Positions 1 to 64,000 of a stretch of 64,000 nt of DNA are shown piece by piece. Position 1 is the stretch's first letter. Each line of letters starts with the position of its first letter. The notes below the pieces were generated by a model. The model searched no databases. It was not told the origin of the DNA and saw nothing but the letters and a program-made list of their open reading frames with translations. Position numbers and translations under genes: made by a program. Origin of the DNA: Obelidium mucronatum (lineage: Eukaryota > Chytridiomycota > Chytridiomycetes > Chytridiales > Chytriomycetaceae); NCBI GenBank assembly GCA_025765595.1, contig JAIVFH010000087.1, positions 1 through 64,000 of the forward strand, written 5' to 3'.

Positions 1-3000
1 TCGCAACGCATTGATGATTCTGGCGCCAGAAGAGAATGCCCGCCCAAGTCGTCAAAGAAATCATCCACAATAGAGATTTTATCCATTCCAAAAATACGAC
101 ACCAGGTCGCGTGAACAAGACGTTCAACGGCGTTCCTAGGCAAAATCAGTTTGCTATCTTTTGGCAAATCAGATTCTCGTTTTGGAACCGGCAGTCTTCG
201 TTTGTCTAGTTTTCCATTCACAGTCACTGGCAGCTTTTCCATCCAAACAAAGGCAGTGGAATCATGTACGGAAGCAGACTTGACGCACAATGAGCCTTGA
301 GTTCAGATGCACCGATTTCAAATTCTTTGGCATCTGACTTGACAAGATAATCGGCAAGATATTGGTTTCCAGGTTCGTCTTCGCGCATATCACAGCGGCA
401 ACAGACCACCACGAGGGTGCTTCAAGAGAACACTCTCGATTTCACCAAGTTTCAATGCTACAAAGGAAAACGTTAGGCCATGAATGAGTAGCACATCTTT
501 TGCGCACTCACCGATATCCACGCAGCTTCACTTGGTGGTCAATTCGCCCAAGAATTTCGACATGACCATTCGAGTGCATAACGCGCTAAATCCCCCGTCT
601 TGTACATCCGTTGTCCTTGTCTAAATAAGTCAGGAATGAATGCTTTTTCTGTCAAATCAGGTCGCCCCAGGTATTCGCGACCCAACTTGGGCCCCACCTG
701 CGAAGATTGTGCGTTGATTAATCCCATTACTTTGGAAAGTCAATTAATTTCACTGCTTGAGAATCTTACCAATGTATAGCTCTCCAATACACCCAATTGG
801 AAGAAAGTCACGTGTTTCAGGATCAAGGAACATAGTGGCAAACAGTTGAAAGGGGCAGTCCAATGTCGTTTGGAGTTGTTGACTTGGTCATAATATGAGC
901 AGAGGTAAAACAAGCCGCCTCAGTGGGGCCTTTAGGATATCGTCAATCATCTGGAGAAAAAACAGTATTCCTTACCATATGCGTTGATCACCAAGACATC
1001 CGCCTTTAGAAGCCATGGTTCCAAACCCTGACGCGAGCAACCTTCTCCGCCAAATAAAATAAACTTCAAATTACATTCTGTAGAAATAAGCCCGAGAACG
1101 CTGGGTGTCACGGCAATTGAATCAATTGAATGCGCCTTGATTACAGAGCTAATGTCTTGCAACAAGGTAGACTTCGGCTCGATAACCACAGTACCTCCAT
1201 ATGGCAAAGGAAGAAAAAGATCATCCAAGAACATGTCTATTGTTTCTGCTTAGGTAAAATTCGTTTAAACCAACATTTACCAAAAGTATAAGCTGAGAAT
1301 GCAAGATGCTTTAAAATAGCCCCTGGAAGCGCAGCCTTATACGATCGATAAGTATTGAACACGTTTCGATGTTCAATTCCAACGCATTTAGGTTTTCCCG
1401 TCGTTCCTGTTTTGGAAAAACATACATTAAAAGGTTGAAACACTTCAAAGAAACACCAGTTCCAAACCCGAGGGTAAAAAGAGCATATGCAAGATTACTA
1501 GGACTCGGTTTTGCAAGTAAATTCACGCCGGAGTGTTTGTCAGTACTGCTTCTTGTGTGTTCCGAAGCAGTGTTGATTACACATACAGTAGTGCCTGTTG
1601 CGGTAAAGCAGGAAAAGTTCTTTGAAAATGACCCATCTGTCAGGAGGACGCGAGATTGCGAGTCAGCGAGCATTCCTTGGACTCTCCCCAATGGAGCTTC
1701 GATGTCAAGTGGACAGAATGCAGCCCCAGCCTTCAAAACAGCCAAGAGCGCCACAACAACGTCAATTCCCCTTTCATAATACAGACAAACGATTTCATCC
1801 GGTTTCAAGCAATGTTCTGCAAGCAGCCTATTGGCCAACTGGTTTGCTCTTTTGTTCAAGTCATGGTAGGAAATGTCCTGGCCAACGAAGGAGAGAACAA
1901 CTTTATCAGGATGAGCTTCTGCTGCATCTTCAAAGATTTTGTGCAATAAACGCGCATCTTCTGCCTCAGGCCACTGTTGTTCAATGTTGAAGTGGTTGAC
2001 ACATAAATCCACTTCCCCAGCAAAGAGGAACGGCACCGTTCGAATGTCTGCACGCTCATTGACCAAAACAATCGAAAGGAGGGACTCGATGTGTTTGACC
2101 ATAAACTTGATCGTTTCTCCCAAGAAGAGAGCAGAATCGTACGAAATCGAACCAGCCAAAGAGCCGTTATCGGACTTGGCATACTGAAGTAGCAGTTCAA
2201 ACGGTCCCAAGTTGCCTGTATTGTCTCCGTCTGCTTCGTCCGACCTGCTGCCGGCCAAGGAAGCAGATTCCTGCTCCAAGATGACAAAACCAAACAAAGG
2301 ATGGCGACCAGGAAGTCTTGGTGGTCTAACAACAGAGAGCACTTCCTCAAATGGGAGATTCTGGTTTTCCAATGCCTCGTTGATTGTGGCGGATGCAGCC
2401 TGAACAGCATCACCAAATGTAAGCGAGTCACCCAGTTGTGTTCGTAGACACACATTGTTGATGAAAAATCCCATGGTTTCTCTGAATTCATCCATTTGAC
2501 GATTTGCAGTCACGGTTCCAACACAAATATCGTCGGATCCAGTGTAGCGCATCATCAAGACATTGAAGGCAGCCAAAACTACAGCGAAGCGCGAAACACG
2601 ATTCTTTGCTGCAAACTCCTCCAGCTTATTTGTCAATTCCTTGTCAAACGAGAATGAGACTTCAGCTGGTGTTGAGACATGCTCCGACCCAGAGTGGTAA
2701 AAGTCGAACGAATAAGGGAGAGGGGTGGCATTTTCAAGCCTCGCTTTCCAAAACTCTTGCTGTTTCTCGAACACTCCAGCGTCTTTCAGCTTGTTTTCCC
2801 ATGCCGCAAAGTCTCCATATTGCGAAACAACGGGAGGGAGCGTGTTTCTGGTACACAAAGCATACAAGTCCCTCTCAAAGACAGGCATGCATGTTCCATC
2901 GTAGCAAATGTGGTGCATGGCAGCAGCAACAGTCCATGAACCCTCGAGTTCATCTGGAAACACGTAGAAGCGAACAGGAGGTTCGATGCCCAAATCAAAG

Positions 3001-3325
3001 GGTCTGTTTGGAATCTGCTGCATATTTTCTCGAGTCGGAAATTGCGTAACTCTAACACTTGCTGCTGATTCGGCAACAAAGGCAACTATGTTCTCAGAAA
3101 CCCATTTGTATTGCGTGCGCAATGCTTCGTGCCGAGAAACGAGCGCCGAAACCCCTTGCTTCAAATTCTCGAAACTTATGTCGCTGATAGTATAGTAGCT
3201 GATGCTGTTGTATTCTACAGACTGCGGGTGTTGCTGCTGGTATACAAACAGACGAGATTCGCTGATGGAGACAGGACGAGAGTATTCGCCACTGTTATTG
3301 CCAAGAACCACTTGTGGGAACAACA
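1..3325 (-). other. NRPS module 7: C7-A7-T7 (left edge, frame errors)
   Basis: From about 3.4 kb leftward this module repeats module 6 with a 3416-bp offset. C7 is intact (HHICYDG near 2886-2915). In A7 the reading frame is interrupted by several one-base differences from module 6 between 1 and 1500. The last carrier differs from the others: [12 protein letters not shown] (about 30-75), with His before the phosphopantetheine Ser, preceded by [14 protein letters not shown]. The gene runs off the window before any release domain. Confidence 0.8.
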
Positions 3326-6300
3326 AAGAAGTAGATGGGCCAGCCAACATATCACACAATAGCTGCAGTGATTGACTGGACATGAACTCCGAGAACGATA
3401 TCTGTCCAAGCCGGGAATCTGAATTCAACTTGGATATAATACGAGCAGCCAGCAGCGAGTTTCCACCCAAGGCGAAAAAGTTCGAGTTTCGGCCAATGGA
3501 TTCCAACGGAGTACTCAAGAGCTGCGACCACACACTAGCGACAATGTGTTCGATTTCTCCTTCAAGAGGCACCAATTCCTCATGGTCACAAACTGCGAAT
3601 TCTGGAATAGGAAGCGCGCGTTTGTCTAGTTTTCCATTCACGGTTACTGGCAGCTTTTCCATCCAAACAAAGGCAGTTGGAATCATGTACGGAAGCAGAC
3701 TTGACGCACAATGAGCCTTGAGTTCAGATGCACCGATTTCAAATTCTTTGGCATCTGACTTGACAAGATAAGCGGCAAGATATTGGTTTCCAGGTTCGTC
3801 TTCGCGCATAATCACAGCGGCAACAGACACACGAGGGTGCTTCAAGAGAACACTCTCGATTTCACCAAGTTCAATGCTATAAAGGAAAACGTTAGGCCAT
3901 GAATGAGTAGCACATCTTTTGCGCACTCACCGATATCCACGCAGCTTCACTTGGTGGTCAATTCGCCCAAGAATTTCGACATGACCATTCGAGTGCATAC
4001 GCGCTAAATCCCCCGTCTTGTACATCCGTTGTCCTTGTCTAAATAAGTCAGGAATGAATGCTTTTTCTGTCAAATCAGGTCGCCCCAGGTATTCGCGACC
4101 AACTTGGGCCCCACCTGCGAAGATTGTGCGTTGATTAATCCCATTACTTTGGAAAGTCAATTAATTTCACTGCTTGGAGATCTTACCAATGTATAGCTCT
4201 CCAATACACCCAATTGGAAGAAAGTCACGTGTTTCAGGATCAAGGACATAGTGGCAACAGTTTGAAAGGGGCAGTCCAATGTCGTTTGGAGTTGTTGACT
4301 TGGTCATAATATGAGCAGAGGTAAAACAAGCCGCCTCAGTGGGGCCTTTAGGATATCGTCAATCATCTGGAGAAAAAACAGTATTTCCTTACCATATGCG
4401 TTGATCACCAAGACATCCGCCTTTAGAAGCCATGGTTCCAAACCCTGACGCGAGCAACCTTCTCCGCCAAATAAAATAAACTTCAAATTACATTCTGTAG
4501 AAATAAGCCCGAGAACGCTGGGTGTCACGGCAATTGAATCAATTGAATGCGCCTTGATTACAGAGCTAATGTCTTGCAACAAGGTAGACTTCGGCTCGAT
4601 AACCACAGTACCTCCATATGGCAAAGGAAGAAAAAGATCATCCAAGAACATGTCTATTGTTTCTGCTTAGGTAAAATTCGTTTAAACCAACATTTACCAA
4701 AAGTATAAGCTGAGAATGCAAGATGCTTTAAAATAGCCCCTGGAAGCGCAGCCTTATACGATCGATAAGTATTGAACACGTTTCGATGTTCAATTCCAAC
4801 GCATTTAGGTTTTCCCGTCGTTCCTGTTTTGGAAAAACATACATTAAAAGGTTGAAACACTTCAAAGAAACACCAGTTCCAAACCCGAGGTAAAAAGAGC
4901 ATATGCAAGATTACTAGGACTCGGTTTTGCAAGTAAATTCACGCCGGAGTGTTTGTCAGTACTGCTTCTTGTGTGTTCCGAAGCAGTGTTGATTACACAT
5001 ACAGTAGTGCCTGTTGCGGTAAAGCAGGAAAAGTTCTTTGAAAATGACCCATCTGTCAGGAGGACGCGAGATTGCGAGTCAGCGAGCATTCCTTGGACTC
5101 TCCCCAATGGAGCTTCGATGTCAAGTGGACAGAATGCAGCCCCAGCCTTCAAAACAGCCAAGAGCGCCACAACAACGTCAATTCCCCTTTCATAATACAG
5201 ACAAACGATTTCATCCGGTTTCAAGCAATGTTCTGCAAGCAGCCTATTGGCCAACTGGTTTGCTCTTTTGTTCAAGTCATGGTAGGAAATGTCCTGGCCA
5301 ACGAAGGAGAGAACAACTTTATCAGGATGAGCTTCTGCTGCATCTTCAAAGATTTTGTGCAATAAACGCGCATCTTCTGCCTCAGGCCACTGTTGTTCAA
5401 TGTTGAAGTGGTTGACACATAAATCCACTTCCCCAGCAAAGAGGAACGGCACCGTTCGAATGTCTGCACGCTCATTGACCAAAACAATCGAAAGGAGGGA
5501 CTCGATGTGTTTGACCATAAACTTGATCGTTTCTCCCAAGAAGAGAGCAGAATCGTACGAAATCGAACCAGCCAAAGAGCCGTTATCGGACTTGGCATAC
5601 TGAAGTAGCAGTTCAAACGGTCCCAAGTTGCCTGTATTGTCTCCGTCTGCTTCGTCCGACCTGCTGCCGGCCAAGGAAGCAGATTCCTGCTCCAAGATGA
5701 CAAAACCAAACAAAGGATGGCGACCAGGAAGTCTTGGTGGTCTAACAACAGAGAGCACTTCCTCAAATGGGAGATTCTGGTTTTCCAATGCCTCGTTGAT
5801 TGTGGCGGATGCAGCCTGAACAGCATCACCAAATGTAAGCGAGTCACCCAGTTGTGTTCGTAGACACACATTGTTGATGAAAAATCCCATGGTTTCTCTG
5901 AATTCATCCATTTGACGATTTGCAGTCACGGTTCCAACACAAATATCGTCGGATCCAGTGTAGCGCATCATCAAGACATTGAAGGCAGCCAAAACTACAG
6001 CGAAGCGCGAAACACGATTCTTTGCTGCAAACTCCTCCAGCTTATTTGTCAATTCCTTGTCAAACGAGAATGAGACTTCAGCTGGTGTTGAGACATGCTC
6101 CGACCCAGAGTGGTAAAAGTCGAACGAATAAGGGAGAGGGGTGGCATTTTCAAGCCTCGCTTTCCAAAACTCTTGCTGTTTCTCGAACACTCCAGCGTCT
6201 TTCAGCTTGTTTTCCCATGCCGCAAAGTCTCCATATTGCGAAACAACGGGAGGGAGCGTGTTTCTGGTACACAAAGCATACAAGTCCCTCTCAAAGACAG

Positions 6301-9300
6301 GCATGCATGTTCCATCGTAGCAAATGTGGTGCATGGCAGCAGCAACAGTCCATGAACCCTCGAGTTCATCTGGAAACACGTAGAAGCGAACAGGAGGTTC
6401 GATGCCCAAATCAAAGGGTCTGTTTGGAATCTGCTGCATATTTTCTCGAGTCGGAAATTGCGTAACTCTAACACTTGCTGCTGATTCGGCAACAAAGGCA
6501 ACTATGTTCTCAGAAACCCATTTGTATTGCGTGCGCAATGCTTCGTGCCGAGAAACGAGCGCCGAAACCCCTTGCTTCAAATTCTCGAAACTTATGTCGC
6601 TGATAGTATAGTAGCTGATGCTGTTGTATTCTACAGACTGCGGGTGTTGCTGCTGGTATACAAACAGACGAGATTCGCTGATGGAGACAGGACGAGAGTA
6701 TTCGCCACTGTTATTGCCAAGAACCACTTGTGGGAACAACAAAGAAGTAGATGGGCCAGCCAACATATCACACAATAGCTGCAGTGATTGACTGGACATG
6801 AACTCCGAGAACGATATCTGTCCAAGCCGGGAATCTGAATTCAACTTGGATATAATACGAGCAGCCAGCAGCGAGTTTCCACCCAAGGCGAAAAAGTTCG
6901 AGTTTCGGCCAATGGATTCCAACGGAGTATTCAAGAGCTGCGACCACACACTAGCAACAATGTGTTCGATTTCTCCTTCAAGAGGCACCAATTCCTCATG
7001 GTCACAAACTGCGAATTCTGGAATAGGAAGCGCGCGCTTGTCGAGTTTTCCATTCACAGTCACGGGGAGCTTTTCCATCCAAACAAAGGCAGTCGGAATC
7101 ATATACGGAAGCAGACTTGACGCGCAATGAGCCTTGAATGCACCGATTTCAAATTCTTTTCCGTCTGACTTGACAAGATAAGCGGCAAGATACTGGTTTC
7201 CAGGTTCGTCTTCGCGCATAATCACAGCGGCAACAGACACACCAGGGTGCTTCAAGAGAACACTCTCGATTTCTCCCAGCTCAATACTAACACATTGGAG
7301 TAAAATTCAGTGGGACGTAATGGGGCTATTGTCAGAGTTACCGATATCCGCGGAGTTTGACTTGGTGGTCGATACGCCCAAGAATCTCGACGTGTCCGTT
7401 TGAGTGCATACGTGCTAAATCCCCCGTCTTGTACATCCGTTGCCCAGGCCTGAAGGGGTCAGGAACAAACGACTTTTCTGTCAATTCAGGACGATTGAGG
7501 TATCCACGCCCGACTTGACTTCCACCTGATGCAAACGAATTCTCAATAAGAGAATAAACCGGACATGGGCTACTAACTGATATAAAGCTCTCCTAGGCAT
7601 CCAATTGCGACAGGGCGAAGACTGCTTAATTCCAAAACATACAGATAGCAATTGAGCAAAGAAGTTCCGATGTTGTTTGAAAAATAGTTCGTATGGATTG
7701 GTGATACATTGGATGCAAACGCGGTCTCCGTCGGCCCTATTGGTTATCAGTAGGGGGTCTAAACCGAAGAAAACTCACCATAAACATTGAAAATATTAAT
7801 TTTGTGCTTCAAGCATGGCTCAATTGACGACATTGCAAATCCTTCACCTCCAACCATAATTATTTTGACGCATTCCTGGATTTTGTCAGCATCCAACAGC
7901 GATAATGTGCTTGGCGTGACACCAATAGAATCAATCGAAGACGCCAGAAGGAAGGCGCTTAAGTTGGAAAGTAAGTCGCTCTTTGTTGCCAACACCAAAG
8001 TTGCACCCCTTCCAAATGCCGCAAACCGATCGAAAATACTATAATCTAAAACAGGGCATGCATCAGCATCTATGAAGATGCTGAATTTAAAAATAATTGT
8101 TTGTACCAAAAGTATGCGCGGAGAATGCAAGGTGGCGATAGAATTGAGGATGCTTTTCTAGAAGCGACTTGAATGTACTCCAAATGTTTCTGTGTTCAAT
8201 CAAAGCACCCTTTGGTTTGCCCGTTGTACCTAAAAACCCTGTTTACTACAGCCTCACTGCCATAAATCAATTAATGTGACATACCTGAAGTAAAGATACA
8301 ATACGCGAGAGTAGAACTGGCTTGGGCTTTTGGAATGAAAGGTGCATCTGACTGAGCTCTTAAAGAGTCTACAATGCTGATTCCCTTGTGTTCTTCAAGC
8401 TTTGATGCGTGTTGCGCGTCAGTCAAAACCACCCGGCAATCGGAATCTTCCAACATTCCAGCAACTCTCTCCGGTGGAGCCTCAGTGTCAATGGGACAAA
8501 ACGCTGCTCCCGCCTTCAGCACCGCCAGAGTCGCCACAACAGACTCAAGTCCACGATCGTAAAATAATCCCACAATATCGTTGTTTTGTACACCTTTCTC
8601 AGTTACCAAGTATCCAGCAAGACTGTTGGCTCTCAAGTTCAATTCCGCATATGTCATTTCTGTTGCCTCATATGATAGCGCAATACGATCAGGATACTTT
8701 GCTGCCGATTCCTCAAAGATTTTGTGCAATAGACGCGCATCTTCTGCCTCAGGCCACTCTTGTTCAATGTTGAAGTGGTTGACACATAAGTCCTGCTCGC
8801 CAGCAAAGAGGAACGGCACCGTTCGAATGTCGGCACTTTCATTAATTAAAACAATAGAAAGGAGGGATTCAATGTGTTTGGCCATAAACTTGATGGTTTC
8901 TCCCAAGAATAGAGCAGAATCGTACGAAATCGAACCAGCCAAAGAGCCGCTATCGGACTTGGAATACTGAAGTAGCAGTTCAAACGGTCCCAAGTTGCCT
9001 GCATCGTCTCCGTCAATTTCCTCAGTTCTGCTACCAGCTGCAGATTCCTGCTCCAAGATGACAAAACCAAAGAAAGGATGGCGACCAGGAAGTCTTGGTG
9101 GTCGAACAACAGAGAGAACTTTCTCAAACGGGAGATTCTGGTTTTCCAATGCCTCGTTGATTGTGGCGGATGTGGCGCGAACTGCTTCACCAAATGTAAG
9201 CGAGTCACCCAGTTGTGTTCGTAGACACACATTGTTGATGAAAAATCCCATGGTTTCTCTGAATTCATCCATTTGACGATTTGCAGTCACGGTTCCAACA

Positions 9301-12300
9301 CAAATATCGTCGGATCCAGTGTAGCGCATCATCAACACATTGAAGGCAGCCAAAACTACAGCAAAGCGTGAAACGCGATGCTTTGCCGCAAACTCCTCCA
9401 GTTGATTTGTCAGTTCCTTATCCAAGGAGAATGAGACTTCAGCTGGTTTGGAGACATGTTCCAACCCAGAGTGGTAAAAGTCGAACGAGTATGGGAGAGG
9501 GGTGGCATTTTTAAGCTTCGCTTTCCAATATTCTTGCTGCTTCTCAAACACCCCAGTGTCTTTCAGCTGGTTTTCCCATGATGCAAAGTCTCCATATTGC
9601 GAAACAACGGGAGGGAGCGTGTTTCCGGTACACAAAGCATACAAGTCTCTCTCAAAGACAGGCATGCATGTTCCATCGTAGCAAATGTGGTGCATGGCAG
9701 CAGCAACAGTCCATGAACCCTCGAGTTCATCTGGAAACACGTAGAAGCGAACAGGAGGTTCGATGCCCAAATCAAAGGGTCTGTTTGGAATCTGCTGCAT
9801 ATTTTCTCGAGTCGGAAATTGCGTAACTCTAACACTTGCTGCTGATTCGGCAACAAAGGCAACTATGTTCTCAGAAACCCATTTGTATTGCGTGCGCAAT
9901 GCTTCGTGCCGAGAAACGAGCGCCGAAACCCCTTGCTGCAAATTCTCGAAACTCATGCCGCTGATAGTATAGTAGCTGATGCTGTTGTATTCTACAGATT
10001 GCGGGTGTTGCTGCTGGTATACAAACAGACGGGATTCGCTGATGGAAGCAGGACGAGAGTATTCGCCATGGTGTTTGGAAAGAACCACTTGTGGAAACAA
10101 CAAAGAAGTAGATGGGCCAGCCAACATATCACACAATAGCTGCAGTGATTGACTGGACATGAACTCCGAGAACGATATCTGTCCAAGCCGGGAATCTGCA
10201 TTCAACTTGGATATAATACGAGCAGCCAGCAGCGAGTTTCCGCCCAAGGCGAAAAAGTTCGAGTTTCGGCCAATGGATTCCAACGGAGTATTCAAGAGCT
10301 GCGACCACACACTAGCAACAATGTGTTCGATTTCTCCTTCAAGAGGCACCAATTCCTCATGGTCACAAACTGCGAATTCTGGAATAGGAAGCGCGCGCTT
10401 GTCGAGTTTTCCATTCACAGTCACGGGGAGCTTTTCCATCCAAACAAAGGCAGTCGGAATCATATACGGAAGCAGACTTGACGCGCAATGAGCCTTGAAT
10501 GCACCGATTTCAAATTCTTTTGCGTCTGACTTGACAAGATAAGCGGCAAGATACTGGTTTCCAGGTTCGTCTTCACGCATAATCACAGCGGCAACAGACA
10601 CACCAGGGTGCTTCAAGAGAACACTCTCGATTTCTCCCAGCTCAATACTAACACATTGGAGTAAAATTCAGTGGGGCGTAATGGAGCTATCGTCAGAGTT
10701 ACCGATATCCGCGGAGTTTGACTTGGTGGTCGATACGCCCAAGAATCTCGACGTGTCCGTTTGAGTGCATACGTGCCAAATCCCCCGTCTTGTACATCCG
10801 TTGCCCAGGCCTGAAGGGGTCAGGAACAAACGACTTTTCTGTCAATTCAGGACGGTTGAGGTATCCACGTCCGACTTGGATTCCACCTGTAGTCACACAA
10901 GAATTTTTGAGATTCATTGTCCAAACAAAGAAACTCTTACCAATGAACAGCTCCCCTGTACACCCATATGCCATCGGCTCCCGTGTCTTTGCGTGTAGAA
11001 CATAATGGCGACAGTTATATAGAGGATGTCCAATATCATTGGAGATTGAGTTTGGATGCAATTGAGTTGCTGTCGTGCAACCAGCTTCAGTGGGCCCTGG
11101 GAATACTATTGGTTAAAATGTGACAAAAAATCACGAGAATCAAACCATAAATGTTGATAACAGATATTCCACGCTTTAAAAATGGTTGAATCGCTGCATT
11201 GGAAAATGGCTCTCCAGCTAATGACACTGTCTTCAGGACATTGGTGACAGCTTCCAGCTCAATCAAAACCAAAGAGCTTGGCGTCAAACTCATTGAATCA
11301 ATCTCCTTCTTTACAATCAAATCGGTAAGGTTTGTGAGTATTTCTACTTTTGGGGCTTGGACAAGTGTGGCGCTTTGACCAAACGCAACAAAGGCGTCAA
11401 ACACAGACATATCTGTCAATATAAAAGCAAATTAAAACAATGAGACTCCTTATAAACTAACCGAAAGTGTAAGCTGCAAATGCCAAATGCTTTTTGATTC
11501 CTGGAAACATGGCGTTGTAAGAATATATATAGTTGAAGACGTTTCTATGCTCCAGAAGCACACCCTTTGGCTTGCCAGTTGTTCCTGTAACAATGTCAGT
11601 CATAGATTCAAAATAACCGGCTAACTTTCCGAACCAGATGTAAACAAACAGTAAACTAAATGACTTGAAGAAATGGGCGAGATATTCACAGATATGGAAT
11701 CATATTTGGACACGTCAAGCCTTTCAATATCAAGCAGTTCCACATCAACACTTAATACTTTTGACGCCAAGTCTCGCATCAGGCTTGTGTATGATAGTAT
11801 AATGCGGCAATTGGAATCAGATATCATACTCGAAACTCGGTCAACAGGGGCCTCAATATCAATAGGGCAAAAGCATCCTCCTGCCTTCAACACCGCCAAC
11901 ATTGCAACAATTCTCTCGACACCACGATCAAAAAACAAACACACGATTTGGTCGTGCAGTTCACCAAAGTTTTCAGCCAGGTAGTTAGCCAACCTATTGG
12001 CTGCTGCGTTGAGATCGCGATAAGTCAAAGTTTGCGATTGGTATTCAACAGCAATTCGCTCTGGGTGCAAACATGCAGCGTTTTCAAAGATATGGTGAAG
12101 CAACTGACTGTTGCCTTCAGCAAACGTCTTTTCGACATTGTGTTTGTGAATGACGGCATGAAGCTCTTCAGAATCGACGAACGAAACCGAACGCAATTCA
12201 CAGCTTGGCGAGGATAAAGCGATACCCAGTATGGACTTCAAGTGATGGACCTGCCGTTCAATGCTTTCTCTCAAAAACAAAGAGGAATCGTATGCAATTG

Positions 12301-15300
12301 ACCCAACAACCTTTCCGGACTGGTCAGCACTGTACTGAAATAGCATTTGAAATGGATCGAGTACCAGATTCGATCGACCGTTTTCATCTAAATCCAGAGT
12401 TTCTTGCTCGACAAGGATGAATCCAAAAATTGGATGGCGGCCGGGGAGACGGGCCGCACGAACACAAGATATGACTTGTTCAAATGGAAGGTTCTGGTTT
12501 TCCAAACCACCATTAACCGTTTCTGCAGTGGCTCGTACTGCATCCAAGAATGTACCAGAATCTCCCAAGTTTGTTCTCAAACAGATGTTGTTGATGAAGA
12601 ATCCCATGGTTTCACTGAATTCATCCATTTGACGATTCGCAGCCACTGTTCCAACACAAATATCGTCAGATCCAGTGTACCGCATCATCAAAATATTGAA
12701 GAGGGTCGCCATCACAGTAAATCGTGAAACGCAGTTATAAATCACAAATTCGTTGAGTCTGGCTGAAAGATCTCCCTCAATCACAAACGCAACTTCATCC
12801 GCTTTGGAACTATGATTTAATCCACCGTGATGAAAGTCGAACGAGTATGGGAGAGGGGTGGCATTTTCAAGCTTCGCTTTCCAATATTCTTGCTGCTTCT
12901 CAAACACCCCAGTGTCTTTCAGCTTGTTTTCCCATGCTGCAAAGTCTCCATATTGCGAAACAACGGGAGGGAGAGTATTTCCAGCACACAAAGCATACAA
13001 GTCTCTCTCAAAGACAGGCATGCATGTTCCATCGTAGCAAATGTGGTGCATGACAGCAGCAACAGTCCATGAACCCTCGAGTTCATCTGGAAACACGTAG
13101 AAGCGAACAGGAGGTTCGATGCCCAAATCAAAGGGTCTGTTTGGAATCTGCTGCATATTTTCTCGAGTCGGAAATTGCGTAACTCTAACACTTGCTGCTG
13201 ATTCGGCAACAAAGGCAACTATGTTCTCAGAAACCCATCTGTATTGTGTGCGCAATGCTTCGTGTCGAGAAACGAGCGCCGAAACCCCTTGCTGCAAATT
13301 CTCGAAACTTATGTCGCTGATAGTATAGTAGCTGATGCTGTTGTATTCTACAGACTGCGGGTGTTGCTGCTGGTATACAAACAGACGAGATTCGCTGATG
13401 GAGGCAGGACGAGAGTATTCGCCACTGTTATTGCCAAGAACCACTTGTGGGAACAACAAAGAAGTAGATGGGCCAGCCAACATATCACACAATAGCTGCA
13501 GTGATTGACTGGACATGAACTCCGAGAACGATATCTGTCCAAGCCGGGAATCTGAATTCAACTTGGAAATGATCCGCGCGGCCAGCAGCGAGTTTCCGCC
13601 CAAGGCGAAAAAGTTCGAGTTTCGGCCAATGGATTCCAACGGAGTATTCAAGAGCTGCGACCACACACTAGCAACAAGGTGTTCGATTTCTCCTTCAAGA
13701 GGCACCAATTCCTCATGGTCAGAAACTGCGAATTCTGGGATAGGAAGCGCGCGTTTGTCTAGTTTTCCATTCGCAGTCACTGACAGCTTTTCCATCCAAA
13801 CAAAAGCAGTCGGAATCATGTACGGAAGCAGACTTGACGCACAATGAGCCTTGAGTTCGGATGCACCGATTTCAAATTCATTTGCGTCTGACTTGACAAG
13901 ATAAGCGGCAAGATACTGGTTTCCAGGTTCGTCTTCACGCATAATCACAACGGCAACAGACACACCAGGGTGCTTCAAGAGAACACTCTCGATTTCTCCC
14001 AGCTCAATACTAACACATTGGAGTAAAATTCAGTGGGGCGTAATGGGGCTATCGTCAGAGTTACCGATATCCGCGGAGTTTGACTTGGTGGTCGATACGC
14101 CCAAGAATCTCGACGTGTCCGTTTGAGTGCATACGTGCCAAATCCCCCGTCTTGTACATCCGTTGCCCAGGCCTGAATGGGTCAGGAACAAAGAACTTTT
14201 CCGTCAACTCAGGACGATTGAGGTATCCACGTCCGACTTGACTTCCACCTGACAATGACAGGGAAGTGATCAGGAATTCAACTGCTTAGAGAACGAATTG
14301 CTATATACCAATACAAAGCTCTCCGGCACATCCAAATGGGACAGGTGCGTCGGATTTCGAATTTAGTATATACTGATAGCAGTTCAGCATGGGCAGACCA
14401 ACACTGTTTGATATAGTAGACTTCGTAATAGCCGAGTGGTGGGTTCCAAGGGCGGTCTCGGACGGTCCTACAGGACTTTAAAAAAGACGAGTTGAAAAAC
14501 GAAAGAAACTCACCATATCCGTTCCAAATGGCAATATCGCGATTCAAAAAAGGTTGCAAGACGATACGACTATGAGTCTCGCCCGCAAGCATTATGACTT
14601 TGACAACCCTTTGTACTTGGTTTGGATCCAACAATGACAATGCACTAGGAGTGACGGCTAAGGAGTCCAATTTTTTGTGAAATATGATATCGTTGAAATT
14701 GTCCAAGAAGTCAGACTTTTTCGCAACAACAACCACAGATCCGCGTCCAAAAGCGATAAAGCGATCAAATATAGAGAGGTCTGAACCATATTTTAGAAAC
14801 AGCTAATGAAAATTCGCTTCCATTACCGAATGTGTAAGCTGAAAACGCAAAGTGGCGCAGGAATTGCGGATAGATTCCAAGCAGAGACTTGAACATGGAC
14901 CAAACGTTTCTGTGTTCAATCAAAGCACCCTTTGGTTTGCCCGTTGTACCTAAAAACCTCGTTAAAAACAACCTCACTGCCATAAATCAATTAATGCGAC
15001 ATACCTGAAGTAAAGATACAATACGCGAGAGTAGAACTGGCTTGGGCTTTTGGAATGAAAGGTGCATCTGACTGAGCTCTTAAAGAGTCTACAATGCTGA
15101 TTCCCTTGTGTTCTTCAAGCTTTGATGCGTGTTGCGCGTCAGTCAAAACCACCCGGCAATCGGAATCTTCCAACATTCCAGCAACTCTCTCCGGTGGAGC
15201 CTCAGTGTCAATGGGACAAAACGCTGCTCCCGCCTTCAGCACCGCCAGAGTCGCCACAACAGACTCAAGTCCACGATCGTAAAATAATCCCACAATATCG

Positions 15301-18300
15301 TTGTTTTGTACACCTTTCTCAGTTACCAAGTATCCAGCAAGACTGTTGGCTCTCAAGTTCAATTCCGCATATGTCATTTCTGTTGCCTCATATGATAGCG
15401 CAATACGATCAGGATACTTTGCCGCCGATTCCTCAAAGATTTTGTGCAATAGACGCGCATCTTCTGCCTCAGGCCACTCTTGTTCAATGTTGTAGTGGTT
15501 GACACATAAGTCTTGCTCCCCTGCAAAGAGGAACGGCACCGTTCGAATGTCGGCACGTTCATTGACTAAAACAATTGAAAGGAGGGACTCGATATGTTTC
15601 ACCATAAACTTGATGGTTTCTCCCAAGAAGAGAGCAGAATCGTACGAAATCGAACCAGCCAAAGAGCCGTTATCGGACTTGGCATACTCAACAAGCAGTT
15701 CAAACGGTCCCAAGTTGCCTGTATTGTCTCCGTCTGCTTCGTCCGCCCTGCTGCCGGCCAAGGATGCAGATTCCTGCTCCAAGATGACAAAACCAAACAA
15801 AGGATGGCGACCAGGAAGTCTTGGTGGTCTAACAACAGAGAGAACTTCCTCAAACGGGAGATTCTGGTTTTCCAATGCCTCGTTGATTGTTGCAGATGTG
15901 GCGCGAACTGCTTCACCAAATGTGAGCGAGTCACCCAGTTGTGTTCGTAGACACACATTGTTGATGAAAAATCCCATGGTTTCACTGAATTCATCCATTT
16001 GACGATTTGCAGCCACTGTTCCAACACAAATATCGTCGGATCCAGTGTAGCGCATCATCAAGACATTGAAGGCAGCCAAAACTACAGCGAAGCGCGAAAC
16101 ACGATTCTTTGCTGCAAACTCCTCCAGTTGATTTGTCAATTCCTTGTTAAAAGAGAATGAGACTTCAGCTGGTTTGGAGACATGTTCCAACCCAGAGTGG
16201 TAAAAGTCGAACGAGTATGGGAGAGGCGTAGCGTTTTCAAGCCTCGCTTTCCAAAACTCTTGCTGTTTCTCGAACACTCCAGTGTCTTTCAGCTGGTTTT
16301 CCCACGCTGCAAAGTCTCCATACTGTGAAACAGCGGGAGGGAGCGTGTTTCCAGCACACAAAGCATACAAGTCTCTCTCAAAGACAGGCATGCATGTTCC
16401 ATCGTAGCAAATGTGGTGCATGACGGCAGCAACAGTCCACGAACCCTCGATTTCATGTGGAAACACGTAGAAGCGAGCAGGAGGTTCGATGCCCAAATCA
16501 AAGGGTCTGTTCGGAATCTGTTGCATATTTTCTCGAGTCGGAAATTGCGTAATTCTAACACTTGCTGGTGATTCGGCAACAAAGGCAATGATGTTCTCAG
16601 AAACCCATCTGTATTGCGTGCGCAATACTTCGTGCCGACACACGAGCGCCGAAACCCCGTGCTGCAAATTCTCGAAACTCATGTCGCTGAAGCTGCGACC
16701 ACACACTAGCAACAATGTGTTCGATTTCTCCTTCAAGAGGCACCAATTCCTCATGGTCAGAAGCTGCAAATTCTGGAATAGGAAGCGCGCGTTTGTCTAG
16801 TTTTCCATTCACGGTTACTGGCAGCTTTTCCATCCAAACAAAGGCAGTTGGAATCATGTACGGAAGCAGACTTGACGCACAATGAGCCTTGAGTTCAGAT
16901 GCACCGATTTCAAATTCATTTGCGTCTGACTTGACAAGATAAGCGGCAAGATACTGGTTTCCAGGTTCGTCTTCACGCATAATCACAGCGGCAACAGACA
17001 CACCAGGGTGCTTCAAGAGAACACTCTCGATTTCTCCCAGCTCAATACTAACACATTGGAGTAAAATTCAGTGGGGCGTAATGGGGCTATCGTCAGAGTT
17101 ACCGATATCCGCGGAGTTTCACTTGGTGGTCGATTCGCCCAAGTATTTCAACGTGACCGTTTGAGTGCATACGTGCCAAATCCCCTGTCCTATACATTCT
17201 TGTTCCGGGAACGAATGGGTTTGCAATAAATGCAGCGGCGGTCAGCTCATCGCGGTTGAGATATCCACGTCCAACTTGTGCCCCCCCAATAACGAGCTCC
17301 CCAATAGTTCCAAAAGGAACTGGCAGCAAATCTTTCCCCAAAATGTAGTGAAAAGAGTTAATTAATGGGGTTCCAATGTTGTTTGTGATACTATGGCTGG
17401 TGATCTCGGTTGATGTAGTTTCTACTGCACATTCGGTTGGACCTGGTCAATCAGTTAGTTGCTAGAGTGATAAAAGGTGAAGAAATTCACCGTATCCGTT
17501 GAAAAGGATTATCCCTGCCTCGATAAATTGGATTAATTGAGGACGAGTGAATGCCTCTCCTCCAATCTCAATGACGCGCAAGCACGATCTAACTCTCTTT
17601 GCATCAATCAACGCGAGGTAGCTGGGAGTTACGATAATGGAGTCAATATTGTTGGAACAGATTACAGCAGATGGGTCTTCTAAGAGCAAGTTTTTGGAAA
17701 CCAACACGAGTGTAGCAGATTGGGCAAAACACAGAAACACGTCTTCGATGGATGCATCTGGCGAATTATTTTTAATATATGGGTTAGCGTGTTAAATAAT
17801 GACCAACGCTCACCAAAAGTGTAAGAGGCGAACGCCAAATGACGGGAAAATAAAGGATACTTCTCCTTCAAAGCAATAATGGTGCTGCTAATATTCTGGT
17901 GCTCAATTAAAACTCCCTTCGGCTTTCCAGTTGTTCCTAATTGCGATTAACGAAGAAATCAAACAATTGCAAACCAACCTGACGTGAAGAGCACGTAGGC
18001 CAAAGATCTTGGACTCATATGTAGATTCGATGATTTAAGGTTTACATTGGATTGCTTGGATAAATCATTGACGGTTGCGCCGGAGACAATGTTGACAATT
18101 TCCAGGGCGTTGACTGATGAGTAATCACGGTAGTTCGTTGGAAAAGACCCATCAGTTAGTAATAAACGAGATTGAGTGTCAGCTAGCATTCCTTGGACCC
18201 TCCCCAATGGAGCTTCGATGTCAATTGGACAGAATGCAGCCCCAGCCTTCAAAACGGCCAAAAGCGCCACAACAACTTCGATTCCTCGGTCATAATACAA

Positions 18301-21300
18301 GCAAACGATTTCATCCGGTTTCAAGCAATGTTCGGCAACCAGCCAATTGGCCAACTGGTTTGCTCTTTTGTTCAAGTCACGGTAGGAAATGTCCTGGCCA
18401 ACGAAAGAGAGAACAACTTTATCAGGATGAGCTTCTGCTGCATCCTCAAAGATTTTGTGCAAAAGGCGCTCTTCTTCTGCCTCAGGCCACTCTTGTTCAA
18501 TGTTGTAGTGGTTGACACATAAGTCTTGCTCCCCTGCAAAGAGGAACGGCACCGTTCGAATGTCGGCACGTTCATTGACTAAAACAATTGAAAGGAGGGA
18601 CTCGATATGTTTCACCATAAACTTGATGGTTTCTCCCAAGAAGAGAGCAGAATCGTACGAAATCGAACCAGCCAAAGAGCCGTTATCGGACTTGGCATAC
18701 TCAACAAGCAGTTCAAACGGTCCCAAGTTGCCTGTATCGTCTCCGTCTGCTTCGTCCGCCCTGCTGCCGGTCAAGGATGCAGATTCCTGCTCCAAGATGA
18801 CAAAACCAAACAAAGGATGGCGACCAGGAAGTCTTGGTGGTCTAACAACAGAGAGAACTTCCTCAAACGGGAGATTCTGGTTTTCCAATGCCTCGTTGAT
18901 TGTTGCAGATGTGGCGCGAACTGCTTCACCAAATGTGAGCGAGTCACCCAGTTGTGTTCGTAGACACACATTGTTGATGAAAAATCCCATGGTTTCACTG
19001 AATTCATCCATTTGACGATTTGCAGCCACTGTTCCAACACAAATATCGTCGGATCCAGTGTAGCGCATCATCAAGACATTGAAGGCAGCCAAAACTACAG
19101 CGAAGCGCGAAACACGATTCTTTGCTGCAAACTCCTCCAGTTGATTTGTCAATTCCTTGTTAAAAGAGAATGAGACTTCAGCTGGTTTGGAGACATGTTC
19201 CAACCCAGAGTGGTAAAAGTCGAACGAGTATGGGAGAGGCGTAGCGTTTTCAAGCCTCGCTTTCCAAAACTCTTGCTGTTTCTCGAACACTCCAGTGTCT
19301 TTCAGCTGGTTTTCCCACGCTGCAAAGTCTCCATACTGTGAAACAGCGGGAGGGAGCGTGTTTCCAGCACACAAAGCATACAAGTCTCTCTCAAAGACAG
19401 GCATGCATGTTCCATCGTAGCAAATGTGGTGCATGACGGCAGCAACAGTCCACGAACCCTCGATTTCATGTGGAAACACGTAGAAGCGAGCAGGAGGTTC
19501 GATGCCCAAATCAAAGGGTCTGTTCGGAATCTGTTGCATATTTTCTCGAGTCGGAAATTGCGTAATTCTAACACTTGCTGGTGATTCGGCAACAAAGGCA
19601 ATGATGTTCTCAGAAACCCATCTGTATTGCGTGCGCAATACTTCGTGCCGACACACGAGCGCCGAAACCCCGTGCTGCAAATTCTCGAAACTCATGTCGC
19701 TGATAGTATAGTAGCTGATGCTGTTGTATTCTACCGACTGCGGGTGTTGCTGCTGGTATACAAACAGACGAGATTCGCTGATGGAAGCAGGACGAGAGTA
19801 AGCGCCATGGTGTTCGGAAAGAACCACTTGTGGAAGCAACAAAGAAGTAGATGGGCCAGCCAAGATATCACACAATAGCTGCAGTGATTGACTGGACATG
19901 AACTCCGAGAACGATATCTGTCCAAGCCGGGAATCTGAATTCAACTTGGATATAATACGAGCAGCCAGCAGCGAGTTTCCGCCCAAGGCGAAAAAGTTGG
20001 AGTTTCGGCCAATGGATTCCAACGGAGTACTCAAGAGCTGCGACCACACACTAGCAACAATGTGTTCGATTTCTCCTTCAAGAGGCACCAATTCCTCATG
20101 GTCAGAAGCTGCAAATTCTGGAATAGGAAGCGCGCGTTTGTCTAGTTTTCCATTCACGGTTACTGGCAGCTTTTCCATCCAAACAAAGGCAGTTGGAATC
20201 ATGTACGGAAGCAGACTTGACGCACAATGAGCCTTGAGTTCAGATGCACCGATTTCAAATTCATTTGCGTCTGACTTGACAAGATAAGCGGCAAGATACT
20301 GGTTTCCAGGTTCGTCTTCACGCATAATCACAGCGGCAACAGACACACCAGGGTGCTTCAAGAGAACACTCTCGATTTCTCCCAGCTCAATACTAACACA
20401 TTGGAGTAAAATTCAGTGGGGCGTAATGGGGCTATCGTCAGAGTTACCGATATCCGCGGAGTTTCACTTGGTGGTCGATTCGCCCAAGTATTTCAACGTG
20501 TCCGTTTGAGTGCATACGTGCCAAATCCCCCGTCTTATACATCCGTTGCCCTTGTCTAAATGGGTCAGGAATGAATGCTCTTTCTGTCAAATCAGGTTGC
20601 CCCAAGTATTCGCGACCAACTTGGGCCCCACCTGCGAAGATTGTGCGTCGATTATTTGCATTGCTTTGGAAAGTCGATTTATTTCATTGCTTTGGAATCT
20701 TACCAATGTATAGCTCTCCAATACATCCAATCGGAAGAAAGTCAAGCGTTTCAGGATCAAGGACATAGTGGCAACAGTTTAAAAGGGGCAGTCCAATGTC
20801 GTTTGGAGTTGTTGACTTAGTCATAATATGAGCAGTGGTGACACAAGCCGTCTCAGTGGGGCCTTTAATATATCGTTATTAATAGTGAGAAAAACATCAC
20901 TTCCTTACCGTATCCGTTGATCAACATGACATTCGTCTTTAGAAGCCATGGTTCCAAAACCTGCCGTGAGCACCCTTCTCCGCCGAAGAAAATAAACTTC
21001 AAAGTAGATGCTGTAGAAATTAGCCCGAGAACGCTGGGTGTTACAGCAACAGACTCAATTGAATGCTTCTTGATTACAGCACTAATGTCTTGCAACAAGG
21101 TAGCCTTTGGCTCGATAACCACAGTACCTCCATATAACAACGGAAGAAAAAGATCATCCAAAAACATGTCTATGATTTTTTCTTAGGTCAATTCCGGTTG
21201 AACCACCACTTACCAAAAGTATAAGCTGAGAATGCAAGATGCTTTAAAATAGCTCCTGGAAGCGCAGCCTTATACGATCGATAAGTATTGAACACGTTTT

Positions 21301-23202
21301 GATGTTCAATTCCAACGCCTTTAGGTTTTCCTGTCGTTCCTTTTTTGGAATGAGATACGTTAAAAGCTTGAAACATTTCAGAGAAACACCAGTACCGAAC
21401 CTGACGTAAAAAGGACATATGCAAGATTACTAGGACTCGGTTTTGCAAGTAAATTAACGCCAGAGTATTGGTCAGTACTGCTTCTTGTGTGTTCCGAAGC
21501 AGTGTTGATTACACATACAGTAGTGCCCGTTGCGGTAAAGTAGGAAAAGTTCTTTGAAAATGACCCATCTGTCAGGAGCACGCGAGATTGGGTGTCCGCG
21601 AGCATTCCTTGGACCCTCCCCAATGGAGCTTCGATGTCAATTGGACAAAATGCAGCCCCAGCCTTCAAAACGGCCAAAAGCGCCACAACAACTTCGATTC
21701 CTCGGTCATAATACAAGCAAACGATTTCATCCGGTTTCAAGCAATGTTCTGCAAGCAGCCTATTGGCCAACTGGTTTGCTCTTTTGTTCAAGTCACTGTA
21801 GGAAATGTCCTGGCCAACGAAAGAGAGAACAACTTTATCAGGATGGACTTCAGCTGCATCCTCAAAGATTTTGTGCAAAAGGCGCTCTTCTTCTGCCACG
21901 GGCCACTCTTGTTCTGTGTTGAAGTGGTTGATGCAATCATGCTCGCCAGAAAATAGAAATGAAGCTGTGCGATAGTTGGCCAGAGGATTGGCAACCGATA
22001 CGGAAAGAAGCGTTTCCATGTGCTTCAGCATGAAGACAATCGTGTCCTCCAAGAACAGAGACGAGTTGTAATGGGTGCAAAACTGTAGGGATCCATCATC
22101 CAAAGTAGAATACTGAAGAACCAAATTATATTGCGCAGTATCAACAGTAGAGAGATCCAGATATTCGTCAACCAAGACAAACGAGAAGAGAGGATGGTGA
22201 CCGGGAAGAGTGACAGGTTTGACTGCGGACAAAACTCGGTCAAAGGAGAGACCAGACTGAGCAAAGGCTTCCTTGACGGTTTCGGAAGAAATTTCAAAAG
22301 CTTCCGAGAAAGAGGAGGCGGGTCCGAGATTGGTTCTGAGGCAGACAGGGTTGTTGGTGGGAGAGGCGATTGTCCCAATCAGAACATCTTCCGTCGACGT
22401 ATATCTCATCATCAAAACAGTTAAGACAGTAGTAACAGCATTGAAGAGGGAGACATTGTTGGTTGCGCAGAACGAGTGGAGAGAGGCGGTCAGCTGATGG
22501 CTGAGAACATGATTGGAGACGGCCTTGGATTTTTCACAATTTTCGCCACTGTGGTAAAAATCGTACGAGTAGTTCAAAGGACGCGCGTCCTTCAGCTTCT
22601 CGATCCAGTAGACTGCTTGCATGGTCGATTCGCAAAGAGCAGAAAGCTTCATGGACGGGTCGCTGGTTACAAGTGTAACAAGAGCGGCAAGAGAGCTCTC
22701 AACAGACTCGAGGCGGACTGAATCATCGCTGGATTCGATAGCTACAGTGAAGCCGTCTTGATTTTGTTGGATTTCAATCTTGAAACTGGTGGCGTTGCTG
22801 TGTCATCCAATTTAGGGTATTGACAGGATATTGATGTTACCCCAAAAAGCCACAAAAAAGCCACAAAAAAGCCTCTCACCTAAGTCCTTCGTTGGCATCG
22901 GGTCCATATCCTGCCGAGAATCCAAATTGAAACGGATTGTTTTTGTTCTCTTCGAGGTATTGCTGCAGATCTTGGGCAACAGTATTGAATGCATCACTGC
23001 AAGTGAGTTCAACGGCACCGTTTTGACAGCTAATCAACCCACTTCCATTCCCAAGGAAAACGGCGGTGACAGTGGCGAGAAACGATTTGGTAGATATGGA
23101 GTGCTCATGGCAGAAAGTTGTGACATTGGCACATTGTGGCTGAGGGAGCCGGTAAGCCCTTCGATAGAGAGGCTTGTCTCCGATAGAAATTGCAGAGAGC
23201 AT
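1..23202 (-). CDS. Giant multimodular non-ribosomal peptide synthetase (3' end outside window)
   Basis: This enzyme would assemble a peptide by selecting, tethering and condensing amino acids. Reading right to left I see a starter region, A1-T1, C2-A2, C3-A3-T3, C4-A4-T4, C5-A5-T5, C6-A6-T6, C7-A7-T7. Every full C domain carries the HHxxxDG motif as HHICYDG. A domains carry A3 (TSG split by an intron, then TTGKPKG), A4 (YTF then D), A5 (GYG then PTE) and A7/A8 (YKTGDLA, KLRGYR). Carriers carry LGGNSLLA. The start is the ATG at 23202. In module 1 introns lie at 22879-22798, 21400-21340, 21213-21170, 20908-20863, 20703-20632 and 20447-20393, all GT..AG with codon phase preserved. The reading frame is broken at 16690 and by several indels in 1-1500, so the gene is either damaged or mis-assembled. 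No thioesterase, reductase or terminal C domain is visible; the product is unknown. Confidence 0.93.
3370..6745 (-). other. NRPS module 6: C6-A6-T6
   Basis: C6 carries HHICYDG (about 6302-6331). The A core reads [40 protein letters not shown]. This core resembles A1 and is nearly identical to A7. Introns interrupt FTSG, YTF/D, YG/PTE, GELYIG/GAQVG and RGYR as in module 1. T6 carries [11 protein letters not shown] near 3465. Confidence 0.87.
6790..10095 (-). other. NRPS module 5: C5-A5-T5
   Basis: C5 carries HHICYDG (about 9663-9692). The A5 N-terminal part ends in CIFTSG at about 8285 and is shared with A3. The A core is [36 protein letters not shown], with introns at the same motif positions as in module 1. 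T5 carries [11 protein letters not shown] near 6880. Confidence 0.87.
10150..13465 (-). other. NRPS module 4: C4-A4-T4
   Basis: The N-lobe of C4, including HHICYDG, matches the other modules, but from about 12840 leftward the C-terminal lobe and the whole A N-terminal part are strongly diverged ([34 protein letters not shown]). The A core reads [35 protein letters not shown]. From KLRGYR onward the sequence returns to the shared type, and [11 protein letters not shown] lies near 10230. The sharp identity change inside the C domain suggests a recombination boundary there. Confidence 0.85.
13510..16690 (-). other. NRPS module 3: truncated C3-A3-T3
   Basis: C3 starts abruptly at the deletion junction; HHICYDG (about 16386-16415) remains. 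The C3 stretch 15499-16690 matches C2 (18512-19703) almost base for base, whereas the adjoining A3 N-terminal stretch 14991 to about 15455 matches A5 (8271 to about 8735), so this module is a mosaic. The A core is its own: [35 protein letters not shown]. The T domain has [11 protein letters not shown] near 13585. Confidence 0.85.
16688..16693 (-). other. Deletion junction removing T2 and the start of C3
   Basis: At 16690/16691 the shared module sequence ending atgtcgctga is joined directly to agctgcgacc. In the neighbouring module the same two strings lie at 19694-19703 and 20036-20045, with 332 bp between them. Here those 332 bp are absent. They encode the carrier LGGNSLLA and the first residues of the next C domain. 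332 is not a multiple of three, so translation leaves frame. No microhomology is obvious at the junction. Confidence 0.9.
16790..19845 (-). other. NRPS module 2: C2-A2, carrier missing
   Basis: C2 has an intact HHICYDG (about 19402-19431). A2 continues through the exon end at 17979, a TTGKPKG exon, an exon starting DASIEDVF, and an exon starting PTECAVE. Unlike every other module, A2 has no intron between GELVIG and GAQVG: the sequence is continuous there. Its A7 motif reads YRTGDLA instead of YKTGDLA. The C-terminal A subdomain (17016 leftward) reverts to the sequence shared by all modules, then the frame is lost at the deletion junction at 16690, so LGGNS is absent. Confidence 0.85.
19900..21940 (-). 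other. NRPS module 1: A1-T1
   Basis: The A domain is complete across seven exons: ...YVLFTSG, then [12 protein letters not shown] to SAYTF, then DMFLDDLF to INGYG, then [11 protein letters not shown] to GELYIG, then [10 protein letters not shown] to KLRGYR, then IELGEIE onwards. The A-core pocket positions, aligned by eye to the GrsA A domain, read roughly D M D S F G G C V. The T domain has [11 protein letters not shown] near 19970-19995 with the phosphopantetheine serine present. No tailoring insert is seen. Confidence 0.85.
21940..23202 (-). other. NRPS starter region with partial C domain
   Basis: Exon 1 (23202-22880) joins exon 2 at 22797 through an 82-nt intron, giving the codon AGC. 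The first roughly 150 residues do not match a C domain I recognise and contain no HHxxxDG. From about residue 165 the protein resembles the C-terminal lobe of the other C domains in this gene ([50 protein letters not shown]). It is therefore a C domain lacking its catalytic N-lobe, probably inactive in condensation. Its sequence is clearly diverged from the homogenised C domains downstream. Confidence 0.75.
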
Positions 23203-23560
23203 GTGGTGTTAAGTTTTCGTAAGGTTTCAAAATCAGCTCGAGGGTCTTGAATGGGTTACGTGCGCTTGGGTGCAAAGGTACAGTTTTCTGGGTAAAACAG
23301 TTTTTTGAAATTGTATAATGAATCTTGAACCAATAATAAATTCTTGAACCAATGAAGGGTGGCGAAAATTCTCCAAAAACGAAGAAAAACGTTTTTCTAG
23401 ATTTTTAGTGTGTTTTCGGTCAGCTGGCCTAATTCATTCCAATAAACGTCCAATTGCATCTAATTCTGGTCAGTTCGCGAGTTTCTTTTTTGATGGAATT
23501 AGATAGGGGTTAAGTTAGTTTTATTGATAGGACACAAGCCGCCATTATCAAGACAGCCTT
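23203..23560 (-). promoter_or_regulatory. Upstream region of the NRPS gene
   Basis: This is the 358-bp gap between the NRPS start and the stop of the PH/coiled-coil gene, both on the minus strand. It is AT-rich and contains two copies of TTGAACCAAT within 40 bp near 23325-23355. They read as inverted CCAAT boxes relative to the NRPS. No clear TATA box is seen. The promoter role is inferred from position. Confidence 0.4.
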
Positions 23561-25985
23561 CTACACTGATATCACAGAACAGGCCAAAGATATTACAGGA
23601 GACACCAGCTCTTCCACGCGACTCGTTTGCGCGCCAACCATCAAATTCCCTCTTTGATTTGAAAATCCTCTTCCATCCCACTCAGAAAGATCATGTTCGT
23701 CGTCGAACTCGAACTCGGACTCGAGATCTTGGCTTGACTCCGCAATTGAAGAGTTATCGTTGAGGAGCACGCTCACATCCGGGTCCAACAAGATGTCAAG
23801 AATATCAATCCTGAATCCAGTTGCGGCCAAGTTTATATTGTCATGCCCATTTTCCAAGGTGGATTCACGAATCCCTTCGGCACTGGGTCCAGGAGTGACC
23901 AAACGTTGATTGGAGTCAATAGCATTCTCGGGTACTTGATGGGAATGCTGTGTGAGGCGAGATGTTGTCTGTTGCAAAAATGAGCTTGACGACGAAACAC
24001 CACCACGCTGCAAAACAGTATGCTTGGACAGAGTTTCGTGTTGTGATGTTTGTGGAGACGTATTTGCAGTTACTAACGGGACAATTTGGTCACGAATCAG
24101 CCTAGCAAGGGTCTGGAAAATGTAGCATCTCATTTTAATATCCTACACACACGACCACGTTTTTTCTCGGTTGGTTTTACCTTATGCGCATGTAGCTCCT
24201 TCTCATATCCAGACTTCAATGAATTGTACGAGCTTTCCAACTGTAAATGCTTATCACATAAGTCGTAATACAGAGCATTCAAGTCGGTGAATCGCTTATT
24301 ATCCCGTACAAGTTGCTCACGAACCGCCTTCACCTCCTAGGTCGTTTCAAATCGTCAGTCGCAAAAATAAAAAATAAAAAAACTACAATGGTTGTTACCT
24401 CATCTTTCTCAAGCTCAACTTTTTGAATGGTATCTTGAACTTCTTCAAAGGGAACCCAAGACGCACGTTCGGCTCTAACACGAGCGATTTCTTCCTTGGA
24501 CAACCGCCGCTCATTGGCCATTTTTGTTCTCTCACTCGTAATTTGCCCCTCAAGTCGCGATTCCCGTTCTATACCTTGTTCGACAGCGAGTTTCAACCGA
24601 GAAACCTCGCTCTGTAGCTCTTTAATGAGATCCTCGCTCTCCTTGGTCACACCTGAGCTTCGAGTATTTTCAGTAACAGCATTTCCATTTTGACCCACTA
24701 CCCCTCCCGCCACCGCCGCCCCCGCTGCTGCCGCCGCTGCTGCTGTTGCTTCTAAACCATCCCTTCTTTTCTTATCCACTTCCAACTGCCGCACCATAAC
24801 GCGTAAATACTCAACCTCATCCACAGCAACATCCAACTTCCTCATCAACCGCGCATTCAAATCCCGCGAATCCTCCAAATCCACACCAAGCTTTCTGATT
24901 TTAACGTTGGCTTGCAAGTGGAAAGACATGGCTTTATCTTCCCGTCGGCGATGTACTGATTCCCGGATTCCATCATCAGAGGCATCATGACAATGATGAC
25001 GATGACGTCGTTGCTGTTGCTGCTGCTTTGAAACATGTTTGGATTCCACCAAAGAGCCGTCATTTTCTTGGTCAGATGATGACGATGACGACAAACAAGA
25101 GGAAGAACGTGATGAGGGAGTGTCGTATCCTCTGTCCTCGTCCTCGTCTTCATCTGGCTTCTTTTTGGATTTAAAAGAATAGGAGGATGCGGAGGTGGTG
25201 ATGGGTTCGCTTTCTTCACTGATTCGGCTCAGAGATCTGACGACATTGTAATAAGAGAATGGATGGATTTTCCGGAGCGATCGTTTCCGTAAGGGAGGGT
25301 ATTGAAGTATTGCATTGGAATGTCGGATGGATAGTGAAGGTGGTTGCGGCGGTGGTGGAGATGGGAGTGAGGATACAAGGCCACTGCTAGTTACAGACCG
25401 AGTGGAGTCGCTGCCATGACTATTATATAGTTGAGAGTGGTGATGAGGCACAGCGGCCGGACAATGTTGTTGTTGTTGTTGTTGTTGTTGCAATTCAGAT
25501 TGCTTGGTCGCCTTTCTGGGCAATGACGGGGGAATAATCTGCTGCAACTTTAATTCAATCGCTGTTTCGAATGCGGTTTTCCATTCTTCCATTTTGTGAT
25601 CCATATGGTTTCTGATGAGAATCGGTTGTGCTGCGGTGGTATGGTAGATCATGAGTGTTGACATTGGAGTGTTTGTGGTGCCTGAGTGAGTTGTGGTTTT
25701 GTGGACGCAAGTTGGAGACACACGAATGACGGATGTTGGAGTTATAGCAGGACTAAGCGAAGTGATGTTGAGGCAGCATGTGTCTATATTAAGGTCCAAT
25801 AGAACTCGGTCCCATTCAAGGTTGGCGCACTGAGAGTTCACACCAGCACTGCCACCGCTTTCTGGTGGAATTCGCATGCGCACTCTGCCAGTTTTAATGT
25901 TTACCAAGTGAGACGTCAGATGCATCGAATAGGAGTCCTGACTGGACCGGTAAGAGCTGGCCGGACTGTGAGCAGGTGTTTCCAT
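23561..25985 (-). CDS. PH-like domain plus coiled-coil protein
   Basis: I do not recognise a named family. The start is taken at METPAH (25985), after an apparent 3' splice site in the leader. Residues about 15-160 look like a degenerate PH domain: beta-rich stretches, then a C-terminal helix with EEWKTAFETAIEL. A polyQ stretch, Ser/Pro-rich disordered segments and a coiled coil (about residues 390-550) follow. Introns are visible after ELEKDE (intron about 24399-24340, resuming at EVKAVREQ) and after ELHAHK (resuming at TLARLIRDQ). The tail is acidic and Ser-rich. A membrane-linked scaffold role is possible but is inference. Confidence 0.65.
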
Positions 25986-26145
25986 AATTATTGAAATTCT
26001 GCACAAGCACAAAAGCACTCGAAATTATTACAAGTGATGAACAAAACAAAAAAAAAAAATTCGTCAAAGGTGATTGTGGCATATCAATTGTTCATATTTT
26101 CAAGCATATTCCTGTTTGTTTTATAATATGAAGCACCATATTTCT

Positions 26146-27415
26146 TCACCCTCTGTTGGCCGCATGATAAGCCACAATGGCACCATCCAACATATCCCTC
26201 AACCGATCCACACTCATCCCTTGCACCTGCACCCCCCACTCTTCCACATCCGCCTTTGTTCTCAACATGACCAAATAATGATCCTCAGCACTGGACCTCC
26301 CCAAATCACCCAACCCGCTATACAAGTACCCTCTCACACTGGTAAACGGCCTGGTTCGATCAATACGATCCACCTTGACGTATTTTCGATGCCTCAAATA
26401 CAAAGTCCCACTCGGCGTCTCTTCCCCTTTGATTTCAATTGCAATAATATCTGCAAATTGTATGGTCTTGTATTGCACGGGATACGTCAATGGAATCGCC
26501 ACCAGTTTGTCCTTGTACAAACGAAGACGAACTCGAGGTGCAAAAAGTGGGGGGACAGCCATCTTCACGAGAAACATGATTGCAAGAAAAGTCGTCATGG
26601 GCAGTGGATATTCAGGGATCCACTCTCTCGTTTTGGGTGGAGGACGCATGGGGTAGTGATGAGGCGCACCGTTTCCATGTTTGGTTCCTGTGAATGTCAC
26701 GTTGCCATCGACTGCGCCCTTTTCTTTGGTTAAATTCGTGTTGGGGTCGACTGCAGCTGATGCAGTGGCGGCAATCGCTTGCATTTCATCCAAAGAGGGA
26801 GGGTTGTAGTCGTCTGGGATGACACCCAAATCCACAATCAAGACCATGTTTGGGCTCTTCATTTTCCCGCTCGCGATTCGGGACTTTAGGCTGGCGATCG
26901 TGGCCATTTGGGACAAATCCAGAAACAGGAAGATAAAAGTGATTCCAAGAAATACGTTTCGCGTGATGCGACGGTGCAAGTCCCGTCGCTTTCGTAGTTG
27001 GTTCCCAATTTCAATTTGAGATTCATTCGGATCTTTGATGGGGAAAATGGCGAGTGGAGTTTCGGATTGAGGGATATCAGGCATCGTGATACTGATTCCT
27101 GCAGCTTCAGGGTCTTGTTGGATGTTGTTGAGGAGTCGTGTGGCTTCCATTTTCGCATTGTATTGATCAGCAAGTGAGAGTGCAGCTGGGTCAAGGTCTG
27201 GGTTGTCCACCAATGTATCCCATGTATCGTTTCCTTCCGTCTCTTCAGGATCGGGATAGCGTTTGACGAAGCGCAATCTGCCCTTGGATGACCAGTGTAC
27301 AGAGTAGCGATGTGTCAGTGAAGATGCACCAAGACATGCCAAAAAGAGAAAAATAAAGGACCACGGGAAAGCAAAGTAATAATCAGGCATCATGACTATA
27401 GTACCGTGTTATTAT

Positions 27416-27458
<43 letters not shown>

Positions 27459-28189
27459 AGAGTACTCAAGACTCACAGGCAACTGGATAGTTTACGCCGC
27501 GCATAGCATGAAGCCAGTCATGATCCGTTGCATTTTCTGCTTCAGCCACTAGCCGAGCCTCCTCGATTCTCTTCAAGATCAAGTTTCCAAACTAAAGGGG
27601 TTGTCAGTTTGTTTTTAGAGTGACCAGCCACACGAACCTCGACGGGAACAATAGCTTCGGCATGGTGCTGTGCGTACGAGTAAGTGTGACCGGCGTCTGT
27701 GAGGTGGTTGAAGGTGGTAGACTGGTCGTAGATGGAAGCCACGTCCTATGGGTTGTTTTGGGTATTGAGTGAAGAGTGTTGATCAAAGGCAACAAAAGAA
27801 GAACACAAAAACACACCTTCGCCACCCACCGCAGCAGCATCGCCACGGCGCCGGCCGCCACGACGTAGCGCAGGGCGCCGCGGCGCCGCGTGCTCTGAGC
27901 GACGGAAAACAGAAACGCCACGAGCACAAGCGCCCACGGCTCGAACAGCGCCGCCGCCGTCGCGTGCTCCACGTGGAACGTCTTGAGGCGCCAGCTGCGG
28001 CGGGCGCGCGTCAGTGTCTCTTTTCTTTTCTTTTCTTTCTTTCGTTCCGTCTCACCGCAGAAACAGCTGGTAGCGCGTCACAGTCCCGCCCAGGAGCACG
28101 GTCGCCAGCTGCCACACATCCCGAAGCGCAAGCAGTCCGCACAGCCCGCCGGCAATCCCCAGCCCGATGCGCTGCTGGAATTTGTCCAT
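26146..28189 (-). CDS. Multi-pass membrane protein with C-terminal PH-like domain
   Basis: The ATG at 28189 begins MDKFQQRIGLG. Five exons can be joined in phase: to TRYQLFLR, then WRLKTFHVEH to LLRWVAK, then DVASIYDQ to IVPVE, then FGNLILKR to VNYPVA, then MMPDYYFAF to the stop at 26146. About six hydrophobic segments are present: three in the first two exons, then FPWSFIFLFLACLGA, VFLGITFIFLFLDL and TTFLAIMFLVKMAV. The soluble tail (VRLRLYKDKLVAIPL to ADVEEWGVQVQGM) has the strand pattern of a PH/GRAM-like fold. I do not recognise the family. The intron before MMPD holds a run of about 36 A. The first two exons are unusually GC-rich. Confidence 0.7.
27418..27453. repeat. Poly(A/T) tract in an intron
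   Basis: A run of about 36 A on the plus strand, inside the intron between VNYPVA and MMPDYY of the membrane-protein gene. On the coding strand it is poly(T). Confidence 0.95.
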
Positions 28190-28264
28190 CAAGAACTTGA
28201 TTCGTAAATAATAATAAATTGTTCAACTCCCGAGAAATTTCATTTCATTCCAACTGTCAACACC

Positions 28265-30051
28265 TCACTTTTCCTGGAGTTTAATGTACACTGCAATAGA
28301 GCCCGCTGCCAACACAAGCAAAACAATCAATATCCCAATCCACCACCAGCACGTTTTCCGTGACCGTGATCGGATTTTTACTGCCCTATCGATTTCCTTG
28401 GTTGCCACTTCCAAACTAGTGTTGGTATCTTCAAGAGACGTACAGATTTTAGAAAACTGGTAGTCTTGAACCTGGTGTTTTTTTTTAGGACACGAGATTG
28501 CTAAAAAAAAAAAGTGATCAAGTAAAAAAAAAAAGCTTTACCTCAACAATGTGCCGCATCTCTCCAAACAAATCCACAAGTTCAGTCATTCCCGATTCCA
28601 ACCTTTTCCATTCTCTCTCCTTTTCAAGCTCGAAATCCAGGTTATTGTTTGCTTGAATCAATGTCTGTAGTTTTGAAGTTGTAGTACTCGCAGAATTCTT
28701 GTTATTCAAATTGTTGCTGTATGCACTATCGGCAAACAATGTTTTGGTCGAGTTGCTGGTAATCCAATTGTTGGACGACTCAATTCCGTCCTTCAATCCT
28801 CCGACTAAGTAAACATCCATCAAGAATAAGTAAACAATAAATAAAGAACGGCAATGAAAAACGTAATATAGAACAAGAATCAGCATCAGAAAAAAAAAAC
28901 TCCACACCTGTTTTCACAGAAAGCTGCAACACCCCATTCTGTCTCTTGATCATCCCCTCAACAACTCCCCGAAACTCATCCGAACAGCTACATACTGCTT
29001 TCGCTAGCCTACGCTTATGAAAAAGAATAAGCTGTTTCAGCTGCTCGTCGGTTCCTTGTTTCCTCTCATCAGTTCCCCGCAACTTTAACCCATCACTTAG
29101 TCCCAACGTTTCTCCTTTTACTTGACTCAATGCATTCCGAATCACGTCAATTTTTTCTGCGATGATTGCTTTCGCGAATGCATCAGATGCTGGAGAATAC
29201 GAGGAACTGCTGCTGCTGCCGCCACCGCTGCTACTACTCGTACTGCTATTACTACTACCAGCAGTGTTCCACATCCCATGACTCATTGGATCCGTCTCAA
29301 ACTCAGCCACACTCGTTTTAAGACGCGTAATCTGGATTCGAAGGCTATGCACCTGACTTTCAATCCGGTCAACATGGCCAAGTAGTTCCTCAGTAGGATC
29401 GACGACAGCAGTGGCAACAACAATCTCGTTCTCTTGTTCAAGTTTCGGTGTCGAAATGATGCCGTCTTGCATACTTTTGCTCTTGTTGCTGTTTCTGCTG
29501 GTGCTGCATTTATAGTTGTATGTTGTTGTGGAGAGGTTTTTGAGATGATCAGATTTCGCAAGTTCTTGCCCGAATCCAGAGGACCCCGTGCTTGTGGCAG
29601 CAACATTAAGAGTCGCGAAGCTCTGAATCGTGGTATACGTGCGAGCAGCTCTTTTAGCGAATGCGGTGGATATTCGTGGAGTCGCAGTAGTAGCAGCTGT
29701 AGTAGTAACAGGCGTTTTGTCAACTTCCTCCATCTTCAGATCGCCAACCAGGGTCTCGGTTGATGATGGTTTGGATCGCGTCGCTGATAGAGATTTAAAT
29801 CTCTTGATTGAGACTTTGGTGGCTGGGGAATCATGGTGGTGTTGTTGATGGTGTTGTTGATGGTGGTGTTGTTGTTGTTGTTGTTGTTCAACCTGCGGAG
29901 TTTGAAACTTGGGGGGGAAAATGAATGGTTTTAGGTTTTAATCTTGCCTTCTCACTCCATCATCTCTTATAGCGAGCTGTCGAATGCTTTTGGAAAAACA
30001 GGGATTGGGTGGTCTAACCTGCTTGAGTTCGTGCAGCCGATCGCGCATCAT
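28265..30051 (-). CDS. Syntaxin-type Qa-SNARE
   Basis: A membrane-fusion SNARE, presumably of the plasma membrane or endosomes. Exon 1 (30051-30019) encodes MMRDRLHELKQ, the typical syntaxin N-terminus. Exon 2 (from 29907) has a poly-Gln/His segment and an Habc-like helical region (LLGHVDRIESQVHSLRIQI). The third and fourth exons hold the Qa core: ELVDLFGEMRHIVE then, across an intron, VQDYQFSKICTSLEDTN. VQ supplies the zero-layer Gln. A tail anchor follows (TCWWWIGILIVLLVLAAGSI) and the protein ends KLQEK with TGA at 28267-28265. Insertions in the N-terminal half make it longer than usual syntaxins. Confidence 0.9.
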
Positions 30052-30317
30052 GACGCCAAAAAAAAAAAACAAAAAAAGTGCCTGACAATTCTTGAAAAAA
30101 TAAAAACAAAAAGACTATACTTAATAAACGAACTTCTATGTTAAATTGAACAAAATCACAAAGGAAAAGGAGAATCAATCTAACAATCCAAACAGGATAG
30201 CCTCCCCCCCACAGAAAAACAAAAGCACAAAATACATCAAAACAAAAAAGAAAACAAAATCTGTTAATCTGTACAAAAAAAAATGCGCATAGATTCCAAT
30301 CAAACGCAGCCCTATAA

Positions 30318-31708
30318 TCACTTCTTGTACTTTGTGAACGAAAACGCCCCTCTTTTCCACGAAGATGTGATTGCAGCCAACTTGTCTCTTGGAAGAGCAT
30401 CCAGGGCACCAGTAGGGAACTCATATTCTGCACGCAAAAGACCTTCAAAGAATTGCTTGATCCTCACTGTGGGATCAGCCATATGTCCTGCATCTTCCAA
30501 GTCCTTCTTGTTGGCATCCATCTGGTACCAGCCGGCAAAAATCCCTGCGAGATACTTGACATTGTCTTTTTCGGCTTCCGTCAAGTGTTTTCTTGTTTCC
30601 AAGAAAAAGACAAAAAAGTCCAGGTTGAGGTTCACGTTTTGCCAAAAGATTGGGCCGCAGAGGTTGTACATGATGTCGAGGACTTCCATGCCGCGGTGAA
30701 CGAGTTCGGGGTCTTCCAAGTTGATCATGTACATGATTGAGAGGATTGCTTCGTTGGCGCCTTTTCCCTTGTTTGTTTTTTCGTAGTACTGGTAATGAGA
30801 GTGTGACAGGTGAGTACAGAGCCCATTGAGTAATAACCAACGAAAGATTGACTTTACATATTCCTTAATCTGGTTTGCAATTGAATAGCAGATGGAGTAC
30901 GGCACTGGATCGTGGTCCAGGTTGCACGCGTCGTCCAGAATAGCGTCGCAGATCTTGCCCGGCTGTCTGACGCTGCATTTCCCCGTCCAGCCGTACGCGG
31001 ACTTGGCTGCCGTCTTTGTGCTGACGGCGCGCGACTTTGCGGACTTTGACATTGACGAGTTTCCCGCCGAGTCCGCCGAGTGCAGCGACGCGGCGTCGCG
31101 CGCCGTCTTTGAGAACGACGGCGGCGCCGCGGAGAGCGCAATGTTCTTTTGCCGCTCGAGCTCGATTTTGGCGCGTGCGAGTTCGTCGCGGAGGCGCGCA
31201 ATCTGTTTTTTATTTGTTTTTTGTTTTTTTTTGGGTTTTGTTTTTTGGTGAGTTTTTTGAGTGTTTTTCGTGGAAAGTGTCTTTTGATCAAGCACGATCA
31301 CTCTACCTCGTCGTCGATCGTCTCGACAGGTTGCTGCTGCTGCTGTTGGTACATCAATTGCTGCTGTTGCTGCTGTTGTTGTTGCTGGTAGAGTTGTTGC
31401 TGGTAAGCCTGGTATTGGGCCTGTTGCTGCACTGCCACGGGAGGCTGGTACAGCTGGTGATACCCCTGTTGTTGTTGCTGTTGATACTGCTGCTGTTGCT
31501 GCTGCGGTTGGTACATTGCCTGAGGTTGCTGGCGGGGGCTCGGCAGTGGCAGTGGCTGGAATGGAGGCGTTGGCAGTTGCTTTCCTCGGGCGGATCCCAC
31601 GGATGGACTTGGAGCCATCGAAGGAGCCTGTGACTTTGAGCGGGTTACTTGGTAAGAGTCCATTGACTGCTCGAGATCTTTTAGGAGGTCGTCCATCTTT
31701 CCGGCCAT
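30318..31708 (-). CDS. PolyQ protein with VHS/ENTH-like helical domain (paralogue 1)
   Basis: Three exons: 31708 to about 31303 (MAGKMDDLLKDLEQSM, then a Gln-rich region ending TIDDE), about 31204-30856 (IARLRDELARAKIELERQ, then QPGKICDAILDDACNLD to QIKEY) and about 30789-30318 (YYEKTNKGKGANEAIL to the stop). The segment with EAILSIMYMINLEDPELV and MEVLDIMYNLCG resembles the superhelix of VHS domains, used by endosomal adaptors. I assign this by pattern only. A near-identical paralogue lies at 56133-57680. Endosomal sorting or actin-linked function is inference. Confidence 0.7.
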
Positions 31709-32123
31709 TTGTTTTTTTTTCCGATCTTTTTTTTTTTAATCCTTCGGTTGTTGATTTTGTGGTGATTTCGGGAAATAATTGAACATTGTAAATTGGAAAT
31801 TTTTTCTGTAGAGTTGTGTTTCGAGGTGGCTCATCCAACCCTCATCTCCCACAACCAAAATAAGCCACTATCACAGATGATGAATCCGATTTTAGTTTTT
31901 TAGGCAGTGATCTTTTTTAGCCCGAAACACACCATCCACAGCTACATAGCTAAACTCTGCCAAGAGAACGAAACAGAATTTCTGTTTCAGAATGGTTCAA
32001 CTTTCCGATTTTGACGACGTTGCTGCAGTCGGAAGTTAAGGAATCAATATCAGATCTCTATGCAATTACTACAACAACGAAAAAAAAAAAAAATCATTAT
32101 TCTAAAATAGAGCTTATGCCTTT
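31709..32123. other. Intergenic region
   Basis: A 415-bp gap between the start of the VHS-like gene and the stop of the phosphoesterase gene (both minus). It is AT-rich with several 9-13 nt A or T runs. It should contain the promoter of the VHS-like gene. No gene is seen. Confidence 0.5.
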
Positions 32124-33412
32124 TCAAGCATCAATCGTGTGTAATAATTCACCAAACCCAACAGCGTCCTTGTCCCTTCGCCCCAAATCCCCTAAACTCC
32201 AATTTTCCTCCACAGTTTTCAAAATACTATAATGATCAAACTTTGTCTTGTCGATAAACCCCTTTTCAGCAATCGGCTTTGTAAACACGCTGGAAATCAA
32301 GGACGCAAATTGAGCACCAGCAGAATCCGTTGCAGAAGCACTTTTATCAACGGGGGGCAGTCGCGGTGACGCCTGACTAGACGCTGACGCCTTGGTTTTG
32401 GATGACGTGTTCTCCGAATCACTTGGCGGCAGAGGCAATGGATTAGATTTGACGGCATTTCCAAGGAGCCATGTGGCGACTCGGTTTTTCCCCATCCAGA
32501 AAGCAGCTTCATCGAACGTGAGAATGAACAGAGACCGACGACTGGTAAAATGTGTGTGTGATAGAAGAGGAATCAAGAATTCTGAAATATAGCGTCCACT
32601 ATAACGGATGCTGGTATCGTGAGCATTATTTTGCTGGTCCGGTGTATAGTAAATGTACTGGGGAAGCGTTCCCTGCTCAAGGTCTCGTATGAAGGCTTCT
32701 CCAGATCGAATCTAAACTTAAGTGAATGGGGAAAACCCAAATACAGTATGAGTCATAATAGCCAATAACAACCAACATTCAGTGCTTTTAAAAAAAAAGG
32801 GGGCACTTCTTCACCTTGGAAGCGCGTTCAGGATTGTCCTGAACAGAAGCAATAGATATGAGAGGAACGTGTCTTCGCACGTATTTGCCGGTAGCATCAT
32901 GCTCTTTCAAGTAGGGCTTTTCCTGAATCCAGTTATCTGGGTATCCCTCCTAAAAACCAAAACAAGTCAATCAGAATTCAGGAGTACGTATCGATTTCAA
33001 ATGGTCTTTTCAAAAAAGGCTCACAGCATAGGATGCCCACGAGACCCCGTTCTTTTCCAGCAGATCCACTATACAGGTGGCAGCAAGAGTTGTTACATCA
33101 TCGCTGGTGACTACAGTTTCGCCGACAACTTGGGCAAAGTAGTTTGGCTGCGATGGATGTGTCAATGCCCTGAAGTTGGTCAACAGAGTGGCATTGTGAG
33201 GAGCAAAGTTGAGAGTCGAAAACGGAGCTGTTGCAATGGCGTCTACGTAGTCCGTATTTTCCAGGTTGATAATCTTTTTTTTTTTTTGTTGTGCCTTTCT
33301 GTTTTAGAGGTGCGAAGGTACCTTTTGTGATCACATTCTGCAAGCTTACCATTACGGTGTCAAACCACTTGCCCGCTGGGTTGAGAACAGCGGATGCTTC
33401 TTTCGCAGGCAT
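32124..33412 (-). CDS. Phosphoesterase / acid-phosphatase-like protein
   Basis: Resembles the phosphoesterase family that includes fungal acid phosphatases (PF04185 type). Four exons join in phase: to KWFDTVM, then IINLENTDYVDAIA to GVSWASYA, then EGYPDNWIQEKPYL to DNPERASK, then IRSGEAFIRDLEQG to the stop at 32124. Family-like motifs are NLENTDY near the start, LTHPSQPNYFAQVVG, LPQYIYYTPDQQNNAHDT, ILTFDEAAF, and the terminal DHYSILKTVEENW with LGDLGR. The Met at 33412 is the first in frame; the reading frame is open for about 10 codons upstream (SLFITTGL), so an unseen 5' exon could supply a signal peptide. A Ser/Pro-rich insert lies before the last motif. Confidence 0.8.
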
Positions 33413-33586
33413 TAGTCCCGTAGTGATAAACAGTGACTGCTTTTTTTTTCAAGGAAAATTCTGGGAAAATTCCAAAAAAACAAGCATCAGCGACAGTCAA
33501 CAATTGAACAGTCAAAATTTGGCTTTATTTTATAGAAGATAAGAGAACCGACGGCCAAAATGTCGTTTTGAAAAAAACAAGCATCA

Positions 33587-34159
33587 TTAAAACGCATACG
33601 CAAATGTTGTCACAGTTCCAGCATACACATTAGGACCTGCCGGAGCTGGAGCCTTCAAGAAGCACTGCTTATCGTATGGATTGTACGCTGGAAATGCACA
33701 CTGATTCAAGTTTTGTGTGCAAAATTGGACACATTCCAAAGCATTTTTCACGTTCTTGTTCATCGTGTCGAATTTGCCCGGCAAGTCAGAAGTGTGCAGT
33801 TCCATGTACGTGCTTTCGGTTGGAAACAAAAGCTCCACGTTTCCATTAAATTCCGCCCACTTGAGGTAGCAGAGCTTGTTGTCGTAATTGTAAGTAAAGA
33901 AAGCTCCAAGGATATTTTTTTGCAAGGCAATAGAAGCACAGTCGTTGGCATTCGCGACGTTTTGAATGGGAGCCAGTGGTTGAACGTCGAAGCCGTACCA
34001 GTCAAAGCCTGGATAAAGGTGTGTCGTGAAGACCCAGTTCTTCAAGCCGCGTCTTCCATCGGAAACCGTTGTGTTGGTTGTGTAGGTTTCTCTGACAAGA
34101 AGGGGCTGGGTGGCCATGACTTGGGAAATCAACGCAAGTGTGCTAAGAAGAGAAAACAT
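33587..34159 (-). CDS. Secreted protein with PAN/Apple-like cysteine pattern
   Basis: A single exon of 190 codons if started at the second Met (MFSLLSTLALISQVMA, 34159), which gives a clean signal peptide. The first in-frame ATG at 34195 would add twelve polar residues. The mature part has two Cys pairs in PAN/Apple-like settings: DCASIALQKN..FFTYNYDNKLCYLK and CVQFCTQNLNQCAFPAYNPYDKQCFLK. Such domains bind carbohydrates or proteins. A wall or extracellular role is inferred from the signal peptide. Confidence 0.7.
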   Translation of the reverse strand: MFSLLSTLALISQVMATQPLLVRETYTTNTTVSDGRRGLKNWVFTTHLYPGFDWYGFDVQPLAPIQNVANANDCASIALQKNILGAFFTYNYDNKLCYLKWAEFNGNVELLFPTESTYMELHTSDLPGKFDTMNKNVKNALECVQFCTQNLNQCAFPAYNPYDKQCFLKAPAPAGPNVYAGTVTTFAYAF

Positions 34160-34524
34160 GTTCGCGGGTTTTTTTTTTCCAATTATTCCACTCACTTGCG
34201 GCTTTAAGTACTTTTTTTCTTGTGGCAGTGTCAGTGAGTGCTCTGTGGCAGTGTTTTAATCACGTCGATGCACTGCCACCGTCTACATAGATAACAACGA
34301 TCAGGCTGAGTGTTATCTTGCATTGTAAAGGAGACTCTGAGTCTGCAATAGCTTCATGAATTTTTGATAACGCGTCTGTGGGAAAACGGTGGTATAAAAT
34401 GATAACACACAAGAGCCCCTTAAGTGCTGAAAGGAAAGTAAGAGAGAAGGCTAAGAACTCTTAAATGTTAATAAAGCTCGTTGAGTTGGTTTGAAGACTG
34501 AGTGAATATTTCTCCCTTTCAACA
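34160..34524. promoter_or_regulatory. Divergent promoter region
   Basis: A 365-bp gap between the PAN-like gene (minus) and the GT71 gene (plus). It holds TATAAAA at 34393-34399, 126 bp before the GT71 ATG. No ORF of interest is seen. Confidence 0.5.
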
Positions 34525-36401
34525 ATGGAGAGAGTGAGACGGCTCTTCCGACGTTACAAGCGGCTGCTTATAATTGCGTCAATGGCAGTACTCTTGATGG
34601 AGTCCTGGATTCTGCTGAGAGAACTGGAAAGATCAGGACCAGACGAACGAACCAGCACTGGCCCGTACTTTACGAAACAACCACAACCAGTGAATGTCGC
34701 TATTCCCTCAGCAATAACCCAAAAATCAGTCATTCCATTGCCTACTGCTCAAGCTGATCCGCAGCAATCGCCAGAAACAAAGGACACTGTGTTTGTTGAC
34801 GATAATGCAAGGAGTGACGAGCTCAAGGAGCTGGAAGCCACAATTGACCTCGATCAGACTCAACTAATGGACTTTTTGAATGGCGAAAAGGAAAAGCCGG
34901 AAGACAGGTCTGGTGGTGTTGTGATTCATTCGAATGGTGCTGTCTCATCAAAAGATGCTATATCCAACCCCATAGTGTTTTTGGCGGCTCCTTATCACTG
35001 AGCGGAAATAACCACTTTGATCCATTGCTGGTTTGGTCACGAATCTATAACTTCTCAAAGGTCTGCAATCCGCGAAAATACAAATACCACAACAAATACA
35101 AATACCACAAATACCACAACAACATGGAAAATGAGGAAGGCGGAACCCACTTTCTGCACATGAATCGACGCGTTCGATCCCTCTCGATCGCATACATGAT
35201 CCTCCATGAGAATTCTCTGCTTCAAGCAATGCTGAAAACAAAGAAAACAAACAACACGGTGTCCCTTCAATCCCTCCACAGGAATCTACAAGAAGTTGTT
35301 GACACTTTTGCGCCGGTACTGTTCCCATGGTTCCCCACGCATGAATTCCCTTCATTGCGGTCGATGCAGCTCTCTTTCATCAACCAAACAAATACCACAA
35401 ACGAAAGTGGGATTGTCATTAGCGCCGGAAAACAGCATATGAACGATCTTTTACTCACTATTACGGGACTAAGGCAGATCTTGAACTGTACTCTCCCAAT
35501 CGAAATCCATTACGCAGGCCCAACCGATCTCCCATCCAACCTGACACAATCCCTCGATTCCTTGCCCAACGTGAAAACCGTAAACCTCCTAACCCATTTC
35601 CCCAAAGAGATGCGTGTTATAGACGGTTGGAGTGTAAAGCCATTTTCAATCCTTGCATCCAGATTCCAAAAAGTAATCTTTATGGATGCCGACGTTCTCT
35701 TTTTCAAAAACCCAGGCCCACAAATCCTCAACCACTCGGCGATATTCAAAGAGCATGGGCATTTGTTCTTTACAGACCGAAGCATGGATCGCGGGACTGG
35801 CGCCTACTCTGATTGGTTCCACGAAATCAATCCATACCCTTCTCGATTCGCAAACTACTCGCTCCGGTACCCAAACAAGAAATCATTTCACGAACAGGAA
35901 TCCGGAGTTGTTGCAATGGATAAAAGCAGAACGGGGGTCTTCCTTTCGCTCTTGTATGCTTGCAAAATGAATTCTTTGGAAGTGCGGAAAGAAACTTATA
36001 CTCACATGTGGGGAGACAAGGAAACTTTTTGGTTGTCGATGGAGTTGTTGCGTATTCCTTTCAAGTTTGCACCCAGTTTTGGAGGGGTTGTTGGTTACAA
36101 GGATGTAAAAGGGAGTATGGTTTGCGGCAGCAACTTCCATGTTGATGAAGATATGAAGCCGTTTTGGTGGAATGGGGGAATTTTAATCAAAAAGGGAGCA
36201 AAGCCTGATCTGACCATGCGGTTTGAGGTTGCTGCTTTTGATTCAGAGAGGGATGTTTTGAAGTGGGAAAAGGAGACGGAAACTGTGCCCTTCTGTTTCA
36301 AGCCCTTATTTCCAAAAAAGGAAGTCATGGAGTTGACTGAAGCAGAGAAACGTGTTGGTTTGGCTTATGTTTCCATCTGGAAAACGGTCTATCAAAAATA
36401 A
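34525..36401 (+). CDS. Mnn1-type alpha-mannosyltransferase, GT71 (paralogue 1)
   Basis: A type II membrane Golgi glycosyltransferase adding mannose to glycans. The N-terminus MERVRRLFRRYKRL is cytosolic and basic, followed by the anchor LLIIASMAVLLMESWILL and a stem. The catalytic part (about 35400-36400) has ESGIVISAGKQHMNDLL, CTLPIEIHYAG, SVKPFSILASRFQKVIFMDAD, the DxD motif in MDADVLFF, HEQESGVVAMDKSR, and MWGDKETFW. The stem and catalytic parts lie in different frames. The N-terminal frame stops at 34999-35001, while the catalytic frame can be followed upstream to about 34965. Either a short intron lies near 34910-35000 or one base is missing in the CCCC run near 34970. A paralogue lies at 58023-60006. 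Confidence 0.85.
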
Positions 36402-36412
36402 AATTCCAAAGA

Positions 36413-37134
36413 ATGGCCGAGCAAGGCGTCTGGGGAACACTCAAGGCGCTCAAGGAAAGCGACAAGATCAAAAGCGTCGCGCTGACGTTCGACAAGACGG
36501 GCTACGTGATTGGCCGGCACGTCGAGTGCGACATCCGCGTGGATCTGCCGCAGCTGTCCAAGCGGCACTGCGTGATCTTCCAGGTATTGTTCGGCTCTGG
36601 CCTTGCGGACCCCAACCCGGGCTAACCCGGGCAGCGCAGGAGGTGTCTGTCTCGGACGGCGTCAGCACAGCCTCGGTGTTTGTCGAAGACCTTTCAACCA
36701 ACGGGACCTTCGTCAACTTCAAGCGCATCGGAAAGGGAAAACGCCACAAGCTCAGCGAGGGCGACTTGATTCAGCTGGTTCATTCGGAGAAGGAAAAGGA
36801 AAAGTGTGCGTAGTAGTTTTGCTTTGCTTTGGGGAGAGTGTTTGGGCTTGGCTTAACCACCAGAGTTGTTTCCACTTGCACACAGTCTGGATCTTCCGTC
36901 TGCCAACTACGCTGGAGACAAATTCGTTCGATGAAGCATTTGAACTCGACCAGCAGCTGGGCTCGGGCAACTTTGCTGTAGTCAAGCTGGGCAGGCACAG
37001 ATCAACATCCCATCTCCATGCTGTAAAAATCCTGGACAAGAAGATCTTTGCTGGAAACGCAAAAGTAATGCAGAATATCGAGCAAGAAATCAGCATCCTG
37101 ATGGGTCTGAACCACGTACGACACCCCTTCTCTT

Positions 37135-37180
<46 letters not shown>

Positions 37181-38439
37181 GTTACTCATTGATTTCCATC
37201 CACAGCCATGCATCATCAAAATCCATCAAGTCTACAATCTCCCAAAAACAATCAATATTGTCATGGAATACGCCAAAGGCGGTGAACTTTTCGACCGAAT
37301 CATTGACCAAACAAAGTTCAGCGAACACCAATCCCGCATTCTCATGACCCAGCTGTTCCGCGCCCTCGAGTACTTGCACGATCGTGGAATCGTGCACCGA
37401 GACTTGAAACCCGAAAACATTCTGCTCGTTTCAAAAAGTCCGGAAGACTTGAGAATCAAGATTTCTGATTTTGGGCTTGCGAAATTGATTCCGGAACAGA
37501 ATTTCTTGAAGACGCTTTGTGGAACTCCCAACTATGTGGCGCCGGAAGTCTTGAAGGGCGGGAAAGATACGAGAGCGTATGGTAGCGCCGTTGACTTGTG
37601 GAGTTGTGGAGTGATATTGTACATTTGTTTGGTTGGGCAGCCACCGTTTTCGGACGAATTAGCACCTCCAAGCATGCTGGATCAGATCAAGCAAGGAAAA
37701 TTCAACTTCCCATCTCCTTGGTGGGATGATATTTCACCAGAAGGTAAACAACCCTATTTAAAAAAAAAGTTTTTTGGAAGAATTTTGATTTTTAATAACA
37801 CCAAAAAAAAAAAAAAAAAACAAACACTTGTCCCTTCTAGCTATCGATTTGATCAAGAAACTCATCATCGTGGACCCCACATCTCGACTCACCGCAGCGC
37901 AAGCCCTTCAACACCCGTGGATGAAAATGGCATCTGCAGCCGCCGACGCCGACTCGTTAGCCAGCATCAACGACCCCGCAATCTCTCAACTGCCATCCCC
38001 TGAGAAATTTCCAAAAAATGATACCGTGTATGGCGCTGCTGCCGCGTCATTTATTTCTGGCCAGGAACTGTCTGATAAATTAAGCGACTACCAAAAAAGC
38101 AGCAACAGCAGTATTCCTGCCAACAACAATACTGGTAGCAGCAACGGAAGCGGCGCCGAGAATGCGTCTGCGTCAACACCGACTACACCCAACAGATCAA
38201 CTCGTGCAAGCACCAGAAGACAGACTGCGAGTGTTCATACTTCCGCTACTACAACCCCTGTCAGGGGCGTGACCACGGCTGAAAAAACGAGTCAAGATTC
38301 GACACCTGTTCTTGGGAAACGAAAAGTTCGTGCTCAAGATGCAAAGAAGGAAGTTGCTGCTGATGCCGCCGCGTCAGACTTTAGCGACACTGACGATGAA
38401 AGTGATGCCAGAAAGAAAAACAAGACATCAAATTACTAA
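36413..38439 (+). CDS. FHA-domain checkpoint kinase (Rad53/Chk2/Cds1 type)
   Basis: A DNA-damage/replication checkpoint Ser/Thr kinase. Five exons join in phase: 36413-36583, 36640-36805, 36886-37115, 37206-37743 and 37841-38439. The FHA domain spans exons 1-2 (YVIGRHVECDIRVDLPQLSKRHC, then DLSTNGTFVNFKRIGKG). The kinase has the glycine loop LGSGNFAVVKLGRH, catalytic Lys in HAVKILDKK, HRDLKPEN, DFGLAK, GTPNYVAPEVL and the substrate helix EHQSRILMTQLFRAL. The tail is Ser/Thr-rich and disordered with a basic end. The third intron contains about 41 T in a row. The start codon lies only 11 bp after the stop of the GT71 gene on the same strand, so the 5' UTR must be tiny or overlap that gene. Confidence 0.92.
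37138..37180. repeat. Poly(T) tract in an intron
   Basis: About 41 consecutive T on the coding strand of the kinase gene, between the donor after GLNH and the acceptor before the PCIIKIHQVY exon. It may act as an extended polypyrimidine tract. Confidence 0.95.
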
Positions 38440-38574
38440 AAAAAAAAAAAAAATACCAAGATTATTGAAACGAACCAAGTGGGGGGTGTATTCTTGAAAG
38501 AATAAATATAACGAAAACAACTAAAGCAATAAAAAAAATTCTCAACGGCATTGAGCAAGCAAACAAAAACATCA

Positions 38575-41322
38575 TCAGCGAATCAGTTTGGGTTTCTTTT
38601 TGTTGCTGGCTTCGATGGCGGCAGCGGCAGCAGCAACGGCCACTTGTCTTCTCGTAGAAACAATCGCTTGATGCCCGACAATTGACTTGGGGTCATCAGT
38701 TTCACTCCCAGAATCAAGTTTCATTTGTCTCTTCAATTGAACTCGCGTTTTTGGTCCATTCAGAACCTTTGAGTTACCACCACCACCACCTCCTCCTCCT
38801 CCTCCACGACCACCTCTACTAGTACCTCCAGCAGCACCGCGCCGTCGATTCGCGGCGGCCGCCCTCTTTTCCTTCTGGGATTTCAAATCCATTTCTCGCT
38901 TCACCAACATTCTTGCCAAAGATTGAGCTCTCTCATCTCCTTCCATTTCCACATCTCTATCGCCAACAACATCTTCGTCGTCATCGTCAATAATAATCAC
39001 AGAAGAAATTGACGGATTGCGCTCATTGTGTGGGGCTTCTTTAATTTCTTCACCACTTGCAACGATACCCCCCCTCATTGATATTGTTGTTGTTGTTGCT
39101 GTTGAACCAAACTTGTCTTTTCCAGGATTCTTGACGATGCATGAGGAGCTTTTCGGGACTTGCGAGAGCGGTTTTGTGAAAAAGGAAGAAAAATCATCAT
39201 CTTCACAGTCGTTCTCCGTTGCAGTAGTAGCAGTAGTAGTAATAACAGTAGTAGCAGTGGTTGCAGTAGTAATAGAAGTTGTTGTCTTGCCATTGGAATC
39301 GCTTGAAGGAATATTGCTTGTCGTGGGAATCGCAGGACGCGTATTGTCGTTGGATTTAGTTGAAACTGTCTTGGGTGGTCTGGCATTGCTATAGGTGAGA
39401 ACGAAAGGAATGTTATTTTCTCCTCTGTAGAGTAAAGAAGTAGAGGAAGGGAAAAAAAACAATTCACCCCTTTGGCAGTAGATAGAAGAAGAAGAAGGAA
39501 AAAACGATACACCGCCTTCGGCGGTAGATAGAAGAAGTGGAAGGAAAAAAAACAATTCACTGCCTTCGGCGGTAGATAGAAGAAGTGGAAGGAAAAAACA
39601 ACAATTCACCGCCTTTGGCGGTAGATAGAAGAAGAAGAAGGAAAAAACGATACACCGCCTTCGGCGGTAGATAGAAGCAGAAGAAGGAAAAAACGATACA
39701 CCGCCTTCGGCGGTACATAGACGAAGAAGAAGGAAAAAACGATACACCGCCTTCGGCGATAGATAGAAGAAGAGGAAGGGAAAAAAAAAGAATTCACCGC
39801 CTTTGGCGGTAGATATAAGAAGAAGAAGGAAAAAACTAACACAGATAGAAGAAGAAGAAAGAAAAAACTAACACCGCCTTTGGCGGTAGATAGAAGAAGT
39901 GGAAGGAAAAAAAAAAGAATTCATCGCCTTTGGCGGTAGATAGAAGAAGCGGAAGGAAAAAAAAGAATTCACCGCTTTTGGCGGTAGATAGAAGAAGAAG
40001 AAAGAAAAAACTAACACAGATAGAAGAAGAAGAAAGAAAAAACTAACACCGCCTTTGGCGGTAGATAGAAGAAGTGGAAGGAAAAAAAAAGAATTCATCG
40101 CCTTTGGCGGTAGATAGAAGAAGCGGAAGGAAAAAAAAGAATTCACCGCTTTTGGCGGTAGATAGAAGAAGAAGAAGGAAAAAACGAAACACCGCCTTCG
40201 GCGGTAGATAGAAGAAGTGGAAGGAAAAAAAAAGAATTCACCGCCTTTGGCGGTAGATAGAAGAAGAAGAAGGAAAAAACGATACACCGCCTTCGGCGGT
40301 AAAAGCAGAAGAAAAAGAAAATAGGAATACACCGCCTTCGGCGGTAAAAGCAGAAGAAAAAGAAAATAGGAATACACCGCCTTCGGCGGTAAAAGCAGAA
40401 GAAAAAGAAAATAGGAATACACCGCCTTCGGCGGTAAAAGCAAAAGAAAAAGAAAATAGGAATACACCGCCTTCGGCGTCCGCCTTCGGCGGTAAGGTGA
40501 CCATCAATCATACCTCACTTCATTTGAAAAAGAAACAACTTGGACGCCACTTGAAAGCGTCAATGGAGAAGGAGGAAAGTTTAATTGTTGATGATGATGA
40601 AGGCTGAGTTGGGATTCCGCGTCAAGCTGGAGTGGAATTAAATCAGGTGGCTCAACAACGCGGGAAAAAGCTTCGAGATGATCCCGCGTTTCAGTCTGAG
40701 ATGCAACAGAGACTTGAGAAATCTGTTTATATTGAGTGGAAAACTGCAAGAAATCGTGGTGCAGAGTCTCCTGATTCTTTTTGACTTCCACAAGAGTGGA
40801 TTCAAGATTCTGCATTCAAAAAAAGCATTATTTAGTTACCTGTTTACTAAGTTAAGGAGAGATGGAACTTACATTTTTCAGCGTTCCGATCGAGTGCAGT
40901 TGAGAAGTTGTTTTGACCAGTTCTTGGACCACACCAACGAGCTTCGCTGACGCCAGCTCCTGCTGGGTTTGGACTGAGTTGAAAACGCGTAAGGCAAAGA
41001 AAGATGCAAAGAAGAAGGAGAAGAAAGAGAAGTAAGTACACTTGTCCAGGGCGCGACACACTGCGGCCAGCAGCGCCCCCGACTCCGACTCCGACGCGGC
41101 TGAAGCTGAGGCTGAGGCCGAGACTGAATGCGGCGCCATCGGAGAAACAACGCGCTTTGGCGCTGGGTCCGCCTTCGCTTTGGGCGACAGCGCGGCCAGC
41201 GGCGGCTTCGCCACGTAGCGCGCGAACGCGTTCGCATTGACGCTCGCGTTCGCGGCAGCGGCGGCGCGCGGCGCAAACGCAAACTCGGGCGACGGCGAGC
41301 GCGTCGCTGACTCGTCGGTCAT
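38575..41322 (-). CDS. Coiled-coil, low-complexity protein of unknown function
   Basis: I do not recognise a family. Four exons are supported by splice sites: 41322 to about 41042 (Ala/Ser-rich, MTDESATRSPSPEF), 40973-40873 (VQTQQELASAKLVGVVQEL), 40809-40514 (NLESTLVEVKKNQETL, coiled coil) and 39388-38575. The first junction (donor near 41035) is the least certain. The last exon is Thr-rich, then acidic (IIIDDDDED), then Gly-rich (RGGRGGGG), ending in basic KKKPKLIR, a plausible nuclear signal. The third intron (40513-39389) is 1125 nt long and consists almost wholly of the minisatellite listed separately. All other introns in the gene are short. Confidence 0.6.
39455..40495. repeat. Palindromic minisatellite filling an intron
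   Basis: About 21 tandem copies of a unit of roughly 45-50 bp, each with the core ACCGCCTTYGGCGGT, a perfect 6-bp inverted repeat around a 3-base loop, separated by purine-rich filler such as agatagaagaagaagg. Some neighbouring cores are one and a half units apart. Two subfamilies exist: 39464 to about 40285 with filler tagatagaagaag, and about 40285-40470 with filler taaaagcagaagaaaaag. At 40464-40492 two cores are fused back to back. On the coding strand the filler is a pyrimidine tract and the cores can fold as ACCGCC-GAA-GGCGGT hairpins. Confidence 0.95.
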
Positions 41323-41388
41323 TTCTTCTTTTCTTTCTTTTCAATCGGACTCAAAAAATTAAAAACTCAAAAATAAAATTACACCGCA

Positions 41389-42352
41389 TCAGCCCTGCCA
41401 AACCACGGGCGCACGCGCGCCCTCAAGGTACTCCTTCAGCTTGGGCGTCTTGCGCACCGTCTCAAGCAGCTTGTGCACGCACGGCGCCGTCTTGAGCTGC
41501 TTCGCAAGCCGCTCGTCCTTGTTGTGCTCAAGCCGTTCAAACACGGAAAACGCGTAAATGTCCGCAAGAGTCATCTATAGTTGTTCTCTTCAATAAATAC
41601 TTGGAAAAAGGAAAAGGAAACTACCACACACCTTCTTTCCCACAAAATGTCCAGAATTCTTGTTCTTGGCCAAATGCTTCTCGTTGAACGTCAAAAATGC
41701 AGCAAGCTTCTCATTATAAAACGCGTCAGTGAGTGACTTCTTTGCTTTTTCATCTTTTTCGTGATTAGCCTTTGAGAACGCGTTTTCCAAATCAGAAACA
41801 GATTCAAACACAGAGTCTTGGAATGCTGCTTCGTGTGCATTTGATGGAATAAGATCAAACTTGTGGCCCAAGTAGCGTGCAATGGCGTGTGACTGAGCCA
41901 AGCGAAACACTTCTTTTCCAGTCACAGCTTCGCTTTCAACGAGTAACGGCAGCTGAAAAAATAGTGTGAATTTTGAGTAATTCTTATTATAATCTTTTTT
42001 TTGTTCGTCAACCCCGTACCTGTCCGAAGGGAGTCGTCGGCTTCATGCTTTGCCAGTCTTCAGTGAACGAGTCCGTCCACACAGCGCCTCCATACGCCAA
42101 AAGAATGCGAATAAGTCTGTCCCGAGTGAATATGCCAAGACATTAATCACGACGACTTGACCAAGCAAAGCATTTGATTTTGTGCAAAAAGACTCACTCG
42201 GCCTTTCCCTGAAGGTTAAAATAGTGAACAACAAATGACTCGGACGCGGCTTCTTCATCAACGCGTTGTCTCTTTGGACTGGTTGCCGCGTCTTTGTATG
42301 GCGAAGTGCTGCCGCTGGGCTCGTTGTTTTTGCGCTTGGGCGATGATCCCAT
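41389..42352 (-). CDS. Glutathione S-transferase (sigma-like)
   Basis: Conjugates glutathione to electrophiles, or acts as a related isomerase. Four exons join in phase: MGSSPKRKNN to HYFNLQGKA, then LIRILLAYGGAVWTD to MKPTTPFGQ, then LPLLVESEAVTGKEV to GHFVGKK, then MTLADIYAFSVFERL to the stop at 41389. VVHYFNLQGKAE fits the N-terminal strand with the catalytic Tyr of sigma-class GSTs. PTTPFGQLPLLV is the cis-Pro glutathione-binding motif, and LTLADIYAFSVFE is the C-domain N-capping region. It is odd in having about 38 extra basic/Ser-rich residues ahead of the domain (SPYKDAATSPKRQR). Confidence 0.88.
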
Positions 42353-42560
42353 TTTTTTTTTAAATTTTCTTTTTGGATTTCATTCGCATTCAACTCCCAC
42401 CATCAACTCAAGGTTGTGAAAACTTCCTGAAGCTACCACAGTAAACTAGAAACTGCAAGTAACGACCGGCATCACGCGGATCAACAATACTGAAAATGAA
42501 AACAAAAAAAATTCAGTTTTGTGTGTGGGGGGGACATTTTTTTCCAGTTTCAGAAAAAGT

Positions 42561-42567
42561 TATAAAA
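42561..42567 (+). promoter_or_regulatory. TATA-like box of the LPMO gene
   Basis: TATAAAA, 44 bp ahead of the LPMO start codon at 42611, following a T-rich and G-rich stretch. The function is inferred from position. Confidence 0.5.
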
Positions 42568-42610
42568 TAAAAGCCTCATCCATCCATCACTCAAACATAC
42601 ACCAGAAAAT

Positions 42611-43962
42611 ATGCTTTTTGTTGCTCTTGCTTCATTACTGGCCGTTACAACACCTCAAGTGTCTGCTCACGGTCTCATGAACTGGCCCATCATCAGAACA
42701 CTCCCACGTGACCAACAAAACGGCTACACATTTGCTCGCGCTGCTGCGAATCGGAACACAATCGTCCATCCCGATCCAGACGCGAACTGTGAGTACCTCC
42801 CCAAAGGCCCCGTGTTCACCCAAGTCCTTGCTCCAGGACCAGCAACCGTAGATTACACAATCACTGCCCACCACAATGGCGGATGCATCATATTCCTCTC
42901 CCGAGACAATCAAAAAACCTGGGAACGCATTGGCGAGGACACGGGCTGTGGAATCCCCGCAAAGAACCCAACAGGAAGAGGATCCGTCAACGTCACGATC
43001 CCAGATGGAACTTACAATGCGGTTTTGCGGTGGACATATACTGCTAATAACGGAGGTTCTCCAAACGAAATTTTCACAAACTGTGCCGATGTTTCAGTTG
43101 CGCCTGTCGTTGGTAACAACAAGCACGTTAAAGTTGAGTTCTTTGGAACTACTCCGGCACCCGGGTTTGTTGCGTTGCCTGCCAAGAATTTCAAGGGCTG
43201 CCAAACTCCTGGTGCCACTCTTTGCCATGCCGAGAACAATGCTTTTATTCATCAGTGCATTTCACTGGCTGCGGGCGGCGGATGGTCTGGTGGGATTTCG
43301 TCTTATCTTTACCAGTGCCCTTTCGGTACCGTTTGTAAGAAAGTGGACGGGATTGATTCCTGTGTTGGGCCAAACAGTCAAGTTCCTCCAAAGTCTCCAA
43401 CACCAACAACAACAACATCTACCAAACTCACGCCATCCGAAACAAAGAAGACCAAAAAAACAGTTCGTATTATTGCTTTTTTTTTTATTTTGTCTCAACT
43501 TTTTTTTTTAAAAAAAACTTTTTTAGAAAACAAAAAAGCCCAAAAAAACAAGCACTAAAAAGGCGACAAAAACAACAAACCCAGCAGTAAGAACCTTCCC
43601 CCCTTTTTTCTAGAAGCTTAGCTGAACTCTATTTGGAATCTGAAATTTTATTTAAAAAAAAAAAAAAGCAGCCACCGCAATCCCCAAAACCTCCAACCGC
43701 AACTGGAATTGCATCCGGACCCGCTTGTCCAGTCGTTTCAGATAACTCGCTCCGTCTTCCAGTACCAGTGGGGAAAACTTGCGCAGACATTAAACATGCC
43801 TGCCAGACGTTTTGCTTTGAACACAAGTGGTACACCGTCCAAAGAAACCAATGTTACTCGGAAGACTCTAAAACAAACACGGCGATTCAATGGTGTCAAT
43901 GTAATAACGTTATTTATTATAACGTGGCTTTCGGGGTCCCAACAACTGCTTGTCCAAAGTAA
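42611..43962 (+). CDS. Secreted lytic polysaccharide monooxygenase with chitin-binding module
   Basis: An oxidative copper enzyme, probably acting on chitin. The signal peptide MLFVALASLLAVTTPQVSA is followed directly by HGLMNWP, so processing exposes the N-terminal His of the histidine brace. TAHHNGGCIIFLSRD and NEIFTNCADVSV match the second-His and axial-residue regions of fungal LPMO-like proteins. A CBM19-like module (CQTPGATLCHAENNAF..QCPFGTVCKKVDGIDSC), a Thr/Pro/Lys linker and a Cys-rich tail (CADIKHACQTFCFEHKWY..WCQC) follow. Exons are 42611-43462, 43527-43586 and 43672-43962. The exact AA family is uncertain. It lies convergently next to another secreted chitin-type gene. Confidence 0.82.
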
Positions 43963-44134
43963 GAGGAAGAATTACGCACACACCAACTTTGAAATCAATA
44001 AATAAATAAAAAAAAAGAAATGGTTGTCAGAAAAAGAAGGGAAAAAAAAGAAGTAGAAAACATAGATTCTCATTTTATTCTGAGCGTACACGCGACGTCC
44101 AAGTCCTTTCAATTAAACAATGAAACATGACTTA

Positions 44135-45653
44135 TCAGCAAGAGTAGCCAGCTTGAGCGCCCCAAGTGTATGCGCTTCCGCTCCATGGCCAGCACAAGAA
44201 CTTTTACTTGTTGTAACACTGAGTTGCCCCAAAAGTGGTGCATGGACCTGATGGAGCACCACCAGAAGAGACGGTTGAAGTGGCAGGTTTAGAGGTAGTC
44301 GTAGTAGTTGTGGACTTTGAAGTAACCACCGTTGATTTGGTCGTTGCCGCGCCGGTGCTAGAAGTCTTCACAACAGTTGTAGAGCTCGTTAAAAAAGCAG
44401 TTGATGTTGTTGTAGTTGTTGTTGTGGTGGCAGCCTTCGTGGTAGTCGTTGCTGCCTTGGTTGTAGTCGGCGAAGGACCAACGCTTCCCAATGGAATAGG
44501 CCCAATCAGCTGGTAGATTGACGCCACAACATCAGGAGTCCACAACTTGTTCGCAATAGTGGTTTGCAAAAGACGGTACATGTTTCCGTTGTAGTCAACA
44601 CACGTACCCAAGTCGTATTGGTTTCCAGCATCCCAAAGAAAGCAGCCATCTGGCTGCACCTCCATTCCATAAACTGGCCCACCGACGTAATCAACGCAAC
44701 CATTGTCTTTGATGGAGAAAAGTGGTTGGATTGGGTAAGTGACTCCATCGCGTCCAACGGTTCTTCCAACATTGAGGGAGCAAGCTCCTGGATCCGCAAG
44801 CTCGACAACAGTGTGAAATTGAGCTGTACTTTCCTTGTCGTACCATCCGGTTTTCAAAACAGGTTCAGTGACAGCTTCTGCCAACTCGTGGCTCGCCGAT
44901 ATTTGAGTGCCTGTGAGGGTGTCATGAATGATGTCGCTGCCACCACAACCGGTTTGACAGCCAGAATTGCCCTGGAATACCCATATATTTCAGTTTTATT
45001 GTTGATAAAATCAGATATTAATAATTATAGCTTACGTGGTATGGAAGTTGGCCATAGTAAATTGCAGTACCACTAACATCCAACGAATCATGCAAGCCAC
45101 AGAACACTGGGAACCACAAAATTTAAATAAATAGGAGAAGATATAGAATGCTTTATACCATCGCATCCTCCAATGGGGTTTTTCGATGGTCCTAAGTACA
45201 GGTAATTTGAGAATGTACACAGGCATTGATACAAGAACTTGAAGAAATACCATAATGGATCGGATAATAAGTGTTCGCGTCTGGCTTGATGAGTCCTTTG
45301 CTGATCAACTCAGTAAAGAGCCCTTTCAAGTTGTCTGCGTCCAGACCAGTCGGGTACCTCACAGAGTTGGCAAGCGCACCATCCCCAATGTTATATTGAG
45401 AAAGAATAGACCAGTATTTGCTGCTGGTAATTGCGTTGTAGTATGTGTCCATCTCTTTCTGATAGGGAAAGTCTCCTCCAAAGTAGATTCTAAAAGCAAT
45501 ACAACTTTGTCGTTAAAAACAAAGGCTCAATGTACCATGCTCTGAAAAGACCAACATTTTCCAAAGTCGGACCGTTGGCATAAGCTGGTAACCGCGTCTT
45601 TCAGCACTGGCGGAAACTATGGCAACGACTGCCAGAATGATGGATGACTTCAT
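44135..45653 (-). CDS. Secreted EXORDIUM/peptidase-like protein with CBM5/12-type module
   Basis: Signal peptide MKSSIILAVVAIVSA. The main domain has IYFGGDFPYQKEMDTYYNAI, FCGLHDSLDVSG, and SASHELAEAVTEP then GWYD, which resembles the HE..EA.TDP block of EXORDIUM-like and related proteins. The module CVDYVGG..CFLWDAGNQYDLGTCVDYNGNMY..LWTPDVV resembles chitin-binding CBM5/12. A Thr-rich linker and a short Cys-rich end follow. Exons are supported around 45488-45240, 45106-45037 and 44950 leftward. The first junction does not join cleanly: GPTLENVGLFRAW lies in a different frame from the signal peptide and meets the next exon at a TGA. The frame stops at 44206-44204, but 22 further codons stay open to 44135. 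Confidence 0.65.
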
Positions 45654-46077
45654 AGGGATGGGGAAAGGAAACACTTTGTTTCGTTTTCGTTTGGAACTTT
45701 TCTCAGTCGCCATGCATGCGTTTTTTAAGCTGTTTTTTTTTCAAGTTGAGCTTGTGACTCTGGCACGTGAGTTCCATTTTAATCCATGGCCAAAGCATCC
45801 GGGAAGCCGCGGACGCGCCGGAGTTATCATCCACGGCCCAGTAGTTTGCGTTTGCTTATTTGTCATATGATTCTGAGGGTTTTAGGGATGGTCCCCAACA
45901 ACAGAGTGGCACTCCAGGTGTCGTGAGATTGGCACAACGGTCACGTATGTTGGTGTGCCAAGATGAAAACAGATTTTAGATTCATGTTAGAAAACCATTT
46001 CTGGATTTACTATTTCAAAAGATCTCTAGATTATTTATTTCAAATCAACGTGTGGGCAGTTCTGGTGGAAAACCGGC
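45654..46077. other. Intergenic region
   Basis: A 424-bp gap between the start of the secreted CBM protein and the stop of the TIR-ankyrin gene (both minus). No gene or repeat is seen; it should carry the promoter of the former. Confidence 0.5.
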
Positions 46078-49000
46078 TCAAGCCGCACAAACCGCACCAT
46101 TTGCAACCAACGCTTCTATCATGTCACTTGCTCCATTGATGACCCCAAGAGTAGCCGTTTTCGCAACATCCAATGGTGTTCGTCCAAGATTGTCAACGGC
46201 GTTGACATCAGCACCCCTCTCAATAAACTTTTGAATCAGTGACGTCAGATTAAGTTTCACCTCATCCTTTTTATCATCGTCTTCCTCCTGCAATTTCGCC
46301 TCATTGGTAATAACGTCTTCCTCTGCTGCCTTTTCACAATCTCCCTCTTTTAATTCAACCTCGGTAACAACTTCTTCCTCAACCACTGCTTCGCAATCTG
46401 TCACCACCGTGTCATCATCTTCTGCCTTGATTGCCGGCTCGATTGACGCATCTTTGCTCTCGATAGAGGCTTGATTATCAGTCGAGACGTCTGCGGTCGT
46501 TTCCTCCACTGACTTGGCAGTTGACGCTTCTTTAATATCAACGCTGGCTGAATTATCAGTCGAAATTTCCACGGCGTCTTGAACTTCCTCCTCCTCAATC
46601 TCTTGAACTTCCTCCTCTGTTGTTAAATGCGACCTTAAACCAGATTTTGCTAGAATGTGTAGAGGTGTAGAACCATCACAATCCTTGATTGTAACATCGA
46701 CCTGATCAAGTGACAGTAAATACTTGATACCCTCAGTAGCGGTAAACAGGCAGGCAGAGTGAAGTGCTGTAAATCCAGCGCGCTCTGGCAACAGCGCAAA
46801 CGAGAGAACGGAATTGGGGTTGGCGCCAGCATCCAAGAGGAGCGGCCAAATCTTAGAGCTTTCAGGAAGTGTACACGCCATAGAGAAAACTTCTTCATTG
46901 AACTTTTGGCGACCAATCAGATTGGTTTTGTCCAGGTTCAGCAAAAACGCTGTCATTTCTTCTGCATCCTCAGATGATTGGATGGAAAAGAAAAAGGCGT
47001 TGGCGCCTCGATATTCAACCTTGGAATCAAACTGCACCCCAATATGGTTTAGAAGTTTAACGAGACCAAACTTGGACTTGTCGGCAGCGATGGCATATCC
47101 CATCGACAGTGCCTTGGACACTCGAGGAAATGAGCTCGTTTTTGCTTGGTTCTGGGCGACCGACAAGATTGAATAGATGAGCTTGTTTTCTTGATACCCC
47201 TCGTCCACATCAACATCACCAACCAACTTTCGATAAGTTTCGTTTTTGGCGAGCACCTGTTGAATCACCGTGTCTTCTTGTGCGTAAGAAACGTAACAGA
47301 GAAGAGCAAGATATGAATCAGCATTTGAAAAGAATTCCAATTCCGTCGGCCATTTGGAGAGGACATAGTCAAACACATCTTTGTTTCCAAAGCATGCTGC
47401 CAAATCCAACACATTCAATCCCTCGGAAGAAACAGTCGTAGTCAATAGAGAAGGCTCGATTTGCAATAAGAATTTGACAGATTCCAGCTGGCTGTCGGAA
47501 AGTGCGAGACACAACGCGGAATCGCCGCAATCATCTTGAGCGGAAACATCCAATTGCGCCCTTCTATCACCGGATAGCAAGAACTTGAGGCATTCAACTT
47601 GATATGCTGCTTGATGAATGATCGTTCCGTTGATTTGAGTCCTGTATTCAGCAAATTGAATGGGATCCAGTGATACCAAGTACTTGACTACTTCGACGTA
47701 ACCATTGAGAACGCAGTTTGCCAGTGGCACACGTACATCGCCGATTTTACGCAGATCAAAGCTTCCCCGTTCAATCAATAGCTTGTAGACTTTCAATGAG
47801 CCGGTGTGGTTTGATGCCATATCCAGCAAATTATTCTTTCCAATGCTAAAGTTAATGGAAGACGGATCTCGATCCAGCAACAGTTTTACACACTTGTGAG
47901 CCCCATTTACTACAGCAATAGAGAGAGCCGTATCACCACTGATACTGACTTGACGTGAGTCGCAACTTCCATTCTGCAAAATCAGCTCCACAATGTCAGA
48001 ATATTCGTTTGACCACGCCGAATAATGCAATAAAGAATAGTTGTTGCTCTTCACTGTGTGGTTCACGAGTGATTTGTCTTGGGCAATTAAACGCCTGGCG
48101 CATTTGGGGAATCCTAAGGACATGGCCAGTGACAACGCGGTCTGTCCAGCCGAATCGATATTGTTTAAATCAAATTTGTGGGGCGATGCAAGAAGGACTT
48201 CAAGGACTTCGATATTGTCAGCATCGGTGACCTTCATTGCAAAATTAGGAATGAACGAGAAGAACAAATAAAAATCAATACTTACTGCTTTCTGAATAAG
48301 TGTCTTATTATCACACTTGTCAATAAATTCCAGAAGGGTGGCGTCTTTGCGGATTAAATACTTGATTTTCTCCACCTTGCCGGTTTGAACGGCGTTGGAC
48401 AGAACAGTCGAATTGTCCTTAGCGACATGGTGGAGATCAAACTTTCCAGCCTCTACGAGAATTTTCACGATATCAGCACCGTCCGAACCGTCCAATTGAA
48501 GCAAATTTTTTTGTTCTGGTTCGTAAATGAATTCCAACTGAGTTGGGTCCAGGACGATAAGATATTTAAGGGATTGCAGTGCCCCAATCTGAACTGCATA
48601 AGACATCACTGTGTGACCGTCTTCCGATACTTGTTTGAGATCACTCTTTTCCAAATCGTAAATGTACTTCATCATTCGGAAGTTATTGGTACTGTCAAAA
48701 GACAACCGTAGCAGACTAGACTTGGTCGTTCCATTAGGCACAGACAGGGCAGATGGGTCTTTTTTATACAAGATTTTAGCACACTCCAACTGTCCAAATT
48801 TGACGGCAAGCGCGAAAGCGGTGAACCCATCAGAATCCACCTCAGTCAACTCAAAGGCCCCCGCATTCAACAGGGCTGTAAGAATTCCACCTCCATTGGA
48901 GTAGCTAGCAACGGCCAAATGAATCAAAGACTGCTTCTTGGGAGACTTGTAGGTCAACTGTGTCGCATTCAAAGGAATCAAGTATTTGACGCAATCTTCA

Positions 49001-52000
49001 AAGCTATTCGTGATGGCCAGGGATAGAACCGTGTTTCCGTCACTATCCTGCTCATTCAAATCAAACTTGCCAAGCGAAATAAGCTTCTTCAGAAATTCGG
49101 CATTTCCTGAACTTGAACAAACAGCCAAATGAGCTAAATTCTGGTTTGTCGAGGCAACCTTGTGATTCAATTGCTTCGAATCGAGTTTTAGCAAATAGCA
49201 AGCTTCGAAGTAATTTCCGTTTGCAATTGCACTAGCCAGCGCAGTGTATCCGTTTGAGTCTACATGGTTTAAATCAATGTGATTCCATAATTCAACAATA
49301 GGTTTGAATACGTGGGCGCCTTTCCCGATCTAAAAAAAAAAAGCTTATCAGAGAGACCGTTCTCAAATTCTTCAGATGCAAAAAACAACGAACTTACACT
49401 CAAGTGCAACGGTGTTTGGCCCGTACTTTCCAAGATAAATTCAAGCTGCGCCGGGTCCTTCTTGATCAAATACTGAACACATTCATTCATATCATAATCG
49501 TCGCTCACTGACACTCGCGACAATAAAATATGGCCTTCTGAATCTTTGTTCAGAAGATTGAATTTCCCGGCCGTGAGTAACACATCCAGCATCTGGATCT
49601 TGTTCCACCACAACTTCATCGCAAGTTGAATTAATGTCTTATTCTCCGAAATGAGCACAAAATCGATTTGGGAGGGATCCAGAGAAAGTAGATATGGGAC
49701 CGAGTTAAAACGGGAATTCGCAACAGCTCGAGCAAGTGCTGTGTATCCATCCAAGTCAACAGCGTGGATATCTATCTTCACCAAGCTGAGTATGAACTTC
49801 AGCAAAGGTACACTGTCGCCGGCTTCGACTGCAAGGTGAAGGAGAGTCTTATTTTCGGCATTTGCAGTAGCAGTTACTTCGACTCCAAGGTCAATGACGC
49901 GTCGCACTATCTTTATATCTGAGCTGAGAATTGCAGCTCTTAAAAGATCTTCTCCTTCGCTCTTGAAGTCCATCTTGCAACCAGCTTCCAATAATACATC
50001 CAGCATCGCGTCCGATGAATAGAGTTGGACAAAAGAAAGCAACGATTTTTGCTCAGGAGACTTGAATTCAACCAAAGCCGGGTTCAAAGCCAGCAAATGC
50101 TTTGCGCACTGAACCATATTGGTTTGGACAGCACGAGATAAAGCCGTGTCTCCTTCAGAATCAACTTGAAAGAGGTCGAACTGACCAGCTTGGAGTAATT
50201 CCTTCACTAAATCAATCGGATCCGACCAGGCTTGTAGCTTGTGAATCAAAGTTCCTTCATCTTCATTTCTGAATTCAAACTGCTTCTTGTCCAGCCCAAT
50301 TAAATACTTTGCACACATTACTCGACCAGTATTAAGAACCGAAGACAAGGGCGTGTTCCCAGCGAGGTCCTTCTGGCTGAGATCGATCGCGCAATTTTCA
50401 ATAACAAGTTTAAGGCACTTCAAATTGTCTCCGTATTGAACTGCAATATGAGCAGCGTTCATGCCGTCACTATTGATAAATGTTCCAACGAGTGGATCTT
50501 TGGAAAGAAGATATTGAGCACATCTGAAGTACCCATTTTCAAGCGCCTTGAAAAACGGAGTCACTCCAGCAGTGGGGGTGCGAATGTCAAAGTTGTGGTT
50601 GGATAAAACAGCCTTGAGAACACCGATATTGTCACCACTTGCGACGACATCATAGATCAAGCCGGAATGAGCGTCCAGCGTAAGTTGGCCAGCATCAACT
50701 TCAATCAGATACTTTGCAATTTTGGTGTGGTTGGCTTGGATTGCTGCAGCCAATGGTGTAACACCCGAATCATTCACTGCGCGCAGGTCCGACTTGCAAG
50801 AGTTCAATACCAGTTTGCAGACATCGAGACTACCTGACGTGCACGCCAAATGGAGAAGGGTGTTTCCCACAGTATCAGGTCCGACGTACACTTGAGCTGG
50901 ATCTGTGTCATACAAGAACTTGGCACACGCCCAGTTTCCATTCATTACTGCGATTGAAAATGGGGTCCAGCCGGATTGGTCGACCTCTTGCAAGTCAAAT
51001 TTGCCTTTGCGAACAAGAGCCCGAATCACTGCAACATTATCAATTGTCGCAGCCAAATGAAGAATATTCCGTCCAGTGGCGGCGATTTTGAACGATAATT
51101 GAGATTCATCTGCAGCAATGAGAATCGGTACACACGATGCTTTTCCTGTAGCTGCAGCATATGACAAAGCAGTGAACCCTTCATCGTCAACAACCCCCAA
51201 GTCCACTTTCGTCGACGACAAAATAAACGAAACCAAATCATTGCGGTCTCCACCTTCAAGAACAATTCGAAGTAGCGTTTTTCCAGTATAGCCAACCGCA
51301 TTCATCAAGTTGGGGTTCCTCTCGTGTAGCACTTTAACAATATCCAAGACCCCTGAACTTGCAGCAGCCAACATGGCCGTAAGCCCTTCGAAAGAAGCAT
51401 CTTCCAAATTATACTTCAACTTTGAGTGGTTGAGAAGGAAGTTGACTGTTTCAGTTTGCCCGCTTCGGCAAGCCCTGATCAAGAGATTCTCGTCAATATT
51501 GCTGGTGGCAGCCAAAAGACTCGCATCGATTTCAATCAATGCTTCCAGCACTTCAACTTTCCCACTTCCTGCTGCATGAAGCGCGACAGTCATGCCCTCG
51601 CTGTCCTTATCATTCAAACTGAATTGAAATAGGGAATGTCGGGTGAGGAAATACTTGACGCAACTCCATGACCCCAAAGCTGCGGCCCTTAGAACAATAT
51701 TCATACGATGAGCGATCAAGTTGATCAGGCGTTCTTCTTTGTACAGCAAAAAGGCGATCATGTCAGTATTGTCCCACATTGTCCCGAAAGACAACACCGA
51801 CTCTCCAGACGGAAGTTGATCAAGCAAACTAATGTTGCAGTCTGGGCGACTGACAAGATACTTGAGGCAATCAAACTTGTTTGCAGCAGCGGCAAAGTGC
51901 AACACGTTGGTGCCGTCGACTGCAGTGTTATTCATCAGACCCGGAGCTCGTTCCAAAACAAGTTGAATAGCTTCGATTTGACCAGAGGTAATCGCTCCCG

Positions 52001-53537
52001 TTAGAGCAGTGCCGCCATATATAGTGGTCTCTTGCAAGTTGCAGCTGTCCTTGTGTTCAGTCAAGATATACTTCAAGATATCAACATGTTCGTTTGATGC
52101 CGCCAATTGTGTAAGTGTGCCAAACATACTTGTGGCTGATTTCAATAACGCAGGCTCCCGTTGAATCACCATCTTGCAGAGCTCCAGCTCATTCGTTTGC
52201 ACCAAGTAACTCAGACACGAGTTTCTGAAAACATCAACTTCTTTCAAATCAAAAGCTTGCTTCCAGTCTTCCAGGAAATACCGCACAATATCCGTTTTAG
52301 TAGTCGCCAGAAGTAGCAAATTAGAACCACTCTTTTTGTATTTCACGAGATCTGGGTTCAAAGTGGCGAGATATTTGACAACTTCGAGATGGCCTTCAGT
52401 AACGGCGGCTGTCATTGTATTATTCTCTTCACTGTCTGTCTCGAACAGGTCGTATTTTACTGGCGCCTTGTCTCCAGTAAGGAATTTCAAGACATCCACA
52501 TGGCCATGAAAAGCAGCAATGATTGCAAAGTTCTTTTCTCCAAACATGTCTGCACTATTTTCCATAGCAGCCAAGGCAGCTACAACATCCAACTTGCCGC
52601 CAAACACGGCCGTTCCCAAAACAGTATGGCCTTGATTATCCACAAAGTCAATCGGCGTCTTGGCTTCCAAAAGAAGCTTGAAGATTTCAAACTCGTCCGC
52701 AGCGTTTTCGTTACATGCCACAATAATGTTCATGGCGTTTCCTTCAGAGTGGTCGTCAATAGCGAACTGACTTGCGCCGTGTTTCAGAAGCATTCGTACG
52801 GCTTCAAGTTTAGAGGCAGAAACAGCCGATAGAAGAGGTGTATAACCGAAAAGGTTGACTTCTTCGGTTTTAGCATCGTGATGAAGCAGAACCTCCAACA
52901 TTCCAACCGATCCCAGAGCTAAAAAAAAAAAGAGGATCCCGTTTTTTAGAATCTTTATTTTGAAAGCAGAGTGTCAACTTACAAGCTGCAATATGAAGCG
53001 CAGTAGATTGGTTGGAGTCAACGGCGTTAACATCAACCCTGTGTTCCAGCAACAGTTCGAGAATTTCTTTAGAGTCGCGCCTGACTGCGGATATAACGGC
53101 TGTACCAGAAGTCTTAACACCGTGAGATAAGAGCGCTTTAACGGCTTCAGCGCCAAGGTTTTGGACAGCAATATCTAAAAGGTCATCAGATGTGTCCACA
53201 AAATTCTTGAGAGCGTCTTGGGACATGTTCTTGAGCATATCAATGACGACTTTGTCATCTTTGGCGCGAGTGGCCTCTTGAACAGACTTGTATCCTTCAG
53301 TAGACTTTTGGACGGTTGAAGCAAACAACTCTTTCTGTAACAATACCGAAAGGAGCATATATAAGATTTTTGAGAGTACATGACAATCGTGATGAGCATA
53401 CCGCTGACTTTCCAAGGACTTCGGTAACTCTTTGGATGTTCGTCTTCAATTCGCTTGGGTTGGTTGTATCAACATACAAAATTCCATTAATATTGAATCC
53501 AAGCCACTGCTTCGTCCATGGCTTAGAAGGACTGTGA

Positions 53538-53603
<66 letters not shown>

Positions 53604-54835
53604 ATAAGGTTTAATGTTATGGATGGGATTTCTGGTTTTGGGTCTCACGTTTTCGCAGCAGCAGCGTCCTTGGAGCCTGGCCCAGCTTCCTTGGCCTTCC
53701 TTTGCGCAGCAGCTTGGGGCGACTCACCAACGACAAGGGGGAGAATTTTGAGATCAAGCTGTTTGTTGAAATGGGATAAATTTTATGACGGTACAGGTCT
53801 CCCAAAAAAAGAGAGAGCTTACTGATGCAGCGAATTCAAACTCTTTTTTACAGTTTGCACTTGCTGCGTATTCTTCAGACGCGTGGACAATAACGAGGGA
53901 CACTGTATGTTGACTCGTGAGTACAAATTGACACTGAAGGCCAGCAGAATATCTTTTTTACCGTCATCACTGAGGACGTCTGCCAGCGAAGCCAGCAGCC
54001 CGTTCCCTACCTTGAGCTGTTCAACATCCAGCCAGGGATCCAAGCCAAGCTGCTTGATGATGTCGTAGGTGTGCACACGCGGGTCCCAGGCGCCCGCCTT
54101 TTCGACGTCCGCCTTTGTCGCCTTGCCCGCCTGCAGATCGAGCTCCTTCTGGGTGCGCGAGTTTCGCCAGCAGTACGAAATAAAGACTTTCTTTGGCTTT
54201 GCGGCGCTGGCAGCGGGCGGCGGCCGCACGTCCTTGGCAACTTCCTTGGCAACTTCCTTGGCAACGCGGCCGTCCTTGGCCGCGGCCGCGTCCGGATCGG
54301 CGGCAGCGGGCGCGGGCTCGTCTGGCGGCGCCGCGGCAATCAGACTGCGGCGCGCCGCCGGGGCTTGCGGCGCGCCACCCAGCGCCAAGGCGCCAAGCCC
54401 GTCGCTGCCCAAGCCCGCGCGCGGCGCCAGCCGCATGTCCAGCAGCGCCTGGTCCACGTGCTTCTGCCACTCGAACTCAGTGCGGCGGAACGCGAGCTCC
54501 TGGCGCCGCAGCTCCATTTCCTGCCCAAACTTGTCCTTCTCGAACGCCAGCGACTGCTCAAACTTTTGCCGGTCGAGTTCGAGCTGCATCTTCTGGAGTG
54601 CCATCTACGTGTGTGTGTGTGTATGTGTGTGTGTGTGTGTGTATGTGTGTGTATGTGGTAAGTAGTGGCAGGCAAATTGATCTCCAAATCGACCCCTTAC
54701 ATATTCTTTAATCATGGTAGCGGTTTCCTCATCCCCATCGCGATCAGCGCTTGAGAGTGCATTCTGGAGTGTGGCAAGCTCACTGGATGTAGGCAGGGAC
54801 CTGCGATCAAGCGCCTTTGAAAGGGCGCTAAACAT
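46078..54835 (-). CDS. Giant coiled-coil / TIR / ankyrin-repeat protein
   Basis: Nine exons join in phase: 54835-54701, 54604-53962, 53902-53823, 53758-53649, 53531-53402, 53334-52983, 52918-49398, 49329-48286 and 48231-46078. Order: MFSALSKALDRR, a coiled coil (LELDRQKFEQSLAFEKDK), an Ala/Pro linker, a TIR domain, a helical linker, then about 2400 residues of ankyrin repeats (roughly 65-70 by length). TIR evidence: box 1 KVFISYCWRNS, box 2 region GLDPWLDVEQLKVGNG, VSLVIVHASEEY, SANCKKEFEFA with the Glu that serves as the NADase residue in active TIRs, and LKILPLVVG. An acidic insert (46260-46620) precedes the last repeat. TIR domains sense or signal in immunity and cell death; the fungal role is unknown. 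The 54-nt intron 48285-48232 keeps frame and could be mistaken for coding sequence. Confidence 0.88.
53541..53602. repeat. Long poly(A/T) tract in an intron
   Basis: About 60 consecutive A on the plus strand inside the intron (53648-53532) between the TIR and linker exons. On the coding strand it is poly(T). This is the longest homopolymer in the window. Confidence 0.95.
54605..54660. repeat. (GT)n microsatellite in an intron
   Basis: An imperfect GT/AT dinucleotide run of about 50 bp within the first intron of the TIR-ankyrin gene, lying directly against the 3' splice site of the coding strand. Confidence 0.95.
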
Positions 54836-55080
54836 AGATGTCTTGGAGATTGATTTTTTTTATTATTATTATTATTTTTTTTGATTGAACTTGGAGTCAA
54901 TTGGCAACACTCACCCAGCCCCAATCTCCATTTCACAAAAAAAAAATCAATTTTTGCTGAACATTATTGATTTGATTTTATTTTGATAATTAAAACTGAT
55001 CTTCTGTGTAAATTTTTTTTTTTTTTGGACGGGGGGGAGGAACCTTGGAAACTGGTCTCGGAATAACAAAGTCGGGATTT

Positions 55081-55287
55081 CTATCGAGAAGCTCCAACAG
55101 GGGCCTTGAGAATATACGGAGGAAGGTCTTCCATCGGTTCTGGCCCGTTTTCTACAGCGTCAGCGCCATTTCTGATTGGACGCGGCACGTAAAAGACGCC
55201 CTCTTCACCCTGATTGGCGCCGCTTCCTGCCGCGTTGACGAAAGTGAGTGCCGAAACGATGGCGATCAGAACTCCGATTAATTTCAT
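55081..55287 (-). CDS. Small secreted peptide, family member 1
   Basis: 68 codons: signal peptide MKLIGVLIAIVSALTFVNA, then a short mature chain starting AGSGANQGEEGVFYVPRP, without cysteines. It shares signal peptide type, cleavage context and the block AAGxGxNxGxxG(V)FYVP with the next gene. No family is recognised. A peptide signal or effector role is possible but is inference. Confidence 0.6.
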   Translation of the reverse strand: MKLIGVLIAIVSALTFVNAAGSGANQGEEGVFYVPRPIRNGADAVENGPEPMEDLPPYILKAPVGASR

Positions 55288-55523
55288 TGAGCTGAGGGTG
55301 TGAAGGGAACGAAATTGTCGTGTTTTTTTTTATATAAAATAAATATATTCCTTCTTGCACAAAAAGCACACACGCACACACACAAGTCCATGAATATAAG
55401 CCCTTCTCTTCCAGTTTTTTTTTAATAAAAGGCATAGGGAAAACTGAGAATTAACTACAGTAATAATAAATCACTTTTTTTTTTTTTTTTTTAAATTTAT
55501 TTATTTTTGATATACTGTAGTTT

Positions 55524-55709
55524 TTATGGATATCCATTGGGCCCTTCATACGCATCTCCTGTATTTCCTTCTCGATCTGCAAATCCAGCTGGCTTGTTAC
55601 TCTGTGGAACATAGAATCCGTCCGTGCCCGCGTTCACACCAGTTCCTGCGGCGTGCGCCATTTGCAGTAGTAGTGGAACAAAGATCATGATCAAAGCTGT
55701 GAATCTCAT
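55524..55709 (-). CDS. Small secreted peptide, family member 2
   Basis: 61 codons: signal peptide MRFTALIMIFVPLLLQMAHA, then AGTGVNAGTDGFYVPQSN and an acidic Gly/Pro end (YEGPNGYP). It is a tandem paralogue of the peptide at 55081-55287 by the shared AAGxGxNxGxxGFYVP block, and diverged elsewhere. No cysteines and no known domain. Confidence 0.6.
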   Translation of the reverse strand: MRFTALIMIFVPLLLQMAHAAGTGVNAGTDGFYVPQSNKPAGFADREGNTGDAYEGPNGYP

Positions 55710-56132
55710 TTTTTTCGTTTTTGTTGGAGGAATAGTGTGTGACTGCGTGTCTGTGTGTGTGTGTGTGTCCTCGAAGAATCAGTGAATCTGGGATTTTTTT
55801 TTAAGGGGTGACAATTTCAGGAAGAAAAAACAGGTCAATAAATTATTGAAGCGACAAACAAAAAAACAAAGAGACAAAGAATTAAAAAAAAAAAAAGAAA
55901 TTAAAGAAGAAAGTACATTGTTCAACAATCAATTACCAAAAAAAAAAAAAAAGAACATTTATTTACTGCTTTCAACAACACATAAAAACAAAGCAAGAAA
56001 AAAAAAACGAATTGTTAGATACACTCATGTTCCTCTACAAAAAAAATAAAACAACCCATAACAAAACACTGTACAAACAACGAAACAGAGAAAAAAAAAC
56101 CACGAATTGACTGTTCCACTCAGTTTACTCCT
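55710..56132. other. AT-rich intergenic region
   Basis: A 423-bp gap with A-rich stretches and a GT dinucleotide run near 55755-55770. It holds the promoter side of small peptide 2 and the 3' flank of the VHS-like gene. No gene is seen. Confidence 0.5.
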
Positions 56133-56642
56133 TCACTGCTTGTACTTTGAGAAAGAAAAGGGCCCACGCTTCCAAGACGATGTAATCGCAGTCAACTTAT
56201 CCCTTGGAATCGCATCCAAAGCACCAGGCGGGAACTCGTAACCGGCACGCAACAGTCCCTCAAAGAATTGCTTGACTCGAACAGTTGGATCAGCCATATG
56301 CCCAGCATCTTCCAAATCCTTCTTGTTGGCATCAATCAAATACCAGCTCGCAAAAATCCCTGCGAGATACTTGACATTGTCCTTTTCGGCTTCCGTCAAG
56401 TGTTTTCTTGTTTCCAAGAAAAAGACAAAAAAGTCCAGGTTGAGGTTCACGTTTTGCCAAAAGATTGGGCCGCAGAGGTTGTACATGATGTCGAGGACTT
56501 CCATGCCGCGGTGAACGAGTTCGGGGTCTTCCAAGTTGATCATGTACATGATTGAGAGGATTGCTTCGTTGGCACCTTTTCCCTTGTTTGTTTTTTCGTA
56601 GTACTGGTAATGGAATTGAGTAGGGGTTAAAAACAATTAAAC

Positions 56643-56689
<47 letters not shown>

Positions 56690-57162
56690 AATAAAAAAGG
56701 ACGCACACCGCCTTCGACAGAAGAGCGAAAAGAAGAAGAGGATAAAAAAAAGAATACTCACATATTCCTTAATCTGATTAGCAATGGTATTGCAAATTGA
56801 ATACGGAACAGGATCATGATCCAAATTACACGCATCATCCAGAATAGCATCGCAAATCTTGCCAGGCTGTCTGACACTACATTTCCCCGTCCACCCATAC
56901 GCCGACTTGGCAGCCGTCTTTGTACTCACGGCACGAGATTTAGCAGACTTTGTCATTGAAGAAGTACCTCCCATGGAATCGTTGGAATGGATGGAAGCTT
57001 CATAGGATTTCCCTGTGGATGAGGAGACTGCGGAAAAGACGTTTGAGGCAGTCAGGTTTTGGCGGGAGGAGGAGGTTAGGGAGGTTGAGGAGAAACTCTT
57101 TTGGCGTTCTAGTTCGATTTTGGCGCGGGCGAGTTCATCACGGAGGCGAGCAATCTGTGAGT

Positions 57163-57215
<53 letters not shown>

Positions 57216-57680
57216 TTTTGTGGTGGTTAGTAAGGGTGGCGTTATGGGAGGGATGACTATGATCGATCAAAAACATCGCACCTCATCGTCTGCATTTGGA
57301 CTTGACTTGCCGTACTGAGGCGGCAGTTGCTGCTGCTGGTACATTGGCTGCTGGTACATGAACTGTTGCGGCATGGGCGGCTGGTACATCTGCTGTTGTT
57401 GTTGTTGGTGTTGTTGCTGCATTAGTTGCTGCTGGAGCAGCTGCTGTTGCTGTTGCTGCTGGTGATACTGCTGCTGCTGCTGCTGGAACACTTGCTGAGG
57501 CTGCTGCTGCTGAAACACCGCCGGCGGAGCAGCCGCAACCACCGCTTCGAACGACGGGCGGCCGCGGCTCGGCGGCGCGCGGCTGCGCTGGTGCGACTGC
57601 GACTTTGAGCGCGCCATTTGGAACGACGCCATCGACTGGTCGAGGTCCTTCAGCAGGTCTTCCATCTTTCCCGACGCCAT
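56133..57680 (-). CDS. PolyQ protein with VHS/ENTH-like helical domain (paralogue 2)
   Basis: Three exons as in paralogue 1: 57680 to about 57285 (MASGKMEDLLKDLDQSMASF, then Gln-rich, ending NADDE), about 57154-56763 (IARLRDELARAKIELERQ, then QPGKICDAILDDACNLD to QIKEY) and 56606-56133. Intron positions and phases match paralogue 1. Both introns contain homopolymers over 40 nt. The last exon is almost identical to paralogue 1 over its first 265 bp and about 85% similar afterwards. Family assignment to VHS-like folds is by pattern; function is unknown. Confidence 0.7.
56646..56689. repeat. Poly(A) tract in an intron
   Basis: About 43 consecutive A on the plus strand inside the second intron of VHS-like paralogue 2. 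Confidence 0.95.
56704..56745. repeat. Solitary degenerate copy of the 39-40 kb minisatellite unit
   Basis: CACCGCCTTCG followed by acagaagagcgaaaagaagaagagg reproduces the core left arm, loop and purine-rich filler of the intronic minisatellite near 40 kb; the right arm is lost. It sits in the second intron of VHS-like paralogue 2. Confidence 0.6.
57166..57214. repeat. Poly(T) tract in an intron
   Basis: About 48 consecutive T on the plus strand (poly(A) on the coding strand) in the first intron of VHS-like paralogue 2. Confidence 0.95.
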
Positions 57681-58022
57681 TCTTTTTTTTTGAATTTAAA
57701 TTTAAAACCGACTGCTTCAAATCGCAAAATTTGCGGAAATAATAAATCAACTCGAAAAAAAAAAGACGCCTCCTCCCACATCTCCATTCTGCAGAAAAAA
57801 GCCTGACCCAAAACAAATTAATTACGGAGAAGTGTCTGAACACTAAAGTCATTTGTGATTTGCCCCAATATCGCACAACTAACTCGGCGACACACACACG
57901 GCGAGCAAAAAGAAAAAGAACCCTCTCAATTTGAAGTCATTTGACCCCCCAAAAATAACATTGTTTCAGATCTCACAAAAACTATCACAAATCAAATAAA
58001 ACATCCCCCCCACCCCCCAAAT
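57681..58022. other. Intergenic region
   Basis: A 342-bp gap between VHS-like paralogue 2 and GT71 paralogue 2 (both minus), with C-rich runs near 58000-58020. It should carry the VHS-like promoter. Nothing else is seen. Confidence 0.45.
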
Positions 58023-60006
58023 TCACATGGATTCTCCCATCTCTTCATACATGCTGATATAAGCCTCTCCCAACCGTTTCTCTTCCACACTCAACTCCAT
58101 CACCTCCTTTTCCGGATACATGGGCGTCAAACAAAAGGGTACTCCCGGTTGCTCATTCTCCCACTTTTCCGTATCCCGCTCCCCATCATACGCCGCATAC
58201 TCGAATCTCATAAACACGGAATCGCTTTCCCGTCGAATCAACAAGACGCCACCATTCCACCAGAACGGTTTCATGTCTTGATCTACATGGAAATTGCTTC
58301 CACAAACTTTTTGCCGTTGTTTGTGTTGCTTCTCTTGGTCCTCTTTGTCGCTGGCACTGGCACTGATATTGACACCACCACCACCATCACCATCACCCGC
58401 TGGAACATCCACCAGATACCCAAGCGCCCCACTAAACCCCGGAACAAACGCAAAAGGCACCCTCAACATCTCCAACGACATCCAAAAAGTCTCCTTATCC
58501 CCCCACACATGAGAATAAGTCTCTGCCTTCACATCCTCAGAATTCATTTTACAAGCCAACAACAACCCGAAAAGAATCCCCGCGCGTCCTTTATCCAACG
58601 CAACCACCCCGGCTTCCTGTTCATGCCATGATAACCCATTGACCCATCTCAAATCTTTGGCGTACCGGGAGTAAGGTTGGGGTGTCACGCTGCGGAACCA
58701 TTTCGAGTATTCGGATTCAGTCCCTCCGGAACCACGGTTCATTGTCCGGTCATGGTAAAAAACCTGTCCGTATTTCTGGAACTGGTGGGATTCATGCAGA
58801 ATCACGTGGCTCGGGTCTTTGAAAAACAAGACATCCGCGTCCATGAATACAGCGCGGCGGAACCGAGACGCAAGGATCGCGAATGGTTTCACGCTCCAAG
58901 AGCCTTTGAAGGCGGTTGTTTCTTGGGCTGGGAAAAAGTCTTGCAGGTTGACGGATGTGATATCTGTATGGGTTCCTGTGAGGTTGGAGAGGAGGGCGAG
59001 GGAGGGGTCGTCGAGGTCTTGTGGGTTTCCTGCGTAGTGGACTTCGATGGGGAGGGTGCAGTTGAGGAGGGTGCGGAGGGTTTTGATTCCGTGGATGGCG
59101 TATTTGATGTGTTTTTTGCCTGTGGTTATGACGATGCCGCTTTCATTGGTTTTCAAGAGTGTTTGGTGGAGGTGGTGGATGGAGGTGAAGGAGGAAGGTA
59201 GCCATGGGAATAGTTGTTTAGTGAGATGGTTGATGGCTTTTTCTAGGTTCTGATGTTGGGTTTCTGAAAGTTTGATGGGCAGTGACGATGATGATGATGA
59301 TGATGATGGGGGTTGACTGCTGCCAGTTTGAATCAAGTAGGCAATGAATAACGCCCGTGAATATCTGCCGAGTTGTTTAAAGTCGTCAGTGTTGGCTTGA
59401 ATATCTTGGACTTGGATCCGCGAAATGTATTCGTACACTCTTTTCCAGGCTGATTCAATTTCGTCAACAAAGCCGTACGGGATTGATTGAGAGCTTGTTT
59501 TTTTTTTTTTTTTTTTTTTTTTTGTTTTTTAAAACGTATTCTTTCAATTAGAGCGCATGGAGAGAAGAATACCTTTGACTGTGTACGAGATTGAATTCAA
59601 TGAGTTTAACTTGTGCGGCATCAATCGAGTTTTCCAACTGCTCAAATGATTCCTGTACGGGATCATTGTCAATTTTGTTTTGATGGCTGCTGTCAACCGG
59701 ATCATCTTTTTCTTCCTCTTCTTCATCTTCTTCTTCTTCTTCAGGCGCCATGATGAGTTCAATAGCAGAAGTTGTAGCTGGAGCTCTTGCTATCCTTATT
59801 TTTTCTCTTAATGTGGATGTTGTCGTTGTCGTTGTTGTTCTATGAAGTGAATCCTTTGACAGGTCAAGGTCGTAAGGTTCCTCAACAGTGTCTACAGAGT
59901 TTCGAACATCCCAAAAAGAGAGGCAAATCAACAACGATAGAATGACCCCAACAGCCACCAAGTAAGTTTTTGTGCTTCGCGGTTTCCCGTTGATGATGAA
60001 CCGCAT
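58023..60006 (-). CDS. Mnn1-type alpha-mannosyltransferase, GT71 (paralogue 2)
   Basis: Exon 1 (60006-59573) encodes a short basic cytosolic tail (MRFIINGKPRSTKTY), the anchor LVAVGVILSLLICLSF and an acidic stem. Exon 2 (59493-58023) joins in phase (HSQ, S, SQSIPYGF) and holds the catalytic domain: NESGIVITTGKKHIKYA, CTLPIEVHYAG, SVKPFAILASRFRRAVFMDAD, MDADVLFF (DxD), HEQEAGVVALDKGR, WGDKETFWMSLEMLR and FHVDQDMKPFWWNGG. It carries a Ser-rich and a Gly/Lys-rich insert absent from paralogue 1. The intron has a run of about 27 T on the plus strand. Role: Golgi O- or N-glycan mannosylation. Confidence 0.88.
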
Positions 60007-60072
60007 TTAATATTTTGGCGGGATTTTTACAAGAATTTTAAAAATTGTGGACGAGGGAAGTAATCTACAATA

Positions 60073-61213
60073 ATGAGCTTCGTCCAATTGACACCGCTTG
60101 TGGCGCGGTTGACGGTTCCGGCAGCGGGTGAGGAAAGAGACGGATGGACGTGGTGGCGCATTCAGCTAATTCCCGGCAGGACCGTACGCGCGGCACGCCA
60201 GCAACGTGTACCTCGTGGGCGCAAGCGGCACGGACCGCGTGCTCGTCGACACGGGCAACGGCGCCGGCGCAGCGCGTCTCGGCAGCGCACTCGCAGGCGC
60301 TGGCGTGTCGCTGGCGGCGGTGGTGCTGACGCACGCGCACGGCGGACACGCGGGCGGGCTGGCGGCGACGCCCAACACACGGACGCTCACTGCGCGCAGC
60401 GTGCGCGACGGCGCCGCAGTCGGCCCGCTGCTGCGCGCCGTGCACACGCCCGGCCACGCGGCGGACGCGCTGTCGCTGTGGCTGGCGGACGAGCGCGCGC
60501 TGCTTGTTGGCGACGCCGTGTCTTCGACGCCGTTTGAGTCTTCGACGACGCCGCTCCACCCGCGCCACCAGCTGCTCGACGACCTGCCTGCGTACTCGCG
60601 CTCGCTGGCGAACCTGGCCGCCCTGGGCCCGCGCCTCGTCTTTCCCGGCCACGGCGACGTCATCTCCGACGGCCTCGATTACATTTCGCAGGCACAGACC
60701 TGCGTCAAACGAACCTCGTCCGTGATTCTCTCCCTCGTGTCTCATAACCATGCCATCACTGCCCTGGACATTACGCGCTATCTCCTGGACGATAACAAAT
60801 GGGCCATGGCCTTGTCGCTGTCCAATCAGGATTTCAGTATTGCTGGCACATCAAAAACTCCTCAACATTCCGTGGTTCTGGAAGGAACAGTCAAGCTGCA
60901 TTTGCTTGATTTAGAAAAGAAGGGCTTGATTCAACGTGTTTATGCTGCCAAAAACGATACTCAAAATGTTTCAGACGCCCAAAGGAATATGACGGGTCCT
61001 GGAGGATTGACTTTCAATACGATTTTTGATGCTGTTAAAAGCAGCAGGCAAAAGGATTGGGAACAGCACAAAGACTCCTCCAACGATACCAACAACAACA
61101 ACAACAAAAATAATGATGAACAAATCTTTCGTGTGCGAGAACAAGTTCATCCTGCTCATTTACGGCTTGGTCTTTCTCGCGATATTGGATGGACGATTGT
61201 TTCAAAAAAGTAA
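60073..61213 (+). CDS. LACTB2-like metallo-beta-lactamase fold protein
   Basis: Exon 1 is 60073-60127, a 52-nt intron runs 60128-60179 (branch-like CTAAT before CCCGGCAG), and exon 2 is 60180-61213. The join gives VPAAGPYARHASNVYLVG, as expected for LACTB2-type proteins, which act as single-strand endoribonucleases. Visible metal motifs: THAHGGHAGG, HTPGHAADALSL, VGDAVSST and FPGHGDVISDG. The first should read HxHxDH, but Asp is Gly here. The C-terminal winged-helix-like part (LVSHNHAITALDITRYLL, HLLDLEKKGLI) is present, followed by a non-homologous tail. Exon 2 is extremely GC-rich up to about 60700, then drops sharply. Confidence 0.85.
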
Positions 61214-61229
61214 TAAAAAATAGATGTAA

Positions 61230-61230
61230 C

Positions 61231-61269
<39 letters not shown>
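61230..61269. repeat. Poly(T) tract, intergenic
   Basis: About 38 consecutive T between the convergent LACTB2-like and ING genes; the rest of that 290-bp gap is AT-rich without a gene. Confidence 0.95.
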
Positions 61270-61274
<5 letters not shown>

Positions 61275-61504
61275 GTGATTTTGCGTGTGGTTTCAGATTT
61301 AAATCAGCAACCTCATCTCTAAAACATCAAAAAAGTAATGAATAAATGTAAAAGCAAAAGTACATGATGGACCCCTCGATTTTTATTTTAATTTGTGATT
61401 GCGTTGGTTTCACATTTAAATCAACATTCAAACTCGTCTCTAAAGATGAAGGAAAAAAAAAGTGTGTTTGTTGTTGTTGCGAGACATGACAATATTCATG
61501 TGTA

Positions 61505-61820
61505 TTAACAACTACAAACCTTTGTTTTCTTGTTGGCTCGGTCACGACATTGTGGACAGAACCATGATCCTTCGACTTTCTCTGTGAGTCCTACGCAGCC
61601 ATAGTGGAACCATTCGATCTCACACTAATGATTCCGAAATAAGTTTTTTTTTTAAAAAAACAAAGAAATAAAACAACAAATGGAACGTACATCAGAATTA
61701 TCACATCCAATCATGTCACCAAATGAATATTGGTTGCAAATACAGTAGCGCGGCTCATTAGGATCTATTGGGAGATCATCGGGGGATCCCTTTAATGCAG
61801 GTACAGGTTGAACCTCAACA

Positions 61821-61870
<50 letters not shown>

Positions 61871-63029
61871 AACACCGTCCAATTAATATCTATGCACCCA
61901 AAAAAAAAAAGAAAAAACACTGCTTACACTTTGCTGGTGGATTTTCCCTTATATGCAGCAGTCGTAGAAGCTCCAAACGCTGTCGAAGCAGGAACCCGTT
62001 TACTATCTTTTTTGATTCCGTTGTTTGGTGGGGCTGGCTCTGGTTGTGGCGTGGACGGTTTGTTTGGCTTTGTGGTAAATTTCTGTCCTGTTTTTTTTGT
62101 TGTTGTAGTCGTAGGTTTTCGTTTCGCACTTTGTAAAAAAAAACCCTTACGTTTTCCGGGAGTTTCGATTGACGGCGCACCTCTCTTCTCTCCCGCGTAA
62201 CTCGCTGAAGCCATCATTTCAGTGGCGATGGGTGTGTAAAATTGCTGATGCGCTCGAGGTCCCGTCATTTGTTCTGAAGTATTATTGCTTAGGAACACAA
62301 GCCACTACATGACATGAAAAATAAAACCAAACCATCTTCATATTTGGCCAAATCATCATCCAACCGACGAATATGACGATCCACCATATCATACGTCTGA
62401 ACAGCTAAAGCCACTTTATCTTCTCCATGTTTGAGGTATTCCTTGAAAATAGCCGTCAGAGCAACAATCTTTTGCGTGCGTTCTTCTCCGGTAGGTAATT
62501 GTTTGAGCGTGTTCACGATCCCCTTTGTTTCTGATTTGATGGTTTGTTCGACTTCTGTTTTTTTTTTTTTTTTTTTTTTTGGTTTGGAGTGGTATTCAGA
62601 GAGGTATTCTAGAGGTGTTTGTATAAACACTACACCCCCATGTTTCTGTTTTTTTTTTCTTTGACTCACCTTCAGCCATGCCGCCGAGTTCTCGCATCTG
62701 TAATAGTGTGTATATTTAGTTGAAGACGGCTGTCTTCTTTTCCCACACAAAAAATTGCAATCGCCTACAAACCAGAGTAAAGTTTCTACTGAGTTCAAGC
62801 GGAAGAGCTTCGATGGCTGTGTGGCGATTTTGTCGTCAGAATTTTTTGTGTTGTTGCAAATGTTGCAAGTTCGCTTAACTATCGAGGTAGTCCTGTTTTG
62901 AAAACAGAAAATGTTCAGATTGATCGACCCCCCCTCCCCTTCCCTCTCGTAATTGATGTATATATTATATATTGGGGGTTGTACCTCTAAGAAGGCCATG
63001 GATGTGGCCGATACCGTTGGTGCCGTCAT
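61505..63029 (-). CDS. ING-family chromatin reader with PHD finger
   Basis: A subunit type of histone acetyltransferase/deacetylase complexes that reads H3K4me3. The ATG at 63029 starts [15 protein letters not shown]. Small exons follow in phase: 62892-62880 (DYLD), 62816-62773 ([14 protein letters not shown]), 62697-62670 (MRELGGMAE) and from 62554 ([15 protein letters not shown] to DDLAKYED). A basic linker ([14 protein letters not shown]) comes next, then the PHD finger: [22 protein letters not shown], an intron, [26 protein letters not shown]. The aromatic cage and Cys4-His-Cys3 ligands are all visible. The reading ends KKTKVCSC with TAA at 61507-61505; a further 3' exon is possible. The junction near 62300 was not resolved. 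Confidence 0.85.
61822..61868. repeat. Poly(A) tract in an intron
   Basis: About 46 consecutive A on the plus strand inside the ING-gene intron just 5' (coding sense) of the PHD exon. Confidence 0.95.
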
Positions 63030-63821
63030 TGGATGTTTTTTTTGTTTTATTGATGAATAAAAATCAATTGAATAGAGGAATAAGAGAAGTCTAAAAACAA
63101 AAACAAATAAACGAAAAAAAAAAAAAGGAAAAAGATGGGGGGAAAAATCCGAATTTCGTATTCTTTCACACAACTTTAAGGATATGCAAAGACTAATGAT
63201 GTAGGGGGGCGTTTTATTTTTTTTTATCAACTGCCCTAAGTAGAATGAGCAAATTAAATCAACAGTCTCTGGATATGCAGATCCAGCGAACGTTGTTTTG
63301 TTGAATTGGAAGCAAATCGCGAGAGAAACTTAAATGGCCTTCTAGAATTATTTTTTCTTGCTCACAGAACAGGTTTCAACAAGGTGAGCACGAGCACCAA
63401 CGTCGCCCGCACAGCACATCCGCCTCTCGGGACCAAGCAACTTGTTTCCTCGGAGACTCGAGGCCATCGCAGACGCGTCGCTGGGGGCTCGGCTAGCTAG
63501 CGCCTTAGCTGTGCAGTATCAGCCACCCACCCTTCACAGGCATGACTGGCGGCGGGGTCGAACACTCGCACGGAGCAGCAGGAAGAGAAAAACAATACTC
63601 GGGATGGTTATCTTTTGGGAAAGAGCCGTGAGGGATATACCTTGTGCTGGTCGAAATTAGGTTGTGAGATGCGCAATTTAGCAAATTGGCGTGGTCCACT
63701 TAAAAAATATCCAGATCAGCTATTACCCCCCCAAAAAACGTCCTTCTTTTTTATTTGCTGCTGTTATTTGTTTCCTTTTTGTTCTTACACTGGTTTGCTT
63801 CTCCTCTTTGTGTAGTTCACC
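63030..63821. promoter_or_regulatory. Divergent upstream region of the ING and Rab genes
   Basis: A 792-bp gap between divergently transcribed genes. The ING side (63030-63240) is AT-rich; the Rab side (63380-63600) is markedly GC-richer. The acceptor-like TTTGTGTAG just before TTCACCATG suggests a 5' UTR intron in the Rab gene. No further gene is seen. Confidence 0.45.
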
Positions 63822-64000
63822 ATGTCTACAAGCAAAAATGCCAGTTATGACTATCTCATCAAACTGCTCTTGATTGGAGACTCTGGTGCGTTTTGCTTTG
63901 TCCTTGTTTACTCTTGGGAATCACTCTCTTCTATTGTGGCTTCTTCAGTTGTGGCCTCCGATAACGAATCTAAGTTGGCTGGAAGCTCCCCGTCATCATG
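63822..64000 (+). CDS. Sec4/Rab8-type small GTPase, first exon (3' end outside window)
   Basis: The exon at 63822-63885 encodes MSTSKNASYDYLIKLLLIGDS and one base of the next Gly codon, then the donor GTGCGT. YDYLIKLLLIGDSG is the exact entry to the P-loop of exocytic Rab GTPases (Sec4, Rab8, Ypt1-like). The rest of the P-loop (GKS) is not found before the window ends, so the intron probably continues to or past 64000. Role: vesicle delivery in exocytosis. Confidence 0.85.
   Translation, partial: MSTSKNASYDYLIKLLLIGDSGAFCFVLVYSWESLSSIVASSVVASDNESKLAGSSPSS

Follow-up and report, generated by a model that had tools for sequence, protein, structure and literature searches.

A chytrid gene joins a TIR domain to a long ankyrin-repeat array without a nucleotide-binding domain

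A single gene of the chytrid Obelidium mucronatum encodes a 2722-aa protein in which an N-terminal TIR domain, with a strictly conserved candidate catalytic glutamate, is followed by several dozen ankyrin repeats. The same fusion occurs in several other chytrid genera. What is new is the kingdom in which it occurs, its size and a layout free of an NLR-type core; the pairing of the two domains as such is already known.

Results

In silico splicing of the minus strand between positions 46078 and 54835 of the window (the whole stretch of 64,000 nucleotides analysed here) yields one open frame, from an ATG at 54835 to a stop ending at 46078, with 9 exons, no internal stops and 8 introns of 54–117 nt, all 8 of the GT..AG type. 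These ends are exactly those given by an earlier sequence-only reading, which had also proposed a single spliced protein. The model is further backed by full-length relatives and by a full-length paralogue on contig C54 of the same genome; spliced likewise, the latter equals the database protein P0001 (Obelidium mucronatum) letter for letter, and the fusion thus has independent support.

From the N to the C terminus, the protein comprises a conserved 15-mer, a charged segment, the TIR domain, the ankyrin repeats, an acidic linker and a terminal repeat. Exon 1 (54701..54835, minus strand, as for all features below; aa 1–45) includes the 15-mer MFSALSKALDRRSLP at 54791-54835. Exon 2 (53962..54604; aa 46–259) holds the charged segment (residues 46–105), a low-complexity linker and the first half of the TIR domain, which continues through exon 3 (53823..53902; aa 260–286), with strand C and the S..Y..S..C..E helix, and exon 4 (53649..53758; aa 287–322), with strand D and a loop, to its end in exon 5 (53402..53531; aa 323–366). 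Exon 6 (52983..53334; aa 367–483) holds a linker and, starting near aa 419 (53178), the beginning of the ankyrin repeats. The array fills exon 7 (49398..52918; aa 484–1657) and exon 8 (48286..49329; aa 1658–2005) and extends in exon 9 (46078..48231; aa 2006–2722 and the stop) to about aa 2540, where the terminal part begins with the acidic linker (46312-46626; about aa 2541–2645, with 34 D+E in residues 2541–2640), followed by a conserved terminal ankyrin repeat. Intron 4 contains a 60-base poly-A run at 53543-53602 (poly-T in gene orientation), and intron 8 could be read through, since it is 54 nt long, a multiple of three, and free of stops.

The N-terminal 15-mer is kept at 15/15 positions in P0001 and in P0002, at 12/15 in P0004 and at 8/15 in P0003 (relatives described below), and the 45-aa first exon, used as a query against the own genome, recovered both paralogues only (2 matches among 2 candidates). 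A coiled coil suggested from the sequence found no support in the charged segment: in a crude test of heptad periodicity, the hydrophobic moment of residues 46–105 at 3.5 residues did not rise above that of shuffles in any of 5 sequences, and in hydrophobic-moment tests of six periods in the five sequences none exceeded shuffles.

The TIR domain covers residues 181–366. Pfam TIR_2 (PF13676, STIR clan) matches residues 228–301, with E=1.6e-5 in the whole protein, where its 25.8 bits fall short of the 28-bit cut-off, and with 32.3 bits, above it, when the domain is scanned alone. A profile search against solved structures likewise matches solved TIRs (best E=4.1e-6), among them entries named as NAD+ hydrolase, ADP-ribosyl cyclase/hydrolase and CRISPR-associated TIR; of the 16 solved sequences matched, we take 15 to be plant or bacterial-type TIR proteins, with a Toll-like receptor last. 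The Pfam and PDB profile matches stop short of box 1. By eye, the motifs that we take to be box 1 (KVFISYCW) and box 2 (PWLDVEQLKVG) are present, as is S..Y..S..C..E with Glu280, and together with the profile matches they bear out the initial description of a TIR domain with both boxes and an SxxC..E helix. The chytrid TIR-ankyrin family carries the signature FISYCWRNS...DPR...WLDV..L.

Glu280 (GAG codon at 53841..53843) is invariant in 10/10 aligned TIRs and in 9/9 of a second, overlapping set, and a profile alignment places it on a Glu of the Roq1, AT1G72930 and Cat1 TIRs that is presumably their catalytic residue. The glutamate originally singled out for NADase activity stands as a candidate, and Glu280 may be the catalytic residue of a TIR of the NAD-cleaving type. 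Such conservation is no proof of NADase activity, because the toxicity in yeast of an amoeba TIR protein was independent of its conserved Glu, according to the available text of PMC13142454.

Structure prediction, which the sequence-only reading had proposed as a check, gave an AlphaFold model of the TIR of moderate confidence (pLDDT 66.7, pTM 0.62). The top 36 Foldseek rows all come from TIR-containing protein entries, with modest TM-scores, and the 4 rows with E<=0.001 are RUN1 and RPPT TIRs. The predicted fold is of the flavodoxin-like alpha/beta kind and appears closest to TIRs, whereas in a VIA re-alignment flavodoxin-like folds scored equal to TIRs and the two were not separated.

Ankyrin family Ank_2 matches the protein with E=4.8e-181 in 26 stretches, and the array spans about residues 419–2540 plus one terminal unit. 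The long array seen initially is therefore real, but its length is some 2150 aa, not the roughly 2400 first proposed. Two family-trained profiles give 48 matching units, 42 of them with a score of >=5; neighbouring matches are spaced by 31–39 aa in 38/47 cases, and the two profile types mostly alternate at about residues 1061–2062. Spacing leaves room for 8 further units in clear gaps and for as many as 5 where the match is weak (residues 2306–2490); with 2 weak ones at 419–466, we estimate the number of repeats at 56–63. Apart from ankyrin families and TIR_2, the Pfam scan of the 2722-aa protein (E<=1) lists three weak matches below cut-off (ANK_LRRK2, DUF3447 and SpoU_sub_bind); it shows neither NACHT nor NB-ARC, in agreement with the supposed absence of a nucleotide-binding domain, and neither ARM nor SAM. 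No tandem repeats at the DNA level were found within the ankyrin exons, in contrast to the NRPS modules of the same window, which are 88–99% identical in DNA.

The window gene and the C54 copy have corresponding exon borders, the latter with one extra intron, and align over 2674 codons with a colinear array, at 58% amino-acid identity (dN 0.33, dS 1.91; NG86). Their TIRs are 90% identical (dN 0.060, dS 1.19), whereas three ankyrin blocks are 54–58% identical (dN 0.33–0.40, dS 1.6–3.4), with identities across ankyrin blocks ranging from 48 to 62%. The dN/dS of the TIR, 0.05–0.07, is rough, as are the other ratios, because dS is near saturation, and since the dS of the TIR lies below that of the ankyrin part, the high TIR identity between the paralogues may be due in part to gene conversion or constraint on codons. 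TIR identities between the window protein and P0001, P0002, P0003 and P0004 are 0.90, 0.69, 0.56 and 0.64, against 0.30–0.62 for five ankyrin blocks. The most conserved 40-aa windows include the TIR, the first repeats after it (441–560, one of the best-kept stretches beyond the TIR) and the C terminus (2661–2720). These substitution patterns show clear purifying selection on the gene, most of all on its TIR, and its array is stable, unlike the variable array of a rapidly evolving sensor. A variable allorecognition array was disfavoured: the ankyrin exons lack repeats in tandem at the DNA level and the paralogues are colinear, both of which lean against the link to allorecognition raised by the sequence-only reading.

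Three protein searches, with candidates of 0.55–1.75 times the query length, returned 4 matches among 7981 scored candidates, 2 among 2448 and 3 among 8000 (in the searches of 7981 and 8000, scoring was limited to the candidates sharing most words). The window copy itself is not among the 9 database proteins returned. Full-length TIR-ankyrin relatives are P0001 (Obelidium, 2707 aa), P0002 (Siphonaria, 2627 aa), P0003 (Physocladia obscura, 2006 aa) and P0004 (Rhizoclosmatium globosum, 2269 aa); P0005 (1502 aa) and P0006 (940 aa, its model without box 1), both from Irineochytrium annulatum (Chytridiaceae), are shorter. The survey that had been suggested for early-diverging fungi thus finds the fusion in four genera at full length and in a fifth in shorter form. 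Three records have a TIR and no ankyrin repeats, namely P0007 from R. hyalinum (partial), P0008 from Siphonaria, and P0009. All 8 named matches are from chytrids (the taxonomy look-up covered all but Siphonaria and Rhizoclosmatium). In a tree of 17 TIRs, R. hyalinum falls into one group (87/94) with the five full-length TIR-ankyrin rows (two from Obelidium and one each from Siphonaria, Physocladia and R. globosum). The Obelidium pair are sisters (100/99), a lineage-specific duplication within the sampled rows; the Irineochytrium rows have no resolved placement, and several branches are long.

Profile searches of the 48.3-Mb O. mucronatum assembly (Chytridiales, Chytriomycetaceae) gave 32 TIR_2 matches at E<=0.01, of which 23 are above the cut-off alone and 1 more with its neighbours, a tally that differs from a gene count because it is taken by exon, misses the TIR of the window itself and includes near-duplicate contigs (C278 resembles C74, and C319 resembles C84). 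One open frame on C74 contains TIR_2 and NACHT/NPHP3_N together, and a NACHT match lies about 0.3–0.5 kb downstream of a TIR on C84 (twice), C74 (twice), C319 and C70; the remaining 4 of the 10 NACHT matches have no adjoining TIR match. NB-ARC gave no matches in this genome at E<=0.001.

Discussion

The most likely reading of this gene, in our view, is a TIR enzyme that is regulated by its ankyrin repeats and acts in stress or immune signalling; we give it about an even chance of being right, because the Glu is strictly kept, the TIR is the most constrained long module, and the ankyrin part diverges faster yet remains colinear, with the TIR-adjoining repeats conserved. The protein would be intracellular and built of two modules: a TIR acting as an NAD-processing enzyme, with Glu280 catalytic and autoinhibition keeping it silent in the resting protein, and a long ankyrin solenoid serving as binding and regulatory scaffold, whose first repeats, next to the TIR, may couple the two modules. 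TIR domains would be drawn together when the protein clusters or binds a ligand or partner, and the assembled TIRs would cleave NAD+, leading to a stress, defence or cell-death response. The other TIR proteins of the genome, including the TIR-NACHT frame, provide supporting context. Counted against this reading were the stability of the array, the unsupported coiled coil that could have driven oligomerisation, the moderate AlphaFold confidence, the modest TM-scores, and the flavodoxin-like folds that scored equal in the VIA re-alignment.

Many animal TIRs are adaptors, and the genome encodes many potential TIR partners; the TIR could accordingly be a non-enzymatic assembly domain and the protein a scaffold that recruits TIR proteins of the cell (TIR-Sel1, TIR-NACHT) through TIR–TIR contacts. 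We consider this unlikely, as the Glu of the S..C..E helix, invariant in all ten aligned TIRs, would be needless for an adaptor, and all but the last of the solved matches are, on our partly assumed assignment of kinds, of the plant or bacterial type. That the TIR and ankyrin parts belong to separate genes joined by eye is highly improbable. The poly-A run in intron 4 and the absence of the window's own protein from the database proteins returned might suggest such an artefact, but the same fusion in P0001–P0004, and in shorter form in P0005–P0006, together with the corresponding exon borders of both paralogues and the identity of P0001 with an independently spliced copy, led us to reject separate genes.

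A housekeeping function has to be weighed as well, in which a giant cytoskeletal, ciliary or developmental ankyrin scaffold and a TIR-made NAD-derived signal would serve zoospore life outside defence. The stable array and architecture, the lack of any sign of repeat turnover in the DNA and the occurrence in several chytrid genera agree with it. We hold it to be possible, if doubtful, given that the TIR modules of other systems chiefly serve immunity and regulated cell death (available text of PMC9153377 and PMC10197012, and established knowledge) and that the Obelidium lineage has duplicated the gene, within the sampled rows, as is common for defence genes, although this is no proof.

Returning to the ankyrin-regulated enzyme, we tentatively suggest that these proteins could form an NLR-free class of TIR enzyme receptors in chytrids, in which about 60 ankyrin repeats would directly control an NAD-cleaving TIR. 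Such a class, with members in two families of Chytridiales and a duplicate kept in Obelidium, may be one arm of a larger chytrid TIR network (TIR-ankyrin, TIR-NACHT, and TIR-Sel1 beside GTPase genes) with a role in immunity or in regulated cell death.

SARM1 is an ARM-SAM-TIR NADase, with ARM repeats and a tandem SAM ahead of its C-terminal TIR; the window protein, by Pfam scan, has neither ARM nor SAM and carries its TIR N-terminal of the repeats. Plant TIR-NB-LRR proteins (RUN1, ROQ1, RPP1) are among its best TIR sequence and fold matches, with the Glu aligned for Roq1, yet NB-ARC and LRR are missing from it in the same scan. Nor does that scan show the NACHT or NB-ARC that in NOD-like receptors stands between the effector and the repeats. 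Fungal NLRs with TIR or HET domains resemble it in combining an effector-type TIR or TIR-like domain with a repeat array (available text of PMC9815663, PMC10197012 and PMC12881547), but its Pfam scan shows neither NACHT nor NB-ARC, and it has a genuine TIR, not HET. Whereas the repeats of the fungal HNWD receptors are described as internally conserved and evolving in concert (PMC12881547, available text), its own array is degenerate and colinear. Closest in layout are the oomycete ankyrin repeat-TIR proteins, called uncharacterised in the accessible part of PMC9153377, and choanoflagellate TIR+Ank proteins (PMC6040629, likewise), which also join a TIR to ankyrin repeats. They belong to other kingdoms and are compared here by description only; neither group appears by name in the 9 proteins that the three length-limited searches returned, and the chytrid family is set apart by its own TIR signature and by full-length members of 2000–2700 aa.

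Among the literature matches listed, no description of a fungal TIR-ankyrin protein was found in the available text. In the parts of these sources at hand, the fungi surveyed in 2010 were without TIR (PF01582; PMC2939053), NLRs were not found in chytrids in 2014 (PMC4986451), and TIR is reported in NLRs of Chytridiomycota (PMC9815663). A 2026 preprint with an atlas of EukProt TIRs (PMC13142454) gives, in its available text, no fungal TIRs in the InterPro clan, a very small number reported earlier and Rhizoclosmatium globosum as the sole fungal species with TIR; P0004 is recorded in EukProt and so may be in the atlas table. The scarcity of TIRs in fungi assumed by the sequence-only reading thus holds for described fungi, from which genuine TIRs are almost missing (PMC13142454, PMC2939053, as far as available), and fails for this genome with its 23 TIR_2 matches above cut-off.

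The chytrid family, in a genome with many further TIR matches, offers a concrete system for two questions: do TIR NADases serve early-diverging fungi in defence or cell death, and how can regulation of a TIR work without a nucleotide-binding switch? It could also shed light on where fungal HET domains come from, which are proposed as distant TIR relatives in the available text of PMC4986451; HET gave 9 matches in the O. mucronatum genome.

A conserved N terminus in the TIR-ankyrin protein

The TIR-ankyrin protein begins with a 15-mer, MFSALSKALDRRSLP (window 54791-54835, minus strand), of which 15/15 residues are kept in two relatives, the Obelidium paralogue P0001, encoded on contig C54, and the Siphonaria protein P0002, and which is followed by a variable linker. 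By eye, the 15-mer forms an amphipathic start with Arg, and it is possibly a targeting or assembly motif. When the 45-aa exon was used as a query against its own genome, the matches were confined to the two paralogues.

TIR domains elsewhere in the genome

On contigs C74, C84, C70, and C319 of the same genome (loci L031-L033, L036, and L037), NACHT matches lie 0.3-0.5 kb from TIR matches. On C74, a single 656-aa open frame holds both TIR_2 and NACHT/NPHP3_N, and this frame represents a TIR-type NLR in a chytrid.

A further cluster, on contig C36 (113435-126937; loci L024 and L025), comprises 4 TIR frames interleaved with 3 P-loop GTPase frames, all on the same strand. The domain scan returned a Sel1 repeat, scoring below its cut-off, in two scanned TIR frames and MMR_HSR1 in two GTPase frames, one of which also has a weak AIG1 match.

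Other features of the window

Frames for a protein kinase (36576-38000, plus strand), a putative mannosyltransferase (58026-59528, minus strand), and a metallo-beta-lactamase fold protein (60170-61210, plus strand) have no evident connection to the TIR gene. A tandem repeat at 39436-40478, with a period of ~45-46 bp and higher-order units, is rich in purines and contains the inverted repeat CCGCCTTCGGCGG. Positions 199-22802 (minus strand) encode a multi-module NRPS; both frames scanned contain condensation and AMP-binding domains, with PP-binding in one, and the modules recur every ~3.4 kb at 88-99% DNA identity (the 14 longest among the matches listed).
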